Source: Hysterium pulicare CBS 123377
Taxonomy: Eukaryota; Ascomycota; Dothideomycetes; Hysteriales; Hysteriaceae
Assembly: GCA_000467715.1 (NCBI GenBank)
Contig: AJFK01000591.1
Span: 1 to 64,000, forward strand
Direction of reading: 5' to 3'
Length of the DNA: 64,000 bases
Position 1 is the first letter of the stretch. Each line of letters begins with the position of its first letter. Positions 1-64,000 of this stretch are shown here, piece by piece. The translations under genes were made by a program, and so were the position numbers. The notes below the pieces were generated by a model that ran no database searches, had not been told where the DNA came from, and was given only the letters and a program-made list of their open reading frames with translations.

Positions 1-240
1 TTAAAAAAATATACTTTAAAACTTAATAATTTTTTTCTTTAAAAAAATATTAAAAAAAATATAATACTTTTATATTTAATTTAAAATTTTAATACTTTAG
101 CTTTTATACTTTAATTTACTAATTCTTTCTAGTTAAAAAGAATTAGTAAAATTTTATAAATCTTTATTTCTTTTAAATTAGAAAGTAACGTAAAGTATAT
201 AAGGTATAAAGCTCTAGTTTAAATGCTATAATAATTTTTT
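1..240. repeat. A+T-saturated block, RIP-like
   Basis: The first roughly 180 bases are almost only A and T, with runs of A and T and TTAA/TATA words, and the composition returns to normal by about 240. In filamentous ascomycetes such isochore-like blocks usually come from repeat-induced point mutation of old transposons. No coding frame or element family can be recognised here, and the block continues past the left edge of the window. Confidence 0.55.
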
Positions 241-864
241 GCAGGCGGTATAAGTTATTGCCTTGTTTGGCTATGAATATATAACTGCCTACCTAGACTC
301 TTAGGTTAGGGCCATAATAGAGATGTTGAGAATGCTATAATGTTGCTAATGCGCCGTTGATTGATATTTTACTTGTGGAGACTAGGATACAGGAGTGTGA
401 CGATTTAGAGAGAGGTCTGGTGTTTAGAGGTATAGAACGTTGTTTGATGCAAGACTAAGGATCGAAAAGGTTTAGCGACGTTCAAATCCCAAAGAAGAAT
501 GGGGACCATCTAAGAGCAGGGCGTAGAGGAAGTTGACTGTTAAGAGAGTAAAAGAGAGGCTTAGAGCGTGTTGGAGAAGCTACAGGACAACTGATGGTGA
601 TCAAGGCTAGACGATGTTAGTTACGACGGGACCGCAGGGACGTGAGATGAGTTAATCTTCCGCCCGTACACATGCCAAGCGATCATGAGTCTGTACTGTC
701 TGAGGCGGAAAGGTCCTTGACTGCATATTTAGGCATCTTGAAAATTTAGCTCTTAACATCTATCGGTGCCTGCATTATGTTGAAAGATATAGACATCCGT
801 TGCTACGAAACAAAGCTTCGTAGCTTTCCGGTATTTAACATTATGGTGATGCGTGGGAAAGAGA
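241..864. other. Intergenic, nothing recognised
   Basis: This stretch lies between the A+T block and the stop codon of the GDE1-like gene. It has ordinary composition and no long open frame. Its right part probably holds the 3' untranslated region of that gene. Confidence 0.5.
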
Positions 865-3800
865 TCAAGAAAAGATGGCTGCAGTGGACTGCCCCGAACC
901 TGCATCAGCATAAATTGGAACGCCATTGACTGTATCAACGACTTGGCGTTTTAGTGCCTCCACCTCTTCATCTATAGTAGCGGCTCTGTCGATGGCTAAA
1001 GTAACCTGGTTTGCCGGCTCCGCACATGGCTTTTGATCCGTATCGGTGAGACCTTTGCGTATGGCAAGCACAGAATCAACAATGACAGCATCGATTCCTT
1101 CATTTACTTGGATCTGTTGGCGCGTTGTTAACGAATCAAATCTCAATACCCCGAATGTGTGATGCGTACCTTGACATTGGCTGGGTCATTGTTTAGAGTC
1201 CCATAGCTGACGCACACCAAGCCAGATTCTTTGACTGCCTTCACCAATCGCGGGCACATTACCAAGGGCTCTGCGGCCGACACAACACCAAGTAAATTCC
1301 ACCGGGACGCGAAGCGAATTGCTTCCTGAAGGCTCGCTGCGCGCACGTCTCCAACTGGACACGTTCCAGCATCCGTAAGAAAGAGTACGGGTATCGATGG
1401 TTGCTTGAACGACAACATGAGGCATATATCCGGATTGAAAGATGAGAAAATGATGTTGCGTTCGTTCGCGAGGTCATAAACTGTCTTGAGCACAGTGTCA
1501 ACGAACGAATTCAATTCAACCGCGTAAGTGTCCATCTCGTGTTCCTCGGACTCGTGAAGCATGGGATACTCTGGAGTACACATCAGGTTGCAAAGTCTTG
1601 CATGCAGATCAAATGAATACATACTCATTTCTATGTTGAAACCTGTAGTCTCGGGAAGTTTCTTGAACATCTCCTCCAGAGTAGTGAAGGGGGCTTGTAT
1701 GAAGTTTCCCCGACTGTTACCCTTGTAGCCTTTTATCTTAAAATCACGTGTATGCTTCATTCTTTCAGTGAGTTCGAAAGTGTGGTTCGCTTGATGAGAA
1801 GCGTCTACAGAGTATGATCGTTGGCGCCTACCGGAGGACTTCATATTGTCACCACGTTTAAGTTCTTTGCTATGAACCGGAGACGCAGGGCGGGATGTCC
1901 TTGGTGTCTGGTGTTCGCTTACGTGCAGAAACTGAGGTCCCAATAAGCATCTGAAAGTGTGGAGGTATGGCCGCAGAGGGTGAACTTTTGTTTACTTACT
2001 TGTTCAAGTGTCAGAGTATGAACCGGCGCATCGATGCCGGTCTCACTGACTAGAAAATCGTGATAGATAACCGGAACGTGATCCTTGGTCAGTTGAACGT
2101 CTAAACTAGAATCAGCATAGACGATGATGTCGTGCTTCCATAAGCTTACCAAACTGAGTAAAGGTTAGCTATGATGTAGCCAAAGATATGAGGAAAACTT
2201 ACTTCGACATAGGAAGCCCCAAGATTCGCAGCGGCAATAAATGACTGTAACAAATTAGACGGCATGAAAGTCGATAGTGCGATGGTGCTTTTACCTGAAT
2301 AGTGTTTTCGCCGAGTTGTAAAGACTTTCGAGAAGCCATGTTCTTTCCGAGGCCTTCACAAAAGTTAAGACATTGAGGGTAGAAATAAAACCAAATCGAT
2401 ATTCACCTCGATGCCCGATGACCATTGTCGAAGTCATGCTTTTCCAATACGTATGTTGCTCAGTGATTGACATGTTCGGATGCGTGAATGGCGTCAGGAT
2501 CAGGAAGTTGAAGTTGACGGAACCAATGACATCCAGGGTGGTTGCGGCGACAATAGGAACTATAACATCTCCTTGCAGAGTGATCCGTTTGGATCCGATA
2601 CTAGGTTTGATACTAGAGAGAAGGGCAACACCACGTCCAACAACTCGTTCTCGAGAACCTGCATACGTTGGTACGATATCAAATAGAAGTTTGACTTTTG
2701 TGGCATCCATGGTCATGAAACTGATGGGATCGGTACATATATTCTCTTGGACGGGGAGATCAATGACAGTCGGCTCGCCGGCTGCTCCTGTCGCGGAAAC
2801 AACTACAGATAGTGCAGTATCCAGTTGGGTGGAGTGTGCATCGGCAAGAGGTATGTCATCCAATTTTACAGCTGGAATATTTTTTCTAGTATCCATCGAA
2901 CCGAGACTTACTAGAATCATGGTCTCTTCGGTAAGATAGCGGTGACCAAACGTTTTCACCGGTTCAGGAGACCGCGAATTAAAAGCTTCCTTTGCTACAA
3001 TTTTGGACCTCTTCTCCTCAAGCGATGAGGTAGAATGTGGGGAGTCTGGACGAGCAAATAGAGCTTCCGAGTTGAGCGACTCGGGGGCTGCTGAGGCCTC
3101 AGCTAGCCTTTGGACAACGTCCATGTGTCCCCTAAGAGCTGCATGCTCCTTTGCTGTCCAACCTGAAAGATCAGCCCGGTTCAAGTCAGCACCAGCTGCT
3201 ATCAGAAGCTCGACGACGGGGAGGTGGCCGTCAACAGAGGCAACGAAGAGCGGAGTCCATGCGAAGGTCTTCTCTGGTATATCCACGCTCGTCTTTTGCG
3301 CCCCTGACCCGTCAAGCAGCGCTCTCGCGCATTTTTCATGCCCAAACCGAGCTGCAACATGCAATGCGGTTTCGCCTTGCTCGTCCTGGTAGTTGACATC
3401 CACACCGGCGTCAACTAGAAGTTCCACGATAGTGAAGAAGTTCGACTTAGTTGCCAGAGCGAGCACTGCCCCGGATTTGGGTATGCTCTTCCTCAAATTA
3501 AGCTTCTCATTCGTCTCTCCCAGCCAGTTCTCTGCTTGTAGAAGACTTCTAGTCGTAAATGGATGGCCACCAATAACACTCAGATGAAGAGGGGCGTAGC
3601 CTTCAGCATCTTGCCAAGTCGGTGAATCGATGCCCTGGGAAACATCAAATTGCCCCCAGTCCTGCATATGCTTGATTACTACCTGACAAATTGCGACAAA
3701 CCCATATTGGGCAGCATAATGCAGGGGCATGCGCCCATACGAATCGCGTGACTGGAGAGCAGCGCGCTGCCGAGGGTGAAGTCTATCCAAGAAGTAGGTT

Positions 3801-4941
3801 AGAAGACGCACAGATTCATCATTCTTGCTTAGAAGAGTTGCCGATTCCTTTTCAGTAGTCGAGCATAGAGGAGGGAGGCGAGCTGGGGATTCCGCTGGTA
3901 TGATGAAGTTTTTGGACTCAGCGGAAACTTGGAGACATGAACCATCTGTCTGCTGTGCTTCCCCACTCTTCGAACGGCCGATAGTGATGACAAGACGATG
4001 AATACAGTTACGTTTGTTAATGTCATCGTCCTCCTCGAGCGTCATAATCTGCGGCAGCAGCTTGTCAATGCACTTCCTCGCCCTACAAGAGATAGAACGC
4101 TGTAACAAATTAAGAAGTAACTGCTGAAACGGAGCGCTGGCATGGTCCGCATCGGTGTCAGCTTCCATCAGTAGTTCGGAGAGAATCGAGGCATCGTCAT
4201 TGCGGATTGCTTGGTCCACCGTGTCAAGTAAACCAGATGGAAGACTCAAGATCGCGCGGGAAGAGACTCCTCGCAGCGATGCTACGGAACTTGTAGATCC
4301 AGAGTCATCAAATGTTTTCGCGTCTCCTAGGGCAGACAACCAGTCATTGATTGCCCTCATATCCTGAGTCAAAAGATTGTTGTTCGCGAAGGGTTTAGGG
4401 TCAACCTTGGATGCCAGATAGCGATGTTGAGTGCACACGTTAGGGACCTTTTTGTCAAGCTTCTTGGTGATCTTGACAAAGCCTCTTCGATTGACCTCGC
4501 CATACCACTGTAATTTTCGTAGCTGGCCACGCAGTTCGAGGAGAGCCCCCATAAGGTCCTGAATCTCGTCCTTGTCAAGGCCTTCCGGTATCTGGGTCGA
4601 GTGGCCATACCGGCTATGTAGCAACCTCAGTCGTCTTGCTCCTTCAGCATACTTTTTATTGTAGAAACCGCACACATTTTCCAGATTCCGGTCGAGAGAG
4701 AAGAAAAATTCTAAGCCAGAGTCAGCTAACCATGGTGCTCAAAAGTGGTCCACCATAATAAGACTAGCAAGAGCAAGTTTAACGTCAAAGAGGGGATAGA
4801 CTGACCAGCAAGATCAGGGTCAGCTTCATGTTTGACTGCTTCGACAAGTGATTTTATGAGCTTTTTCAAGCCCTTATAGTTGATGTATGATGCCGACCAC
4901 TCCGGTACCTGGTTGCGGGCTAAATTGTGACCAAATTTCAT
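865..4941 (-). CDS. GDE1: SPX-ankyrin-GDPD glycerophosphodiesterase (Gde1 family)
   Basis: Predicted to hydrolyse glycerophosphocholine/glycerophosphodiesters to glycerol-3-phosphate in the cytoplasm, linked to phosphate status through its SPX domain. The eight exons are 4941-4806, 4710-2407, 2353-2295, 2244-2203, 2153-2150, 2100-2000, 1931-1170 and 1113-865, which sum to 1218 aa. The SPX domain starts at residue 1 (MKFGHNLARNQVPEW, then FFFSLDRNLE). Ankyrin repeats lie at about 365-570 (PLHYAAQYG, PLHLSVIGGH, ALHVAARFGH). The GDPD domain follows, with GHRG near 811, the E-F-D metal motif at 847-849 and IYHD at 860-863. The order of domains and the length match yeast Gde1. The fifth exon is only 4 nt long; without it the E-F-D motif is lost and the frame breaks. 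Pho81 shares the SPX-ankyrin layout but has a degenerate GDPD, whereas the catalytic residues are present here. Confidence 0.93.
2150..2153 (-). other. GDE1: 4-nt microexon in GDE1 homologue
   Basis: On the minus strand the bases TTTG are bounded by CTCAG upstream and GTAAGC downstream, and are flanked by two 49-nt introns (2202-2154 and 2149-2101). The upstream intron holds GCTAAC and the downstream one TGCTGAT as candidate branch points. Splicing it in gives Glu-Phe-Asp followed by VQLTKD, the expected GDPD metal-binding motif; no other pair of sites near here restores both the frame and this motif. Confidence 0.8.
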
Positions 4942-6289
4942 GGTGACTTACGCAAACAGTTGAGAAGTGTTGCGGTCTCAGAAGGTAGTCAATGATCTCC
5001 GTTGCAAGCGCACAGTGGCACTGGTAAGGGGCAAATGGAAAAGGCTCTGTGGGACGGATACAGGCAAGCCATTCAGATATTAAGACACGAGCTGTGAGTA
5101 AGGTGGGATTGTATTAAGGTTGTTGGGATGCGGCGACCGCGCAGAGGTTTTAAGAGGGTCGTGTCGCGGTTCCTGAAGCTAATTGGAAGTTGAGCTCGCG
5201 CGTGAAGAATCGGGAGTTGTTCCCTGCGGATGTTGTGACCTGCATGATTGCCCGTGTCAGTGTGGGGAAGAAGGTGGTGGTTTAGATTTGGAGGTCTGTA
5301 CGGGTGAATATGAGGAAGATAGGTGTTTTGGCCTGTCCTTTGCAGTATTTGAAGAGTCTTTGTCTTGAGTTTTGCTGCTCTGCTTTCTTTGGACCGATAA
5401 GTCCGATAAGCTCAGGACGCTCGTACCCTATACGTCATTGCAAAAAAGGGCTACCGTTTTCGTTGCAGACAGCTGCCTCGTGCAAAGGCAAGTCGACAAC
5501 GTCGTTGTAGTTCGCTCAATCGTTCCTGTGCTGGGCTTCTTTTCTGATTTTCAACCTCTCCTTCCCCACTGCGAGTAGAGCTGGCCAGATGACAGCCCAT
5601 AATGCAGGGCAACGGCAGCCATTTGCTCCTTCTGCAAGGTCAAAAAGCAAGCGAGGTGCGGCAGGCGCTCATGGAGATGTCAATGAGCGACGAGCGACGA
5701 TCGTCTCGCCTTGGCGCTTCCTCCCGCAGTACATCTTCGTTGGCATGTCCAGCGTGCGGCCTGCGTCGACCAGCACAAAGCGGTAAGATGTCGTGTGCTT
5801 CGGAAAGGCCGTGGCATCCAACATGCCAACCTGTCTCTGTACTATGTGCTGTTATAAGGCTGACCACTAATACGTCTGTGTACTGCCCCATCGCCGTTAG
5901 TTCATGCAATGCACAACCCAATAATCACTAGAGTGGCGTCTTGGCTGCATTCTCCTCTTCTCGATTATATGCTACTTTCAATGGGTCCGTTCAAGTAGAT
6001 AGTAATATTGCACACATTTGACTGCCTGGCTACAACATTGAATGATCCGTTGAGATTTTCTGCTACGCCTCTCACTTCCTTTGCCCTCCTCTCTTGGCCT
6101 ACGCATCCCCTCCCCAGGTCTCCTACCACCAGGAAGAACCATATATGTTCTCATCCACACCTGCAAGCAATCGGCCCACCGGAGCTCTTGCAGTCAAAGC
6201 CGCTCTAAAGGGCGGGCCTTTGCAAGTTTGGCTACCCCTGCTCATGACGGAGAGTGACGAATGTAGTCATGATTGGGGTGCACAGTAAT
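4942..6289. other. Upstream region of GDE1; nothing else recognised
   Basis: About 1.3 kb between the GDE1 start codon and the decayed chitin-binding gene. Short open frames exist on both strands but none resembles a known protein or has convincing splice joints. It presumably carries the GDE1 promoter; I did not find a CACGTG box in the proximal part. Confidence 0.4.
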
Positions 6290-7372
6290 TACCACCTCAA
6301 GGTTGGGCTGGGAATTTGCCAGTGATCGATATCACCAATGCCACTGAGGCGTTTGAGACAGTGAATATTGGACTAGATGACGCCGAAGGGGGTGATTATG
6401 CAGCCCTGATCCCAGAGTTCAAGCTCAAAGAGAGTGCCAAGCTTGATGCTATAATCGCGCTGGAAGCAGGAATTGAGCCAGATGGGAATCTAAATGAGAC
6501 GCACGAGCTGAGCTAGGCATAAGATTTGATCTGGACGTAAGAGAAGAAGACGATAGAGAAATTGCGCTGGACAACTGCACCGAGCTGGATGGCAGAAGAA
6601 AGTTACATGACGAAACGAATATTGGTTCGGACTCTGTGTAAGTCTAAGCAGCCACGCAAGCCGAAGAAGTATAGCAGAGGTGGATAACGGCTTTAAGTCA
6701 TAAGAGCCAGACAAAAATTCTAAGCTGGAAGCGAGAACTAAGCTCGACGGATGGTAGATAGGCACCAATGTTGACGTGAAGATAGATCTGAATGCTAGAG
6801 CCAAGCGGATTGGGCTAGAGAAGAGCGCCGGTGTGATAAGCTGGATAGAGTTGCTGGATAGAGTTGCTGGATAGAGTTGCTGGATAGAGTTATTGAACTA
6901 GTGGGAGATGAAGCCAGCGTGGGGAATGACAGAGTAACTGTGCTTGAGTATTGAGCCTCTGCGCCTAGAGACGTTGCGGTCTGCGTTGAGATCTGCGCAC
7001 AGGAGGGAGCTGAAGTCTGCGTTGGAGTTTGTCGAATGGGGTAGATTGAAGCCTCCCAACTCGATAAGATCGATGGACGTGCATGCTGGATGACGAGGAA
7101 GCTGCTATGCTCGAGCTCCCGACCGGGGATGACAAGATCGATTGAGGCAGCCGTGCTCAATGACCTAGAGATTAGGGGAAAGCTCATAGCTGACGTTGAA
7201 GAAGATGGAGTTACTGTCGATGAGGCTAACCTGTCTGATGAGTTATTACTCCCACAGGAACCGAAACCTGTTTGGCAATCATTGCCGTAGTAGTCTTCTG
7301 TGAATCCGCAACATTCATGCTGATTTTGGAGTATCATCAGCCAAAGTACACATGATTTGGCACAGTATTGAG
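6290..7372 (-). pseudogene. Decayed secreted protein gene with a chitin-binding (ChtBD1/hevein-like) domain
   Basis: Reading the minus strand from about 7372, a frame holds ECCGFTEDYYGNDCQ followed by TGFGSC, which matches the second half of a type-1 chitin-binding domain (usual pattern CCGxTxDYCGxGCQxxFGxC); one conserved cysteine is Tyr here. A Ser/Thr-rich tail follows for about 150 residues. Further downstream the Ser-rich coding character continues to about 6290 but switches frame and meets stops (for example VQLSSAISLSSSSLTS near 6550). No signal peptide or first half of the domain is found upstream, where a hairpin element sits at 7403-7495. I read this as a broken host gene for a cell-wall or secreted chitin-binding protein. 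An unusual multi-intron gene is less likely. Confidence 0.55.
6840..6891. repeat. Four tandem 13-bp units
   Basis: The 13-mer GCTGGATAGAGTT is repeated four times head to tail without variation. The array sits within the Ser/Thr-rich part of the decayed chitin-binding gene, where 13 is not a multiple of three, so its expansion would have shifted the reading frame. Confidence 0.9.
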
Positions 7373-7402
7373 CTTAGTAGCAATCTCATTAATTAGCCCT
7401 TT

Positions 7403-7495
7403 ATTAGGAAAAGTTTTTTGCTATTCTATAATACTAATAGCTAGTAACTATAACTAGCTATTAGTGTTAGATGACAAGCAAAAACTTTTCCTAAT
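7403..7495. mobile_element. Short hairpin element, MITE-like
   Basis: The left arm (7404-7422, beginning TTAGGAAAAG) and right arm (7477-7494, ending CTTTTCCTAA) are inverted copies with one base length difference in a T run. A second inverted pair inside (7434-7445 CTAATAGCTAGT and 7453-7464) closes the hairpin around a 7-nt loop. Ends beginning TA would fit a Tc1/mariner-type TA target, but this is inference from a single copy. Confidence 0.55.
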
Positions 7496-7545
7496 GTAGT
7501 AATGAACTCTGTCTCCACCAATCCGAAGCCCTTCCAACGCACCCA

Positions 7546-9746
7546 TTAGTCTTCATCATCACTGCCGAAAATGGCTCGAAAGACATCTGCACCGGGTCTC
7601 TCCCGTTCTAGAGTTTCATTTTTCTCGACGTCCACCGCTGCTTCCTGAATACGTCCTGGCGCTTGTGATGTCAAGTATGGTGCGGAGAATCCCGGATCGA
7701 ACTGAAGACTGTTGGAGGATGATTCATTAAACATCTCATTAATCATGGATTGTGGGATAACATCTAATGTGGTCGTTCGAGCACTCGAAGACGTTGCGTC
7801 TGCTGAAGCTACTCTAGATTCAAGTTCAACTTCGGCAGGTTTTCTGACATTGAAACGCTTACACACCAGCTGGGTTGGTATGAACTGAAGGACAGTTCTG
7901 GTCATCGGCCCGTACATGCCTAGTATTGCAGCTTGTTCAGCTGTCTCATCTGGCTTGGCACTTGGCCCACGCAACAGATTATCCTTTGCCAAGTTGCGTT
8001 CTGAAGTAGATTGCGTTGATGATTCCGCGTTAGAGGACGTGAAGCGTGTTGCCATTAGACCTGAAACCGGTTTGAAGACCTGAGCAGCCTGCGCAAATTC
8101 TTCAAGCTCTTTGACCCATTCAGCAACCGACATTCTAGGCGCCCGATCTGGAAGGGCTTCGCTACGGCCAGCTTGGAGCTCCAGAAAGCCGGCGTATCGT
8201 GATCGTTTCGCTTCATCTTCTCCGTAAGGCATCCAGCCACCTCTTCCTTTGGTTAAAGCTGCGACAGCAACTTCTTTCGATAAAGAGGGGATAAGGCTCC
8301 ATAAATCCTTCCGAGTGGATGCTGCATTCTTTCTAAATGAATCTGGAGGAGCTTCTCCTCGTCCTTGAGGGAGACTGCTCTTTCCGGATACCGACGCGAG
8401 TCGGTCTCTAGCTTCTTTCGAAAGGTAATCAAAGACCGATTTGCCAGGAAGAGAGGACTCTCCAAGAAGGGATGCACGGGCTTTGGGGTTGAGGGACGAG
8501 GTTTTTCCTGCTTCTGCGACAGTTCGATATTCGACACCCAGGGTGTCTGCAGGAGTGGACTTCCTGGTCGACACCCACTCTGGGGGTACTTTTGGAGGCA
8601 AGAATCTGGGCTGGTCCTTTGACTCCATTGACTGGCTTGACAAAATGAATCCATCAAGCGGAAAGCGGCCGTCATAGCATGCTCGAAACCCCGAAGTATT
8701 GCTGCGTTTGGAGCCCTTTTTGGAAACGAATATCGGCCTGGTGGCAACAAGCGGATTTGCAGAACTATTGCTTGCTTTAATGACCGTAGGTTTCCTGGGC
8801 TTCTTCTCTCCCCCTAATACTTTATTATACGATATGCGGGGTCCCATCTCGTAAGTGTCTTCATCGTCAGACCCATTGTCGTTCAAAACACCTACACCAA
8901 GTCCACTTCGATTGGAAATGAACTCTTGCTTAGCTTTTCGTGCTCTTCCAGGCCCAAAAGGGCTACGGTCTAGTACTGTTGAATCATCTGCGTCATCTTG
9001 CTCGGCAGACTGGTTCAGGTGGGCTTCTCCCTGAAAGCCGAGGCCTTTAAAGCCGTCCTTTTGTATGAAAGATATGATACGAGAGTTCTCTGGGCCAAAT
9101 AAATGCTTTGTGTGACCTGCTTCTTCGCCAGGATCAGCCTGCCCTTCTCCTAAAAGCGCCTTTCGCCGCGTTTTAGGCCCAATGCCTTGGCCACGACGCC
9201 AGCCCATTTTCTGAAGTAGTTGTATGCCCATTGAATCCTCGTCGACAGTCATCAGCCCGAAGAATGGGTCTTTTGAATTTCCACTCGCGTCCGAATCCAC
9301 TAACGAGGCGAAGGCCTGGGTTGTTTGTAGCTGGCGAGACTCAGCAGCATCAGCCAGATCCTCTTCATCCATGAAGTTCTCCGGGCGCAATTTCGTAGCG
9401 TTGGGCAGGCCTTGGTGGCGATTCGACCGCGAGGAAACGAATGCGGTTGGCGTCCATCCTTCCTTCGAGCCGACAGTGTTGAAATATCTATAGAGGTCAT
9501 CCCAAGGTCAAATTTTTTGGGGCATGCAATGGTGTCTTACCCAGCACTGAAGCCGCCGGTAAAGGCGCCATGTAGTCTCTTCCTCCCTCGCTCGTCTGTG
9601 ACTGTCTGCTTCCACACCGGTACATAAGACCCGTCATCGCGAACTTCAGAATCAAAGGGAGGTAGCGGGGTTCCGTAGGAGACGAAAGGAGACTGCTGGG
9701 CCTGTAAATCTGCTTCGAAAGCGGCCCTAGGGCGTTTATGAGCCAT
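7546..9746 (-). CDS. G-patch domain protein, GPATCH1/TGH family
   Basis: Likely a nuclear RNA-processing factor associated with the spliceosome. Two exons, 9746-9541 and 9487-7546, are joined across a 53-nt intron (715 aa). The N-terminus carries the family signature [21 protein letters not shown] and [20 protein letters not shown] typical of human GPATCH1 and plant TOUGH. A G-patch follows at about 155-180 ([16 protein letters not shown]). The rest is charged and probably disordered. I chose MAHKRPR as start; an upstream in-frame Met 13 codons earlier is possible. It is divergent from KIN1. Confidence 0.9.
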
Positions 9747-10852
9747 GGCGCGTTGACAGGAATGGGTTGGAATGGCGGACAGCAAGACAAATACGATTGA
9801 CGCCTTGGGGGTTCAACAGGATATCGTAGGCGAAATGTTGCCTTATGAACATAACAAGGCTATGTTTGATGCCATCAGATCTGGCGCATGCATAGTACAT
9901 CCCCTTCGCTGGTGAAAGAGTTGGAAGAATTTCGGAAGAGCTTCTCTGCTTACAAAGTCCTACGATACGTATACTATAGCACGCAGCAGACAGAACCGGA
10001 ATGGATGAGATCTATAGACCTCTGCAAAGTACTATATATACGTGTCACACACTGCATCGCTATTCAAATTCAGATCTCTAGATGGGTGACTTGTAACAAC
10101 TTAACAACTTTCGTTGGTGGGTGAGTGGGGAGAGGTGAAAGGCCTGATGTATAGGTAGGCGTGATTGGCGCATTGGCAGCTATTCAAGGTGAATCTTCGG
10201 GACGCATGCAGGTGTAAGTCAGTAAACAAACCAGGAATTCGACGACGGCCAGAGAGAACCTTGGAACTCCCATGGTCGGCCCTAGATCCGTCATCTGCGC
10301 AGTCGCCAGCCATGGCTGAATCTTCACATCTTGTCCACGGATAGATAGCACAATGTAGATGGAAGTCGAAGCCTGATGAATTAGAATCGCCTCTCTCTCG
10401 CTATGCTGTGTTCTTGGCACCCTGGCGCGATCAAGTACTTGGAATCAACGCTGCTTGGCTGGAGGCACTCACTTCGCCCAACAGCGCCGAGCGACTTCTG
10501 ATCAACTGCCCCTTCGCATTTATATCAGTCTCTTTCTTCCCCTTTGCCTCTCGACGAGTCGTGATTGCTTCTGCCTTCGCCTCCTCTTCCGCCTTGCTCT
10601 CCCATTGTCACCCCACACGCCATGTTGTATCGCCCGGCTGGCTGACCCAATCTGCCAACAAGCGGACAAGTTACTTCCTTGCTATTCACCACTTGAACGC
10701 AACAACCTCACTGTCACTGCTTGCGCCTTTGCAGCCTGCCCGCATCTCTCAGACGCCATCGGTGCTCATACTGCTTTGCTCGTCCCTCCCACGTTACTGA
10801 CTTGCCATCTTGAACAGGCGGTGCCGATATCTGCTCCCTGCGCAGCCTCGTC
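9747..10852. other. Divergent promoter region of G-patch gene and KIN1
   Basis: About 1.1 kb. From about 10480 to 10850 the plus strand is strongly pyrimidine-rich (CT tracts), as in long 5' leaders of fungal genes, and probably forms the KIN1 leader. No coding region is supported. Confidence 0.45.
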
Positions 10853-13800
10853 ATGTCCGCCGCTGCCCCAGCTTCTCCCGCCATTGCTCGCGCTTCATCG
10901 ACTTCACGACGTCCTCAGACCTACGAGCGCCCTCACCGAACGCAATCTACCACCAACAGACCTGCTGCCCAGGCTCCGGCCTCCCCCCATCGCTCGCAGT
11001 CTCATTCCCACACGCACGGTCGACCCACGTCACAGCAAGCCAACCTTGTCAACGTAGCTCGCAGGGATTTTGAACAGACCAACGTCGCCAGCCAGCCTTC
11101 TTCGCGTCGAAGCTCCTCTAGAGACAGGACCCATAACCCACCTGTACCCTCTCGCACCGATTCCACCAGGAGCAACCATCGTAGTTCGTCTCGACCAGGG
11201 CATGCACGCTATGCGTCTGACGCGTCTGCAACAGCTGCCATGCCTATCAACGGTGTTGCTGCGGACAATGGCCAAAGATCGGGTGCTGCTGTAGGGTCGT
11301 CAAGTAAGCGTAGAACAACCATCTCTGCGCCAAATACGGGTCAATGGTCCTTGGGCAAGACGATTGGTGCCGGTAGCATGGGTAAAGTGAAGTTGGCAAA
11401 AAATGCCGCTACTGGGGAACAGGTAATACCATCCAACAAATTCAAGCACTGTCTTATGAGCCTGAAAACTGACGCTGCCTCTCTCTAGGTGGCTGTCAAA
11501 ATAGTACCGAGACAATCAACAGACGAGCACCGTAGCCAGCAGGATCGTGAGAGAGCAGACCATTCGAAGGAAGTCCGAACTGCGAGAGAAGCGGCTATAG
11601 TCAGCCTTTTGAATCATCCCTACATTTGCGGCATGCGGGACGTCGTCCGGACAAACTACCACTGGTACATGCTGTTTGAATATGTGAACGGTGGGCAGAT
11701 GTTGGATTACATTATATCACATGGGAGATTAAAGGAGAAACAGGCTCGCAAATTTGCCCGCCAGATTGCGAGTGCTCTAGACTACTGTCACCGAAACAGT
11801 ATTGTCCACCGGGATTTGAAAATTGAGAATATTCTCATCAGCAAAACAGGTGATATAAAGATCATTGATTTCGGGCTGAGCAATTTGTTTTCTCCACGTA
11901 ATCACCTGAAGACCTTTTGCGGCAGCTTGTATTTCGCCGCACCCGAGCTGCTGCAAGCTAAGCAGTATACTGGACCCGAGGTCGACATTTGGAGCTTTGG
12001 TATCGTCCTCTACGTCTTGGTTTGCGGGAAAGTTCCTTTTGATGACCAAAGCATGCCACAACTTCATGCCAAGATCAAAAAAGGGCATGTGGATTATCCG
12101 CCTTGGTTGTCTGCAGGTAAGTCATCCCATCTTGTTGTTTGTGGAAGTTATTCACATCTTTTTAGAATGCAAAAATCTCATCCATAAGATGCTCCAAACT
12201 GATCCAAGCCAACGAGTCAGCCTCAGCGAGATAATGAATCATCCTTGGATCATCAAGGGATTTAATAGCCCCCCGGAGAACTATCTCCCGCATCGCGAAC
12301 CCGTGCAGTTGCCACTTGACAAAGATATCATTGAGAAAATGACCGGCTTCGATTTTGGCTCCCCTGAATATATCACTACCCAGCTCACAAATGTGGTTCA
12401 GTCAGAAGAATACCAGCGAGCCGTTCGTGCCGCAGCTCGCAAGCACCAAGCACAAACACCAGAGACTGAACGGAAACGGGGCGTTTTTGACTTCTACCGG
12501 CGACGGAACTCAATTTCGAGCCGTGACACACTGATCAATTCATCCTCCGAAGCTGTGCAACATGGGTCAGACCCTGTGAACGCATTCAGCCCTCTGATTT
12601 CGGTGTATTATCTGGTTCGCGAGAAGAAGGAACGTGAACGATTGGAAGCAAATCCTGGGGCACTTAGCATGCCCCACAGCCCTGGGGAGAAACCTCTGAG
12701 GATGCCCGACCTCCCAGCGCCAGAAGCGGCCTATACAAACTCAGCGACATACGAAATGGCCGGAGAGATGCCGACCGGCGGCAGATCTAGACCTAGGGCA
12801 AGGACACACGGTGAAGATGATGCAACGGAAGCCTTGCAGAAGCTCAGCCTGAATGTACCGTCCGGACCGGTTTCTCCAGCTATAATTACACCTCCTAGCG
12901 ATCAACCCCCTGCCAAAAAGGAGAGCGCTGCTGCAGGCCTCTTGCGTCGGTTCAGTACACGGAGACATAAAGAACCCGACCGTGAGCGTACAAGTCATCC
13001 ACCGCCCCCTTCAGTAGCCGTTTCTGGACCGGGCGAGTCTGGCGGACCGATCCGAAAAAGCTTTAGTGTTCGTCGAACGAGGGACAAGGACGTACAGTCT
13101 TCTTCTATGCTTCATCCTGGAGACCATCAACAGCCAGAGTTGCTATCTCCGCCTAGCAGTGGGAGTGGCGCTACGCGAAAGTTTAAAGCTCTTGGCCGAT
13201 CTACAAGTGTCAATTCAGCCGATTTGCGACGGAGGATAACTCGGCGAGGGGTTTCGGATGGCTCTTCAGGAGATCCTCCGGCCACAAGCGGATCGGACAG
13301 GTCTAGTCTGAGCGGCCAACGCGCGAAAGGCGGTGATGCAGCTTCAGACGACATGCAAGCGAGTCCTCGTGCGCGAGCGCCTGCGTCTAGGGCCAAGTCT
13401 CTGGGTCATGCTAGAAGGGAAAGCATTCAAGCCAGGCGTGCTAGAAGGGACATGGGCAAAGAATCGAATGTTCCGGAAGAGACGGACCAAGACCTTGTGG
13501 ATACTTCTGCGGAGGCGAGCCGCAGTCCAGATACGATGAAGCCGGTGTATCTGAAAGGTTTGTTCAGTGTGTCCACAACGAGCAACAAACCTTTGCCTGT
13601 TATTCAGGCGGATATTATCAGAGTTCTAAAGCAGCTTGGCGTCACGTATCATGAGATCAAAGGCGGATTCAAATGTCGGCATGCTCCCAGTATAGACCTC
13701 CACAAAGCTGTCGATTCCCCATCTACTCCTGGGCATCCATCTAGCAGCGGGACAAGCCATCGACGGAAAATCAGCTTTGGAGGCTTCAAAGGTAGTGATC

Positions 13801-14132
13801 GGGAACGGGAGGAGTTTAGGGAGCGACTGCCGCAGACCCCTAAGTCATCGCGACACCAACAGACCACCGCTGATCGAAGCTACACCAACACCGACGAGTC
13901 AGAGGAAAGCGATGGAAAGGAGGACAGACAGCCAAGCAGGCCAAAACCGGCGGGTGAAACAACAACGCACGTACAAAGCGACCTCGGAGGTAGCATGATT
14001 CTTGTGTTTGAAATCCTGATTGTTAAGGTTCCGTTGCTCCAGTTGCATGGCATTCAGTTCAAAAAGGTAGATGGAGGCACGTGGCAATACAAGAATATGG
14101 CTCAGAAGATCTTGAGTGAGCTTCGACTGTAG
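10853..14132 (+). CDS. KIN1: Kin1/PAR-1/MARK-type Ser/Thr kinase with KA1 domain
   Basis: Membrane-associated kinase of the KIN1/KIN2 (MARK/PAR-1) group, involved in polarity, exocytosis and septum positioning. Exons are 10853-11422, 11489-12116 and 12166-14132 (1054 aa). A Ser/Arg-rich N-terminus precedes the kinase domain: glycine loop [12 protein letters not shown] near 170, AVKIV lysine, [10 protein letters not shown] near 295, DFG near 316, activation-loop Thr in LKTFCGS, APE motif APELL. A long low-complexity linker follows. The KA1 domain lies at the C-terminus ([12 protein letters not shown] near 892, then [12 protein letters not shown] and [11 protein letters not shown] at the end), as in yeast Kin1 and S. 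pombe Kin1. Introns are 66 and 49 nt and carry CTGAC or similar branch points. Confidence 0.95.
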
Positions 14133-14572
14133 AGTGATATGTTGGTTTGTCGTTAGGAGTAGGACATTGGAATGTTAAGAATGTGGCCTGTAGAAATGAT
14201 GGTTGGTGTAATAGCGCTCTTTTTCTCATATCTCCTAGCTGGGTGGAAAGTGAAGGGGTGGTTTCGGCTGCGCCATGAATCTTGTTTTCATTCCATTTTA
14301 TAGGCCTTAATAGGTTGAAAGCAATAACTCGTTGTACGTGCATGCGGATACTTGACGATATGAGAATTTTGGATAATACAGTCTCTTAAGCTTGCTTCCC
14401 TTAGACACTGCTTTGTCAATGGTGAAGTCGAAGGGTAAATGTGAGCGGGGATATATATAGTGTTGACTAAGCCATTGCTCTTTGACCCCCACCTCAACCT
14501 TCACTTGCTCAACTCACCAACACCAACACAGAGAACCGAAGACGCCAGAAACGCCAACTGTTACAGAACACG
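14133..14572. promoter_or_regulatory. KIN1 3' end and CAF40 promoter
   Basis: This 440-bp gap holds the 3' untranslated region of KIN1 and the promoter of CAF40. A TATATATA stretch at 14451-14459 lies about 115 bases before the CAF40 start codon and could be a TATA box. Confidence 0.4.
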
Positions 14573-15840
14573 ATGCAACATATGTTTTCACATCAACAGC
14601 AGTTTCCTGGAGACTGGTCGCAAGGCCATCATCAGCAGACTCACCATGTTGCAGCACAGCAACACGCTCAAGCTCAGGCGCAGGCTCAAGCTGCTGCAGC
14701 CGCCCATCAGCAACATTACAATCGCATAGCGGGCAACAACAGTGCTTCAGTGCCTGCTATTGGCAATATGGGCCCAAGCGAACATAATCTTGGCCTGATG
14801 AACGCAGAACAGGGCATCACCGAAGAGAACAGGCGTGTGTTGGACTGGATTGCTCAGCTAATGAAACCCGCAACAAGGGAAACGGCCCTCCTCGAACTGA
14901 GCAAGAAGAGAGAACAGGTTCCAGAGCTGGCACTGATTCTGTGGCATTCATTCGGTAGCTTTATCCGTTTTCGTTTGCTGTCTGCACAATGCACCATTCT
15001 CTAAAGCTAATCATGAGCAGGGGTCATGGCCTCGCTGCTTCAGGAGATAATCTCTGTGTATCCGCTTCTCAACCCTTCTCAGCTCACTGCCGCTGCATCG
15101 AATAGAGTGTGCAACGCCCTTGCTCTTCTACAATGCGTCGCTTCTCATACTGAGACCAGAGGTCTTTTTCTAAGCGGTTTGCTATCCCACCCTTATGTAA
15201 AATTGCATCGCAACTAATATGGACACCTAGCCCACATACCACTATTCCTATATCCATTCCTCAATACCACTTCCAAGTCTCGGCCTTTTGAATACCTCCG
15301 CCTCACCTCACTGGGCGTAATTGGCGCGCTCGTAAAGAACGACTCCTCAGAAGTTATCAATTTCCTCCTCACGACCGAGATTATCCCGCTGTGCCTTCGC
15401 ATAATGGAAACTGGGTCGGAACTGAGCAAGACCGTAGCTATCTTCATTGTTCAAAAGATTTTGCTCGACGACATCGGATTGGCTTACATTTGCCAAACTT
15501 ATGAAAGGTTCTACGCTGTCGGTACGGTATTGAGCAACATGGTCAACCAGTTGGTTGAGCAGCAAACTGTCCGACTTCTCAAGCATGTTGTTCGATGTTT
15601 CTTGAGGTATGATATTGAATCGTTTTGCACTCAAACTTCCACTGACTGTTTCGCAGATTGAGTGACAATGCACGCGCCCGCGAGGCGCTTCGCCAGTGCC
15701 TTCCGGAGCCGCTCCGAGACGCCACTTTCTCTTCCGTGCTTAGGGACGACGCAGCAACTAAACGCTGTCTTGCCCAACTCCTGATCAACCTCTCCGACAA
15801 CGTAGTCGACTCTGCTAATAACCAACAACTGCTTCACTGA
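14573..15840 (+). CDS. CAF40: CCR4-NOT complex subunit Caf40/Rcd1 (CNOT9)
   Basis: Armadillo-fold subunit of the CCR4-NOT deadenylase, which shortens mRNA poly(A) tails and recruits partners to mRNAs. Exons are 14573-14954, 15021-15176, 15231-15606 and 15657-15840 (365 aa). After a Gln/His/Ala-rich head the Rcd1 domain is almost canonical: [68 protein letters not shown], and [18 protein letters not shown]. Introns are 66, 54 and 50 nt; the last is preceded by CTGAC. The gene converges on DNA ligase I. Confidence 0.97.
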
Positions 15841-16470
15841 TTGGCATTTGCTATGCTCTACGACTATCCATCTATTTGTTCGGATCATGCACAGCATGTC
15901 GATGACCTCGTTTGCTAGGGCAAGCATATCTACCGGAGTTTTGAAACGGCTTCCTATTTAGACGATAACTTGGATCTTTATCTTCTTTTCTCTCTTCTAA
16001 TGCCGATGCTGGAGAATGGCAATCGTGGGGTGTAGGGCGCCCATTATGTCTTTTTGCTCTGACACCTTTCATATCGATACCCGATGTAGAATATCTTAGC
16101 AGTCCAGGTTAGCATCACATCTATTTACGCGGCGGTCTTCTGATAGCATTCTGGAGCCTAGTTCGCAGCTGTTCGGAGGAGCTGGAGTCCAAGTTACTGG
16201 TTCTTCTAGTGGACTGATAGGGCTGGCCAACAATAGTGTACAATACGGCATGATCAGGAATGTAGAATAATGGAGAACAGAGTGTTCGAAAATCCAACAT
16301 GCATTTGACACGCTAAGTGCTATTGTTCGAACGCCATCGCCCATTCACCGAGTCATATAAACATTTTCGAATCGTCTCCTCCTGAAACTTGTGCTGGTAG
16401 ACATATCCACATTGATTGGTAATGCCCTTACGATCCTAAACAGTAGACAGGCTATCGAACACGGCACAAC
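15841..16470. other. Convergent 3' region, no gene
   Basis: About 630 bp between the stop codons of CAF40 and the DNA ligase gene. Only short unsupported open frames are seen. It probably consists of the two 3' untranslated regions. Confidence 0.5.
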
Positions 16471-19400
16471 TTAATACTCAAAATCATCGTCCGCTGCCGG
16501 GCCCTTGTTCTTCGACACGCTCTCCTGCTTCTGGTACATCTCCGCGATCATACGACTTGTAGACGCTTGTTCGGGTTTCTTATCGTCCCTCAATTTGATA
16601 AATCGAGGAAACCTCAAGCTGACGCCCTTCCCTTCTCCACTTGAAAGCTGGTCCGCAGCCGCCTTATACCTTGGGCTGAGTGTAAGATCAGCAGTCTTAA
16701 CCTCCCAGACAAACTTCGTCTCAAACCACACGTCGGGCTGATCCTTATTGCCAGAAGAATGGTGATAAAAAGGCTTCGGCCGTTCGATGACATGCTCGGA
16801 GAGCTGGCTATGAAACTGCTCTAGGATGGCTTCCGAGAAGCCGGTTCCGATGTTGCATACGGATTCGAAATTCTGGGTATTTGGGTTATAGCAAGCTAGA
16901 AGGAAGGCACCGTACCAGGAGGTCCGTTTGCCTTTCCCAAAATAAGCGCCGATGACGACAAGGTCGAGGGAGTCTCCAACGCCTGCGAGGTAGTCTTTCT
17001 TCACCTAAGCAAAATATCAGTTACGAAGCCACCCAGCATTTTGCATACGGAAGCGCATACCTTGAGCCAGTTCTGACTTCGCTTGCTAGGCTCGTAGCTG
17101 CTTTCCGGTCCGTCTAGCATCTTGACCATAAGCCCCTCGCATGACGCTTTGACACTTTCCTCCAGAAGATTTTGGATTTCCTCCAACTCATTAGTATTTC
17201 CAAAGGTAGCAAAAGCGAACTCTCCTTCAGTGGCCAAGAAGGATTCGTGGAGCAAATCTCTCCGCTCTCGAAATGATTTGTTCACGAGTGCCTGGATCAT
17301 TAGCGACGTGAAGTATAGGGAACAGTGATCTTACCTCTCCATTTAAGTACAGGAGGTCGAAGGCAAAAACACAAACTTTAACCTTTACATCCTCCACTTT
17401 GACATCCTTCCTCTTTCGTGTCATTAGCTGCTGGAATGGTAATACTTTCTTTTCAACCATGTCCCATGCAACAGTCTCGCAGTCCAGAACAAAGCTCTTG
17501 GTCCTATCTTTGACCCACGCCGGTAATTTAGCAAGTATGTCTGGGTACTTCTTGGAAAGGTCCTCAGAGTTTCGAGAGAATACATTTGCAATTCCCTTTT
17601 CATTCTTACCGGAAGAAGGGACAGCCGTTGCAAACTCTTGAGGAGCATCATTAGCAACAAAATGTATCTGGGCTCGCTCTCCGTCATATTTATATTCGCA
17701 TGTGAAATCTTTTCCATCGAAACGATCTAGAACTTCTGTAATGGATTTTGTTGGCTTTGCAAGCATAGGTTTTAGAGGCACTCCAGGCTGGAGCTTGCAA
17801 CTTTCGGAGAGATTGAAGATGCCGTGCTCAAGCATCGCTGGAATGACAACCTCGTAGCTGGGCAGTTCACTGGAGAAACATCAACTTGGCTGCGTGCGAA
17901 GGATTAATAAGATAGCGCACGAACCTGTAAACCGATTTTAATATAGCCTCACCCTTCGCCAATTGTTCAGTAGAAGGGATCTTGTTGCCTTCCTTGCCCA
18001 CGTTATGGAAAACCATTGCCTGAGCCAATGCAACTAGGACTGTCTTCTCAGCGAGACCCAGTCTCAACTTGCCTTCCAACGTTCGGACTATGTACTTTGC
18101 CTCACTCGGCCCACCTTTGTCTTTAGTGATGTCAACGCCTTTGCTGCCTTTCCCGGCTAGATGAGGATCGGCCGAAGAAAGGAGCCTTTTTATCTCTGCA
18201 ATCTTCCTACCCTGAGCGCCCTGTCCTTCCGTTGTGGCAATGGTCATTAAGCCTGAATGGACCCCTCGGACTGTAAGAGGCTTAGGAGGAAACATAGTGG
18301 GTTGGGTTGACCTGCTTTTCGCTGCAACCAACCCAAGGTCTCCGATCTCGTTCTGATCATCTTTTATTTGTTTCAGATTCCTGCCGGTGCCCTCAGCTAT
18401 GGCTTTCATTATGAGGGACTCGCCAATGCCAAGCTCGATTCCTGCATAATCTGCTGCAAGCTTGTTAACCATAAGTTGAATCGTTGATAGTAGGTCTTTT
18501 GGAGTCAATCGGAGTACTTGACGAAGGAATAACGAGCAGTGGGCCAGAATTTCAAGGCGTTTTGTAGTCATCTCAATCTTGGCAAACGTTGTACAGAGAG
18601 CTGCGTATGGCACGGGGTCCTCGGCCTTCCAATCTGGATAGGGATCCTGGGCATTGGACTTGAGCGTTGCTTGGATTTTTTCTCGTGCCTTTGCCACTAC
18701 TTCAGGCTTTTGGTCTGCTTCTGAGCCGGAACCCTCCGTCTCATCGCTCGATTTTTCTGCAGGCGGGGCTTCAGCCTCCAATTCCTGGCCCTTGATATCC
18801 TCTTGTGGTAATGGACTTTGCTGCTCATTTGCGACATCCTCTCCGGATTTAGCTCTAGATCGACCCTTTGCTTTACCCTGCTTCCTGTCTCCCGTAGTTT
18901 CCTCGAACCTAGCGAAGTCTTTCTGCTTCTTCTGGGGAGGGGACTGGGCGTGATTCTCTTGACGTAAGGACTCTGCTTCCCTTGTGGTGGCTGGTCGAGT
19001 TTCGAATGGCTTTCTACGCTGTCTCTTGGATGGCGGCTCCTCATCGGAAGACGATTCCTCTTTGACGATCCGTTTCTTCCTTTGCCTGGATGATGGCTTC
19101 ATAGTGATCTCATCGTCTGGCACAATCATCAGGTTAGTGTGATAATATCACTAGGAAGTGCGTATAGCACCAGCGTACTGTACCTGCAGCCATGTCTACA
19201 CTTCCTTGTGCTTTTTTGAAATTCCTATCTTGCACTCTGTCATCCTGTTCGACAGCGCCTTCTTCGGCGGCGTTTGGATTGTTCTCCTTCAGCGGGGCGT
19301 CCTTGGATGTGGTCGAGAAGGACAATTTGGTCTGCTGCCGGGGCGTAGATTTTGTATTTGGGTTCTTCAAGAACTTCCTTTGATCAACATGTCAGTTTTG

Positions 19401-19498
19401 TAGTTTAAGGGCATTGCTTAATCTGCCAGTTATGCGTCGCACCCTAACGTCGTCTGAGCCGGCCGTACATACCCTAGAGTAGCCTGCTTAGGCGGCAT
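16471..19498 (-). CDS. CDC9: ATP-dependent DNA ligase I (Cdc9)
   Basis: Seals Okazaki fragments and repair nicks in the nucleus. Six exons, 19498-19473, 19377-19184, 19116-17925, 17869-17335, 17291-17061 and 17004-16471, give 903 aa. The start [12 protein letters not shown] contains a PCNA-interacting box (Q-x-x-L-x-x-F-L, residues 5-12) that is split by the first intron. Basic, acidic low-complexity sequence follows, then the DNA-binding domain ([25 protein letters not shown]). The catalytic core has the lysine motif [12 protein letters not shown] near residue 530, then [24 protein letters not shown] and VKKDYL. The C-terminal OB domain includes [12 protein letters not shown]. Introns are 95, 67, 55, 43 and 56 nt. 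Yeast Cdc9 also supplies mitochondria; I saw no clear presequence before this Met. Confidence 0.96.
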
Positions 19499-20091
19499 GA
19501 CGATATACTGACTGGTGCAAGCACACAGAGAGGGCGACCTTGGGACTGAGAGAATGCGGTTTTGGGCGGATAGGATGAGTGTGTAGCTGTGGGGGCGTGA
19601 CAAGGTGGATCTATTGTAAAGTGCCGCGAACAAACACGATGAGGCGGTAGAGGACCAGGTCGATGGCACGAATATATAGCAAGACGATCTGGTGAAGCCC
19701 AATGGCATGCTATAACGTGCAATTTTCGTGGAGGAGGTGGTGAAAGAAACCAGGCAGATGTCGCGTTAATCAATTTACCAGACGCGTCGAGAAAGTCAGG
19801 CGGCTTCGGTTCATGCATGTCATCGATTTCCATGTCCGAGCTTACTTATTTACTTAGCGCTCGCCATCCACCCAGACCATCCTTCACCAACTCTACACCT
19901 GGTTACTCAACCACATTTCTCCCATTAGCAATTCTCAACCAGGTCCCCTTATGTTCACGTTAGCGTGGCAGACGAAAACCACGTAGAGTCTCCACAACCG
20001 TCTTCATTACATCGGCGGACTGGCGGGCTTTTTCTGGCGGCGAGCTACCCCAGCTCCGCAAGTTGAAAAACCGGCGACAACGGAGCAGAAT
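19499..20091. other. Divergent promoter region of CDC9 and Mix23-like gene
   Basis: A 593-bp divergent gap. An open frame on the minus strand continues 5' of the ligase start codon but has no upstream feature resembling the ligase family. I see no defined element. Confidence 0.45.
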
Positions 20092-20733
20092 ATGTCGCGG
20101 CCATCCGAGCAACCCAAATTGACTCCCCAATTTTGCTTTAACCAGACAGCGCTAAGAGGTAGTGACCGCCTCCCTGCTCCCTGCTCTGCACTGGACACTG
20201 ATTAATGTCTGAAGGTAGACTTCCTTCGAATATCCCGATCCACCATAGATGACTCCATAACGCAGAATTTAAATGCTCTAACCACCCCTGCGCGGGAAGG
20301 CTTCGATCCTTCCTCAACATCAACCCGCCAGGTTCGGACTCCTGCAAGACTGCCGATGGCCACCCAAGCCTGCCAGTCGTTCAAGGACAAGGTCCTTTTC
20401 CCATCATGGCAGACAAGGTCAGATGTCCTCAACTACTGCGCTGGCGTCGCAACCTCGCCTGACCCTGATGACCCTGATTCTGTTCTGCGGCAAGTCGAAG
20501 ATGCAAAGGCGCGCGAAAGAATAGTGGATGAGAGACTAGATCCTTATAGCGGACGATATTTCCCACGGGAAGCACGCACAGAATCATTGGCAAATCTCAT
20601 AAGGAATGAAAGAAGCATAGAGAACATTATTCGGATGAGGACGTGGACACTTGTTGGGGAACGCTGTGCTGATGCTGGCTTGGCAGCGGATGAAGCTCTA
20701 GACAATTGGCGGACGCGCGGGAAGTCCGAATAA
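20092..20733 (+). CDS. MIX23: Mix23/Cid2 family protein (caffeine-induced death protein 2)
   Basis: Small conserved eukaryotic family; the yeast member Mix23 lies in the mitochondrial intermembrane space and affects protein import, while S. pombe Cid2 was named for caffeine sensitivity. Two exons, 20092-20158 and 20219-20733, cross a 60-nt intron (193 aa). Seen: TPQFCFNQTALRDFLRISR at the N-terminus with the intron inside ALR|DF, then ACQSFKDKVLFPSW, VLNYCAG, and the family core DERLDPYSGRYFPREARTE, IENIIRMRTWTLVGERC. Four cysteines are positioned as candidate disulfide partners. The start MSRPSEQPKL is the only Met before the conserved CFNQTALRDFL segment. Confidence 0.85.
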
Positions 20734-21974
20734 TAATTCGCTCCGCTCTACCTAGCACACTGTCTCCGCTCCGCTCCCCTATACTTTATTGTGACGAGAC
20801 TACGTTAGCTACTGTCCCTCGCATTCCCGCAAAATTCCGCATGTCTGCAGTGTCACAAATAGAGCTGTATTATTGATTGTACGAGAAGCTTTGTCGTTGT
20901 GATATAAGGGAAGCGATCAAGTAAGTGATCGGTGACGTTTGTCTATTATATTACGTTGTGGACAGTGCCATGTGCCTGCACAGGTACCATCATCTAAGCG
21001 TGCTTCATTCAACGAGACTAAACCGATGCTGCTCGTATCATTTGAGATAATACAAACATCCTCCATTATTACATCGAGAGAAAATGACCAAAGACATTGG
21101 GTGAGGCGCTTGTCGGAAAAGCTTACCTCAAGGCTTACCTAATGGACCTATACCCCTTCCACACTAGCGTGCCCTACCCAGCTACAAAGTAAAAATTCGC
21201 GGGCCGTCCCCTCTCTTCTTCTTTTCCCTCATCATCAGTCAGGTAAATATACCTTTGTATCGAGGCTCCGCACATGCGGCTTGCTGAGGGTCATTCGAGC
21301 TGTTATACGCTCTCAAATGGGTTTCCTTCCGTTCCCGGCCTCGTTGATGGACGCGTCTGTCTTTCCTACCAACTACGGTGTATCCGTGAAAAGATGGATC
21401 GAAGTTGTGGGATGGCCGCTACATACTGCTTTTTCGACTGACTACCATGGCTTTTGTTTCCGCAGAACAAGTTACATGTCTACCGTGTCGCACGTTTTAT
21501 GAAGCGCCCACAAGAATTAGGGATTTGTTCAAGCGTCGCAATGGTTTGCGTTGTTAAGTGTCAAGTGCAGTCACGGTGTAGGTCAGCCTGGGTGATGTTC
21601 AGCGTCGCGCACTTGAACTCTTCCAAGTCTGACCAGATATTGTTACTCCATGATTCGCTAAAACATTAGGTTAACGCCAGGTCGCATACATGCACGGCCG
21701 CGCATAATCAAGTAACTCGTAAAAGTCCGATGTCCTCATCACAATTACAAGCAGTTGAAGATGCACATTCTATGGTGTCAAATGTGAACCGAGGTTTTAC
21801 TATCTGAACTTACGTCTTACGTACAAAGACTCCCTGAACCTCAGCTCGGTAAAAGACCAATTTCGCAACTTCTCTTTGGATAGTTGACTAGAGTTGCCAT
21901 TGCCCGTCCCGGTGCCCACTGACAAAACAATCCTATGAACGTGCTACGAAATGTTTGCCCGTTTCTAGTTGCGC
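20734..21974. other. Convergent intergenic region, nothing recognised
   Basis: About 1.24 kb between the ends of the Mix23-like gene and the uL1 gene. Open frames up to about 73 codons occur on both strands, but none has recognisable similarity or plausible splicing. Confidence 0.45.
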
Positions 21975-23287
21975 TTAGTACAGGCGCTTTGGAGGAGACA
22001 TGGAAGCCTTGATGGTCAAGCTTCCGACATTTTGCCAACCCTTCTTCAACAGCGACACAAGGTAGTTAATGGCCAACATAATGTTACCAATGAGCTCATC
22101 CTCCGTCATACCAACGTTTCCTACTGCAACACCCATACAGAGGACCTTCTTGAGCTGGAATTTGATGGTGGATTTGACTTCATTCATCTTGTTGGCGAGG
22201 TCCTCGGCGTGGCTGACAGGAGCAGGGAACTTTCCGGCCTTGGAAAGCCCCGGGCCAAGAAGTCGAGGAATCTGTTTGATGAGTGTGTCGGATGCCTATA
22301 ATTAAAGGATTGTTAGTTTCTGGATACATGTACAATATGAGAGGGTTTCTGGGTTTTGAGTATTTTTTTTGGTTCGGGGGTTTTGTACTGTGAAGCTGAT
22401 AGTGGGACGGGGATGAAGATGTCAGGGTTGCGTAGGACAGGGACTTGGAACGCGGGATGGAACTGGATCTAACTGTAAACTTACTATGAAGGCTTCGTAT
22501 TTCCTCGCAAGCTTCTTGATCAATTTCTTGTTCTTGTTGAGCTTTTTCAAGTCGTCGGCAGACATGGCATCAACTCCATGGTGCTTGGCACGATCGATAT
22601 CGTGCTGATCACCGAGGACGCAAACAGACCTATACTTTCCATTAGTTTTATATCTCTTTAATGTTGGGTTATTCGAAATCTCACATGCGCGGTCGAGGGA
22701 TCGTTGGAAGCTTGACGGTGCCCGAAAATCGCTTATCACGTTGAGGATCATAGTTCTTCAAGCCTACAGGCGGTTAGGGTTAATGCCATGTGATTGCTAG
22801 AACACATGGGTGCAACAATTTGCGTCCGCAGGGTAAAAGCCAATCCAACCAGCCAAGCCAAAACCTCAAGACAACCTTCAGAATGAAGTGTCGGATTTTT
22901 AGGGATAAGAGTAGAAATCTCTCTAAACGTATCGCTATGTTCTCTCTAATTTTCAATGCGTTGTTGTGAAGGCTTGTAGTAGGACTGTTGGTGTCGACTT
23001 TGTTGTTGGTCGACCTCGCCTGCCTGGGGACACAAATCGTTGCACCCAAAGTGAGAGGTTTCAAAGTTAACGTACCAATCTGAAGCTCGACGGTTTCAAG
23101 GAAGTTGCGCTTCTTGGTCTCGTTGGAGTACTCGAGGAGTTCTGTGCAAAGAGTTAATGGAAGTCAAGGAAGGAGGAGACGAATTCGAACCTTTGACGTT
23201 CGCACGCACACCAGCCACTCTGTGCTATCATCAGTAGGGTACTCTGTCGAGTTGGAGGTCTGCCGTGTCTTACGTGATTTTCGACAT
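21975..23287 (-). CDS. RPL1: 60S ribosomal protein uL1 (Rpl1/L10a)
   Basis: Component of the large ribosomal subunit L1 stalk. Six exons, 23287-23274, 23219-23191, 23141-23076, 22763-22685, 22629-22485 and 22295-21975, sum to 217 aa, the usual length. Recognised: [78 protein letters not shown], and SMSPPKRLY at the end. The first two coding exons are only 14 and 29 nt, typical of intron-rich fungal ribosomal protein genes. Two introns are long for this window (312 nt at 22764-23075 and 189 nt at 22296-22484). Confidence 0.96.
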
Positions 23288-23595
23288 GTCGGTTGATTGT
23301 CTCCCAAGAGAATTTGGAGGGTTCTTTGGTGAACAGTGGCAAGTTGGTTGGTGTAAGTAGACGCAGTCGCAATTGCAGCTATGTGGGTATTCTTCGCTTA
23401 TGAACACTTTCTCCCTCGAGCCCCACTAATCACGTGCATTTCCCGATCCAAGGTTGCAGTTTCGACGCATTTCTGGAACCGGTCTGATTCATACAGAGAG
23501 CATGCCGATGAGAGAAAGACCTTCCTGAAAGGTTCTCGCTGTATTGCAAGTATGAGTCACGGACTTTATGATTATATAGGTATGTGGAAGGCTTC
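23288..23595. other. uL1 promoter and GNAT 3' end
   Basis: A 308-bp gap between two minus-strand genes. It must contain the uL1 promoter. No defined element is recognised. Confidence 0.4.
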
Positions 23596-24310
23596 TCATT
23601 CTGCCGAGATGTGTAGGTCCATCCTCAGAGTCCGTTTGTTAGACGTACTCGTCTTGCCCGGGCAAACAACTTGATGCTGTTCTTCCAAAGGTGTGAAGCC
23701 TGCTTTTTCGTAGAGATTGACCGCTGCGACGTTGTCTGAATTCGTACGCACAGAAAAGCACACAGACGGATAGCCTTTCTCCCGCAACATAGATCTACCA
23801 TACGCTATCGCTGCTTTGGCGAGAGCCTTGCCAACACCGCTACCCCCTGCACTATGAAGAACGAATAATGCATTGAGTTCGAATGCGTGATAGCCACCTC
23901 GAGAGAACTCCGAAGGTGGTCTGGATGAAAGATTCGGCCTCTCAACGGACCCAACAAGCACCAGCATACCTAGCCAATGTAATCGAACTATCTCACGAAG
24001 ACTTTCCTCCCGAGTCCATGTGCAGGCATCCGAGCTTTCTACTGCGGCGAACGTGAAAGAATTCGGGTCCTGTGTCCCCAAGTCAAGTCTTCCTCAAAAC
24101 AATGATGGAACCAAGGAAACTACCGAGTCGACTCTCCCATACACTCTGCTGGAACTGGGATTCTCGCTCATAAGTCGACGAAAATGAGTCAGGATCTTTC
24201 TTCAGAGAGTTCAAGCGGAATTCTTGTTGGAGAGAGACGAGTTCACTCCACGAAGTTGGGTCATTGCAGCTTTTTGGAAGAAGAATAACAGCATAATTAT
24301 TCGCGGCCAT
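23596..24310 (-). CDS. GNAT-family N-acetyltransferase, substrate unknown
   Basis: Predicted acetyl-CoA-dependent N-acetyltransferase. The N-terminal exon starts MAANNYAVILLPKSC at 24310. The C-terminal exon has the GNAT core: strand LNALFVLHSAGGSGVGKAL with the pyrophosphate-binding loop, then VCFSVRTNSDNVAAVNLYEKAGF, the usual NxxAxxxYxKxGF motif. The joint is uncertain: the best in-frame solution is a 40-nt GT..AG intron at 24093-24132, giving WERRLDLGTQDPNSF and 224 aa, but it lacks a clear branch point. An alternative 82-nt intron would skip a predicted beta strand. The family is broad, so the substrate cannot be told. Confidence 0.8.
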
Positions 24311-27131
24311 ACTACCGGAGCTATTTGCAATATATGAGTCGTTGCCACCAGGGCCGTGCGTGTGAAGTCTATTTAATTCATGACTGAACCATGACTTGAG
24401 GTATGACTCATTTACCTCATCCGATTTTCCGTGTACCTTTCAAGCCATCGCCGAACTCTGAAAGATGAAGCATCTTTGACGATGACTATCTTCTATTCTG
24501 CTTTCCATCTCGTCTGAATTTGAAGCATTGGCCGATGTTTCATACCGTGTTCTCGAAATATCGTTCGGGTTCAATGCATGGCTACTCCCTTTCAAAAATC
24601 GATCGAACCTGCTGTAGATTAGTCCGATATCTCTATATTGTTCCGGGTAATACTTATAAAAAAGTGAGGCCGTCCCGAAGGACGGTATGGGCCCTTAGGC
24701 CAGATACACCAGCAAGCATACCACCACAGACTCCCTCCTCAACCCGAGCACTGGATGACGGCGGAATGATCAACGTCAAAACGATCGTGTCTTCCCGAGA
24801 TCGGGCATAGAACACATTGCACAGAGGCATCGTACCCATCGAACGCTGCACAATCCTAGATGAATGTAACTCCTACTGGCTGCATCGGCTTCAAGCAGTC
24901 GCGTGAACGCTGGTTACGGACAAGCCGAAGCTTTGACGCTCACTCTAGAGAGGTCCCATCGCCAGTGCCTTCGATACCGCTGAGCATTGCCGTTGTAGCT
25001 TTCAATGTAACACTCATTGCTGAGATTGACATGGTCGAACGACCGAAACTCCTGGCAAATGTGTCCCCATCATTTGCATAACTCAGAAAGAGCGATCAAG
25101 GTGTTCAAATCTGACGTGCAAACAGGTCGGGTGCGGGAACAAGCCTTACGTCAACGTTTCCACAGCTGGACTTACGACTCTTGACCTCAGCGGCGACCTT
25201 CGTGTTCCACAGACCATCGACATCCACGCTTAGCAGGATCCTAGTCGAGTTGGCACAGATACCCACATAACCTCTCCCTCTCACCATCCAGTTGCCGGCG
25301 CTTTTGCAAGATCACAGCTTCGTTCTCTCTGAGCGTCGTGGCATTACCCTCTGAGACTAGTCTTTGTTACCTCTCCCAGGTCTTTAGAAGATCATGGAGG
25401 GCATAAAAAGCGGACAAAGTACATCCTCAAAAACCGCTTGCATCTCCACACGGGAGGATCATTCGCTACAGTAGTAGGAAGCTGTACGAATGCGGAGAGT
25501 CGGCGCTCATCAACGAACATGTACACTCAACGTACAAGTTGACGATTAACACGACTGGCCAGATATTACAATAGAGTAACTACGCCCAAAGAGTAATGAC
25601 CCAGGCGAAGGTTCAGCGATGGAGTGCAAGTGTGCTATGCGTCTGAATTATCACTTGGAGGGTGGAGACTGGGTCAGACATTCGTCCGTGTTGGGGTTGT
25701 CCGCCGTAAGGACGAGATGTACGGGACGTTTTCACCAAAGGTTTATAGCTGAAATGCCAATCAATGCATTGCTGCAGCCCTTTATGCGTACCAAGTCCAA
25801 TAGCGTGGTAGACTTCCAAGGCATAGCAAACAACGTTCTTAGAGCTTTAGATCCGGAGTGTGGCGGCCCGTCCTGACTCCATGTTTCGAGCATGGGAACC
25901 CCCAAACCCGTAATCCGCCTCGACCTCGCTGGGTGTGCAATGCCACCTTTCTGACGAGTGGATCTCAGCGTAATTACAGGGACGGTAGGGCCTGTTTGTA
26001 AGACTAGACCTTGTTGCCATGGTCATTGAGGCCGCGCTCATTCGTCCGCCCCTCCAAACGTTGCGTGCTAGCTGGATTGAAAGTCCCTTAGGCATGAACC
26101 AGCTGTTGGTATTCGGCGTTGCAGGCAAACAGCTACAGCGACAAACCCGACTGCGGTATCAATGGCTTGTGAAAATCCCAAAGACGATCCTCATGGAGGG
26201 GTCCGACATCTCCCACCAAGTCTCTCCTCCAAGCTGACCATTGGCGGCACCAACTGAAACTATCCATAATGGCCAGAGTCTGTTGTCCAGATGAGGAAAT
26301 CGACGCGGTTCTCGCATGAGAACTATAACACCCCGACAGGCACATGACGTCCTCAATTCGAAGCTAAACTTCCCGGACCTCGAGCCTCTCTTTGATGACC
26401 GTCGCGCTAGTCTACAACACCAGAAAGGCACTTCGACAAGCGATACGATGACTAGTCAAGAGGTCGGCGACATGACCGTGCTGCTACTTCTTTCCACGGA
26501 CAATGAAAAGAATACCGAAAGACGATTAGGGTTAAGATCCGAGCCCATCCTCCCCATGCAGCCGAATACAATGTTGCCATTGCAGCCCAAGCACCAAATA
26601 TATGCAAACAACTCATTTGAGACCATGCTATGAGGCTCGAGTGTGATATACGGCACAAGTGCAAGCGTACACGGGGCGCTGTTAAACATTCCGGCCCGCG
26701 AAGACCGAAAGATGGACATCGGGAACTATCGTGAGAGTGGAATGCGTGAATTGTGTCGTTGCTCGTGAATACGAGCGAGAGAAGAACAGATGGAGAGAGT
26801 TCGTGGTGTGGGTCATCCCCGCTGGTGTCGACATCGTTAGATATTGCAAAGGGTTTCAGAATTCCAGTGTTCGTGAAGGATCAAGGCTAGTTGCAAGCTG
26901 ATGCTGGAGACGGACGTTGACGGCAGAGACATTGTTGGTGTTGTTGAACTGGAAAGAGTTTTGAAATAATGCGGCTTAACGCGCTCTCGCGTTTTAGGCT
27001 TAGCGACTCGCGAGAGTCTTCTTTGTCACGTGACTGTTCTCCCTCACTGAAATTGTGATTCGGGTAAGCCACCATCGTTTGCCACAACACCTCACAGATG
27101 TACCCATAAAGATTGGGCTCTATAAGACATC
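24311..27131. other. 2.8-kb region without a recognised gene
   Basis: No intact gene is supported. Several minus-strand open pieces (25847-26128, 26159-26431, 26456-26719) are next to each other in different frames and could be remains of one coding region, but I do not recognise a family and find no convincing splice sites linking them. An equal possibility is noncoding DNA with chance open frames. The right end contains the RTP1 promoter. Confidence 0.35.
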
Positions 27132-30100
27132 ATGAATCCTCTCGAGGAAGCTGTCGAGCATGCCACTAACTTCATCAAGCCGCTCCTCGATGGGGGTTCT
27201 CGTAAGTCCATTGCTACATACGCCCAACACCACTAGTAATGCTGCTTTGCAGAAGATGAAATCGATAGTGGGGAGCGGTGGCTTCTTCAGCATCTGGGAT
27301 TTCTACCCGAGCCTGCGTTCAGCGGAGAGTCACTGAGAGAGGAGAAGCTTGTCAAACAAGCTTTTTCCTTGCTGCGTGACATCCACGATGCTGACAGAAT
27401 TAACGAGGCTGATTCACCTTACGACGGAACTCTTGTGGGCATAGTGTATGGCCTCATCGACTTCATCATTTTGCAAGGAATTGTACCATCGCTCTCTTCT
27501 GGTGTCATGTTCGCACAGCGCCCTCAGTCTGTTCTGATATCTGCCGCCTCGAAACCATCTGCACGAAACGACTCGTTGCTTGCTCACGTGCTCACAGGCT
27601 TACTATATGTCCTCGAGGAAAAGCGAACCGGTATTGAGCCACTCGTTTCTCAGCGGGCACTACCAGACGTCATTTCAGGAGCTGCAGAGCTGGCATTTTC
27701 GCCACAGGTCAACGGACAACTTCGAGGTTCCTCGGACTATGGTTATCAGTTCGCAGACCTAATACAGAAGTATGGCTTATTCAAATACCGTCTCACTTTT
27801 CATTCATTACTAGTTCACTAGCAACAAATAGAGCTTCCCCTAATTAAATGTCTAGGACTTCCACATCCAGGCTACTCCCAATCCTCACCACTTACCTACA
27901 GCAAGACATACCGCTATGGCTTCGCGGTCAACTATCCAATGTGCTATCATTACTGCCATTACGACCTCATGGTGTGAGGCATACGATTGAATTTATATGT
28001 CTCACCTTCTCTGGGCCCGTTCCCCAAATGCAGGAACAGTCACATTCACTTGCTCAGGGAGCTCCCGTCCCGCTAGAAGCGATCACCCAAGCATCTAGGT
28101 TACTTTCAACTATACCTAGTAAAATGCAACCCAATGATTGGTTCAGTCGACTTGCTCCGCAACTATGGGATCTACTTGACGGGTTGGGGGGGTCAGAGAT
28201 GAGCAAGGCTTCCGGACAGATCGTCGCAACAATCCTAAATCGTAAATCTTCGGGGGCTCCTGGGACGGTTGGGTGGAAGATATTTGCAGAGCCTTTGCTA
28301 CATGCAATCAGTCCGCCAATAACCGATAACCGCGCTGAACCGGCCACTGCTGGTTTGAGAAGCCAGACATTAGAACGAGTGGTTATCCTCGAAGCGGACC
28401 TCAAGCGTGCAATCCAACGTCTCGCTACAATTGTATCGTCGTATTCGCATCCCGGCCTAATCAAACGGCTTGTTGGCCCACTTCTTTTGGCGCTTTGGGG
28501 TTTATCAGAATATGCTAAATCACGAATTTCCACTGCTAATGGGGGCATGCCATATCTGGATTCTCAGTGGACGGATTTGCCCCGTGCTGTCCTGTCACGC
28601 TATGTGGAAATTGTTGGAGACCCTGAACGAATAGATGCAATAGCAAGGAACCTCTTCTGGGACGGCCAAGAGACTTGGACCTATGGCCCTGGATCCGAAG
28701 GTGGTGTGGAGATACGTCGTCGAAATGAATATCAAGGGAACCTCGAAGACATGAGCACTCTTCTGACTTGTATTAAGAAGATGGATGAGCGAGTCACTTC
28801 ATTCGTCGCATTGCTTTCGGAGGGTAGCATTGACGATGATGCTGCTGGCACAATATTCTTGAACTTCACCAAGAGGTGGCTTTTTGACGACCGGACAGGG
28901 AAAGGAGACGTACCAAGCCTGACAGGTTCTATAGGGGCCGATCCTCTGAAGGCGCTCATGAATGCCAAACTTTCCGAAGCAACAGCCTCAGCGTTCAAGG
29001 AAAAACTTGCTAGTCATCCTCAGCATATTATCGAGCTCATCAAACAACTACTGCTCGATTTTGTAGATGAGCACAAGTCGGTATCACAGCTTCGGAAAAT
29101 CTCGAACAAGGTGTCACTTGTCAGCCTTGGCAATATTGTAAATACGCAGAATACCCTCCGCCAGACATTGAAAGGTTCAGCTGAAGCTCATATCGTTGAC
29201 CCTAATTCTGAGAATCTCGTTTCCTTCTCTTTGAGCCTCCTTAGTACGCTCCTAGCATCTCCGGACTTCAAGAAGACACCGATCACAAATGAAGCTCTCT
29301 CAAACACCATACCATGCCTTCAATATTTAACGCAAAGCCACACATCAATACCAATTTCTTCCATGATCACAAATGCTGCCAGAAATCTGCTATCAATGCT
29401 AGCCCCTACTTCCATAACTTCGCCAGTCGCACATGAAGACCCTCTTGCCGCTTCTCGCATTACTCTCAGTTCAGCCCTGGCTGAAGTCACCTCTAACGAA
29501 CCTCCAAATCGCGCCTGGGCACTTTCGACGTTGAGGACTGTTATCACTAATACCATAACCTTCCCATTAGTCGACGTTCCGTCAACAACACATCTCATTT
29601 TGTCGGCCCCGCTTGCAGACAAAGACTCCTATGTCTACATGGCCGCCATTCCTGTACTTGTGGCGCTTGCTACTCAAGCACCGCAGCTTGTCATCCCCAT
29701 TGTGGTCGATGCGTTTATCGATTTGGACGAGAAATCCATACACAGACCAGAGGACGGGGCAGGGACTGAGGGATTAGATTGGAGACTCCGAATAGGCGAA
29801 GTGTTGAGCAACTTCATATCGGAAGATGGTTTCTGGAGTGCTAACCATAAGGAACTGAGCAAGAACCGTATTTTGAGCATAGTCACCGAGTCCATTCTCC
29901 TGGTAGCAAGTCGTCGAGGAAATCGCGTGAAGACACTCTCAAAGCGTAATGAACTTGCTGTTAAAGAGGAAAGGGAAAGAGCAGAGGGTGAGAAAGCCTG
30001 GGGAGGGCCTGTCCCTTCGCTACTCCCAACCAGAGGAAACGAAACCTCTATTCAGCAAAGAGAACGACATGCACTTGAACGGATAATGGAAGGTTGGAAA

Positions 30101-30622
30101 GATAGCGGCATCGAGGAAGATGTACGAATCAGAACATCGGCGTTGAGTATAATAGGCTGCGTCTTTGAACACCGCCTGGGATTGATCGATCAATTCACAG
30201 TTGATACTGCGGTACAAATAGTACTTGCTGCCCTTTCCATGGAAATAAGCATAGAAAAAGCAATCCTCCGCCGAGCTGCTGTGTTAGTCCTCATGGGGCT
30301 ATTAAGAGGGATGGATCATTTTCTTGAAGAGGATAAAGACATCGAGGTCGATTTAGAACCTCATCAATGGGCCGAAGTGGAAAAAACCTTGGGATGGGTT
30401 GAAGGGGAAGATATGGATGATTTGACTAGAGAACATGTAGTCAATGTACTTGAAGCTCTGGAGATCTGGAGAATGAAGAAGATATTTGGTCTGAAAGCCG
30501 GAGGCTTGACATGCATTCCTCCATTGGGTTTGGAAGGTAGATTGAAAGGTTTGAATGTTAGTCCACTAGCAAGTAAGGAAGGGCATAAGAAAAAGAGGCC
30601 GGTAGTAGAAGAAATTGAGTAG
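27132..30622 (+). CDS. RTP1: Rtp1/Tango6 family: RNA polymerase II nuclear-import factor
   Basis: HEAT-repeat-like helical protein; yeast Rtp1 binds karyopherins, nucleoporins and RNA polymerase II and is needed for nuclear import of the polymerase. Three exons, 27132-27201, 27253-27769 and 27856-30622, make 1117 aa, close to the family length. The C-terminal part contains the two Rtp1 domains: helical repeat SAPLADKDSYVYMAAIPVLVAL in the first and, from about residue 940, WKDSGIEEDVRIRTSALSIIG and RRAAVLVLMGLLRGMD in the second. The splice joints K|TSTSRLLP and Q|DEIDSGERW keep the frame. It converges with the SmF gene, 237 bp away. Confidence 0.88.
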
Positions 30623-30859
30623 GTCAGTCAATCAAAATTTCTGATATCGACCAAAGCAGTTCATGTTCGGCACTGTTGCATTTACTTTTCAACCCGTGGA
30701 AGTTAGTATCGAGACTCCGCCCTTCCAACAATAAACACTCCCTTTTTGCGCCTGACGGCCGCGAGTCAAACTTCTGCTCTCGATACCGTTTTAATAAAGT
30801 TCTTCGCAGCAGAGGATCGACATCTGTTCTTCATGTCTCGTGTGACCCCGAGATAGTCT

Positions 30860-31324
30860 TCATCCCGCCATATCTGCATCCCCGTTGCTCGTACCTGCAT
30901 TTGCGGCGGATATCCAGAGAACATTGTTGCATCTAAAAAATAGGTGTTAGCCTAGACATTAATATCCCACAATGTGGATTGACCATACCGAATCAGTACT
31001 TGTCCTAGAGTCCCTGTGCTCTTTCCGTCCACGAATTCCTCTGTTCCGGCGAGTTGAATGTTCATGTAGAGATCTGCACTGACAAGTCGGCCTTTGTACT
31101 CCGTTTGACCCCATTTTAGGCGTATAATGACTTCTTCGTTCACCCTAGACAGTAGCATTCATCAGATCAGTGTTCGCCAAAGGAGAAGATTATTAATGTT
31201 CTCTAGGTAAGAGGACGTACAAGCTTTGCAGCATGGGACGAGGATTGATGGGCGGTGATTGCATCTGATGCAGATTAGAGTGCAGCCTTGGAGCAGATTC
31301 TGAGTTTTTAAGACTTACAGCCAT
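30860..31324 (-). CDS. SMX3: Small nuclear ribonucleoprotein SmF
   Basis: Member of the heptameric Sm ring on U1, U2, U4 and U5 snRNAs. Four exons, 31324-31319, 31264-31221, 31144-30989 and 30932-30860, give 92 aa. Seen: [10 protein letters not shown], Sm1 motif [42 protein letters not shown], then Sm2 [11 protein letters not shown]. The first coding exon is only six bases (ATGGCT) before a strong GTAAGT donor and a 54-nt intron with CTAAT; a start at the next Met (MQSPPIN) would lose just two residues. The last intron falls in the Arg codon of LIR|CNN. Confidence 0.95.
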
Positions 31325-33742
31325 GAGTTGTGTCTGGGCCACGTAGTTGTGTTAAGTGAGGCGCTCCAGAGTTCAAAGATGAAGCCGCAATTGCAGCTCG
31401 ATGAATTTCTGAGCTAGGATTATCTATTATCCGGTCTACTTCGGAGCCATCGCACTATTATCCCCTCGAGTCATCCTCTTGCTCAAATTATACGCTCGAC
31501 GCCTGGCTTTGTATCTCACTTCGTCTCATGCAATTAAAATTTTGGACCAGCCGGGTCTTACCGAACACTACAACAATGGGCAAAGTTTACCCGTCAATTG
31601 AAGATCATCATGTAGATTTTATATTCTCAAACAATCCATTTTCTTCGTAGCTAGTGCTCCATTGGCTGGAAAGCATGTCACCCTTTCTTCAAAGGGACAT
31701 CTTGCTTGCTCCCTTGCATCCTTGGCGTGAACAGTGTCGCCTACCTCGATGCTACAGGCTCTGGTTGCGAGACTATGTGTATCTCATGTGTATCAGGACG
31801 GCAGGTGTGTACAGCAAAAGAGACATGGTATTGTCTGACCCTTAGGCTGTCAGGTGCAAACAATCTTACGGATTTGGCGTGCCTTTACTTGTTAAGCCAG
31901 GTGATACGGCAGAGGAAGAGAAATGTCTGGGATCGACCCAAGACTTTGAAACCGTACTACCATGGACAAGTGCGCTTCTCCCATGGAAGAGAAGAACGCG
32001 CTCTCGAGTTTGGAGGGTTTGGCAGGACTTCGGTGCATCAGGAGGGCACGAGGGCAGTGAATGTATGTTGAAGATTGGAAAGACTGGGCAAGAAGAATCG
32101 TGCGGCAGTGGGAGTCCTTGAGGGTTGGGATATTGATTGTCCTGATGGTGATACTCTTCAGAACGGGTGTCTTGGGCTTGCAACCCTAGGTTTAGTAGTT
32201 AAATGGGAGGCCGCTAATACCGTGGTCCTTTCTCATTCCTCGTGAACGAACGAGCGGAGAGTCTTGCACAGTGGTTAGAGCAACAGCTCAGAGAAAGTCA
32301 CGTGCCGCATGCTTAATCTTTCCATCGGTCCGTGAGCATACAAAAAAGGTGCGAGATACACACGGAGTGGCCGAGCACGATGCACATTTGCGGATCACTT
32401 CATCCCTTTCCCGTACGTCATGCTACTCTTATATTAATAGATGCCGCCGAAGCGACTTAGCAATCTACCTCATTTGAGCGCTTCATTCGCATCTCATCCT
32501 TCGAGCCTCCAAAAGTTCCAGAAATTCTCTTCGTCCTGCTTTCCTCGTCGTTATCTCTTCTGAACGCTTCAGGACATTGCACCATCATTTGCAATGGCCG
32601 GCTCATGCTGATGAGTTGGTGCGCTGCCTGATTGTTCATACTTCTTGAGGTCCACGTCGCGCTCTTGTGGCTGTACTAAATTTAGCCTCCAGGTCCAGGA
32701 CTCTCTTCCTGGCCTGCCTGGCATGCGTCTGTGTCTTTCAAATCCTGATGCTCCGTTACTCCAATGCGCAATATACTCTTAGTCAGTCCACCAGATATAC
32801 TCAAAATAACCTCTCTGAGATGAACTCATATAGACGCGTTACTGATTGGTAACTTCGGCCTTGCTCGCTTCCCACTTAGATGAGTCTGTCGTATCTTGCC
32901 GGCGGATCGACCTGGCGATCAAGCTTCGCTCGCATTTGCACTTTAACTACACGTCTCCCTACCCAAGTCTAGGCTCCAACTCCCCCTGCTAGCCCTTTCT
33001 ACCTGCCGTACCCTGGATTAGATGCTTGCAACTTCTGATAGTCTCTCCGCTGAAGCATTTCCCAACGTATCCGCATCTGCATCTCAATTTCCAGAGCATT
33101 CCCTTCCTGGAATCGATTCTTCCTCCTTCCTTGGAGTCCAATCCCTTACACTATCGGATACATGATTGTTCGAAGACCCAAACGTTGTCTAGCCCAACTA
33201 AAAGGTAATATATAGAAAATAAAGTTAATGGAGCGGTCATTAGCCATGTGTGACCGTTGTGTTTCGTCTGTCGAAGCACTGGGTAAGTCTTCTAGAGCCT
33301 GGCGACCAGACACATGCCTGACCACTCAATCGAACTGTTACCCGGGTACCTATGACAGCGTTGAAGAAGCCCTTGGCTTTCGCCGTGGACTGGTTTGAGA
33401 GCGACCGCCACCAACCTTCCCAGGAAACCTCAAACCAGTCAATATCGCTCGTTGACTAACTTTCTTGGAAAGTGGACTGCTCTGACGACCGCTGCACATG
33501 GTTTATCCAAATTGTCTATACGAAAGTCTGGCTACTTGAACACAAGACCAGAGTCTATTTTGTAGTGTCGCTGGGTCAACCTTTTCCGTTTGATTCTGAG
33601 TGGCAACTGTGTCACTCAAGATGAGAGAAGTATATGAAGGTGCTCCGTCCCGGCCTTTCATCGAAGACTTCTCTGTCATTAGTCTCGTCAGTTCTACTAC
33701 AAGTTGAAAGTCTTAGCTTCTTTAGTTGCCTTCATACCAATA
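31325..33742. other. 2.4-kb region without a recognised gene
   Basis: Lies between the SmF gene and the peptide-precursor gene. A plus-strand stretch near 31720-31860 reads as a Cys-rich segment (GCETMCISCVSGRQVCT) but has no Met, signal sequence or splice support. The right end must hold the promoter of the peptide precursor. An upstream ATG at 33634 opens a frame that overlaps the precursor start in another frame. Confidence 0.4.
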
Positions 33743-34651
33743 ATGTATTTGACCTTAGCAGCTGTGTTTGCCGCGGGCACTTTCTTAGCCGGTGTGGATG
33801 GTCTTCCTCGTCCCACTCAGGACTCCGAGGTATGAAGAAAGATTCTGAAACCTTTGGATACGCAAAACCATTGAACTGACATGATCACATAGTCAATAAT
33901 AGTTCCTGTTGACGGTGGGATTGTATCACTTGGTCAACCATCATCTACAACGACCTGGAGCGCTAAGAAACGAGAGCTAGATGCACAGAGCATTAGCTTC
34001 GGCGCTCCTCAGGGGCCAACACTAGGAAAGCCGGATACTACTGTTACCTGGGGTTCTGCTGAGAAACGAGATGCGAAGGCGCAAGGGATCAGCTTTGGTT
34101 CACCTCAAGGCCAAGGACCAACCCTTTCGAACCCATCGTCGACCATTACCTGGGGTTCTGTTGAGAAGCGGGATGCAGAGGCGCAAGGGATCGCCTTTGG
34201 TTCGCCGCAGAACCAGGGCCCGTCATTATCAAATCCGGGATCAACTACAACTTGGGGCTCAGGTGGGAAGCGTGAAGCAGATCCCCAAGTATTCGGGTTT
34301 GGTCCTTCGCAAGGTCCGACTCTCGGAAACCCGACATCGACTACGACTTGGGGCGAGAGCCAGAAGCGCGAAGCTGATGCTCAGACGCTTGGCTGGGGGC
34401 CATCCCAGGGACCACAGCTCGGAAACCCATCATCAACAATAACTTGGGACAAGAGTGAGAAACGCGAAGCAAATCCGCAAGGCCCAACGCTTGAGAATCC
34501 AAGCTCCACCGTCACTTGGGGAAATGGTGAACCAAATGGCGAACCTGCTCAAGGGCCGACGCTCGACAATCCTGATACAAGCGTAACATGGGATCCAAAG
34601 GACAAAAGGGAAGCTCCCGAAGACTTCTCCACGACCACCTTGCGCGAATGA
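33743..34651 (+). CDS. Secreted Kex2-type repeat peptide precursor (alpha-factor-like architecture)
   Basis: Two exons, 33743-33829 and 33893-34651, joined over a 63-nt intron with CTGAC, encode 281 aa. A signal peptide (MYLTLAAVFAAGTFLAGVDG) is followed by eight degenerate repeats containing P-x-(S/T)-T-x-T-W, for example NPSSTITW. Seven Lys-Arg sites lie at residues 55-56, 87-88, 121-122, 155-156, 187-188, 219-220 and 267-268. Each internal site is followed by Glu/Asp-Ala type dipeptides (EA, DA, then KA, EA, DP, DA or NP) up to a Gln, the pattern trimmed by Ste13-like dipeptidyl aminopeptidases in yeast alpha-factor. Predicted products are about 26-28 residues beginning with Gln. There is no cysteine in the mature repeats, so this is not the WCxxxGQxC-type ascomycete pheromone. 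The class (Kex2-processed repeat proteins) is known; this repeat I do not recognise. Function could be signalling, a surface peptide, or a RiPP precursor, though no UstY-type oxidase lies nearby. Confidence 0.85.
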
Positions 34652-35415
34652 GAGGCAGAAGATCAGATTTCACTCAATCCTGTGAGCGAATCCATCTCAT
34701 GGTCTGGCTATGGTCTTACTGATAGTCCGTCGTCTAGTTCTTTCAAGTTTCTACCATTCCTACGTCTCAACACGTCTTGCAGTTTGGTTAGCAGCGCGGC
34801 CGGAGATTTCTGTGATTACTGCTACTAGGTCTAGGACTCTTTCATGTCTTGAGAAATGTACTGTTGTGGCCGCGGAGGGTCCAACCAAAACCTTGGGTAT
34901 AAGGATAAGTGGCGGCAACAAAGCATGTCCCCCTTGAGTCTTCTAACATTTCTTTGCATCTCGGTGGAAGTATTTACTCGGTTACAACGATGAAAATAAT
35001 GGCGGGTATGGTGTTCTCGTAGTTAGACGCCACTAGGATTGTTCTGTTCTATCATTTTGAACTGGATACCTGTTTCTTTGATGTAAACAATATGGTTTGA
35101 AAATGGTTCCCCTACTCGTATATTTTAGAGTTAGTTGAGGAACAGATTTGAGAACGGCTACTTGCCAAATTCGCAGGACAAGTCATCAGTATCAAGAGTC
35201 ACAATAACAGAGCTGCAGGCCCGTGGCAGGTGCAATGCGTTTCAAACGTTGCAAGTCACCGTTCCCAAGACGAAATTGCTGTGAAATGCTAGTGTTCACA
35301 CAGTGCCGAGCCTCTTAGGCCCATGCCCATATGAGCTCAGTTCGCTTCACAAGGGAATATCTCCTCGAGCGCCTGTAGTTCAAGGCTCTCACCTTTTGAT
35401 TGTGGATAACATGGT
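34652..35415. other. Convergent intergenic region, no gene
   Basis: About 760 bp between the stop codons of the peptide precursor and the CXXC zinc protein gene. An open frame of 75 codons at 34710 has no similarity I recognise and is probably in 3' untranslated sequence. Confidence 0.45.
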
Positions 35416-36113
35416 TCATGCCCTTCGAACCTGCCATTTTATATCCTTGATACTAACCTCCTCGCCCGCCTTCTCATCGTAATCGAACCACTCGCCCTCA
35501 CTCAAGTCAATACCAGAGAACTTGGTGGAGGACTCCGCGCCAGTAGCCAACCACTCTCCCTTCACACCCGAAATATAAGTATTGTGCTGTAAACGAGCCA
35601 CCAACGTCCGCTCACCTCAGGTTTGAACTCAGTAAATTCCAGCCCGCGACAGTCAAACTCGATGATATTCACGGCCTTTGGAGGCTCACTATGCGGGTAC
35701 GATGCCGGCGCAGCCTTGATGCTGGCGGAATGCTCCCTCTGGCAGACAAATATCAGCTACGCATGATTATGCAGGGTTGGAGTGGAGAAAATGACCTTAC
35801 AGTTCTTACATCTCCAGACAAAATTGGCTTCGCCTCTACTACCACTCAGCTCATTGGTTTCCTAGAAGAGCGATTAGAGCTGATGGAGAGAAGTGGTATA
35901 ATTGGGCGTACGAAGCGAGTTATGGTCACCCAGTTCGGATGAGTCTCGCGACAGGAAGTGCATTGGACTTTGAAGGTATAGTAAAAGGGTGTGTCGGAGG
36001 CGTCGTTTGGACGAAGGTCCGTCACACTGAAGCGGGAATTTTAGTAGTGTAGGGAGGATGCAAGTAAGCAAATAATACCCGTTGAGCTCCGCCGTGAGAG
36101 CGAGTGCAAGCAT
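35416..36113 (-). CDS. CXXC-motif zinc-binding protein (UPF0587/C1orf123 family)
   Basis: Small conserved eukaryotic protein with a treble-clef-like zinc site made of two CxxC pairs; the precise role is unknown. Five exons, 36113-36079, 36026-35912, 35861-35796, 35738-35616 and 35559-35416, give 160 aa, the normal family length. Seen: MLALALTAELNGVTDLRPND, FKVQCTSCRETHPNWV, RGEANFVWRCKNCKREHS, AVNIIEFDCRGLEF and FSGIDLSEGEWFDYDEK. The zinc ligands CTSC and CKNC are intact. Introns are 50-57 nt. It is divergent from the PPR gene with only 282 bp between start codons. Confidence 0.93.
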
Positions 36114-36395
36114 CCTGATATGGGTCTGGCACAGGATGCTGAGGCTATCGGACGAAATTTGTCTGGAGAAGTTGCGGGATGGCAGGAGAATGATGGGTGG
36201 ATGTAGGAGCGAGCACGTGACGTTGTTGGCGAAGATGAGCAGGATGTTCGCGGAGCTAGGTGGTTGACTGAATTCACTTCTGCACTGGCATTCGTCTTTC
36301 GTCTTCCGTCTTCCGTCTTTCATTTCTATTCCCTTCAGATTCACCCCTCCCAATTGCTCTCCTTACCTCATTGAACTAAGCATGCTCCGATAACA

Positions 36396-38168
36396 ATGCA
36401 AACCCTCTGGTCTCGGGCAATACAGACCTCTTGCACCTGCAAATGCACCTTCTGCCTCTCCACCTCAACGAGGGCACTTGCTAGGCGCGCAAGCACCGCC
36501 ACCGCCAGAAGAATCTTTCGCGGCGGGCCTTCTTCGACCTTCTTATACTCGGCCATCTTCGCAGCCGCCGCCGTCGTCGATGGGAGAGCTAAGCAACAGC
36601 GAAGGGAACAGTGGAATGCTGCTATTGCAGCGGCCAAAGAAAACCTGAACACTGTCACAACGGATGCAGACCTGGACGAGACCGAACGCCCAGCACTGCG
36701 CCAACTTTGCCCGGAGCTTGACCTTGTTCACGACATCTCAGGACCGCAGGTTGACAATGATGGTGCGGGTGTGCCTGACGATGCCGTTGACGAGTCTTCC
36801 AAGGAATACATCGACGAGCTATGGGATACAATACCATTGGACTCCAGGATGTCCCGCCGTGAGAGACCGCCGTGGCAGCCAAACACAGGTCCACGTCTGA
36901 ACAGAAGGCATCTGCCCCCTCAGTCATTGTGGTCGTTGGATAGTCTACGGCAGAGGAGTCTCAGACGCAGGTGGACGTGGAAGAAAACAAGGACAATGGA
37001 GCTATCAATGGCCAGTTTTGTCCATCGTATGATGCTACGGTGGAATTTATATGACCTCTTCAATTCCTCTTTAGATGCTTTGCCCACCGCCGTTCGGAGC
37101 ATCGCATCTCTGAGCGCCAAAGATCTCGAACTCGTCGCTGAGGAAATTTCATGCTGCGTAAACACGTTGCGTGCTGAGCCTATTGGTGAAATAGACGACA
37201 ACTTTCTATCCAGACTTGCTCGTCAATTGACGTTCGTTATGCCAACATATGCGCAAGACGAAGATGGGACGTTCTATCTTATTTGCGAAGAAATGAACGA
37301 TGCCCTCCGGAGCCTTTTCCAACAGGGAGTCCCGAAATCAAGTGACCGAACCTCCTTGGCTGCTAAAATATGTCACAATCTTATGATATCGCCTGCTCCC
37401 CCGGACGTACAAACGTTCAACATTCTAGTGACTGGCTTCAATCGTTGGCATAGGCCAGATCTCTGTAATCTCGTCATTTCCTGTTTGATGGAAACGAAAA
37501 TTCGGCCAAACGAATTGACCTGCGCCGCAGTTCTGTCCCACTACATCGACTCGAATAATTCACAAGGTTTTACCAATTTCGTCAGCCTCATGAGAGGCTG
37601 CAAGGCGGGCTTAATGCTAGCCCATCCGGAAGTGCAAATCAATAGTGCTGGAGAGAAACGTCTGACTCGAAGCCGATCTGCCGACAAAATCATTCAAAAA
37701 GTATATCCGACCCCCATGGTCTTCAACCAATTGATGAGAGGCGTGCTGAAGTTCGCGGGCATTGATCGTGCCATGGAGATCTACCACGAGATGCAGCGTG
37801 ATGACTGGGGCCTCGATATTCGAGGTCTGAATCAAATTCTGGTGGAATGCGTGAATCGTCGCGACTGGTATAATGGATGCATGGTATGGGAGCAGATACA
37901 GATATTGACTCGAAGGCATAAGAGAGTACAGGCAGACGTTTCCATGTATGGCCGTATGTTAAGCCTATGTGACATGACAGACCACCAGGCGGCTTACAGA
38001 GAGATTTTGGATGCCGCTATAAATGGGGGCCATGGTCGGAGGCTACTAGTTACGATGGCTGCGCGCATCAACATGTCGGTGGCGAGATCGTACAAGATCT
38101 TTCCGAACAAAGATTCCAAAGAGAGTCCCATTGCCAATAATGTACGGAAATATGCTGAAGGTCATTAA
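36396..38168 (+). CDS. Pentatricopeptide-repeat protein, probably mitochondrial
   Basis: Single-exon gene of 590 aa. The N-terminus is Arg/Ser/Thr/Ala-rich without acidic residues for about 60 residues, typical of a mitochondrial presequence, and includes a hydrophobic stretch FLYSAIFAAAAVV. The C-terminal half contains PPR-like helical pairs (PDVQTFNILVTGFNRWHRPD, PNELTCAAVLSHYID, PTPMVFNQLMRGVLKFAGID, RGLNQILVECVNRRDW). Such proteins bind organellar RNA for stability, translation or processing. Which RNA is bound cannot be told. The segment at about residues 150-205 is unusually Arg-rich and reads openly in an alternative frame, so a small undetected frame error there is possible. Confidence 0.8.
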   Translation: MQTLWSRAIQTSCTCKCTFCLSTSTRALARRASTATARRIFRGGPSSTFLYSAIFAAAAVVDGRAKQQRREQWNAAIAAAKENLNTVTTDADLDETERPALRQLCPELDLVHDISGPQVDNDGAGVPDDAVDESSKEYIDELWDTIPLDSRMSRRERPPWQPNTGPRLNRRHLPPQSLWSLDSLRQRSLRRRWTWKKTRTMELSMASFVHRMMLRWNLYDLFNSSLDALPTAVRSIASLSAKDLELVAEEISCCVNTLRAEPIGEIDDNFLSRLARQLTFVMPTYAQDEDGTFYLICEEMNDALRSLFQQGVPKSSDRTSLAAKICHNLMISPAPPDVQTFNILVTGFNRWHRPDLCNLVISCLMETKIRPNELTCAAVLSHYIDSNNSQGFTNFVSLMRGCKAGLMLAHPEVQINSAGEKRLTRSRSADKIIQKVYPTPMVFNQLMRGVLKFAGIDRAMEIYHEMQRDDWGLDIRGLNQILVECVNRRDWYNGCMVWEQIQILTRRHKRVQADVSMYGRMLSLCDMTDHQAAYREILDAAINGGHGRRLLVTMAARINMSVARSYKIFPNKDSKESPIANNVRKYAEGH

Positions 38169-38548
38169 CAGCATTCACGGCGAGATCGAGAAAGGGGCAA
38201 TAGCTCACTTAGCCGAGCGATCTTCGGCATCAGTGATGCACTATGGTATTTGATATCTGCATTTGCATTCGAAGATCCCAATATATGTACTGCGTGTAAG
38301 TTGTTGCACTGTATATCACGCACAGCTCAAGACTTAGGATGTCCAAAACTTCAATTTGGAATGTATCTTCCCTACGTATTGATTTCCTTTCACTTTTCGT
38401 GATTTCAAAGCTCGTATACGTCTTCCTTTCCACTGTAGAATCTGACTGCGAGGTCGCAATAACCAAGAACAGTTTCGGCTTGCCTGACCGCTATACTCCC
38501 ATTCTATGTACTAAGTGAAGTGTAAGTACAAAATTCGAGTCCCTTTAG
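38169..38548. other. Convergent 3' region, no gene
   Basis: 380 bp between the stop codons of the PPR gene and the SHE4-like gene. Nothing beyond probable 3' untranslated sequence is seen. Confidence 0.45.
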
Positions 38549-41008
38549 CTAAGCTAGTAAAATCTTCAGAGTCTCTACGCCCGTCTGTATAACCTCCTGT
38601 TTCCTCGAACTTTTCAGCAACGCCTTCAACACTTCTACTCCACCTCTAGACTTCATGGCCTCCTTGCCTCTTTCACCAATTTCGCCAGGTGCCCCCACTA
38701 TGCTTCTAACACACACAACGCCTCTATGCTTGATATCTTCATCTTCATCATTGCACAGGTCCAGAAGAATATCCATTCCCCTTTCCTGACTCAACACGGC
38801 ATCCACAGCTAGGTCCCATCCTAGTAGCATAGCGAGAGCGCCACCAGCGGCGGACCTGGTCTTAGCATCCTCGACGTCTGCCATTGCAAGCAGGATATGC
38901 ATCCTATTGTTTGCACGCTTAGAGCCGTTCGCGAATTTCTCGACGCCCGTGGGCGAAGCAACAAGGTTGCAGACGAGTTCCACTGTGGCACGTCGGACCA
39001 GCTCGTTGGGCGATAAGACCAACTCATCCATGATCCTGTCCCATGCAAGACGAATAACTGTGTCTCTTGATTCGTCGTCCATGGAGGCTAGGTTGGTGAG
39101 AGCAAGTAGGGCTTCGAAAGTGTGGAGGAGATTCTGCGTATTGGCATTGGGATCCGGCTCAAGTAAGAAAACAAGAGGACGAATGGCGCTATTTGTGGGC
39201 ACGGCGGAAGCGGTGGAGAAGACGTGGTGAGGATTTATGCTGATGAGAATTCGAGCGAGAGCCTGAGCGGCGGCTCGATCGGATGCAGCAGAATAAGATG
39301 ATGCGTGTGGGTGCTCTTCGGCATGAATATGGTCCCAGATCTGGAGGATTAGTTTGACTGCACCCTGTTGTGCCATGAGACCACGGTGTGACTTTTCTTG
39401 GGATAATGAAAGGAGAATGTGGAGCATCTGGGACAGAACGCTTGGCGACGCGCGCTTGCTACAAGTGACAAGTAGAGGCACGATACCGGAGTCCAAAACC
39501 TTTTTACAACGAGCGGTTACATGAGCCGCATCTTCGAGAGGGTCTGGTCCTGCAGGTTTGGAGGTGTTGGCATATGCTTTGAGTTGGGCCATTCGTTTCT
39601 CCTCTTCCGACTGAATTGGCAGATACGTAGTCAAGTTCACGAAGATGGTCAGGCCTCCAAACATGACGGGCTTAGGTGCTTCTGAGTTTGCCATAGACCC
39701 AATAAGACATTTGAGAAAGGAATGATCATTAGCCAGTTCTTCCCGAACCTTTGGTTGAAGAGAAGCATATGCCAGTCCTTCAACTGAGTCCTGCTTGCTC
39801 GTGGTCTCGGTACTCAAAACCATAGACTTGAATCGCGAGATCAAATCATCTTGATGGACACTTGTAGGGACGATGATTTGTGGGCCATTTTTGGGGGGAA
39901 TCTCATCTCCCAGCTTCACTAGAATCAGCGCGGCCAGGCTCGATTTCTTTTCATCTACCGCAGCGGCAACAATGTCTTCGACCCATTCTCGGCAATGCCT
40001 ATTTATAGCTTCTCGGCAGGTCTTATCGACACAGGCAGCATTTATCAGTTCGAGAGAAGCCTGCTCCAGTTTGTGGCTTTTCTTAGCTTCAACGAGAGGA
40101 ACAAGGCTGCTGACGAAACCTTCTGTGAGAAAGAGAGCCGCAGCAACCGAGGTTGTGATCGGAAAGATGGCGGCAGCAGCTGAGAAGGCAATGATGAGGC
40201 TTTCCGTCGTAGGTCTCGAGACGCGTGAGGTCACGAACTTGGAAATAAGATTCTGTGCTGTATCCGGCGCTAGCTCGAGTAATTTGACTGTAGCAAGCGT
40301 TCCCTGGCTTCGTAGGCTGTTGGGTAGCCTAATATCTAGGGATGTGAGAATGACACTAAATCCATCCGAATCAATAATGCCGTTAAGATGAGGGGCATGG
40401 GCAGCAAGCAGCCGTGCAATAGCTTTCATCGCGCGCTCCGGATGATCCAAAGCTTCTTCCATCATCATTGCCAAGGACAGAGTGAAGGCGTCTCTGTGGC
40501 CTTGAATGAAGGTTGCCTCGGACGGCCATACAGATCGGTTCAAAAGCACATGTAGCAAGCCGTCCATGCTATCGTCCCCTCGTTCGAAGACTTGGTAGTA
40601 GGTTGCAGTTGGATGCTTCTGCAGAGCAGTGGCCAGTACTATTTGAGCAGCTTGGTACTGCAGTAATTCGCCCGTAATACAATCAAGAGTGTCGCACTCA
40701 GTCTTGTAGTCCATCAAGATAGTCATAGCTTGCTCAGCTACCTGGTTGGATAACTTTTGCCCTTTGATGAACCTCAAAGCTCGTTCGCCGTCGTTCTCGT
40801 CGCAGCTCTTTACCCAAGCCCTGCACAGGTCGAGTAGAGGGCTTCTGCCTTCCTCCTCTTTCAAAGACAGCCATGCTGCTTTGACCTTTGAGTTTTCTGG
40901 AGCAATTGTTGTTGCTTCTCGCAGGGCTCGGGCGGCGTCTGCGAATTTACCGGCCTTTACGCTTTCGGCGGCTGCCTGTGCCAGAAATTCGGCACGGGTT
41001 TCTTCCAT
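38549..41008 (-). CDS. SHE4: UCS-domain myosin chaperone (She4/Rng3/UNC-45 family)
   Basis: Predicted co-chaperone that folds and protects myosin motor domains, needed for actomyosin function, endocytosis and cytokinesis. Single exon of 819 aa when started at MEETRAEFLAQ (41008); the frame is open further upstream to 41320 but that extension looks like untranslated leader. The N-terminus has a tetratricopeptide-like helix pair (ESVKAGKFADAARALREA). The rest is armadillo/UCS helical repeat, including VMFGGLTIFVNLTTYLP, RTAVELVCNL-like ATVELVCNLVASPTGVEKF, RSAAGGALAMLLGW and HRGVVCVRSIV, which match the UCS core. The length is close to yeast She4 (789 aa). Confidence 0.92.
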   Translation of the reverse strand: MEETRAEFLAQAAAESVKAGKFADAARALREATTIAPENSKVKAAWLSLKEEEGRSPLLDLCRAWVKSCDENDGERALRFIKGQKLSNQVAEQAMTILMDYKTECDTLDCITGELLQYQAAQIVLATALQKHPTATYYQVFERGDDSMDGLLHVLLNRSVWPSEATFIQGHRDAFTLSLAMMMEEALDHPERAMKAIARLLAAHAPHLNGIIDSDGFSVILTSLDIRLPNSLRSQGTLATVKLLELAPDTAQNLISKFVTSRVSRPTTESLIIAFSAAAAIFPITTSVAAALFLTEGFVSSLVPLVEAKKSHKLEQASLELINAACVDKTCREAINRHCREWVEDIVAAAVDEKKSSLAALILVKLGDEIPPKNGPQIIVPTSVHQDDLISRFKSMVLSTETTSKQDSVEGLAYASLQPKVREELANDHSFLKCLIGSMANSEAPKPVMFGGLTIFVNLTTYLPIQSEEEKRMAQLKAYANTSKPAGPDPLEDAAHVTARCKKVLDSGIVPLLVTCSKRASPSVLSQMLHILLSLSQEKSHRGLMAQQGAVKLILQIWDHIHAEEHPHASSYSAASDRAAAQALARILISINPHHVFSTASAVPTNSAIRPLVFLLEPDPNANTQNLLHTFEALLALTNLASMDDESRDTVIRLAWDRIMDELVLSPNELVRRATVELVCNLVASPTGVEKFANGSKRANNRMHILLAMADVEDAKTRSAAGGALAMLLGWDLAVDAVLSQERGMDILLDLCNDEDEDIKHRGVVCVRSIVGAPGEIGERGKEAMKSRGGVEVLKALLKSSRKQEVIQTGVETLKILLA

Positions 41009-41467
41009 AGCGAATGCGAGGATGCGATGAAGGCATGTTTGGGAGTAGGTTTGTAGTTGATAAAAGTAAGGGAGGGTCTTGGTTGGGTCACGGGAATTGC
41101 CCCACGCAGCCCACGTCGGGCAGTCCGCCAAGACCAAACTTCTGAACTTCAAGTATCCCTCCGCTTGTCCTGAACTGCAAAGATTCAGATAACAAAGCAA
41201 CGAGGCGCTGCGTTCATCGTGAATGAGACATGGCGTTTTATTGAATACCAATACAGCCGACTGAGGCGCTCTATTCTTACAGACATCCCCCCTTCCCACG
41301 CCAAATAACGCATAATACATAGACTCCTTCTCGTCTGGTCGACAACGGCAACCATGAACGCCCCATATCTCGTGACCCCATGATTCTCTGGTCGCTCATA
41401 ACAAGGGACACAGCCATTCTCCGTCTCTTCAATCTCAGACACGTTCCTCGTGAGCGTCCATCTTTGT
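41009..41467. other. SHE4 leader and CDC11 3' end
   Basis: 459 bp between two minus-strand genes. It carries the promoter of the SHE4-like gene; the open frame that continues 5' of its start codon has no family resemblance. Confidence 0.4.
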
Positions 41468-44400
41468 TTAAGTTTTCCTGATAACACCCAAGTACACCAA
41501 CCGCATCCAAACATCATCCTTAACCATCGTCGTTCGCGCATCAAATGCTAAACCGTCAAGTTGCTTCAGGCTCCTACAGCTAGAGGCCAACATCATTTCG
41601 TGGACCCGTCGCCTCAGTCGTGTATCATCATCCAGTCGTGCCAAGTATTGCTGATCAGCCTCTTTGCTAGCCGTTGGTAAAATGAAACGCTCTGCTTCAT
41701 CAGTGTCCGGAGCTGGCTGCTTCAATGACATTATTCGATTTTCTACGACCGGAGCATAAAAGCCGGTAGTGAGGGGGTTCTGTCGAAGGTCCAGTTTTGT
41801 CAATGTGGAAAGCTTCCCTAGCACAGCGAGATTGGTTCGTAATCGCGAGAGACGATTTCCCGCCAGGAGCAATTCGGCCAGCCTCTTGATATTAAGAACG
41901 GGACGTAGATCTCTCAAAGCATTGAAATTGAGATTAAGATATCGGATATTTGGGGCTGACTGTCCGAAATCGACGGGCAGTGCCTGCAACCCGGAAGAAG
42001 CCAGTTCAAGACGTTGAAGATTCAAAAAGTCATGTGATATCTGGAACCTTGGCAGACTGTTGGCTGATATGTAGAGAGTACGGACGTCGGAATACTGTGA
42101 CCAAAGTCGGTTTTCTCGTGGGACCACTAGCCCCGGCTCCGATAACTGTCCCCGTGCAGATAAGGTTCGAAGATGCCCTAGATTTTCTAGTCCAGAGACT
42201 TCTACCAGACAGTTGTTATCGACATAGAGACTCTCCAATCTTGGAAAATTTGTTCCCACGTCGAGTGAGCGTAGCTCGTTCCTGGAGAGTCGTAGAGAGC
42301 GGAGACAATTGAGAGCTGTGGTCGACATATCAAAGACGGGAAATTCACGAACACAGTTGTCATCTAACCAGGTTAGTCAGTTGAGGGATACAAGCCTAAA
42401 ACCCGCATGACATACCTAGATCAAGATACTGGAGTTCCGATAAGCATTGTGTATTCCGGATTTCTGTTATACCGTTTCCACGAAGGTTCAGGCCGACTAA
42501 GGATTTCCTATGCGTAAGTTAGTCACGATTTCTTCTTCTAGCTAGTAGACCTGCTGGGCTTACAGATTCGCGAACTCGAAGTCCACATGCTTGACTTCAT
42601 TCCTCTGTATGCTCAGTTCCATAAGTCCATCTAGACTCAGAACACCGTCGAGACACTGGATCTTGTTGTCATCCGCTTTCAATATTCGTAGGTGGACAAG
42701 GCGACTGAGACCTCTGAGACTATCGATCTCGTTGTTAGATATATCAAGGTATTGTAGATTTAATAGATGCCCCCAGAAGGTAAGACCGGTCAGAGAGTTG
42801 TTGTGCGCTCTCAAGCGACGAACAGTGGCCGGGACTCCAGCTAGCTGGGAAATACTATTATCTGATATGTCGAGATCCTCAATTTGGCTGCAGAAGTCAT
42901 TTAATCTGTGGAGGCTGGTGAGTCCTTTATTATGAACATCTACCTCCCGGAGATCCTCCCAGTATGGCTCGTCTGGCTCAACATCTTGTAATGCCTTGAC
43001 TAGTTCTGCTGTTCCCAAGGCGTAGCGGTCCTCTACCGTTTGTGTAAGGGCACCTCCATTCCACTGAATCACTACTCTGTCTGGGAGTTCGCATTCATCT
43101 ATTTGGTGGACAGTAAAATCCGGTAGATCGCTGAGCATGAATGTTATATCAGCTACTCGACATGGTGTTGGCGGCACGGGTATCATAGCTTCTTCATGCG
43201 AGTCCCTGCCGATCGCGGAAGCAGCCACGCTCATCGATAGGCGCATGCGATAGTTTCTCGTTGGACCTGGTAGTATTGATAAATCTTCATCTTCTTGAAT
43301 GGGAGGTATTTTTGACGCATCGAATGATTTCGTGCTTGGCATGGTGCGCCAACGTTCCCCACGAAGTGTTGACTTTTTCCTTTGAGATCGATGGACCTCA
43401 TGAGAGCTACTGTATGCCTTTGGGTACCCTCCTGTCCCTCCATTGGCCTCAAAACTTATGGGGTCCAGGTCAGCTTCATCCGCGTCGTCTGCAACACCCC
43501 GCTCTACTGTGTCAGAGCGAGAGACACAGGGAGACGAGAATGAAATCGTAATGTCTCTAAATCTCGGCGCTTGCATAGCATCCCTAGCAGTCGTCCGACC
43601 CTCGTCTAATTGAATTTCGTGCTCCACTGCATCTTGACTATGGTCTGTTCTCGAATAAGCGTTTGACTGTTGCTGTGCTCGATGATCTGCTTCAATTTTG
43701 GCCTCCTGTTCACTCCAGGAAGTTGCCCTAGTCTCAGTCTTTGGGAAGCTCCAGGCAAAATTTGAGAGTTTTGAAGGAACTGAGCTTGAGTCTGTGGGTG
43801 GTATTGTTCTTCCCTCTCGAGTCGCAGGCCGTGGCTTTACTTGGGGTTGTACATCCTTTGGTTGATCAACCCCCTTTCCGTCGCCACCCATTGTTGGATG
43901 GACACAACCCTCCTTGCTTACTAACTCTCTCATTTCATCTACAGTTAGATCCGGAATGTCTCCAAATGGATCATCTTCGCTTTGATTGATAGCACTAACA
44001 TCTTCGGACCGATGTTTTTCTTTGACGGGACTCGTTGCTTTGATCCATATGCCCTTTTCACGATCAAAAGTCATTCCGGCTACTTGCTCAGGTATCAGGT
44101 GAGCAACGGCCTCAGGTGCCAACGTCGCTACATGATCAGACCTTCTAGAAGTGTTTGTGACTGCAGTCCGACCTAAAGAAGATCCCGCAGACTCATGAGA
44201 GCCATTGGTTCCTGGAACTGAGCCAACTGATCTGTCATTGCTGTGATTTGTATCAGGTCCTGCCCGATCTCGGTTATGAACTTCAGTGATGCGTATGTTA
44301 TCCTGCTGTATGGTCACACGGTCGTTGCCTGGTTCTACAAGTGGCCGGTCAAATAGAAGTGACCGAATAGAGGAAGCCATAAAATCATCCGAATCCTTCT

Positions 44401-47008
44401 CCTGGAATTTTTGCAGATGGCTCATGACATGAGGGTCCAAATCCTGCCTGTTTGGAATCCTCCAGCCTCCCGCCGCCCCCTCCCTACTTGGAGGCCTTGA
44501 GAATGTAAGCGGTGTTGATGGAATGACGTTATCTTCAACTCTGCTGTTTGATTCGGACTCTGTCTCCTCCAGACTGGCAAGACCACTTGTTGGCCGACCC
44601 TTGGTTCGGATGAAGTCCATGATTTTCATGGCTTCGTCAAGAAAATCCTGGGTCGTGACGGATCGTTTCCGTAATTCATCCTTCATACCGACTGCCCTCT
44701 GCATGGTGAATGCTGCAACTTCGCCAGCTAAAGCAGTAGCCCTTACTGGCTCAGGAACTTCGTCTTCTGCAGTAGGTGGTTTGAGATGTTCTTGAATAAT
44801 CTCTAATCGTGGAGAGCTCAGCATGAACGCTTCAGTGGCTTCCAAAATCTCTGCCTGGATTTCGTCGCGTCGCCTTTGACTCGGTGTCGGGTTTCTAGGC
44901 CGCAGGATGTGTCTTCGTGCAAGCACCTCAGGATCTGCAATGTTGTGAGAATGGTCTTGGCGAGCATCTTTTCTCTTCTTCCCGATGACAGCTTGCATTG
45001 CACCGTGTACTTCTCGTATGGAATCAACGATAGCGTCATTTACATCCTCCGTATCCATGGAATGAAGTGTCCTTCGCCGTTTTGGAGTAGGATCTTTAAA
45101 TGGAGAAGTAGGCGGGCGCTTGCCCTCAGTATGCGCAAAGATGACTTCCATAGGCACATCAGCTCCACCTATAGAGGCGACTTCGATGCCACCTGAGGGG
45201 GACTTGTGGTTGCCTTGCAAGAATTGGTTTCGGCAAGAAGTTGAAGAAGTTGGTGGTGATTTCAAGTTGTTCGTCCTAACTTTTTTGCCCTCAGAGATAT
45301 GTGGCGACGAGTCCAAGCGGAACCGAAAGGGATGGTGGAAACCAGGCGGCGCGACATTTGGAGGGGGTGACCCATCAAAATCAACACTGTTATTGTTGTT
45401 GTTAGAAGAATCTCTTGATGAGACCATCGAAAGATCTTCTGGAAACTGATAGGTATCGAGCTGGCCCTGGCCGAACGTCTCGCGCCTGATAGGCCCCGTC
45501 TTGAGAGGCATAGCTTGAGAAGTCACATGTGTCTCGAGAGTGGTCTTATGAATGCTCACCTCTTCAACTGAGGTCAAACGTGAATCTTGAATGATTTTCC
45601 GGGGTGATCCTGCTTCATTTGCTTGCAAGTAGCTGGCTTGAATCTGCTCTTTTCGATCTTCTAACTGACTCAACCTTCTCTGCAGTCGATTGCTAGTAAA
45701 TGTGTCGTGGGTATCGAAAAGCTTGAGAGGACTGCCAGAACTTCTCGTTCGTTCAGGACTCAGGAAATCCGGCTGTGGTTGGCGACGTGGGGTAACGGGT
45801 GGTATTGATGGAGGAGTGGGAGCTTGTGGGGGCACTTCCAATGGTCGACTTTGATGTAAATCTACTGCATTATGTTGTGAAGCATTACTAGTTGCGACAC
45901 TGGTCTCAGCCGGGCTGTATGAGAGCCGCTTGGAATGAGGAGAGGGGCTCAACGAACGTCTCCGAAAGGATCCGTCTGCAGAATAGCCGCCACGCCTTGC
46001 AGACACGAATCCGCCAACATCGATTGCATCTGGAGTGCCAACTGGAAGATCTTCGGGCAGGGTGTCCTCCTGAAACCTTGCGTACGATGATTCTTCGACC
46101 TTTGCGTTCTGTACGGCGTCGCATAGTGAAGATTGACTATCATCGTCCGAGGGCACTTCAAGCCTCCTTAGCCTTTCGTCAATTTCAGACTTGCTAAAGT
46201 TGGGTGCGGCGTAGTTGAGTTGGCCGTGCACAGTGTTCTGTTTTGAAATGAAGACCGGACTGAAATTCTCGTTTTCAAGTTCTAATTGTCCACTTGCAGT
46301 CCGAGACATATTTCCAAGTCCCGGTCTATGATGTATCTGCTCTGATATTATCCGTGATTCGTGAGTATTGGCTGCTGTTGAATCTTGCTCCTCGTCCGCA
46401 CGTTTGGAATCTTCAGATGGCCAGGGCGGAGGACTTGACGGTATTGCATCGAACCCCTTGAACAATCGCAGTCCTTCGCTGGGTTTCTTTAAGGCATTTG
46501 CTCGTAGACCGGATGGCTTCTGGAAGATATTCTCCAAACCCATAGGACTGAACAGATCCCGCTGGTCTCCGTAGCCTAGTTGACCTTTTATCAGCCTCCT
46601 CTTCCACTCTGGTGTATCTTGTATTTGTACATTCTTCCCAGGAGAGGATTTGAGAGGCTTCTGATCAACAGTTCCTTGACAAACCACAGATTGTGGAGAA
46701 GTGGCCGAAATGGACTGGGAATCCTCCATGACCGACGCGGTTAGGGAAATGTTATGGTCGCTCAAGCTTCGTTCGGTAAGCGCACCCCTCGGCCTATCAG
46801 TGCGACGCCTATCTTTCGTGAGCGGGCGGGTTTTTATTTCAGAAAAGGATCCCGAAGAAGTTCTGAATCGGGGCAGCCGGCTGCGAGGCTGAGGTGGGTC
46901 TGCTGAGCCTCCAGGACGTGAAGACATTACGGCGGAGGCATAGTGAGGAGAAGAAGAACGTGGTTGGGGGATCCAGTCTTCTGAGAGGTCATCTAGCCAT
47001 GGCTTCAT
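41468..47008 (-). CDS. CDC11: Cdc11/Nud1-type septation-initiation-network scaffold with leucine-rich repeats
   Basis: Spindle-pole-body scaffold that anchors the septation initiation (mitotic exit) network. Three exons, 47008-42564, 42507-42416 and 42363-41468, give 1810 aa. The start MKPWLDDLSEDWIPQPRS matches the conserved N-terminal motif of the family; an upstream in-frame Met is less likely. A long disordered Ser/Pro-rich region with many S/T-P sites precedes leucine-rich repeats from about residue 1345 (IEDLDISDNSISQL, LQYLDISNNEIDSL, LRSLRLSRNELRSL, RYLNLNFNALRDL). The C-terminal cap LKQLDGLAFDARTTMVKDDVW and LVYLGVIRK is typical of Cdc11/Nud1. Introns are 56 and 52 nt. Confidence 0.93.
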
Positions 47009-47517
47009 CTTTGCGGCGGTTGTGGTGCACGAATTGGGGCCGGTTGAAGGCACGAGTGCCTTTGTTTTGGCTTGTTGTCGCAGTGAGGTTACGCGTCGCA
47101 AGGGTGAGGAGTAGAGATGGATATCAATGATCAACCATGACACGGCCACAGCTACAGGCAAAGCAGCAATGAGCGCGTCAACTGCGAGTAGGTTGCGTTG
47201 TTGAAATATCACCGGTATCACTCTCTTCACTATCCAGGCACGGCTACGAAGCACCCAACGGTTGTGCGTTGCCCGTGCCCTGCCATGCCAACGGCCGGGT
47301 CAGGTGATCTCGACCACTTCTCTGTGCTACGACATTGCTCGACAACCTTCAACTTGTGTCCTTCGCTTCATGTCTGGAAAAGGGCCGGCTTCATTTTGCT
47401 ATATGCTATAATGTTAACTCAGAAGAACGACTAACGCCCCACCGCAGCTTGAGCCAATCCCTTTACGATGCATTATTGCGCCCTATCAACCACCAATTAG
47501 GACTGTTGGTTTTCGCC
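47009..47517. other. Divergent promoter region of CDC11 and the unknown 708-aa gene
   Basis: 509 bp between divergent start codons. Open frames extend into it from both sides without family resemblance. No specific element is identified. Confidence 0.4.
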
Positions 47518-49644
47518 ATGCCGGCCTCATTTCATAGCCGTCTTCTAGAGAGCATCGCCTACGAACCCATTGCCACAACGCCTTCCGAAAACTTGGACAA
47601 GCGATCTGGCTATATCTGTGACATCGAACACCGTGCGGCCAAGCGCAGAAGGATCGAACATATTGCATCTCAGTACCTCCGTGGAAAACCACCTTTGATA
47701 CTGTCAGCTAGTCTGAGAGGACCCATACATAAAGGCTGGAGGAATCCTTGGACAGCAGAAAAGAGACATGGTCAGGCGGAGGAGCTTAAGGAGGAGCCTC
47801 GCCATAGCCGCGCTACTAGTAAGGCTGCAAGAGAAGAGAGCGGAAAACGTAGGCAAACAAGACGGATAGAAACTGGAAAACTCCTGGGACGCGGTCTAGT
47901 GGAGAGGTCCAATGATCCAGCCATACCTCCAGGTCTAGACAATCTCTTCGAAGGGGACGGCATAGAAGCGTGCGTGAGCGTGACAGCTGGTGAACCAGCA
48001 AACGAACTTCTGCAAGTCCATGAAGATGCCTTCCCATCTCAAAGCGATGCTACGAGGGATGCCTCGCGATGGCTCAAACGAGTGGCGTTATCTCCAGGTT
48101 CCTGCCTTACGGAAGACACCAATATCGCGAATCCTGTTATAGCTAAGGCTCCAAATACCCCTTCACGATCTCCTAGAACGAGGAGAAATGCATCTGGTAA
48201 AGATAGCTTTGGTTCTGCTGAGGGCAATATCAGACCAGCAGCATTCACGGCAACCAAAATGGTGTTTAATCTGCACCACCACCACGCACCCAGACCACAG
48301 AACGGTCCAATCAATGCCCATGTTCAAGGATCAGGGCAAGAGGCCGACACCATGGTAATGGAAGGATATCACTCAGCTAAAGCGCTGTCGTCGCGAGCTA
48401 TTAGGCAAGCGCTTGCGAATCTCCAAGCATATATTCTTCCCGAAATGGTCTCTGCGGAACCATTTGCACCAGCAGATTCCAGTCGTACGTCGAGGGAAAA
48501 GCGCAGAGGTTCATACGAAAACACAGGGACAGCAATCATGGATGGTTGGCATTCCGTTAAGATTCTGTCGGCCCAGGCTGCAGCGCGAGCATTGAAGAAT
48601 CCTCAAGATCTCTCGATTCTTGAAGCCCAGATCTCTGCGGAAGGAGGAGATTCAGAGAATATGGCAAAGGAAAGGGGTGCTACATCCAAAAACCAATTGC
48701 CTGATCACTTCCAAGTCGCATCTCCCACACCTGCTTCGTCGACAGGGTTTGCGTACAGGAAAGTTGGGGTCACTAAACTAGGGGAACAGAAAGGCCTATC
48801 GAAAAAGAAACCCCAACTGGAGACATTCGAGTCATCGCCGAACCCTCTAGAAAAGGATGCTCAGAGAAATCAACCAAAAGAGCACCGAATTGTTCAAGGC
48901 GAGGCTCAGAGCGATCCGGCGGATGTTGAAGAAGAAAGCCCGATGGACCGAGTTCAAGAACGTAACGAGAAGGTTATGATGTTCGAAGAGTCAGACCCGG
49001 ACCTTTCAACTCAAGCGGCCATGATGCTGGCGCAGCAGGAGTTCCAAGAAGCCGATTCTACTGTCCACGAGGATCTCGATATGTCTAGATGTATTTATGC
49101 GACCACGCCTGTCGACCCTGCGAATCACACACAACTGAGTACCATAACGCCTTTCCATGTTTTCAATGACGGATCACGAGCTGGTTGCCAAGATGGCCTT
49201 TCAGAAGATGCCATGCCGGTGAGCACGCAAGATCTATTCACCGCGGTATCACCATTTGCATTCAGCACGACGAAGAAACAGGTCGCTGTAGCCCAAGGCT
49301 CCCAAGGCACCCTCGAGCTAAATGCAACTATGGTGAACAAAGATGAGAATCTTGAAGAGGATCCAAGTTTGAATGTTATATCACCAAGCTCACTAAAAAG
49401 AGACCAAGCTCCAACTGGTCGAGTGCCTTTGAAGGAACGAAATGCGGGAAGTAGCAACTCCGAGTACTTGTATAATCTCCAGGGAAAATTGTTGAAATCG
49501 CAAGGGGCTGGGTTTAAGATGGCTGTGCAAAGGCCAGTGGATAAGCAAGTCTACCAGACGCTGTTCGACGAGGTGGACCTCGATACAGAACTGGAATTTG
49601 CGGGCCACTTTCTGCGAAGCTGGGAGTCCAGCAATGGGCATTGA
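47518..49644 (+). CDS. Conserved-looking disordered protein, function unknown
   Basis: Single-exon gene of 708 aa, not assigned to a function. The N-terminal segment is the most ordered in character: a basic nuclear-localisation-like cluster AAKRRRIEHIASQYL followed by KPPLILSASLRGP and GWRNPW. The middle is low-complexity with a His tract (HHHH). Two internal segments resemble each other: MVMEGYHSAKALSSRAIRQAL (from about residue 280) and IMDGWHSVKILSAQAAARAL (from about 340). The C-terminus ends with a short acidic helix-like motif, VDLDTELEFAGHFLRSW. A nuclear or chromatin role is plausible from the basic cluster but is inference. I chose Met at 47518; the frame is open further upstream to 47335. 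Confidence 0.75.
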   Translation: MPASFHSRLLESIAYEPIATTPSENLDKRSGYICDIEHRAAKRRRIEHIASQYLRGKPPLILSASLRGPIHKGWRNPWTAEKRHGQAEELKEEPRHSRATSKAAREESGKRRQTRRIETGKLLGRGLVERSNDPAIPPGLDNLFEGDGIEACVSVTAGEPANELLQVHEDAFPSQSDATRDASRWLKRVALSPGSCLTEDTNIANPVIAKAPNTPSRSPRTRRNASGKDSFGSAEGNIRPAAFTATKMVFNLHHHHAPRPQNGPINAHVQGSGQEADTMVMEGYHSAKALSSRAIRQALANLQAYILPEMVSAEPFAPADSSRTSREKRRGSYENTGTAIMDGWHSVKILSAQAAARALKNPQDLSILEAQISAEGGDSENMAKERGATSKNQLPDHFQVASPTPASSTGFAYRKVGVTKLGEQKGLSKKKPQLETFESSPNPLEKDAQRNQPKEHRIVQGEAQSDPADVEEESPMDRVQERNEKVMMFEESDPDLSTQAAMMLAQQEFQEADSTVHEDLDMSRCIYATTPVDPANHTQLSTITPFHVFNDGSRAGCQDGLSEDAMPVSTQDLFTAVSPFAFSTTKKQVAVAQGSQGTLELNATMVNKDENLEEDPSLNVISPSSLKRDQAPTGRVPLKERNAGSSNSEYLYNLQGKLLKSQGAGFKMAVQRPVDKQVYQTLFDEVDLDTELEFAGHFLRSWESSNGH

Positions 49645-50914
49645 AAACCTTTGCGAGGTCAGAAAACCAGCGTAGTATGCGGCACATGATTGGATCTACC
49701 AGCACGTGTACACTCATTAGTTAAGCGTGTCAATAGTTTCTATAATTTCCTTCTGAGGCGTAGGCCATGGAGCCATATAGTAAGACGTAGCAGAGAGTAC
49801 TACCAATATTTTGTTAGCTTTCACAGAGCGTGTCCATTGTTTGCAGTATGCACGATTCAGCTTGCAAGACAAAAGACAACGACGGCGAGCGGTTTCGAGA
49901 ACGGCTCGAATCGACGTGAGAGGGAGGTAAAGCGTGTTCCTCTAGACCGAAGAGACGGACCAGGCGACGCATGTAGCACGTCTTCGTTGCTGCATCTCCA
50001 GGTACTTGGGGGGTTGCATGCTCCTTGCGGTGAGAGGGCACGTTGTGGAGTGATTGGTCTCCAAAGCATCCACGGGTTCTTGTCTGCATTGAGGTTTGCG
50101 GATGAAGTTATCTGCCAAATTGCGATGCGGGACCCGATAGCCTAGAGGACATGAGCATAGCAAGTTTGCACGTCGTAGTAGGAGCAGAACAATGCTAACG
50201 GAATATGGTGCCATTAATCGAGTGCTCTGCTGTCGTCTAAGGAGGCGGCTTTGTCACGGCGACTTTTCGAGTACCCAGAGCCATCTCGACGATCACTACC
50301 GAGAAGTATGAAGGGAGATGATGGAAGGCAGATGGCCAGCATTCACCAATATGCAATGGGCTAAGAGGAGCAGATGAATTACTGTATGCCTCCACCATGG
50401 CGCGGAGAAGGTCAATGGTTGCGTAGCGAAAGTGAATGGCAGCAGCGAGCGGTTGTGCCAGGTCTATTCAGCAGCACCAGGAAAGCACAGTGGAAGCTCC
50501 AACGGCGTTCGTCATCGTACTTTATCGTATAAATTCATCGTCGAGGAGTTTTTCGCCGCGGCGCCCACATGTGTTTCACCCAAACCGTCTTTGATTTATC
50601 TCTAAATTGTCGCTTGTCTTGACTGCACCCCCGTTGCACCACATAGCGACATCTAACCCAGAGCATGCGCAACGTGCAGAGCCCATAGGTGGTGCGCCCT
50701 GACAGCGCCCTGACAGCGCCCGTCGCCTTATCGGCAAAGTTAGAGTACGTCCCCACGGTCCCGACCCCATCCCTCCCGAATGCCCACTACCACGCACTGT
50801 GCACCACACACACCACATCCTACGACGCAGCATTTTCAGCCACCCAACCCAACCCACCACGCCCACGCCCACGCCCACGCCCTCGTTCTCGACGCCGTTC
50901 GAACCAATGACTAG
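49645..50914. other. KCS1 upstream region
   Basis: About 1.27 kb with no supported gene; the 176-codon minus-strand frame at 50576-51106 is antisense to the KCS1 start. The last 80 bases before the KCS1 ATG are a CCCACG-rich tract. An ATG at 50907 opens an 18-codon frame that overlaps the KCS1 start in a different frame. Confidence 0.45.
50858..50883. repeat. CGCCCA hexanucleotide repeat
   Basis: About four perfect head-to-tail copies of a 6-bp CGCCCA unit lie about 30 bases before the KCS1 start codon, in its probable 5' leader. The neighbouring sequence is equally C-rich. Confidence 0.8.
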
Positions 50915-53900
50915 ATGTCGCCTGTCTCGACTGCTCAAAATCTCCCTTCCTCCTCCCCGATGAGGTCCTCTAACTGTCCCGACCTGAAGACCCTCTCCTA
51001 CACTGGCCGCTCCAAGACTATCCCGCTGGCTCTTGAGACTCTCTGGACTTCCTCTACCCATCAGTCTTCGCTCCCCGATCGTGATTCCATCTTCACGACC
51101 GCCCACAATCCCCCTGACAGTCCTCCATCGTCGCCCGACCTCGCCCAGCTCTCTAATCAGGATGGCAAGAGCAGTATCTCAGGCACGGCGGTCTCTCCGA
51201 CGAGCAGACTAACATCTTCTTCCCTGCTCCACGAAAAACACCTTCAAGAGTCTCACTTCGCTACTTCATCGCTGTCTGAGTCTCCGTTCGTCGATTTCAC
51301 CGCCTGCCAAGACAGACAAGGAACTTCTGCTTTGCGCCTGCAGCACCCGCGAGCCCTACGCGAATTACCTCATGTCGGCATGGAACATATAGATGCTCGC
51401 AACAGTCCACCTCCGTATATGAGTCCTGTCGACTCTCCCCTTCATCGACCTTCCACGCCTCATAAGGACAATACCAGTGCCAGACCTGAACTTGAAGTTT
51501 TAGTAGATAATGAAGAGCGGCTGAAATATCGTTCTTGGAGAGAAGGAAGGGTTCTGCTGCATACCAATGGTCTTAATAGCTTCCCTCGAAGCAGAAGTGG
51601 GGATAATTCTCATGTTGACAAAAAAATTGAGGCGACTCTGCCGAAAGCAGAACAACTTCCTACCGCGAGGAGTCGGAAAGCGAGTCACTACCTGGGTCTC
51701 TTTAAGGAGAATGATACCGAAGAAAAGCAGAAAAGGAGAGAAGAGAGAACGAAGGAATGGCGTACGGTGGATAAAGGCTCATCGGCACATGAAGGAGGGA
51801 TAACATCCGTATCCGATGAGCCCTCCGTCGAAATTTCCACGACCGGTTTCCAGCGGCCAAAGAGAATTGATGCAGAGAGTGAGGATCCAAGCCGCATTCA
51901 CAAGGAGTCCACTGTACGTTCTCCGCCGAGAACTCGACTTGGGTCTACCGAAGATTTAGTATCTCTAGAAGCATACACTCAAGGAAAGGAACTCCCTCAG
52001 CAAAGCGACAAGATCAGCAAACGACAAATAGCGACTGTAGATATCAGGCGGGGGTTTCCTTTGAGTCTGCTGGAAGAGATCAAGAATCATCATAATCTCA
52101 CCCCGAGTGCTGAGAGGCCCTCGTCGCTCTCACGAAGCTTATCCATTGCTGCCTCTGAACGATCACGGACCAATGTGAAGTCAAAAGCAACCTCTCCGTT
52201 GGGCCAAATTTCTGAATATTTCCCGGCTGTTCGAGACGAAAGCGCAGAGCGGTCGTTGGGGTCTGAGGATGATGAGTCAGACAGAGAACAGATTTCGTCC
52301 GCTTTGTATTTTCCGCATCGTCAAATCTCCACGGAACAAATTTCACCACAAGAAAGCGTGCGAAAAGGAGAGATCGAGAGTAAACGTAGGCCGAAATCAA
52401 TTGTGGGTCCAGCAGGTAAAGGATTTGAAGGCTGGGAATTGGAAGAAGCTATAAATGCGCAAGAGGTAGAAATTTCTCTCCAATCCCAAGATGAAAATCA
52501 ATGCCTGCATGGTGATCTCCTAGCACCAACTAGTGTGCCTGAAGACAGCTCCCTGAAGCATTTAATATCGTCAAGCGAGACTGCAACTTCAGCAGAATCT
52601 GACTATGAATCTTTAACGGAATCATCGCACTCTGTCCAGGGTTATGAGTCAAGTGCCACTGATGAGCTAGGTACGACACCCACGGCCTCACAGCTGCGAC
52701 AAGTCGAGAAGAAGCTGACGGTCCCTCTTCAACCACCTGCTCCTCTTGGTGCTGTTGAATTGACTCCGTATGATCATCAAGTAGGTGGTCATACCACGGT
52801 TTATCGCTTCTCCCGCAGAGCTGTCTGCAAGCAACTCAACAACCGAGAAAATGAATTCTATGAAACAGTGGAGCGGCAGCATCCTGAACTTTTGGAGTAT
52901 ATGCCAAGGTACGATCAGTTTTGTCGCCCTTTCCATAGCCCTGAAGCTGAAACCCCAGCAAAGATGCCTCCGCCTCTGCCAGCAGATGCCATCTGTGGGT
53001 CTATGCGTATGCTAACGTTTTGCTGACATTTTTGAAGGTACATTGGTGTCCTGAATGTAACTTATCGAAAAGCACCCAAACGAAAGAAGACCGGCGGGGA
53101 CGCAAAGAAGGATCCGCCAACTTTGAATTCGAGTTTGCCCCCGCCTTCATCACAGTCGAAAAGTGGGAGCGAGGCCACTCTCGCCGTTGAGCCCAACAGG
53201 CAAACGCCAAACCAAAACAACAGCAGTAAGGAAATATCAAGAGTAGTGAGCCATTCACAACACAGCATGCCTGTACCGGAGGTAGTATTTGAGAATAATC
53301 GGCATATTATTCCGGACAACTTGTTTCCCGTACCTCCTCGAACAAACACCCGTGATTCATGGACTCGAAACTCTTCGCTGCCAGCACAAATCCATCGAAG
53401 AAACCAGAGCGATATTGGGTTAGGTAGTTCATCAGAGAAAAGCCCTTCGCGCCCGCCCATGCATCAACATTCTAGCTGGGGAGTCACAACAATCAACACC
53501 AAATTACAAGCAGAAGTTCTTCAACAGGTGTTCACAGCGCCTATAATTCATCACCGAGGACGCCACGGGCACCACCATCACAGTATACCTTCGAGGAAAA
53601 TCAGGTCCTCCGATTCGCATGGCCTCGCGGGATCTGCCCCGTCAGGCCGAAGGAACAGCGCAGCAGATGTTGATTGGTCTTTCTCCGAAGAATCAACTCG
53701 CAAGCAGGTCTTGAGAGCTGAAGCTGAACGGCATTTTCCTGGCGAGCATGTAGAAAATCCGAACGCCCGGCCTCAGGAAAGCTTTCCGCAATACATTGAA
53801 TCAAATAGTAACGATACGTCTAGTGCAAGTAATAGTGGCCTTAAGTCGCCGCCATCGCCTGCCCTTCTACCAAGGCGTCGTCATTCTGGCGGTGGCCTCC

Positions 53901-55045
53901 GCCGCCGGCCATGTGACGTTGACACAACAAAGAGAAGTCATCTGGAATTCTACGAAGAGGAGGGCTATGGTGGTGATGGGGAGGAAGAACTTTTCACCAT
54001 GGATGACGAATCAAAAGTCCCAACGCAACGAATGAACAACAAGCATGATAGTTATGCTTCTGGCAATTCGCAAAATGGTACAATGGGAGGTGCGATGGGC
54101 ACGATGCTGCCGGCTCCAGTATCTCCGCCTTTAAAGTACAGGTCTTCTGTTTCCCAACCACACGACCCTGTAAATCCCGAGCAGGCCCAGCGGCAACCAG
54201 ATGAGCGAGTTCAACATTTCCTGCTACTTGAAGACCTTACTGCGGGTATGTCTAAACCATGCGTTCTAGACCTTAAGATGGGGACTCGACAATACGGAGT
54301 TGATGCGGACGAAAAGAAGCAGCGTTCACAGAGGCGCAAATGCCAGTCGACAACGTCTCGTGAACTGGGTGTCCGTGTCTGCGGCATGCAGATCTGGAAC
54401 CTTAAAACGCAGTCCAACATCTTCGAGGACAAGTACTATGGGCGCGACCTTAAAGCTGGTAAGGAGTTTCGAGACTACCTCAAGAGGTTCTTTTTCGACG
54501 GCAATGGTTACACCTCCGCTATCCGGCATATTCCTATTATACTAGGGAAAATTACTCTGCTCGAAACAATGATCAGAGAGCTTCCAGGATATCGTTTCTA
54601 CGCAAGCAGCTTGCTTATGTTGTACGATGGTGGCGAGACAAGCAACTCAGAGGAGAACGAGAGCGAAAGTGCAGCAACACAGATGTCACTATTTGGCAAT
54701 GCGAGTGGAGAAAACTCGCCCCCTACTACACATAGCCAAGTCACATCTCCATGCCCGGGAGACCGAAGTTCCACTAAGGGTTCGGAAATCAAACTCAAAA
54801 TCATCGACTTCGCCAACTGCGTTACGGCCGAAGACGGACTCCCCGAGGCACCACCGTGTCCTCCACAAGATCCTGATGGTGTGGATCGCGGTTATCTTCT
54901 TGGCCTTCGAACCTTGCGCATATATTTTCAGGGCATATGGCGAGATGTCAGCGGTCAAGAGTGGATCGAGCCTAGGGAAGGTGAAGGTGGAAAGGGGTCG
55001 GAGCAAGCGCCTAGCACTGACGACGACGGCTATGTAAGCGTTTGA
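50915..55045 (+). CDS. KCS1: Inositol hexakisphosphate kinase (Kcs1 type)
   Basis: Makes diphosphoinositol phosphates such as 5-InsP7 from InsP6, signals that SPX domains read. Two exons, 50915-52908 and 53038-55045, join at [11 protein letters not shown] over a 129-nt intron and give 1333 aa. The long N-terminal half is disordered. The conserved N-lobe segment is [12 protein letters not shown] and ENEFYETV. The IPK catalytic signature [14 protein letters not shown] (PxxxDxKxG) is near residue 1070, the [10 protein letters not shown] motif near 1187 and the IIDFAN metal-binding motif near 1253. If the intron were kept, the protein would end 39 codons on, before the kinase core. The start is uncertain because an overlapping ATG lies 8 bases upstream; a Met at codon 16 is another candidate. 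Confidence 0.94.
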
Positions 55046-55493
55046 AGCGGCAATTTTTGATTTCGAGCACCAGGTTGCATTATATAGGCTTGGTTCACTT
55101 TATCTTAAGGTGCATGTTGTACGGCGTTTCTGGGCGCTCAGGTGTTGTTGGGGTCAAATTGAGGTCAGCGGACTGCATTGACGGAGTATGATTTACGCCA
55201 AGACAGGTATGGGCGACCTCCTAGCATATAGTTTGAACATTGCTTCTTAAATGAAGAGGGAGACTCTCCCAGTGTATCTACTATCTTTCACCTCCAACGC
55301 CAGCCTAGCAGTTTATGTCGATGACGGCCTAGCTTGGCAGGCTAGGTGTGCCGCGAGAGGAGGGAAGCTCAGGTATGTGCCTCGGCACAGTCAGCCCAGA
55401 ATAACCACGTGAACCCCACGTTTGACATGATTCTTTTCCAGCTTCAATTGCCTTCTCCCTCTCCTGCTTCATATATACAACACATCCTCCAAT
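55046..55493. other. KCS1 3' end and dehydrogenase promoter
   Basis: 448 bp between two plus-strand genes. No element beyond probable untranslated and promoter sequence is recognised. Confidence 0.4.
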
Positions 55494-56856
55494 ATGACTG
55501 CATCTCCCAAACATCGTCTCGAAGCTCTGAGCGAGCAACTCGCGAAACCCCTCCAAGATCCCGGCACATTTGAGAACATCCCTAGGATACGGAGCATAGC
55601 TGGGGATTCGACAGGGGAGTGAGTTCACTTCGATGGACAGCTTAACTCTAACCAAAACGATAATACTAATATCTTGGGTAGGCGGGTAAAAGGAAAGGTC
55701 GTCATTATAACCGGTATTCGCTGAGATTCACTTGCTTCCATCTATTGCTACCTGCACAGCACGACAGTCTTTCTGGCCCACCTGTTGTCGTGCAGTCAGC
55801 AAAACTGACATTCACTCTGCTTCTGCCAGGCACAAACTCTCCCATAGGGATAGGCCGAGCCAGTGCGCATCAATTCGCCCATAACGGCGCCAAGGCAGTC
55901 TTTCTCTGCGATTACAATGACGAGTATCTACCCGTACACAAACGAGAGTTAGAATCACTATATCCCTCCGTTGACATCCACATCTACAAATTCGATGCGG
56001 CGGATGAACAATCGGTAAAGAACGTCGTCCAGGACGCATTGGACAAGTATGGACGATTAGACATCATGTTCGCGAATGCGGGAATCTCGAGCGCGAAGGT
56101 ATTTTATGATGCTGATGGAGAAGAGTTTATGAAGATGATGAAGACGAACGTCCTGAGGTACTCTCTCCACCTCTCAAAGTGTCCTTCCGCATCTCGATGT
56201 AGAGGACTTGCAGCTAACCTGTAGGTAGCGTTTTCCTAGCAACAAAGTACGCCGCCAAAGCAATGATGAAAACCAGCGCGGAAAAACCATATCCACAAGG
56301 CTCAATCATAGCAACAGCCTCAGTTGCTGGCCTGCGTTCCAACGCCGGGCCTACAGATTACAGCGCCTCTAAAGCCGCCGTCGTGTCCATTATGCAAACT
56401 GCCTGCTACCAACTCGGCGGCACAGGAATTCGATGTAACGCGATCTGTCCAGGAGTAATCGAAACGGGCAGTACGTAAGGTCCGGGTACAAATTCTATCT
56501 CCCCGTCTTTGTACCTTTCTCTTCCATGTTCACTGCCCACATCCCACTCATGTGGTATCTTATAAGCAGAAGTACTAAGCGGGTTCTGGCAGTACTGAGA
56601 CCCCTTTTTGAAGTTCATGCTAATCATACCCCCACCTTTAGTGACCAGACTCATGTATGATGCCGCAAGAGCTAGAGGTACGGAACGGAAAATCGGGCAG
56701 TTGAATCCGCTGAAGAGGGGTGCGGCGGCTGATGAGGTAGCTCGGGTAGCTTTATTCCTGGGGAGTGATGAGGCGAGCTACGTGAACGGGCAGGCTTGGG
56801 CAGTTTGTGGAGGTCTATCAGCCGGGCATCCTTTTGTACCAGGGAAGTTGGCTTAA
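55494..56856 (+). CDS. Short-chain dehydrogenase/reductase
   Basis: NAD(P)-dependent oxidoreductase of unknown substrate. Five exons, 55494-55618, 55682-55713, 55830-56157, 56229-56470 and 56642-56856, give 313 aa. Seen: cofactor-binding loop [16 protein letters not shown], strand [11 protein letters not shown] motif FANAGIS, catalytic Ser in ATASVAG, YSASK, and the PG motif [14 protein letters not shown]. The fourth intron (171 nt) is much longer than the others and is homologous to an intron of the permease gene 5 kb away; it splits the Met codon of TG|MT as A|TG. The glycine motif has two residues more than the textbook TGxxxGxG. Confidence 0.92.
56471..56641 (+). mobile_element. Introner-like intron, copy 1
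   Basis: This 171-nt intron starts GTACGTAAGG and ends CATGCTAATC...CCTTTAG. It shares blocks in the same order with the intron at 61709-61892: GTACGTAAGG, CCGTCTTTGTAC (56503-56514), GCAGAAGTACTAAGCGGG (56566-56583), GAAGTTCATGCTAATC and the 3' end. The two are about three-quarters identical by eye. Unrelated genes do not normally share intron sequence, so it looks like a dispersed introner-like element. Confidence 0.8.
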
Positions 56857-57000
56857 AAGGTCTGGCTAAAGTAGGTAAAAAGACATGGAAGTGGGTATGC
56901 CAAGGCGCGTTGAGATTCGGGTGCCATTTGGTTTTGGAGGGAGGGCATATTTACATATATCGTTAACTCGTGAACGTCTTCAAACATAACTTAAAACAAC

Positions 57001-58323
57001 TCATCTTCCCCGGCCTCTGCCCCTCCCCCTCCCTCTGAAACCTCCGCGCTTGCTTCTCGGCGCCTTCCCCGCCTTCTCGTACAACTTCTCCACCGCGAAC
57101 GGGGTATCCGAAATCCTGATATAACTCGGAATGCCTTGATCCACAATCGCCAAAATCACATTCCTCGACCCATTTTTCAGCTTCTGGTACACTTGATTGC
57201 TGGGAGGAGGTGGATCGTCTGGCGTAGTAGCGAGGAGATCGTTTAACTGCGAAAGTGTAGGTACCGAGGTTTCGCGAGCATTGATGACGGCGACACGAAA
57301 GTCCGGGGGACCGCGATGGGACTTACGGAATTTAGTAATCGGCTTGTAGACGTCGAAGGTCAAGCGGAAGGCGTTGGCAGGGTCTGGTGGAAGGGAAAAG
57401 GTCGGCGGCAGGCTACGGTTGTGTGCTGGGATAAGATGGAGGAGGCGGTATATATGGGTGTAGTTACGATAGAGGCCGGGTGTGACTAGGGGTCCCAATG
57501 CCAGTTGTTTAGCGGTTGTCGTCGTGTCGTTTTGCGTCAGTCTTCGCCATATCTCGGAGAAGAGTCCAAGACCCCAGTACTTGATTTTGACGGCCTTCAT
57601 GTCCGCTGGTATATTCAGGGTGGCATTTAGAGGTGCTCTTTCGTCTTCCCAGTTTCCGGACCGGAAAACAATATACCCAGACCTCTTCAATCCGGCGTAT
57701 ACGGTGTACATCTCCAAAGTCAATTTTCCACCTACACCACCTTCCATCCCAATAAAAGTTGCATATGCTCCTTGGAGACTCATGGATACACCCCTCAACC
57801 CTTCCCCACCCTTTTCCTCGTCGATAGGCCATCGCAGATCTAAACTTCCCCTCTCAAGGAGGAACAGAGTTTCCTCGGGCAGCAACCACTCCGTACCCCT
57901 CACATTCTTCCCAATAGTCTGAAAATGCTGACTTTTCACCTTCTCCACATAGCTCATATTAGACTCCGGATGATACGTAGCTACAACATGGTTTTTGGGC
58001 GCGTGGATGCGGGGAATGGAGAGGGCGGCATGCATGGCAGCCCTCGAGGCGGCCAGTGTCGAGGATTGAAGCGAGGTGGCATGAGGTTCGAAGTCTTTTT
58101 CGCCGCGTTTGGGTAGTTTTGGGAGGTCTGTGCCCGATAATCTGGAGAGCAGGTCAGTTTTTGCTTGTGGGAGTAAGAAATTGCAATTGGATTGGACAGG
58201 CGCGTAGTAGCTTGCGTACGAGAGGTTGCTGAGGCAGCGGAAGTCTTGGGTTTCGTCGCTTAGGTCAATGTCTCCAGTGGTGGGACCGGAGAGATGGGTG
58301 ATGTCCTCATCTTCATCGGCCAT
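57001..58323 (-). CDS. SEN54: tRNA-splicing endonuclease subunit Sen54
   Basis: Structural subunit of the tetrameric endonuclease that removes introns from pre-tRNAs. Single exon of 440 aa. The N-terminal Sen54 domain shows SYVEKVKSQHFQTIGKN and GTEWLLPEETLFLLERGSL, followed by LTLEMYTVYAGLKRSGYIVFR, all typical of the family. The C-terminal region contains the partner-like fold with FDVYKPITKFRKS and ends in an Arg-Gly-rich tail (FRGRGRGRGRGR), which suits RNA or protein contacts. It converges with the dehydrogenase gene, 144 bp away. A 7-bp repeat lies in its 5' leader. Confidence 0.93.
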   Translation of the reverse strand: MADEDEDITHLSGPTTGDIDLSDETQDFRCLSNLSYASYYAPVQSNCNFLLPQAKTDLLSRLSGTDLPKLPKRGEKDFEPHATSLQSSTLAASRAAMHAALSIPRIHAPKNHVVATYHPESNMSYVEKVKSQHFQTIGKNVRGTEWLLPEETLFLLERGSLDLRWPIDEEKGGEGLRGVSMSLQGAYATFIGMEGGVGGKLTLEMYTVYAGLKRSGYIVFRSGNWEDERAPLNATLNIPADMKAVKIKYWGLGLFSEIWRRLTQNDTTTTAKQLALGPLVTPGLYRNYTHIYRLLHLIPAHNRSLPPTFSLPPDPANAFRLTFDVYKPITKFRKSHRGPPDFRVAVINARETSVPTLSQLNDLLATTPDDPPPPSNQVYQKLKNGSRNVILAIVDQGIPSYIRISDTPFAVEKLYEKAGKAPRSKRGGFRGRGRGRGRGR

Positions 58324-58343
58324 GATGTTGAAGGTTGGTAAGT

Positions 58344-58378
58344 GGTGAGGCGTGAGGCGTGAGGCGTGAGGCGTGAGA
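58344..58378. repeat. 7-bp tandem repeat in SEN54 leader
   Basis: The unit GTGAGGC is repeated four times with a partial fifth copy, about 20 bases upstream of the SEN54 start codon on the opposite strand. It is a simple microsatellite. Confidence 0.9.
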
Positions 58379-58435
58379 TGTGGAGAAGATAAATTTATTC
58401 ATGACTCGGACGAATCGCTTGCAGCCCTAGGTACG

Positions 58436-58678
58436 ATACGAAGGAGCTCGTATTTAGTCTGGACTAACCAAACCCTCTGACCGAGAAATATTCGTATGAT
58501 GTTCACATCTGCACCTTAGCTATAACACTAAATACTTTTCTAAAATCTTTATATATATTGCCGCAAAGGATAGGCTCGTTTAAACATCAGTTTGTATCTT
58601 GAAAGGCCGTTGCATGGTGGTTTGTGTTATGGGGTCAAGATTTTGGTTAGTCCAGACTAAATACGAGCTCCTTCGTAT
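58436..58678. mobile_element. 243-bp element with 37-bp perfect terminal inverted repeats (MITE-like)
   Basis: The left end (58436-58472, ATACGAAGGAGCTCGTATTT...) and the right end (58642-58678) are exact inverted copies over 37 bases; each contains the near-palindrome TTAGTCTGGACTAA. The interior of about 170 bp is noncoding and A+T-rich in part. TA dinucleotides at 58437-58438 and 58676-58677 could be the target duplication of a Tc1/mariner-type element. No transposase is present, so it would be non-autonomous. Confidence 0.75.
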
Positions 58679-59190
58679 TTAGATTGTAGGCACGTGCCCA
58701 TGATGTATGAATATCATTACCTGGAGATTCAACAAAATTAAAAGTACCTCTACTACTATACGGGTTTTGTAATGCCTAATAATAATATAACAATAAAACT
58801 GTTGCCCGAAATCTCATATTGCTGAGGTAATCCATGGTCTTTTGCTGATACCAAATGTACAATGTCCGACTTGTAAGGAAGCACGATAGAGGAGCGGGAA
58901 GGGTCTTTAGAAAGCCACCCCTGCCTTGCTGAACTTCATGGGTTACATACCTTTATTTCCTCTCAAGTTCTAGTTACCGCCATTCTTGATACATTCGAAC
59001 TCGAATTGCTTCAAACACGATTGCTACAATACATATAGCATCTGCTTAGAGTTGAAATACATCTTACAGATACGTCCTAACGCCTGTCCAACTCCCTATA
59101 GCCGCCACATCACTAGAGCCATGGATTTCACATCCGGGCAATATTGCACCCCGAAACGTTGGCATCAGACGAACTCCTCTGTCTAAGTAC
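58679..59190. other. Intergenic, nothing recognised
   Basis: About 500 bp between the inverted-repeat element and the gene-like remnant. The first part is A+T-rich. No gene is supported. Confidence 0.4.
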
Positions 59191-59790
59191 CGGTGCATGG
59201 AAGGTCCACAAGCAGTAGGAGTTTACCTTGATGTTCTACCCGTAAGTCGATATTGCCGTACCGAGACTGGACAAAGAGGTCGAGAAGAAGATGAAACGGA
59301 CGTGAATGCTGATCCATGGGATTCATTCTTCGATTAGTGCATCATACGCAGGTGACAGCGGGAAGTGGGCGGTTCCCCCACGTTTGAGAGACTTGAGGCT
59401 CTTAAGGGAAAAGTATCCTTGGTCCAGTCGATAAGAAGTGAAGATCAATACGAAGCACGCGTACAATAGCATTTATTCCCAGATCAAGTACCGCCCACAA
59501 GGCCAAAGGAGCCCAAGATAACTGAAGAGAATATCTGGATTCTGCCTCGACAAGTAACTCTTCTATCGCAGACAGACAACCTGCGGGATCACGCTAGCAA
59601 AAAAGTACAGTGGCCTGGAGGATTCAGACAAGCTGCGCATTAATCCAAGCAAATTGGCGAAGCTGGCACGAGTCGTCAGCCCAGCACTGCCAAGCGAGCA
59701 GCTTGTCGCCGATAACACACGGAACTGCTGGCCAAGAAGTCGAAGACTTGATGAGGCGGGAACCCCGGGCCGTCCGAAAAGTAAGTAACA
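59191..59790 (+). pseudogene. Possible remnant of an unrecognised gene
   Basis: Successive plus-strand stretches read like protein in shifting frames: VYLDVLPVSRYCR and EEDETDVNADPWDSFFD near 59220-59330, then KITEENIWILPRQVTLLSQ near 59520, then INPSKLAKLARVVSPALPSE and RRLDEAGTPGRPK near 59640-59780. Stops separate them and only one GTAAGT-like donor is seen. I do not recognise a family. It may be a decayed gene, an unusual multi-exon gene, or chance. Confidence 0.25.
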
Positions 59791-60318
59791 GCACGATAAG
59801 TCATGCGTATACCAGCCATCTAGAAAGGCAAGCAGGCGTGCAGCCAGTTGTGGGTATCTCTACCATGGAGTGCTGTTTCCTGATATTGTACAAAGGTGAA
59901 AAGGTTGGTACGTACTGTACTGGAGCATTTCGATGGGTGCACAAAAGGAAAATCCCCCGCAGTCGTCTCCGACTGCTCCCTGCACAAGTCTCTACTTGGA
60001 CCACACTCAATTTTCTTAATGCTATTGGCTATCATTCCTCTCCCTCTCCTTCAAACGGATGGATGTTCAAGGCCGAAGGTCTGGGCCGTATCTTGTCGTG
60101 CTTGTCTATGCACCTTTCATCACTAGCCAGAAAAGCCCTCTCACTCTCCCAACCCAATGTAACGTAAAATCTTTCAGTATCCCTAAGTGCCTAATCTTCT
60201 CCAACTTCTACCTATCTCACACCTATCTGCTGATCAAGCTTTCCTCTTGAACCTCAGCTTGCAACCCCTTCGTTGACCGCCGAGCGGACCCCGAGTCTTC
60301 TCGACCTTTATTCCAGAT
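59791..60318. other. Permease upstream region
   Basis: About 530 bp before the permease start codon. The last 200 bases are pyrimidine-rich on the plus strand, as expected for a fungal leader. No other gene is supported. Confidence 0.4.
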
Positions 60319-62630
60319 ATGACCTCTACAGGTGTTGACTATGTCAACTCCGACTTCCCCAAAGATGGAAAGATTGCAGATGCTGAAAAGAATACGTATG
60401 GTTATGAAGGGCGTCGTGCGTCCATGTCTGCCTCTGTCAAGACCGTCTACGACTCTACCCATCGCAAGCTCAAGCCTCGACACATCCAATTGATCGGTAT
60501 CGGCGGCACAATTGGAACAGCTCTCTATGTGCAGATTGGGCATGGCTTACTCAACGGTGGTCCTGCCAGTTTGTTTATGGCCTTCACAATCTGGTAAGTT
60601 TCAATCGAAGCAAAGCAGGAGAACGATAAGACTTGAAATGCTAATAATACGGCACACTTAGGTGTTCGTTCATTCTAGCAGTCACATTATGTATGCCTTA
60701 GTATCTCCTCGATGACCCCCAAAGAAGTTATGCCCGAAGCAACTCATTCCCAAAGCAATTTCGGATTGAGCATGAGTTCCTTCCAATTACTGACTATCTG
60801 TACGTTTCGCTACAGGTATGGCAGAGATGGTGAGCAAAACCTAAGAACACTTTACCATATAAAGTAACTGTGGGCCTTTAGGTGACATATCTACCCATCT
60901 CTAGTCCTTTCATTCGTTTTGCTGGCCGTTATGTCGATGATGCTTTCGGAGTCGCAGCTGGATGGAACTTCTTTATCTTCGAGGCGATGCTTGTGCCCTT
61001 CGAAATAGTTGCTTGCAATGTTATCATCCATTACTGGAGTGACGTTGTGCCTGCTGGAGGTATCATTTCCATTGTCATAGTACTCTACGCGTGAGTTGGA
61101 TCGCCAATACTTTCCGTCCAAACCTGATGAATTACAGTGCAATCAATCTTATGGCAGTGAAATGGTAAGTTCATCTAGACGAAATCTAGGCGCCTATCAT
61201 CTTGACGTGTCCAAATACAGGTACGGGGAATCAGAATTTTGGGCTGCGCTTGGAAAAGTGGTGCTGATCATCGGTCTCATCATTTATACCTTCATTACTA
61301 TGCTTGGAGGCAACCCACTTCACGATCGCTTTGGGTTCCGCTACTGGAGGGACCCTGGTGCTTTCACTGAACTCTATTACAATGGCAATCTAGGACGGTT
61401 CCTCGGCTTCTTGCAATGTCTAATTCAGGCTTCATTCACCATTGCTGGACCTGATTACGTCTCAATGGCAGCTGGCGAAGCAGAGAATCCCCGTAAAGTT
61501 ATGCCAAAGGCCTATAATGCCGTCTGTACGTAGGGCACCATGCATACTAAAACTGTTGTGCTAACTCAGCTAGTCTACCGTTTGACTACCTTTTTTGTGC
61601 TGGGAGCACTCTGCGTGGGGATCAATGTTCCATACAACGACACAGAATTGAAAGCTGCCTTTGCAGATGGCAAGCCTGGTGCTGCTGCCTCACCATATGT
61701 AGTTGCTAGTACGTAAGGCCCGAGCACCAAGTCCATATTTCCGTCTTTGTACTTTCGCTATGTATACTCACCATGAAAATCCCACTTAAATGGTATTTTA
61801 AGGCAAGAACACTATTGGCAGAAGTATTAGGCGGGCTCTAGCAGTACCAAAACCCCCTTTTGAAGTCCATGCTAATTGTACCCCCATTTTAGTGAATCGC
61901 CTTAAAATTCGGGTGCTCCCGGATATCGTCAATTCCATGGTTCTTGCATCTGCATTCTCCGCTGGAAACAGCTACGTCTATTGCGCATCTCGCTCGCTCT
62001 ACGGTCTAGCCCTCGAAGGAAAAGCGCCAAAGTTCTTGACGCGCTGTACGAGGAACGGTGTCCCGTTCTGCTGCGTACTTGTTGTCCTTGCGCTCGCTCT
62101 TCTCTCCTTTCTACAGCTGTCGAAAAACTCAGCTGTCGTTCTCCAATGGTTTGTGAATCTTGTTACGGCTTCCCAGCTCATCAACTTCAGTGTTATGTGC
62201 TTTACATTTATCCGATTTAGGAAGGCGTGTGAGACGCAGGGGCTGGATCGCAACGCGTTACCTTATAAAGGATTCTGGCAACCTTTTGCGGCGTACTACG
62301 GCTTGACGGGTACCTTTATCATGACGTTTGTTGGAGGGTACCCGGTCTTTTTGAAAGGGTACTGGGATATTCCGACATTCCTCTTCTCGTACGTGTCCGT
62401 ACTCGATGGGAGGGAGCTTCTTAACTGACGGGATTGCCAGATACACGATGATATTCATCTTCCCAGCCATCTTCATCGGCTGGAAGCTTATCAAGAAGAC
62501 CAAGTGGAGGAAGCCGGAAGAAGTGGATCTGTATCTGGATCTGGAGGAAATTGAAGAGTACACGAGAAATTTCGTCCCAGCACCCGACAAGAATGTCGTC
62601 GACAAGTGGTTCGATAAGATATTCAGCTGA
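60319..62630 (+). CDS. YAT-family amino acid permease (Dip5-like)
   Basis: Plasma-membrane proton-coupled amino acid transporter of the fungal YAT group; the closest look is to dicarboxylic amino acid permease Dip5, which is inference. Nine exons, 60319-60593, 60662-60690, 60816-60829, 60882-61090, 61138-61164, 61221-61525, 61574-61708, 61893-62388 and 62441-62630, give 559 aa. Seen: KPRHIQLIGIGGTIGTALYV (first membrane segment), AEMVTYLPISSPFIRFAGRY, VDDAFGVAAGWNFF, GPDYVSMAAGEAENPRKVMP, SAFSAGNSYVYCASRSLYGLA and the hydrophilic C-terminus. Three exons are only 29, 14 and 27 nt. The 184-nt intron before MNRLKIRVLP is homologous to an intron in the dehydrogenase gene. Confidence 0.94.
61709..61892 (+). 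mobile_element. Introner-like intron, copy 2
   Basis: A 184-nt intron starting GTACGTAAGG and ending CATGCTAATT...CATTTTAG. It aligns along its length with copy 1 (for example CCGTCTTTGTAC at 61741-61752 and GCAGAAGTATTAGGCGGG at 61818-61835) and is 13 nt longer, mostly from added bases around 61800-61817. Both copies sit between an exon ending in A and an exon starting TGA, and both are in phase 1. Confidence 0.8.
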
Positions 62631-62872
62631 ATGATTGAGTGACTCCTTAAGGTATTAGCGTGCCAGGCGGGAAGGCTAGACTAGTTGGCGGAAAAGCTTA
62701 ATGTACGTCCATGAACAGATAGTAAAGCGATCATTTGTTTTACCATGAAATAATTCATGTAGACGGGAGATAAATCAAACGCTGGCGAACAGATCACGTG
62801 ATGATGATTGTCGAATCTGACGTTTTTCCTTCCCTATAATTTTCCAAACAAAGATTTGACTCACCCACCTCG

Positions 62873-64000
62873 ATGCCCCTCCACCTGCATCCCATCGCGC
62901 CGAAATTCACGATACGTTGCCTGAGCACGTTCGTAGCCTCCCTGACCCGTAGACCTCCTCGGTCTATTGTCCCATCGTCTGCTACACGTTTCAAACGTAG
63001 TCTTTCACTCTATTTATCACGCCTCTCGCACGACACTTCTTGGGAAGATATGGGCAAGGAGGGGAAGGGCAACTTCCAACTGAAGACGCCCAAGGGTACT
63101 CGGGACTGTAAAGCCGCAATACACGCACTCTGCAGGGCGTAGCTGACTGCTATTATAGGGCAAGGCACTGATGTGGTCCTCCGCGAACAGATATTTTCGA
63201 CCATCACCGAGGTATTCAAGTAAGTTCATATATGACCTCTGGCCATATGCGCACCAATCTGGGAGCTGACCGGAGAATTTCAGGCGCCACGGAGGCGTTA
63301 CAATAGATACGTATGTTTGGCAGAGCCACGTCTCTTCTCATTCTTCCTTCTGACCACGACTAGGCCAGTCTTTGAGCTTCGGGAGGTTCTTGCCGGAAAA
63401 TATGGCGAAGACAGCAAACTCATATACGACCTCGCAGATCAAGGTGGCGAGATATGTTCATTACGATACGATCTGACAGTTCCCTTCGCCCGATTCCTAG
63501 CCCAGAACAACACTCAACAAATCAAGCGATATCACATTGCTAAGGTTTATCGGAGAGATCAGCCTGCAATGACAAAAGGCCGAATGCGAGAATTTTACCA
63601 ATGCGACTTCGACATTGCCGGAGCTTACGACTCGATGCTGCCAGACGCAGAAATACTAAGAGTTGTGAAGGAGGTGTTTGAGGGATTACCGGGGTGGCAA
63701 GGGCGGTATACAATCAAGATCAACCACAGAAAAATCCTAGACGGTATTTTCGAGGTCTGTGGCGTACCGCAAGATAAAATCCGGACAATAAGTAGTGCCG
63801 TGGATAAGTTAGATAAGGTAGGTACAATTAAATCCCACTCGTAGCAGATACTAACAGCCACAGTCGCCTTGGGAGGAAGTTCGGCGCGAGATGACGGAAG
63901 ATAAAGGTCTCGACCCCGATGTTGCAGACAAGATCGGAGAGTATGTCAAGTTAAAAGGTGGTCGAGAGATCATCTCACAACTACAAGGCAACCAAGAAAT
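62873..64000 (+). CDS. HTS1: Histidyl-tRNA synthetase, 5' part (runs off the window)
   Basis: Class II synthetase charging tRNA-His. The exons inside the window are 62873-63107, 63159-63219, 63284-63310, 63364-63817 and 63864 onward. The first Met opens an Arg-rich, acid-poor stretch typical of a mitochondrial presequence; a second in-frame Met at 63050 starts [20 protein letters not shown], the usual cytosolic N-terminus. Yeast HTS1 makes both forms from two starts, and the same is likely here. Further on: [16 protein letters not shown] (motif 1), [15 protein letters not shown], and motif 2 [20 protein letters not shown] with DFDIAG. The frame is open at the right edge, so the 3' half and the tRNA anticodon-binding domain are outside the window. 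Confidence 0.95.

Follow-up and report, generated by a model that had tools for sequence, protein, structure and literature searches.

The stretch of DNA analysed here (the window) comprises the first 64,000 nucleotides of a contig of the ascomycete Hysterium pulicare CBS 123377 (contig C424, which spans window base 1 to 70,786). At positions 33743-34651 it carries a gene that is predicted to be composed of two exons and to encode a precursor protein built of repeats, the parts of which are as follows:

33743-34651, forward strand: whole gene, two exons, 281-residue spliced product
33743-33829, forward strand: exon 1, with the start codon and a hydrophobic N-terminus that is likely to be a signal peptide (approximately residues 1-20), as judged from hydrophobicity
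33830-33892, forward strand: predicted intron of 63 nt (GTATGA...CTGAC...ATAG), placed from splice and branch signals
33893-34651, forward strand: exon 2, the repeat region (252 codons plus stop)

Judged by its sequence signals the gene is real, and its intron is predicted from the splice and branch signals: it starts with GTATGA, ends with ATAG and contains the branch-site sequence CTGAC. If the intron were retained, the frame of exon 1 would read through to a stop one codon further on; upstream, a stop closes the same frame 21 codons ahead of the start codon, with no in-frame ATG between them. The coordinates, frame and 63-nt intron proposed in a first-pass annotation of the window are upheld by these features. 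The signal peptide is predicted from the hydrophobicity of the N-terminus, where the 11-residue mean reaches 2.14, and its n-region is devoid of Lys and Arg. The gene is present in a single copy: a protein search of its own genome (37.2 million bases, 596 contigs; E up to 10) returned just the gene itself, exon by exon. A search for 5.8S had no match. An out-of-frame open reading frame of 81 codons (33634-33879) starts 109 bases 5' of the ATG and extends across exon 1 into the intron; if it is transcribed, it may represent an upstream ORF. Elsewhere in the window, at 6840-6891, a perfect 13-bp unit is repeated four times (GCTGGATAGAGTT).

The repeat region is punctuated by seven Lys-Arg pairs (KR), as had been reported in the first-pass annotation, and none of 20,000 shuffles of residues 21-281 (mean 0.42) reached this number. 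After six of the seven pairs, a four-residue spacer is followed by Gln (ELDA-Q, DAKA-Q, DAEA-Q, EADP-Q, EANP-Q and EADA-Q). In none of 100,000 shuffles did six of the seven KR pairs have Gln as the fifth residue after them, and none reached 11 Ala or Pro residues among the 12 Ste13-type positions either (the second and fourth residues after these six pairs, of which only the Leu of ELDA deviates), although the spacer and Gln positions had been picked with the sequence already in view. The seventh pair was excluded from the count of Ste13-type positions because no Gln follows it. Cleavage and trimming at these sites would yield the following products:

33893-33967, forward strand: remainder of the N-terminal segment, with motif copy 1 (PSSTTTW) and no Gln start
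33986-34063, forward strand: predicted mature peptide 1, 26 aa, after KR-ELDA
34082-34165, forward strand: predicted mature peptide 2, 28 aa, after KR-DAKA
34184-34267, forward strand: predicted mature peptide 3, 28 aa, after KR-DAEA
34286-34363, forward strand: predicted mature peptide 4, 26 aa, after KR-EADP
34382-34459, forward strand: predicted mature peptide 5, 26 aa, after KR-EADA
34478-34603, forward strand: predicted mature peptide 6, 42 aa, after KR-EANP, with two motif copies and no inner KR
34610-34648, forward strand: C-terminal tail, 13 aa, after the seventh KR, with neither Gln start nor motif

It had been claimed that every unit would release a peptide of about 26-28 residues starting with Gln. 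This applies to five of the six units with a spacer and Gln, the sixth giving a peptide of 42 aa, and it does not extend to the N-terminal segment or to the 13-aa tail, both of which lack the Gln start. Similarly, the Glu/Asp-Ala and X-Pro dipeptides described after the sites are found as stated, apart from the Leu in ELDA. The release of uniform peptides is thus not strict, because the units vary in length and sequence and one of them has no inner KR. In this last motif-bearing unit (34466-34603), two motif copies are joined by GNGEPNGEPA where a KR spacer would be expected, and the junction gives the impression of a lost cleavage site. The predicted peptides have a net charge of 0 to -1 (-6 for the 42-aa peptide) and are rich in Pro, Gly, Ser and Thr; in the protein, Pro and Gly together make up 62 of 261 residues, and there is no Cys and no Tyr after residue 20. 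For the pyroglutamate forms of peptides 1 to 6 the calculated monoisotopic masses are 2614.255, 2801.314, 2672.210, 2663.214, 2753.293 and 4387.963 Da.

Within the units, the core P-x-(S/T)-T-x-T-W is present in seven exact copies and in an eighth, PDTSVTW, in which a Thr is replaced by Ser, such that the eight repeats first assigned to the motif consist of seven strict copies and one near copy. One copy lies in the N-terminal segment, five in the units of 26-28 residues and two in the 42-residue unit. In a longer form the core reads QGPTLxNPxSTxTWG. In 20,000 shuffles the strict motif had a mean of 0.003 occurrences and was never found more than once. Comparison of the eight 16-codon cores gave a pS (silent changes, saturated) of 0.78 and a pN (amino-acid-changing) of 0.29; the seven motif codons gave corresponding values of 0.75 and 0.23, and the eight codons preceding the motif 0.81 and 0.35. 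As the silent sites are saturated and the amino acids conserved, we read the repeats as old and the peptide as kept by selection. The repeats were not detected by Tandem Repeats Finder (score 50), the DNA being too diverged. An AlphaFold model of exon 2 alone, made from the single sequence, placed strands in the repeats at low confidence (mean pLDDT 52.1).

The full-length protein had no Pfam match at E up to 1, and a search of solved structures with exon 2 returned a single match at chance level (E 0.63). The core pattern was confirmed in none of 10 stretches from a viral collection (viral_contigs) and in none of 49 from a prokaryote collection (genome_contigs), which says little since neither is a fungal collection. 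In the gene's own genome the motif pattern was matched nine times (four in the control); six of the matches lie inside this gene and the other three (on C88, C171 and C486) fall in frames without such repeats. The spacer pattern KR-x-(A/P)-x-(A/P)-Q, which as searched also admits K-Ser, gave 190 matches against 165 in the control, and the eight places among the matches listed (seven reading KR and one not) included no repeat precursor; as a count of such genes in the genome this result is too weak. A literature search with the core strings matched only an unrelated adenovirus paper. The core is absent from the motifs printed as letters in the text consulted from two surveys of fungal repeat precursors (PMC6339444; PMC7329392) and may be included in their supplementary tables; passages of PMC7099791, PMC12048977 and PMC10182648, and the reference entry of PMC8329847, contain nothing on it. 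The published conserved motif YVW(G/A)(G/S) (PMC6339444) bears a loose likeness to the T-x-T-W-G-S found here.

KEX2-processed repeat proteins (KEPs) have been defined as having, among other features, three or more tandem repeats, each of 8 to 100 aa and bounded by KR, KK, RK or RR sites, alongside a repeat score of 0.6 (PMC7329392). The protein described here has six KR-bounded units of 30-46 aa, which agrees with the repeat number, length and sites of that definition. The KR-bounded units and the spacers bear out both the class proposed in the first-pass annotation, a Kex2-processed repeat protein, and the alpha-factor-like, Kex2/Ste13-type layout. Profile searches of the genome, in which match counts are lower bounds, found at least one match each to the Kex2-type P-domain (PF01483, on C434) and to DPPIV_N (PF00930, on C433); therefore enzymes of the kinds that the layout needs exist in the genome (candidate KEX2 and STE13). 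It is likely, in our view, that the gene encodes a filamentous-ascomycete KEP other than an alpha mating pheromone, from which linear peptides are released. The precursor would enter the secretory pathway, where a Kex2-type protease is expected to cleave after each Lys-Arg, given the seven sites, and a Kex1-type carboxypeptidase would then trim the Lys-Arg. On sequence grounds the fixed four-residue spacer matches the need of Ste13-type removal of two dipeptides, and a Ste13-type dipeptidyl aminopeptidase would thus take off two X-Ala/X-Pro dipeptides. The products would be linear peptides of 26-28 aa, the N-terminal Gln of which is probably converted to pyroglutamate. The ELDA spacer, as an incomplete Ste13 pair, counts against this reading, as do the lack of positive charge in the n-region, the unevenness of the units and the published link of the STE13 signature with pheromones. 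The functions of fungal KEPs are largely unknown (PMC9769878), and for these peptides the candidate roles are a signal between hyphae, a surface peptide and an action on other organisms.

The processing layout raises the question of a mating pheromone. KR followed by X-Ala/X-Pro dipeptides, a feature of alpha-pheromones, is present after six of the seven KR pairs (11 of 12 positions), the predicted peptides start with Gln, and in Ascomycota the STE13 signature is generally dedicated to alpha-pheromones only (PMC6339444). The two-cysteine core of the WCxxxGQxC type is absent from the product, which has no Cys after residue 20, and the earlier remark that there is no resemblance to such pheromones was correct. 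This absence is insufficient to exclude a pheromone, because the alpha-pheromones of Pleosporales, which have a PYGxPxG core, lack WCxxxGQxC as well, and pheromone cores can differ completely among lineages (PMC6339444). PYGxPxG, however, is absent from this protein and had 0 matches in the genome. Two-cysteine pheromones such as RFCHLPGQGCSK have been described (PMC6339444), and a separate precursor of this type (L010, 228 aa) was found on the reverse strand at C149:29752-30438. It has five GCHLVGQSC cores, each followed by Gly, one variant, CGMPGQPC, and Kex2-type sites, and from its cores and layout it is a putative alpha-pheromone precursor; its cores have no Trp ahead of the first Cys, and a literature search on this other core found no papers. 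The strict WCxxxGQxC pattern was matched four times in the genome (once in the control) and never within a repeat precursor, three of the matches lying in short frames without KR and the fourth (L008) in a short frame that has a lone KR and just one core. The relaxed two-cysteine pattern had 48 matches (22 in the control), of which 23 were viewed; one of the 23, on C149, was in a repeat precursor. The gene is therefore not the sole alpha-pheromone candidate of its genome. The pheromone receptor STE2 was found once, as two neighbouring exon matches belonging to one gene. Together with the two-cysteine precursor and the UstYa matches described below, STE2 points to a filamentous ascomycete. An alpha-pheromone was rejected as the main reading on account of the separate two-cysteine precursor and of the single STE2, and given that precursor this gene is most likely not a mating pheromone. 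It could still be a second alpha-type pheromone, sensed by STE2 beside the two-cysteine one, or one of unusual sequence as in Pleosporales; we regard this as decidedly improbable, as the predicted length of 26-28 aa also exceeds the alpha-pheromone range of 9-24 aa (PMC6339444).

Three further readings concern what the released peptides would become or do. The first-pass annotation held a modified, RiPP-type product to be conceivable, in view of the conserved Trp, and had noted that no UstY-like oxidase was in the window. Dikaritin precursors share the KEP architecture with this gene and the genome has 43 exon-level matches to UstYa (DUF3328), the oxidases that would cyclise the side chains of the core; none of the 43, though, lies on the gene's 70,786-base contig, so that the remark on the window holds for the whole contig and the suggestion of a modified product is weakened further. 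A UstYa gene within ~15 genes was taken as the mark of a dikaritin, and on C424 there is none. Where such a gene accompanies KEP genes the mean distance is 3.09 genes; one is found near just 22% of them, so that a KEP without UstYa is the usual case (PMC7329392). Pfam scanning of the neighbours covered 33 of the 68 ORFs of at least 120 aa in the window, and the families over the cut-off were GDE1-like, GDPD, ankyrin, SPX, G-patch, KA1, DNA ligase, RTP1, UNC-45, leucine-rich repeat, inositol polyphosphate kinase, Sen54, amino acid permease, MIX23, acetyltransferase, short-chain dehydrogenase, histidyl-tRNA synthetase and Rcd1; none among these 33 ORFs is suggestive of a peptide-modifying cluster or typical of a RiPP cluster. 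A phmmer search with the UNC-45-like neighbour returned distant matches only. With Ste13 spacers that suggest linear peptides and no Tyr after residue 20, a dikaritin-type precursor is very unlikely. Elsewhere in the genome, three UstYa matches on both strands lie within ~8 kb (C552:35707-43955), possibly a dikaritin cluster, and C299, C93 and C179 have several matches each, among which there may be exons that belong to a single gene. A surface-active or wall-associated peptide that assembles by way of its alternating T-x-T-W stretch, in the manner of the Rep1 repellents of Ustilago, would accord with this alternation of polar residues and Trp and with the strands modelled in the repeats; Rep1 is itself a KEP whose peptides build amyloid-like fibrils (PMC9769878). 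The model, however, is of low confidence and its sequence repetitive, which makes for weak evidence, and the abundance of Pro and Gly speaks against such assembly; we consider this role unlikely. The multi-peptide precursor with Kex2 sites would also suit a membrane-active or antimicrobial peptide, released as candidalysin is from Ece1. Candidalysin is an amphipathic helix, whereas neutral to acidic peptides with a high content of Pro, Gly, Ser and Thr are predicted here; a membrane-active role is therefore not suggested, and we give it scarcely any credence.

The KEP reading thus places the gene in a known class, to which is added the fact that its own genome also holds a separate alpha-pheromone-type precursor. 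We tentatively propose, as a possibility that falls well short of an even chance, that the product is a non-sexual peptide hormone with an undescribed core, made on a complete alpha-factor production line (Kex2, Kex1, Ste13 and Gln start) in a fungus that produces a classical two-cysteine alpha-pheromone as well. Being present once, with regular Ste13 spacers and exact predicted peptide masses, the gene offers a clean test case, and the alpha-pheromone-type precursor of the same genome serves as an internal control by which the use of a single processing line for mating could be told apart from its use for other purposes.

Amongst known systems, the precursors of ascomycete alpha-pheromones are similar in their KR sites, X-Ala/X-Pro spacers and Gln start, but the product described here has neither a two-cysteine nor a PYGxPxG core and its peptide is longer. 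The dikaritins (ustiloxin and phomopsin) are made from precursors with an N-terminal signal and Kex2-cut repeats, a layout that is predicted here too, whilst here the contig has no UstYa match and the repeats lack Tyr. In Ustilago maydis, the Rep1 repellents are Kex2-cut secreted peptides of 37 aa (PMC6339444), to which this predicted product is likened by layout. With KEPs in general, 7878 of which have been predicted in 1345 strains (PMC7329392), it has in common the hydrophobic N-terminus, the conserved repeated core and three or more repeats of 8-100 aa that are separated by Kex2 sites (PMC6339444; PMC7329392). In mushrooms (Agaricomycetes), linear KEP-derived peptides have been seen by mass spectrometry, many of them carrying pyroglutamate, and KEP precursors bearing Ste13 motifs are the source of some; in Coprinopsis, the loss of kep genes by deletion had no detectable phenotype (PMC9769878). 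These fungi belong to another phylum and their -AADW peptides are much shorter, the likeness being drawn from their description; nevertheless, Lentinula and Pleurotus have -AADW peptides with Ste13 spacers and a conserved Trp, and the Coprinopsis peptides carry pyroglutamate (PMC9769878), which is also the probable state of the peptides described here.
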